Positions 1-11,127 of a stretch of DNA of 11,127 bases are shown piece after piece. The stretch covers positions 1-11,127 of the forward strand of contig JANWWB010000014.1 in NCBI GenBank assembly GCA_025056515.1. Reading direction: 5' to 3'. The stretch comes from Anaerolineales bacterium. GTDB lineage: Bacteria > Chloroflexota > Anaerolineae > Anaerolineales > Villigracilaceae. The notes under the pieces were generated by a model, which had not been told where the DNA came from, ran no database searches, and worked only from the letters and a program-made list of their open reading frames with translations. Position 1 is the stretch's first letter, and each line of letters opens with the position of its first letter. Made by a program: the position numbers and the translations under genes.

Positions 1-915
1 TCGCAAGGTTGGAGAGAGATGGGTTTGTGTTTCTTGAAGCAGGTTGTCCATCAACATATTCCCAATCGTGGCTTGTATTCTCTGGCGCATGGTTTGCAAG
101 ATGAGGGTGTAAGCATGCGTAGCGTCCTCGAGCCGTGCAAAGAAGTGGCGGTCGAGGAGTTCGCTACCGTTGAGACGCATGCGCCAGTGCCACGTGCTGA
201 TCATGCGATTGAGATCATCGTTGAGAATCTGGAGCAATCGCTGACCGGCAAGATTCGCATATCGTTCTAGCATCTTTTTTGTCATTCGGGCAGCACTCAA
301 GCGCAAAGCACAATATTGAGCGGAAGGATGTTCAGGGAGAAAAGTGGTCAGGACGATTTGTACAGGACCTACAAGATGTGTGCTCAAGGCTGCCAAGCCG
401 ACTTCGAAGCCGCGAGGGGTGGAGGAAACCGTCTCCGTGGGAACAGGTTCACCTTCCCAGAACAAGACCAGCGCATCGCAAGCGGAGGAACGAAGGTGAA
501 CTTGACCGGTAAACTGCTGGGCATGTAAGGTCGCAAGCAGCGCTTGCCAACCGTCAGGGCCGGAGATTTGCCTTCGCTCAGCCACGGTCGATTCAAGCCT
601 TAGCCAAACCACTCTTCCGGCAACCTCGGAGAGGGTAATAAGCTGAATCGGGATGGTCGGGGTTGTCCAGCCTATACCGGCCTGTTTTTCGGCGATGGGT
701 TGGGATTGGTTGTCACGATGGCGATAGGTCCCCACCAAGTCTCCGCCGGCAAACAAGAAAAAGAGTTGTTCTTCTGGATGCGGGCGTGCTTCGATCAAGC
801 CGGTCGCTTGATCGGCGATGAAATTGTGTTTCAGCGACTCCAGATAAGCTGGTGAGCCTTCAAATTCGTTGCTGCTGATCTGGCCAAAGAAGACAAGTGG
901 CTCAATAGTTTCCAT
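1..915 (-). CDS. Unrecognised protein with a possible duplicated N-terminal domain (partial, C-terminus off the left edge)
   Basis: An open frame of 305 codons runs from ATG 915-913 to base 1 without a stop, so the C-terminus is missing. The start lies 14 nt inside the end of the CoA-transferase gene. No good Shine-Dalgarno is visible, which suggests translation by coupling. I do not recognise the family with certainty. Residues about 22-66 and 122-161 look like two copies of one unit: an amphipathic helix, a TG turn (TGLIEA, TGQVHL), then a hydrophobic strand and turn (LFFLFAGGDLV, LVLFWEGEPV). This pattern recalls DUF4388/PATAN-type sensory domains, but that is only an impression. Residues about 205-300 look helical and carry basic residues. 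No signal peptide or membrane segment is seen. It is the last visible gene of the minus-strand operon. It is clearly not the expected CoA-transferase B subunit. Confidence 0.75.
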   Translation of the reverse strand, partial: METIEPLVFFGQISSNEFEGSPAYLESLKHNFIADQATGLIEARPHPEEQLFFLFAGGDLVGTYRHRDNQSQPIAEKQAGIGWTTPTIPIQLITLSEVAGRVVWLRLESTVAERRQISGPDGWQALLATLHAQQFTGQVHLRSSACDALVLFWEGEPVPTETVSSTPRGFEVGLAALSTHLVGPVQIVLTTFLPEHPSAQYCALRLSAARMTKKMLERYANLAGQRLLQILNDDLNRMISTWHWRMRLNGSELLDRHFFARLEDATHAYTLILQTMRQRIQATIGNMLMDNLLQETQTHLSPTLR

Positions 916-1804
916 AATTGACCGGTTGACTGTACAAAGGCTTCACCTGCAATCGTTGGAGTGTCTGCTCGCCGAGTTTGCGGCGATATTCCTCGCGGTC
1001 TTGTACGCCATAGACCCATTCTTCCAACCAGGCTTGCACACTTTCACGCGATTCACTTATCCTATCCCATTGTAGATAGAACTCGTTGTCCCGATCATAA
1101 TAGCCCTGGGCATAGGAAGGATGACAAGCAAAGGGGACATGACAGACGGCACTGACGATAAAGCCGGGGATGAGTGTGCGGTTGGGGTCGGAGCGGATGA
1201 CAGCCTCCTCGACGATTTCTTCGGCGGTCAGGATGACGCGTTCGGCAGCAAAGGCAGCTTCTTTTTGTTCTCCGATGATACCCCAAAGGTGAGCGTTGCC
1301 TTCTGGATCGGCACGTTGGACGTGAACGATGGCCACATCTGGATTGAGTGCTGGGACAACAATCACTTCGCGCCCGCTATAGGGGTCGATGACTCGACGG
1401 ATGTTGGGGTTAGCGCGCTCGAGGTCCAACGCCCCAGTTGGATTCATAGGCATGAAGGGCAAACCGGCGGCCCCGGCCTGCAAGCGCGAAATCATCCCAA
1501 AGTGGGAGTATTCCTCCCATTCCAGCCGGCCGGCTTCGATTTCAGCGCGCACAATCCGTAACGAGCCGACGCCGGGATTGCCCATGTAGGAAAAGATAAT
1601 CTTGCGGGCACAGCCAGCAGCGACCATTTGGTCGTAGATGAGGTCGGGAGTGGCGCGCGCAAGCGTTAGGTTGCGCTTGCGCTGGCGGATGATTTCATGT
1701 CCGGCCGCAAAAGGAATGAGATGTGTAAATCCGGCAGCGTAGACCAAATCGCCATCATGGACAAAGCGCTCAATCGCTTCGGCCAGAGACATCAGTTTGC
1801 TCAT
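902..1804 (-). CDS. CoA-transferase subunit A, glutaconate/3-oxoacid type (GctA-like)
   Basis: This 300-residue protein resembles the alpha subunit of family I CoA-transferases of the glutaconate type, which with a beta subunit move CoA between acyl groups. Visible family features are the N-terminal MSLAEAIERFVHDGD, the GF segment at 25-26, an ADPEGNAHLWG stretch at 166-175, and HPSYAQGYYDRDNEFY at 228-243. The length fits GctA better than the shorter AtoD/PcaI subunits. I chose ATG 1804-1802 because an AAGGAG motif lies just upstream. The open frame extends 52 codons further upstream, but those residues overlap the preceding gene in another frame and look unlike the family. The start overlaps the stop of the small membrane gene (ATGA), so translation is probably coupled. 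In this family the catalytic glutamate sits in subunit B, which is not in this window. The substrate is unknown; the related IpdA-type ring hydrolases are an alternative. Confidence 0.85.
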   Translation of the reverse strand: MSKLMSLAEAIERFVHDGDLVYAAGFTHLIPFAAGHEIIRQRKRNLTLARATPDLIYDQMVAAGCARKIIFSYMGNPGVGSLRIVRAEIEAGRLEWEEYSHFGMISRLQAGAAGLPFMPMNPTGALDLERANPNIRRVIDPYSGREVIVVPALNPDVAIVHVQRADPEGNAHLWGIIGEQKEAAFAAERVILTAEEIVEEAVIRSDPNRTLIPGFIVSAVCHVPFACHPSYAQGYYDRDNEFYLQWDRISESRESVQAWLEEWVYGVQDREEYRRKLGEQTLQRLQVKPLYSQPVNYGNY

Positions 1805-2049
1805 TTTTTCTCCTTTTTTGCCGCTTTCTGCTGTTTCAGACGCTGACTGAGTTTGCGCACACCGCTGAATCGCTCGCTCGGTTTGGGCCGGAATTGTCCT
1901 CGCCCCAAGAAAAAAGCCAAGACGAATGCAGCAAAGGCGAGGAAGGCATACAAAAACCAATCTGTGCTTCGAGCCAGGAAAGCGGCCACACTCAGGAGTA
2001 AAGCTAAAAACCCCATCAGTCCAAAAAAGATGCTGAATCGGGCACGCAT
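1801..2049 (-). CDS. Small two-helix membrane protein of unknown function
   Basis: An 82-residue protein with two hydrophobic segments, about residues 5-26 and 31-49, separated by a short polar turn (ARSTD). A strongly basic tail follows, rich in K, R and Q and ending KKEKK. By the positive-inside rule the C-terminal tail, and hence both ends, would face the cytoplasm. ATG 2049-2047 was chosen because AAGGAT lies 7 nt upstream and the hydrophobic pattern begins at once. A longer frame reaches back into the dehydrogenase gene but has no membrane-like or family character. The stop TGA shares bases with the next start codon (ATGA). It follows the dehydrogenase by 61 nt, with a stem-loop in the gap. 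I know no function for it; its position only suggests co-expression with the CoA-transferase. Confidence 0.65.
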   Translation of the reverse strand: MRARFSIFFGLMGFLALLLSVAAFLARSTDWFLYAFLAFAAFVLAFFLGRGQFRPKPSERFSGVRKLSQRLKQQKAAKKEKK

Positions 2050-2066
2050 AGATGCTATCCTTGCAA

Positions 2067-2097
2067 GAGAGGGGCAGAGGACTGTTCTGCCCCTCTC
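2067..2097 (-). promoter_or_regulatory. Intra-operon 12-bp stem-loop
   Basis: GAGAGGGGCAGA (2067-2078) and TCTGCCCCTCTC (2086-2097) form a perfect 12-bp inverted repeat with a 7-nt loop. It lies between the stop of the P5C dehydrogenase and the start of the small membrane gene. No T-run follows on the minus strand; the next bases are CTTGCAAGGATAGC, which hold the weak ribosome site of the next gene. It is therefore more likely a partial terminator, an RNase processing site or an mRNA 3'-end stabiliser than a full terminator. Confidence 0.6.
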
Positions 2098-2110
2098 ATC
2101 CCGATTGGAT

Positions 2111-3685
2111 TTACTTGATGAGGGTTCGAATTTGCTCGCGCATATAGAGAGGCAGGTAGTAAATGCCGCCCGCATTCTTACCCGTTGCTCCCGAACCTTT
2201 CCAGCCGCCGAACGGTTGATACCCGGGCCAGGCGCCGGTGGTTGCCCCTTGTGGGCGGTTGGCGTAGGTCACCCCTGCCTCAATATTGTCGAAGAACCAC
2301 TCGACTTCTTCTAAGCTGCCATAAAAGCCAGCTGTTAGGCCGTAGTTGACGCTATTGGCCTCGCGCATAGCTTCTTCCAGGCTGTTGACTTTACCAATAG
2401 TGGTGATGGGGAGGAACATCTCATGTTTCCAGAGTCGATGGCTGAACGGCAAATCGGTGACGAAGGTGGGCGCGCAGTAGTAGCCTTTGGCGTATTCACC
2501 TTCAGTCAGTATTCTGCCGCCGGTTAGGAACTCGCCACCGCCCTCCAGCAATTCACGGCAGTAGTCCTGGTAGTCTTCATAAGCTTTCTTGTTGATGACG
2601 GGGCCGAGGAAGTTCTTGCGTTCGGTCGGATCGCCGATGGTGAGTTTTTCTGTCAATTCTTTCAGACGTACCACCAAGTCATCGTAGACAGGCGCTTCGA
2701 TATACACGCGCGAGGCGGCAGAGCATTTTTGTCCCTGAAGACCGAAGGCCGAGCGGACAATGCCGGCTGCCGCGCGTTCGAGATCGGCATGACGAGAAAC
2801 GATGGCGGGGTTCTTGCCACCCAGTTCCAGGATAATCGGGCGAACGTATTTGCCATTCGCAAAGTCGCGGAACATCTTCATCCCTACATCGTAGGAACCG
2901 GTGAAGGTTATGCCATCCACTTCAGGGCTTTCGACCAACGCCTGCCCGAGGGTGCGCCCAGGGCCGGTGACAAAGTTGACCACGCCGTCTGGAAGACCGG
3001 CATCGCGGAAGCATTCAGCCAGCAGACGCACAATCCAAGGTGTGTCGGTTGCCGGTTTGATGACAACTGTATTCCCGGTGACCAACGCTGCGCCTGTCGG
3101 GCCGCCTGTTAGCGCAAAGGGGAAGTTGAATGGGCTAATCACCAGCCAAACGCCATACGGACGCAAAACGGAGATGTTTTTGGCTTCGTAACCGACCAAG
3201 GGGTCTTTGCCCATTTCAACAATGTAACCGTTATGGGCTTCCATCTGGTCACAAGCATAGGCAATCAGGTCGGCTGTTTCCTGGACGTCGCCTAGGGCTT
3301 CCATGCGGTTTTTACCCACTTCGAGGGACATAGCGGCGCCCAGTTCAAACAAGCGAGACTCGATAATTTCGACCACTTTGCGCAGCAGTTTAACACGTTC
3401 TTGCCAGGGCGTACGACTCCAAATGGGAAAGGCTCGCCGTGCTGCCGCCAGCGCCTGATGAGCGTGCTGTTCATTGCCTTTTTGCATGACGGCTAGAACC
3501 CAATCTGTATTGATGGGTGAGCGGTCCTCAAATTTTTCCTCGGCAAAGACGTCTTGATTGTCAATGATCATGGCATATTCTTTGCCCAGATTGGCCTTCA
3601 CTTTCGCCAGCGCTGCATCGTACTGGGTATGCAGTTCTTCGGGCGGATTGAACATGGTTGCATAAGTTAATTTGAAATCAGCCAT
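2111..3685 (-). CDS. rocA: 1-pyrroline-5-carboxylate dehydrogenase (L-glutamate gamma-semialdehyde dehydrogenase)
   Basis: A 524-residue member of the aldehyde dehydrogenase superfamily, P5CDH branch. It oxidises glutamate-gamma-semialdehyde to glutamate with NAD+ as the last step of proline and arginine breakdown, in the cytoplasm. The catalytic set is present: Asn187 in SPFNFPF, Lys210 in VVIKPA, the FTGS turn at 261-264, Glu287 in LELGGKNP, and nucleophile Cys321 in GQKCSAASR. PFGG is at 491-494 near the C-terminus. The long N-terminal segment (FKLTYATMFNPPEEL) and the total length match monofunctional RocA/PruA-type enzymes; there is no fused proline dehydrogenase domain. ATG 3685 is preceded by a CCGGAGG ribosome site. 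It is the first gene of the minus-strand operon, driven by the promoter at 3729-3757 with a leader of about 37 nt. No proline dehydrogenase gene is visible nearby. The symbol pruA would serve equally well. Confidence 0.95.
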   Translation of the reverse strand: MADFKLTYATMFNPPEELHTQYDAALAKVKANLGKEYAMIIDNQDVFAEEKFEDRSPINTDWVLAVMQKGNEQHAHQALAAARRAFPIWSRTPWQERVKLLRKVVEIIESRLFELGAAMSLEVGKNRMEALGDVQETADLIAYACDQMEAHNGYIVEMGKDPLVGYEAKNISVLRPYGVWLVISPFNFPFALTGGPTGAALVTGNTVVIKPATDTPWIVRLLAECFRDAGLPDGVVNFVTGPGRTLGQALVESPEVDGITFTGSYDVGMKMFRDFANGKYVRPIILELGGKNPAIVSRHADLERAAAGIVRSAFGLQGQKCSAASRVYIEAPVYDDLVVRLKELTEKLTIGDPTERKNFLGPVINKKAYEDYQDYCRELLEGGGEFLTGGRILTEGEYAKGYYCAPTFVTDLPFSHRLWKHEMFLPITTIGKVNSLEEAMREANSVNYGLTAGFYGSLEEVEWFFDNIEAGVTYANRPQGATTGAWPGYQPFGGWKGSGATGKNAGGIYYLPLYMREQIRTLIK

Positions 3686-3728
3686 ACGGCGCCTCCGGGG
3701 AATATTTTAGAAAACAATGAGCGTGTTT

Positions 3729-3757
3729 AGTATAGCGTAGGAAACCGGCAGTGTCAA
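3729..3757 (-). promoter_or_regulatory. Sigma-70-type promoter for the P5C dehydrogenase operon
   Basis: On the minus strand TTGACA (3757-3752) is followed by a 17-bp spacer and TATACT (3734-3729). This is a consensus -35, the ideal spacing and a 5/6 -10. Transcription would start near 3722, leaving a leader of about 37 nt before ATG 3685 that contains GGAGG. Confidence 0.8.
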
Positions 3758-3780
3758 AGCAAATTCTCCGTGTTTCAGGA

Positions 3781-3845
3781 TGACATCTCTCCCCATCACT
3801 TTCTCGATAACCCCTGGTATTTGTTCCGGTGACATCGGTGACATC
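3781..3845. repeat. Three direct copies of TGACATC between the divergent promoters (possible operator)
   Basis: TGACATC occurs at 3781-3787, 3830-3836 and 3839-3845. The last two belong to a tandem 9-bp repeat GGTGACATC (3828-3845) that ends 6 bp before the plus-strand -35 box. Tandem copies beside a promoter fit a regulator binding site, but no regulator gene is in the window and chance is possible. Confidence 0.3.
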
Positions 3846-3851
3846 CTCCAG

Positions 3852-3880
3852 TTAACAATCCCGTTCTGAGGGAGTACAAT
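3852..3880 (+). promoter_or_regulatory. Sigma-70-type promoter for hutH, with a palindrome near the start point
   Basis: TTAACA (3852-3857), a 17-bp spacer and TACAAT (3875-3880) make a strong sigma-70 match. The start point would be near 3887, giving a leader of about 37 nt to ATG 3924. The 10-bp perfect palindrome GTTGATCAAC (3890-3899) lies just after the predicted start point, where a repressor could bind. AAGGAGAG then precedes the start codon. Confidence 0.75.
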
Positions 3881-3923
3881 CAAGGGGATGTTGATCAACT
3901 TTCATAGCTAAGGAGAGCTTCGT

Positions 3924-5450
3924 ATGACCATTGTCCTAGACGGTTCTTCCCTTACGATCGAAAAACTTGTTGCAATTGCCCGGTTCGGGGAGAAGGTGGA
4001 GCTTGCTCCCGAGGCACTCGAGCGCATCAAGGTCTGCCGTGCTATGTTGGAAGAAAAGTTGGCAGCCAGGGAAATTATGTATGGCACGAATACAGGCATT
4101 GGCGAGTTTTCCGAGAAGGTGCTCAGTGATGAGCAGGTGAAGGAATTTCAGAAATATCTGATCTACAATCACGCAGCAGGCATCGGCGAGCCTGCACCGA
4201 TCGAATATGTGCGCGGCGCCCTGGCCAGTCGTATCAATGTCCATGCGCATGGCAATTCGGGTTGCCGCCCGGAGATTACGTTAACCTTGGTGGAAATGCT
4301 CAACAAGGGTGTTACGCCGGTGGTCTGTCAGAAGGGTTCGGTTGGTGCTTCCGGCGACCTTGCACCAATGGCGCAAGCCATGCTTCTTCTGATGGGGGAG
4401 GGCGAAGCCTTTTATCAGGGTGAACGTTTGCCCGGACGGGTTGCAATGGAACGTGCCGGCATTCCCATCCCCGGACTACAGGCGCGCGATGGGCTTGCGG
4501 CGATTAACGGTTCAAACCTCCTAACAGCAATGAGCGCCATCCATATCTACGAGATGGAACGTTTCCTCAAGCAGGCTGAAATTGCAGCTGCCATGACGAT
4601 TGAGGCACTTTTGGGAAACCTGAAACCTTACCATCCCAAAGTACACGAACTGCGCGGCTTCCGAGGGGCGATCGTCAGTGCAGCCAATATCCGCAAGGTC
4701 ATCGCCGGTTCGGACCTGACCACCGGTAAGGTCAAAACCAAGGTGCAAGATGCCTACTCAATGCGTTCCACCCCCCAAGTCATCGGGGCAGCACGGGACG
4801 CAGTGGCTTATGCCCGTTCGCAGGTCGAAATCGAACTGAACGGCGTCGGCGATAACCCTATCTGGATTCCCGAGGAGAAACTGACTTTGACCGGAGCGAA
4901 TTTCCAGGGGACGCCCGTTTCCCTGCCAATGGACATGGCCGGAGCGGCGATTACGATGGTTTGTGTGCTCTCGGAGCGGCGTCTCAACCGTCTAACCAAC
5001 CCGGCATTATCCCAAGGATTGCCTGACTTTCTGGCACACGATCCTGGATTTTATTCTGGTTTGATGCTCTCGCAGTATACAGCGGATATGCTGATTGTGG
5101 AGCAGCGCATTTTGAGTATGCCGGCCTCCATTCAATCGATCCCCGCTGCAGCCGACCAGGAGGACTTTGTCTCGATGGGTATGAACACGGCTCTCAAGAA
5201 TGCCCAGATTTTGGATAACGCCTATGGTGTTTTGGGCATCGAGTTCATGGCTGCCGCACAAGCGCTCGATTTCCGACAGTTCACACCCGGGCGCGGCACA
5301 CAGAAGGCGCGTGAGGTCATTCGCCGGTATGTGGCTCATTTGGATATTGACCGCCCACTGTATCCTGATCACAACACCATGAAAGAGTTGGTCAAGTCAG
5401 GCGAGATTCTGGAAGAAGTTGAAAAGGAAATCGGTCCGTTGGAGAGTTGA
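3924..5450 (+). CDS. hutH: Histidine ammonia-lyase (MIO-dependent aromatic amino-acid lyase family)
   Basis: A 508-residue enzyme that removes ammonia from L-histidine to give urocanate, the first step of histidine breakdown, in the cytoplasm. The self-forming MIO cofactor comes from Ala142-Ser143-Gly144 in GSVGASGDLAPMA. Other active-site residues sit where they do in the Pseudomonas enzyme: Tyr53 (YGTNTG), His83, Asn195 (INGSN), Gln275/Tyr278/Arg281 (QDAYSMR), Phe327 (GANFQG) and Glu413 (DQEDFVSMG). The histidine-type Glu413 and His83 favour histidine over tyrosine or phenylalanine. Two departures stand out: the selectivity pair is Asn82-His83 rather than the usual Ser-His, and the inner loop reads TGIGEF instead of TGFG. 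AAGGAGAG precedes ATG 3924. No hutU, hutI or hutG lies in the window. A related MIO lyase or aminomutase remains possible. Confidence 0.88.
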   Translation: MTIVLDGSSLTIEKLVAIARFGEKVELAPEALERIKVCRAMLEEKLAAREIMYGTNTGIGEFSEKVLSDEQVKEFQKYLIYNHAAGIGEPAPIEYVRGALASRINVHAHGNSGCRPEITLTLVEMLNKGVTPVVCQKGSVGASGDLAPMAQAMLLLMGEGEAFYQGERLPGRVAMERAGIPIPGLQARDGLAAINGSNLLTAMSAIHIYEMERFLKQAEIAAAMTIEALLGNLKPYHPKVHELRGFRGAIVSAANIRKVIAGSDLTTGKVKTKVQDAYSMRSTPQVIGAARDAVAYARSQVEIELNGVGDNPIWIPEEKLTLTGANFQGTPVSLPMDMAGAAITMVCVLSERRLNRLTNPALSQGLPDFLAHDPGFYSGLMLSQYTADMLIVEQRILSMPASIQSIPAAADQEDFVSMGMNTALKNAQILDNAYGVLGIEFMAAAQALDFRQFTPGRGTQKAREVIRRYVAHLDIDRPLYPDHNTMKELVKSGEILEEVEKEIGPLES

Positions 5451-5579
5451 CTCGCTTGGGAGTTCAGCAAGTAGGAGCTTCTCTGCTTCAATTTCTAGGA
5501 CAATCTTTGCGCTTTGCTGGCTGACCCGACCTGGAAGGCTGATCGGGCAAGCACAACCAGTCCTATTGATCGAGGTGTT

Positions 5580-5849
5580 CTCGGAGCGATAGATTCCGAG
5601 TAAAATTGCGCTACCCAGAGAGCAGGAATCATCCTGCCATTCCCGAAGAATGTGTTTTCTAAAAACTCGACGATTGTGAGAAAACAATTTTTGTTGCCAC
5701 TGCTTAGGGGATAACTCCCCTGGTCAAGAGCTGGGAAGCCACCTGGGGCAGCTCATGCCCCAAAATCAGCCTGCTTCGGCGGGTTTCCAAGTCATGAGCC
5801 GAGGACTTCAGTCCCCCGGCAGGTGTGATTAAGAAATGAGTGAGCTCAT
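5580..5849 (+). ncRNA. Candidate structured RNA: dense stem-loops with a possible pseudoknot
   Basis: The 428 bp between hutH and the GNAT gene hold no convincing gene but many short perfect hairpins. Stems pair 5580-5585/5595-5600, 5622-5627/5632-5637, 5638-5642/5648-5652, 5653-5660/5679-5686, 5706-5711/5716-5721, 5744-5750/5756-5762 and 5769-5774/5779-5784 (C-UUCG-G tetraloop). The next is a two-part stem, 5798-5801/5817-5820 enclosing 5803-5806/5811-5814, followed by 5836-5840/5845-5849. The loop of the 5744-5762 hairpin starts GCTCATG (5751-5757), the exact complement of CATGAGC (5793-5799), allowing a pseudoknot. The UUCG loop favours the plus strand. The overall look recalls HEARO/omega RNAs of the IS200/IS605 world, but no IscB or TnpB gene is beside it. 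The stretch 5451-5579 shows nothing firm. The 5653-5686 stem followed by AATTTTTG could be a weak hutH terminator. Confidence 0.4.
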
Positions 5850-5878
5850 GAGTACCTTTTTAGCGAGGACGTTCCGAA

Positions 5879-6160
5879 ATGACCGGCAATGCTATTGAAA
5901 TTGTTCACAACCCAGAAAAGAATCGTTTCGAACTTGAGCAAGACGGCTTGCTATGCGTCTTAGAATACTATGTTGTAGAGGGCACAATGGTGTTCACCCA
6001 CACCGAGGTCCCATCGGCGCTTGGTGGGCGCGGCCTAGGGTCACGCTTGGCACAAGCGGGTTTGGAGTATGCCCGCCAGCAGGGGCTTAAAGTCCGTCCC
6101 TTGTGTTCCTTTATTGCCGGTTATATTCAAAAACATCCGGAATATCAGGATTTGCTCTGA
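5879..6160 (+). CDS. Small GNAT-fold N-acetyltransferase-like protein (COG2388/YjdJ type)
   Basis: A 93-residue protein of the minimal GNAT type. The acetyl-CoA-binding motif A is visible: strand MVFTHTEVP (37-45), then GGRGLGS (49-55), matching the R-x-x-G-x-G/A pyrophosphate loop, followed by a helix SRLAQAGLEYARQQG. The C-terminus, VRPLCSFIAGYIQKHPEYQDLL, is typical of this short family; the tyrosine- and histidine-rich end is its hallmark. Members are near 90-100 residues, so the protein is complete. The substrate is unknown. ATG 5879 has GAGG 10 nt upstream, an acceptable though spaced ribosome site. It stands alone: the structured region lies before it and a strong terminator follows at 6286-6325. 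Confidence 0.8.
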   Translation: MTGNAIEIVHNPEKNRFELEQDGLLCVLEYYVVEGTMVFTHTEVPSALGGRGLGSRLAQAGLEYARQQGLKVRPLCSFIAGYIQKHPEYQDLL

Positions 6161-6165
6161 GGCGC

Positions 6166-6189
6166 CAAGATGCCGTCGTGCTCATCTTG
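6166..6189 (+). other. Short stem-loop after the GNAT gene
   Basis: CAAGATG (6166-6172) and CATCTTG (6183-6189) form a perfect 7-bp stem with a 10-nt loop just after the stop codon. No T-run follows, so it is more likely an mRNA-end structure than a terminator. Confidence 0.35.
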
Positions 6190-6285
6190 ATCTCATCTGT
6201 GTTCTACCTCCTAGTGTGACGAGATAGGCGGGAACAAGAGGAAGCCGGGGTTTTTGTAACACAACTGCTGGCAAATTGTTTTGCA

Positions 6286-6325
6286 AAAACAGCGCAACGA
6301 TTTTACGATTGTGCTGTTTTTCTCT
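6286..6325 (+). terminator. Rho-independent terminator after the GNAT gene
   Basis: AAAACAGCGCAA (6286-6297) pairs with TTGTGCTGTTTT (6309-6320), 12 bp with one G-U, around an 11-nt loop. The T-tract that ends the stem continues as TCTCTTT. The A-run on the other side makes it usable from both directions. It ends 38 nt before the prenyltransferase start. Confidence 0.75.
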
Positions 6326-6362
6326 TTGCAGAATTCATACCACAATAAGATAAGGAGACCCT

Positions 6363-7256
6363 ATGAAAAATCTCAAATTGCTTCTCGGCCCGATGCGACT
6401 GCCCTTTGTCATTTTAGCCCCGGCCTGCGTGTTGGTTGGGCTGGGGACGGCGCTCTACGAACAGGGGAGCATCAATTGGGGATATTTTCTCCTGGCGCTC
6501 ATCGGGGCGATTTCAGCGCACATTAGCGTCAATGCTTTCAATGAGTACTTTGATTTTAAGAGCGGATTGGATACCCGCACACAGAAGACCCCCTTCAGCG
6601 GCGGCAGCGGAACGCTTCAGGCACATCCGGAACTGGCGTCGGCTGCCCTATGGACGGCTATAGTGACCTTTGTCCTCACCGGCCTGATCGGGTTGTTTTT
6701 TGCCTTCGTCCAGGGCTGGGAAATTATCCCTCTCGGCGTGGTCGGTCTCTTCTTGCTGTATGGCTACACGGTTTGGATAACGCGCGTTCCTATCCTGTGC
6801 TTACTGGCACCCGGTCTCGGTTTCGGGACACTGATGGTGCTTGGCACACACTTTGCCCTGACTGGTTCGTACTCCTGGACGGCGTTGCTTGCATCCTTTG
6901 TTCCCTTCTTCCTCGTCAGCGATTTGTTGCTGCTCAACCAATTCCCGGATGTAGAAGCCGATGAGAGCATCGGCCGCAAGCACTATCCGATTGTGCTGGG
7001 ACGAAAAAAGAGCAGTTACCTCTATATTGCCTTCCTACTCGGCGCTTATGTGGCGATTGTGCTAGGCGTAGTACTTGGTCTTTTGCCCACCTGGGCGTTG
7101 CTCGGCTTGTTGACGCTTATCTTGGCGATGCAAGTCATTCGCAATCTGCTTAAGAATGCCGAGAATGTGCCTGCCATTCTCCCCTCGATGGCGCAAAATG
7201 TGCTGATCAATCTGATTACGCCAGTGCTTCTCGCCATCGGATTGTTGATTGGTTGA
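6363..7256 (+). CDS. UbiA-family membrane prenyltransferase, MenA-like
   Basis: A 297-residue, very hydrophobic protein with about eight or nine membrane segments (roughly 12-32, 39-58, 94-116, 118-138, 142-162, 172-192, 218-241, 243-260, 278-296). Both Mg-diphosphate motifs of the UbiA superfamily are there: Asn60-x3-Asp64-x5-Asp70 in the first loop (NEYFDFKSGLD) and Asp196-x3-Asp200 in the second (DVEADESIGRKHYP). Such enzymes attach a polyprenyl chain to an aromatic ring. The sequence style is nearest to 1,4-dihydroxy-2-naphthoate prenyltransferase (MenA) of menaquinone synthesis, but other UbiA substrates are possible and no other men genes are in view. ATG 6363 is preceded by AAGGAG. It sits alone between two terminators and converges on threonine synthase. 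Confidence 0.85.
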   Translation: MKNLKLLLGPMRLPFVILAPACVLVGLGTALYEQGSINWGYFLLALIGAISAHISVNAFNEYFDFKSGLDTRTQKTPFSGGSGTLQAHPELASAALWTAIVTFVLTGLIGLFFAFVQGWEIIPLGVVGLFLLYGYTVWITRVPILCLLAPGLGFGTLMVLGTHFALTGSYSWTALLASFVPFFLVSDLLLLNQFPDVEADESIGRKHYPIVLGRKKSSYLYIAFLLGAYVAIVLGVVLGLLPTWALLGLLTLILAMQVIRNLLKNAENVPAILPSMAQNVLINLITPVLLAIGLLIG

Positions 7257-7289
7257 TTGGCGTTTCGAACAACGCCTGATTTTCTAATC

Positions 7290-7353
7290 AAAGAGACACG
7301 GAGTCCAAGCGTTGCTTATCTCTCCGAGCTTTGCTTCTCCGGGTCTCTTTTTT
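7290..7353. terminator. Shared terminator between the convergent prenyltransferase and threonine synthase genes
   Basis: AAAGAGAC (7290-7297) pairs with GTCTCTTT (7343-7350), and CGGAG (7299-7303) with CTCCG (7337-7341), around one mismatch. A T-run to 7353 follows. The 33-nt loop can form a smaller alternative hairpin, GGAG with CTCC (7322-7325). On the minus strand the stem is followed by TCTCTTTGATT, so it may also stop threonine synthase transcription. Confidence 0.7.
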
Positions 7354-7381
7354 AGCTTCCTTTCGTTTCTTTGTAATTAGA

Positions 7382-8416
7382 CTAGGGACGAAGAACTGCC
7401 TCAACCAAAGCATCGTACTCGGCTGGGATACAGCGCGGTGACGCAAAATGCTCGGCAATAATAGCCGGATCTTTTAGACCATGGCCCGTACACACGACAA
7501 CCACGGTTTTCCCGCGCATAGGAAAATCGGGCCTTTGGCTTTCTGCCAGGAGGCCGGCAAAGCCGGCCGCCGAAGCCGGTTCCACCCATAGCCCTTCTGA
7601 AGCCAGCAAGCGTTGAGCCTGTAAAATGGCTTCATCCGAAACCGCTAGAAGTTTCCCTTGCGATTCTTGGATTGCTGCAAGTGCCTGTTCTCCGCGCGCC
7701 GGCTTACCAATCCGAATCGCAGTTGCAATCGTTTCTGGATGTTCAATCGGATGTCCATACACAAGCGGGGCTGCACCTTCCGCCTGTACACCGAGCAGAC
7801 GTGGCTGACCTTTTTGATACTGCCGAAAGCCGGCCCAGTAGGAGGTGATATTACCGGCATTCCCCACCGGCAAACATAACCAATCGGGAGCGCGGCCAAG
7901 GGTATCACAAATTTCAAAAGCCGCTGTTTTCTGTCCCTCGATGCGATAGGGGTTAATCGAATTCACCAGGGTAATCGGCGTCTTCTGAGTAATCTCAACC
8001 ACCAACGACAGAGCGGCATCAAAAGAGCCTTGTACTTGAATGACCTCAGCCCCGTAGGCCAGGGCACCGGCCAGTTTTCCAACAGCCACCTTGCCTTCCG
8101 GAATCAAAACAATAGCGCGCATACCTGCCCTGGCAGCATACGCGGCCGCAGAAGCCGCAGTGTTTCCGGTTGAAGCGCAGATGACCGTCTGCACACCGCG
8201 TCCTGCAGCTTCACTTATCGCTGCTGTCATCCCTCGATCTTTGAACGAGCCGGTTGGATTGACACCCTCAAACTTTACGAACAATTCACAACCCACTTCT
8301 CGCCCCAAGCGTGGCATCGGAATCAGGGGGGTATTCCCCTCAAGCAAGGTGACCACTTGTGTATAGGCCGGTAAATCCAGCCAATGCCCATAGCGCTCCA
8401 AGACGCCGCGATACAT
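7382..8416 (-). CDS. thrC: Threonine synthase
   Basis: A 344-residue PLP enzyme of fold type II that turns O-phosphohomoserine into threonine. The PLP lysine is Lys59 in NPTGSFKDRGM. The phosphate and substrate loop STGNTAASAAAYAARAG is at 82-98, and LPVGNAGN (182-189) binds the cofactor phosphate. CTGHGLKDP (309-317) near the end is typical of threonine synthase and absent from most threonine deaminases and cysteine synthases. The length fits the short class found in Gram-positives, archaea and Chloroflexota rather than the longer E. coli type. ATG 8416 was chosen because GGAGGAG precedes it by a few bases; the open frame continues 26 codons upstream into the promoter region with no family likeness. 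It faces homoserine kinase, the preceding step, with 43 bp between start codons. Confidence 0.93.
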   Translation of the reverse strand: MYRGVLERYGHWLDLPAYTQVVTLLEGNTPLIPMPRLGREVGCELFVKFEGVNPTGSFKDRGMTAAISEAAGRGVQTVICASTGNTAASAAAYAARAGMRAIVLIPEGKVAVGKLAGALAYGAEVIQVQGSFDAALSLVVEITQKTPITLVNSINPYRIEGQKTAAFEICDTLGRAPDWLCLPVGNAGNITSYWAGFRQYQKGQPRLLGVQAEGAAPLVYGHPIEHPETIATAIRIGKPARGEQALAAIQESQGKLLAVSDEAILQAQRLLASEGLWVEPASAAGFAGLLAESQRPDFPMRGKTVVVVCTGHGLKDPAIIAEHFASPRCIPAEYDALVEAVLRP

Positions 8417-8444
8417 ACCTCTCCTCCAAACAAGAATGCTTGCG

Positions 8445-8452
8445 ATTATAAT
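8445..8452. promoter_or_regulatory. Palindromic -10 box that can serve both thrC and thrB
   Basis: ATTATAAT is its own reverse complement, so it gives a perfect TATAAT on each strand: 8447-8452 for plus and 8450-8445 for minus. To the minus side a start near 8438 leaves about 20 nt of leader with GGAGGAG before thrC. To the plus side the start point falls at about 8459-8460, on the thrB ATG itself. No good -35 is seen for either direction. Confidence 0.55.
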
Positions 8453-8459
8453 ACGCCCC

Positions 8460-9350
8460 ATGTTAAAAATCCGAGTTCCTGCTACTTCAGCCAATCTTGG
8501 TCCTGGTTTTGACTGTCTGGGGCTGGCTCTTGACCTATGGAATGAAATCTCCTTTGAACCCGCTGACGAGCTTATCTATGCCGTCACTGGGGAAAATGCC
8601 CCTCAATTGGCCAATCCTGCCACGAATTTGCTCACGCGTTCCTTGCTTCAAGTCTATCAACGATACGGGAAGCGATTGCCCGGATTGCGCATCCACGCTC
8701 ACAATCAAATCTGGATAAACAGCGGCATTGGCTCGAGTGCGGCCTCGATTGTAGCAGGTTTATTTGCTGCTAATGAATTGCTCGGACAACCGATGGATCT
8801 CTCTGGCCTGCTGCGCGTTGCCAGCGAGATTGAAGGACATCCCGACAATGTCGCACCGGCATTGCTCGGTGGTTTGGTCATTGCCGCTATGCTCCCTCAT
8901 GAGGTCATCTGGAGACGCTACGAACTCACCGACCTCTCGATTGTCATCGTAAAACCCGAAATGGAATGGACGACTGCGCAAGGACGTGCTATTTTACCCG
9001 ATGTGTATTCTCGCACTGATGCGGTTTTCAACATTGCCCGAACTCCACTGGTGATTGATGCACTACGCCGTGGCGACCTCGACTTGTTGCAGCAAGTTAT
9101 GGATGATCGTCTGCATCAACCCTATCGCCTCAAGCACATTTTGGCGGGCGAGAAAGCCTACTGGACGGCGCGCAAATTTGGCGCTACAGCGCTCTCAGGC
9201 GCTGGGCCTTCCTTCATCTGCTTTGTGCCTGCGCACACTGCAGAGATTGCTCGCCGAGCAATCTTAGAGGCAATTTACGAAGAAGGTGTACAAGCGCGCA
9301 GCCTGATAACTCGTCCAAGCAACCGGGGCGTTCATGTAGTTAAAGAATAG
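8460..9350 (+). CDS. thrB: Homoserine kinase
   Basis: A 296-residue GHMP kinase that phosphorylates homoserine with ATP, in the cytoplasm. Family motifs in order are PATSANLGPGFD (7-18), the phosphate-binding loop SGIGSSAAS (88-96), EGHPDNVAPALLGG (125-138), and motif 3 ALSGAGPS (244-251). The loop has Ile90 where Leu is usual in GLGSSAA, a mild change. I chose ATG 8460 because MLKIRVPATSANLGPG is the normal N-terminus; an upstream in-frame ATG at 8436 would add eight atypical residues and has no ribosome site. With TATAAT at 8447-8452 the transcript would begin at or within a base or two of the ATG, so the mRNA is probably leaderless. It pairs functionally with the divergent threonine synthase. 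No terminator is evident after it. Confidence 0.93.
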   Translation: MLKIRVPATSANLGPGFDCLGLALDLWNEISFEPADELIYAVTGENAPQLANPATNLLTRSLLQVYQRYGKRLPGLRIHAHNQIWINSGIGSSAASIVAGLFAANELLGQPMDLSGLLRVASEIEGHPDNVAPALLGGLVIAAMLPHEVIWRRYELTDLSIVIVKPEMEWTTAQGRAILPDVYSRTDAVFNIARTPLVIDALRRGDLDLLQQVMDDRLHQPYRLKHILAGEKAYWTARKFGATALSGAGPSFICFVPAHTAEIARRAILEAIYEEGVQARSLITRPSNRGVHVVKE

Positions 9351-9996
9351 GTCGAGGGGAATCGAGCACTCGCTTCTGAATCCACAACTTTTTCCCACGT
9401 ATTCTCCTAAAGTCATTCACAAACGATGTTACCAACCACTTCGTATAACTGCCCAATCGCAGAACAAGAAGACCAGCATGAACAAGTTCGTGGGCGGCCG
9501 GAATTCGGACATAAGCCAGGATAAATTTCTGGTCACTTTACCCCATTGTGCTTTGGCTTCAGTTCGCTTCGCAGTCCCAAGAGGAGAATACGCCTGGATC
9601 TTTGCCGTCTTTACTAGACTGCACCAAGATAAATTTCCGAGTATGCGCGCAAAGTCTGCTCATGCAAACTGAATTGCTGGGGGTTAGCCATTTCGAAGTA
9701 GCTCCATAAATAACCTACACACATATTTAGTTATGGAATAACGCGTACACGGGTTATCAACTTTGAAAAGAATTCGAGTTGTATTTGGCTAGATTTTTTT
9801 GCTCATTGCAGGCAACTTGAGCGGTCATTTTTGGCCGAAGATCACACACCGGCGCTGCCAACCTATGTTTGCACTTGAGCACCCGAAAGGTTTACTCCAA
9901 CTTCGGTCTCTTCTTTTGGTTGCTATCGCAGCATATCAATTCACGTCGGGCTTGTATTGTATCTCGCATCAAGACTCAAGGCATAAAGTTTGGAAG
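9351..9996. other. Gene-poor stretch after thrB, no supported gene
   Basis: I find no credible coding region on either strand here. Short open frames exist, but they lack ribosome sites and recognisable motifs. Two copies of GATAAATTTC lie at 9520-9529 and 9628-9637, and a small hairpin pairs GTTAT (9730-9734) with ATAAC (9738-9742). No tRNA, CRISPR or riboswitch pattern was seen. The stretch may hold decayed sequence; with the MITE next to it, it looks like a tolerant landing zone. Confidence 0.5.
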
Positions 9997-10005
9997 ATAA
10001 AGACC

Positions 10006-10145
10006 TGCTCTGTTGCAAACATCGGTTATTGTGTCACTGCAAGCGCGGCGAAGCAGTCTCCTGGATTGCCGGGAGATTGCTTCGGCGGCTACACCGCCTC
10101 GCAAAGACACTCAAACATGAGAGTTTGACTCCTTGCAACAGAGCA
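10006..10145. mobile_element. MITE-like non-autonomous element with 13-bp TIRs and 9-bp target duplication
   Basis: TGCTCTGTTGCAA (10006-10018) and its exact reverse complement TTGCAACAGAGCA (10133-10145) bound a 140-bp element. It is flanked by identical 9-bp direct repeats ATAAAGACC at 9997-10005 and 10146-10154, as expected of a target-site duplication. The interior codes for no transposase, so it would have been moved by one acting in trans. A 9-bp duplication suits IS4-type and some other DDE transposases; I cannot name the family. The core is the REP-like palindrome at 10031-10110. A further stem pairs TCAAAC (10111-10116) with GTTTGA (10123-10128). Perfect repeats suggest a fairly recent insertion. 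Confidence 0.7.
10031..10110. repeat. REP-like long imperfect palindrome
   Basis: Bases 10049-10061 pair with 10072-10084 (13 bp, one G-U: CGAAGCAGTCTCC with GGAGATTGCTTCG) around a 10-nt loop. GTGTC (10031-10035) pairs with GACAC (10106-10110), and TGC with GCA inside it. A side hairpin, GCGG/CCGC, lies at 10085-10097. The sequence resembles the widely dispersed intergenic palindrome that reads like GTCATTGCGAGC...GAAGCAATCTCC in many bacterial genomes (recognised from memory). Here it lies wholly inside the MITE. Confidence 0.7.
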
Positions 10146-10229
10146 ATAAAGACCTTATAACTCGATGTCTCTGTAGTGAACCGATGCCGATATACGAAAC
10201 GTATGTCCCAGCCCAAGATTGTACGACCC

Positions 10230-10258
10230 TTGACGAAAAGGGACAAGTTTGTTAATGT
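10230..10258 (+). promoter_or_regulatory. Possible promoter for the C45-family gene
   Basis: TTGACG (10230-10235), a 17-bp spacer and TAATGT (10253-10258) give a fair sigma-70 match. The start point near 10265 would leave a leader of about 110 nt. In that leader AGGGCGG (near 10287) and CCGCCT (near 10311) can form a modest stem. Confidence 0.45.
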
Positions 10259-10375
10259 TTTCTCCAATCCGAGATTGATTTGGAAAGGGCGGTTTTGTTC
10301 CAAGGCAAGGCCGCCTAAAAATTTCGTCGAAGATGACTTTTAAAGGCTTTACTTTTTTTCTTAAAGGAGGTTGTC

Positions 10376-11127
10376 ATGACCGAAAAACTACCGTTGCATC
10401 CCAATCCACCACCGCTGATACGGGTCTCGGGAACACATCGCGAGATAGGCCGTCAGATTGGCGAAGCTTGCCGTCCACAAGTTCAGCATAGCGTCGAGAA
10501 TGCGCGTGCCCTCATCGCCGAGGCTTACTCACAGCTAGAACTGACCTGGGAAGGAGCGCAAATTCAAGCCCGTAAGTATCTCCCCTTTGTGCAGGAACGC
10601 TATCCTCAATATGTGGAAGAACTGATCGGGATTGCCGAGGGCGCCAATGTCTCGCTCGATGACCTGGCCGTGGTCAACGGAATGGAAGCGGTCGCAATGG
10701 ATGCTCTGCACCTGACGCGTTGCACCAGCATGGCGGTCAACCAGGAACGTACCGCTGACGGACACGTACTGCTGGCTCATAATGAGGACTGGCTGCCGGA
10801 GGATGAAAATGATGTGTTTGTCATCCACGCTACTCCTAAAGACGAACCGCCTTTTTTGGCAATGACGTATGGTGGGTGGTTGCCGAACATCGGCTTCAAC
10901 GCCTATGGGATTGCTCAGCTGTGCGATTCGGTCTACCCAAGCGATTCGCGCATTGGCACACCGCGCGTCATTGTTTCACGCGCTGTGCTAGCTGCGCGCA
11001 CGATCGACGAGGCTATCCGCCATACCGTTGCGCCACAACGTGCTGCGGGTTACAATCATGTGTTAGTGCATGAAAGTGGTGAGCTCTACTCCATCGAAGT
11101 ATCAGCACGACGGTTTGCCATTCTCTA
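10376..11127 (+). CDS. C45-family autoproteolytic NTN-hydrolase (acyl-CoA:6-APA acyltransferase-like), partial
   Basis: The first 250 residues are in the window; the frame is open at the right edge. The sequence matches the C45 peptidase / penicillin acyltransferase-like NTN-hydrolase family. Members cleave themselves so that a cysteine becomes the N-terminal nucleophile, then hydrolyse or transfer acyl groups on amides. The N-terminal part has VSGTHREIGRQIGEACR (17-33), typical of the pro-segment. The predicted new N-terminus is Cys116 in RCTSMAV, followed by GHVLLAHNEDW (129-139), the usual NTN core. GWLPNIGFNAYGIA (167-180) and the YNHVLVHESGELYSIE stretch (226-241) also fit. Most relatives have Gly before the Cys; here it is Arg115. 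ATG 10376 has a strong AAAGGAGG five bases upstream. No signal peptide is seen, so it is likely cytoplasmic. The true substrate cannot be told from sequence. Confidence 0.85.
   Translation, partial: MTEKLPLHPNPPPLIRVSGTHREIGRQIGEACRPQVQHSVENARALIAEAYSQLELTWEGAQIQARKYLPFVQERYPQYVEELIGIAEGANVSLDDLAVVNGMEAVAMDALHLTRCTSMAVNQERTADGHVLLAHNEDWLPEDENDVFVIHATPKDEPPFLAMTYGGWLPNIGFNAYGIAQLCDSVYPSDSRIGTPRVIVSRAVLAARTIDEAIRHTVAPQRAAGYNHVLVHESGELYSIEVSARRFAIL

Follow-up and report, generated by a model that had tools for sequence, protein, structure and literature searches.

Positions 5658-5852 of the window (the whole 11,127-nucleotide stretch of Anaerolineales DNA analysed here) are read as one decayed copy of a MITE (a non-autonomous mini-transposon) with ends like those of an IS4-family element, at a probability of roughly 85%. 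This reading follows from the shared ends, from target duplications at many copies, and from a transposase gene that lies between such ends in a relative. The features to which the text refers are the following.

3924..5450, + strand: hutH-like gene (aromatic amino acid lyase), upstream context; PF00221, E 3e-163
5658..5852, + strand: the entire element, a decayed 195-bp MITE copy, delimited by the copy alignment and by a match to covariance model R1 (E 1.2e-41), the window copy being one of the 11 copies used to build R1
5659..5671, + strand: left terminal inverted repeat CTAAAAACTCGAC, agreeing with the consensus CTACCAACCTGAC at 9 of 13 positions
5696..5832, + strand: four-hairpin core; match to core model R2 (E 3.2e-25), the window copy being among the 15 rows of R2
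5706..5721, + strand: hairpin H1, AGGGGATAACTCCCCT, from sequence; helix 1 of the pair counts
5738..5752, + strand: hairpin H2, GCCACCTGGGGCAGC, decayed in the window copy, from sequence; helix 2
5769..5784, + strand: hairpin H3, GCCTGC-TTCG-GCGGGT, the UUCG stem of the earlier note, from sequence; helix 3
5802..5815, + strand: hairpin H4, AGGACTTCAGTCCC, from sequence; helix 4
5840..5852, - strand: right terminal inverted repeat GTGAGCTCATGAG, badly decayed, agreeing with the consensus GTCAGGTATCTAG at 7 of 13 positions
5879..6160, + strand: GNAT-type acetyltransferase gene, downstream context; PF14542, E 6.6e-29

The element belongs to a dispersed family. A BLASTN-type search of its own genome returned 11 further pieces with 67-82% identity (E < 0.002), and R1 returned 20 diverged copies at E<=1.4e-6, the window copy included, with one more at 0.06. 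Further copies elsewhere in the genome, for which the earlier note had proposed a search, are therefore present. R1 matches were obtained in 10 of 61 genomes, the window genome among them. In the copy alignment, similarity spans the stretch between two terminal inverted repeats (CTA..ACCTGAC), which are clear in the family consensus and decayed in the window copy. This alignment, A1, holds 11 of the 12 copies found by BLAST, a fragment (L011) being left out, and R1 was built from 11 copies. The majority consensus, typed by hand, folds at z -4.7. Nineteen near-complete copies (L046 left out) have a mean pairwise identity of 64%, and most of their departures from the consensus are C>T or G>A changes. 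The consensus of these 19 resembles its own reverse complement more than all shuffles do (0 of 200 as high), whereas for the window copy the same comparison gives no more than chance, with 180 of 200 shuffles scoring as high. Across all 20 copies the flanks carry a duplication signal, with a mean best match of 3.6/8 vs 2.8 in mismatched flanks (p 0.0043 by permutation). Among single copies, L027 has a target duplication of 8/8 and L034 and L044 have 7/8 each, and that of the window copy is weak (5/8, with a one-base shift). None of the 20 copies lies inside a long open frame. No frame is open across the window copy, from which a transposase or any other open frame is absent. Erosion extends to its core, which keeps 25 of 33 pairs; in copies from 29 other genomes, no fewer than 29 of 33 survive (in L135, 26 of the 27 with letters present).

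The ends of the family connect it to a transposase. Of 37 genomes, 26 contain the end sequence TCTAGCCACCTGACAGTTT when up to 3 mismatches are allowed; with the pattern reversed, most genomes gave 0 matches and none gave more than 2 per strand. In related genomes this sequence bounds insertion sequences of about 1.2 kb. Two (L108, L110) of 12 stretches read contain only one end. Five long elements, with end pairs 1173-1241 bp apart, show exact 8-9-bp duplications in three cases and none in two; duplications flank all five short elements with IS4 ends, one having a mismatch. The one transposase scanned between such ends belongs to the IS4 family (NF033591, E 1.6e-48), and PF01609 was also matched. 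An exact scan of public genomes gave at least 80 contigs; among the matches listed, 79 are titled Chloroflexi or recognised Chloroflexi lineages, and one is titled Alphaproteobacteria. The short elements with IS4 ends and duplications (L104-L107, L109) have different interiors, so that several unrelated interiors share those ends.

From these ends and duplications we infer that the MITE transposed, most likely moved in trans by an IS4-type transposase, in a step that would duplicate 8-9 bp of the target. The source element would have been an imperfect palindrome carrying four hairpins between its ends. No IS4-type transposase was found in the window genome, in a search of an assembly 83.75% complete that was run without a positive control, and each end of the copies there departs from the IS4 consensus at 2-7 of its 14 positions. 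The window MITE is best read as stranded, without a visible partner in its own genome.

The earlier note had described 5580-5849 as an orphan structured RNA candidate, crowded with short stems and with a predicted pseudoknot. The C-UUCG-G hairpin is indeed present at 5769-5784, together with several short stems, and 5580-5849 folds better than shuffled sequence, as the note had required (-95.2 kcal/mol vs -77.9 +/- 4.7, z -3.71, 0 of 200 shuffles as good). The minus strand of the same stretch is nearly as well folded (z -3.37), and such near-equal folding of both strands is expected of palindromic DNA. However, the structure does not extend over the whole stretch. The signal lies in 5658-5852, which folded alone gives z -2.41 with 1 of 200 shuffles as good, whereas 5458-5657, which includes the first stems of the earlier description, is shuffle-like (z -0.04, 91 of 200 as good). 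The proposed pseudoknot has a similar mixed outcome. GCTCATG (5751-5757) and CATGAGC (5793-5799) are exact reverse complements over 7 nt, but covariation among the 11 copies does not support the helix, which pairs in 89.6% of cells vs 89.0% with shuffled partners and has a two-sided change in one cell only.

Pairing is not maintained among the resident copies. Their hairpins pair in 81.0% of cells vs 81.4% with shuffled partners, and covariation among them is absent, with two-sided changes at 3 pairs vs 6.7 in shuffles. Cells in stems and other cells have changed at similar rates: C at 25.2 vs 24.3%, G at 21.7 vs 23.7%, A at 22.9 vs 20.4%, and T, for which there are few cells, at 11.8 vs 20.5%. 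The copies in the window genome are dead, mutating neutrally without regard to pairing. The like change rates and the lack of a pairing excess argue against an RNA that serves the host. Such an RNA, a structured RNA or attenuator kept for its fold between the hutH-like gene and the GNAT gene, would account for a fold that beats shuffles and for the strong covariation of related cores between genomes described below. Nevertheless, it is very improbable given 20 dispersed copies, stems that mutate like the rest with no covariation inside the genome, and two strands that fold equally; in addition, no promoter-like or terminator-like site was found inside the element.

A second RNA reading was that the stretch resembles the HEARO/omega RNAs and could be a stand-alone HEARO/omega RNA or TnpB guide RNA. 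The multi-stem layout and the many copies, with no nuclease gene beside the window copy, fit this reading. However, RF02033 has no match at E<=10 in 5450-5900, and no HEARO match reaches the gathering score around the 20 copies of the genome. The TnpB-type nuclease profile PF07282 is unmatched in the genome, whose assembly is 83.75% complete, and its control was positive in 6 of 14 genomes; the empty result with the IscB profile PF14239 is uninformative, its control being positive in 0 of 14 genomes. Inverted repeats conserved at both ends would, moreover, leave no variable guide directly at one end. The absence of a model match and of PF07282, together with these conserved ends, disfavours the guide-RNA reading to the point where it is scarcely credible. 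The fallback offered in the earlier note, a decayed transposon end, was closer: the stretch is a transposon remnant, but a whole decayed MITE rather than an end only. An IS605-type right end was an early reading of our own and was dropped once both ends proved to have inverted repeats and duplications.

Searches against Rfam gave no match at gathering score in the whole window. Two matches from a permissive search of 5450-5900 fall below gathering and are judged to be chance, namely a lncRNA with E 8.2 and, on the minus strand, psaA with E 0.0012 and 23.9 bits (gathering 50). Around the 20 copies of the genome, only RNase P and a tRNA reach the gathering score, and the core has no such match in any of them. 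One copy (L036:1350-1542) adjoins the RNase P RNA (L036:1595-2055), and another (L035:1501-1689) adjoins the tRNA (L035:1717-1789). Four matches on 14 related loci are all below the gathering score. Acido-Lenti-1 appears below threshold over or beside the core at L268:298-328 (-) and L289:283-331 (-), with 27.6 and 22.4 bits (gathering 37).

The window copy is a fossil, yet it leads to a structured repeat whose core is matched by R2 at E<=1e-4 in 157 of the 298 sampled genomes of the class. In a sample of the phylum, 43 of 251 genomes have R2 matches, and 24 of these lie outside the class. About 11 candidates were scored per genome in the class-wide search, so copy numbers are lower bounds. 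In alignment A2, of 15 cores, 16 of the 30 pairs have two-sided changes; shuffles average 8.0, and none of 500 reaches 16. This count is favoured by the choice of these 15 from 33 cores by eye as well formed; the 33 candidates had already lost L041, L042, L044, and L046. R1, which found the A2 cores, held only H2, and 15 of the 16 two-sided pairs fall in the other three hairpins. A candidate helix outside this set, P2 (A2 34-40 with 109-115), was rejected as unsupported, being paired in 69.5% of cells vs 69.7% shuffled. Alignment A3 combines the window copy with the best-scoring R2 copy of each of 29 genomes, aligned by sequence alone, with another copy of the window genome (L113) left out. 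Two-sided changes occur in 27 of its 33 pairs, and 94.8% of cells pair vs 68.6% shuffled, with a covariation score of 0.686 vs at most 0.100 for slid partners; since the rows were found with a structure model, these values lean to pairing and the covariation is partly built in. The size of the excess and the A2 result nonetheless make the between-genome covariation hard to dismiss. Loops were inspected by eye in 37 of 40 fetched stretches (L288, L299, and L300 left out). UGAA or UAAA is frequent in the first two and UUCA or UUUA in the last two, a pattern that indicates a palindromic array and fits the matches on both strands.

Covariation in homologues, whose absence was to count against an RNA, is thus absent within the window genome but strong between genomes. 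The related suggestion of a new RNA class agrees with the second of these results, but nothing shows the core acting as RNA. Palindromic DNA can also acquire covariation by hairpin-templated repair, in which selection has no part. The between-genome covariation may therefore reflect either selection on the fold or such repair. Because the stems covary between genomes yet erode within the window genome, the fold probably matters while the element spreads, as DNA or as transcript, and not for the host at the landing site.

The core is not confined to IS4-like ends. Only one of the 29 class copies, that of G027, is flanked by IS4 ends at up to 3 mismatches, and in this copy the core, both ends, and an exact 8-bp duplication occur together. 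The other 28 are without them at a cut of 3 mismatches, which would miss decayed IS4 ends, as in most copies of the window genome. Repeats of a GGCTA(C/T) type enclose five of the seven copies in G274, and four of those five have exact 8-bp duplications. One of four copies in G072 has both ends of another repeat, with a duplication of 7/8, and three of five in G234 have a third kind of terminal repeat with no direct duplication. The TATACTG-ended elements L290 and L291 of G234 are flanked by repeats that look inverted rather than direct, as if in a palindromic target. No clear ends were found in G164, G331, G155, G263, G276, and G247. The cores of G164 (L261-L267) occur in both orientations, several within longer repeated blocks of about 300-480 bp. 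The neighbouring frames scanned for an autonomous partner of the G274 and G072 repeats yielded none; the recognised domains were PrsW, cohesin, and MutS2.

The core also occurs inside genes. Long open frames run through it in six class copies, four of which were examined with Pfam (L117, L126, and L067 lay outside that check). Pfam-supported genes hold 4 of the 29 best class copies, and the Pfam domains span the inserts. In one family of genomes, rluD was matched at E<=1e-60 in 10 of 14. The core alone is present in frame in four of these ten, at two different loops; five are without it and one is cut off. The L140 frame runs into an undetermined base past the insert, and its far end differs. 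A uvrD-like gene (L131) also carries the core in frame, and the peptides encoded by the core in rluD and in this gene are alike, with SPLKR or SPSRR followed by QSASAD. The same rluD loops hold further short in-frame inserts that have no relation to the core (L301, L302, L304, L305, L306). Inspected by eye, some of these inserts are palindromic, and the loops look like a landing site that several small repeats have in common.

These observations raise the question of whether the core alone is mobile, in the manner of a Rickettsia palindromic element or a REPIN, with the IS4-like ends as incidental flanks of an older composite. The 28 of 29 copies from other genomes without IS4 ends within 3 mismatches, the core-only inserts in rluD, and the cores between other terminal repeats agree with such a history. 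We consider it unlikely for the window family, in which similarity extends as far as the terminal repeat on each side and a duplication signal persists in the flanks. The G027 copy joins both ends to an exact 8-bp duplication, and the 3-mismatch cut passes over decayed ends. The window element is thus still read as a MITE with IS4-like ends, and its core belongs to a wider palindromic repeat family found between other terminal repeats, alone, or in frame in genes. We tentatively propose that the core could represent an undescribed, phylum-wide class of miniature mobile palindrome. Its four covarying hairpins would themselves be the substrate of spreading, as folded single-stranded DNA or RNA, and it would travel alone or in MITEs with unrelated terminal repeats, occasionally becoming in-frame protein sequence.

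Several consequences follow. In genome scans, repeats of this kind can be mistaken for orphan structured RNAs. The contrast between strong covariation among genomes and its absence within this one calls for care before covariation by itself is accepted as proof that an RNA gene exists. The in-frame copies in rluD and the uvrD-like gene make protein growth in the style of Rickettsia palindromic elements testable outside Rickettsia. Finally, terminal repeats of different kinds enclose one core, and what moves that core is a question that can be tested.

The interiors of typical MITEs are remnants of insertion sequences. Unlike IS-derived MITEs, the element described here has as its interior a four-hairpin core that other genomes reuse within different terminal repeats and that covaries from genome to genome. 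In other respects, it resembles the IS-derived bacterial MITEs Correia/NEMIS, ERIC, and QMITE2 as they appear in excerpts of two sources: it is short and non-coding, has terminal inverted repeats and target duplications, and occurs in many copies with stable stem-loops and ends common to an insertion sequence (PMC10969869; PMC3733652). Among the open-licence PMC papers listed, no title or displayed start of an abstract names the repeat. GTAG-tagged repeats are reported in Chloroflexi in a single sentence (PMC3733652). HEARO/omega RNA (RF02033), as excerpted, shares a multi-stem look with the element (PMC9755519), but the element has no match to its model and has inverted-repeat ends on both sides. 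With the REPIN/BIME repeats moved by Y1/RAYT, the core shares an inverted arrangement of hairpins and many copies, according to excerpts (PMC6006769; PMC3733652). However, unlike these repeats, it has four hairpins, and in several genomes it lies within terminal repeats with duplications. By the excerpted description, Rickettsia palindromic elements are likewise palindromic, about 100-150 bp long, and found in frame in unrelated genes, where they encode similar peptides (PMC10969869). The core differs from them in its phylum and its four hairpins, and in its placement, with 4 of 29 class copies in Pfam-supported genes and 0 of 20 copies of the window genome in long frames.
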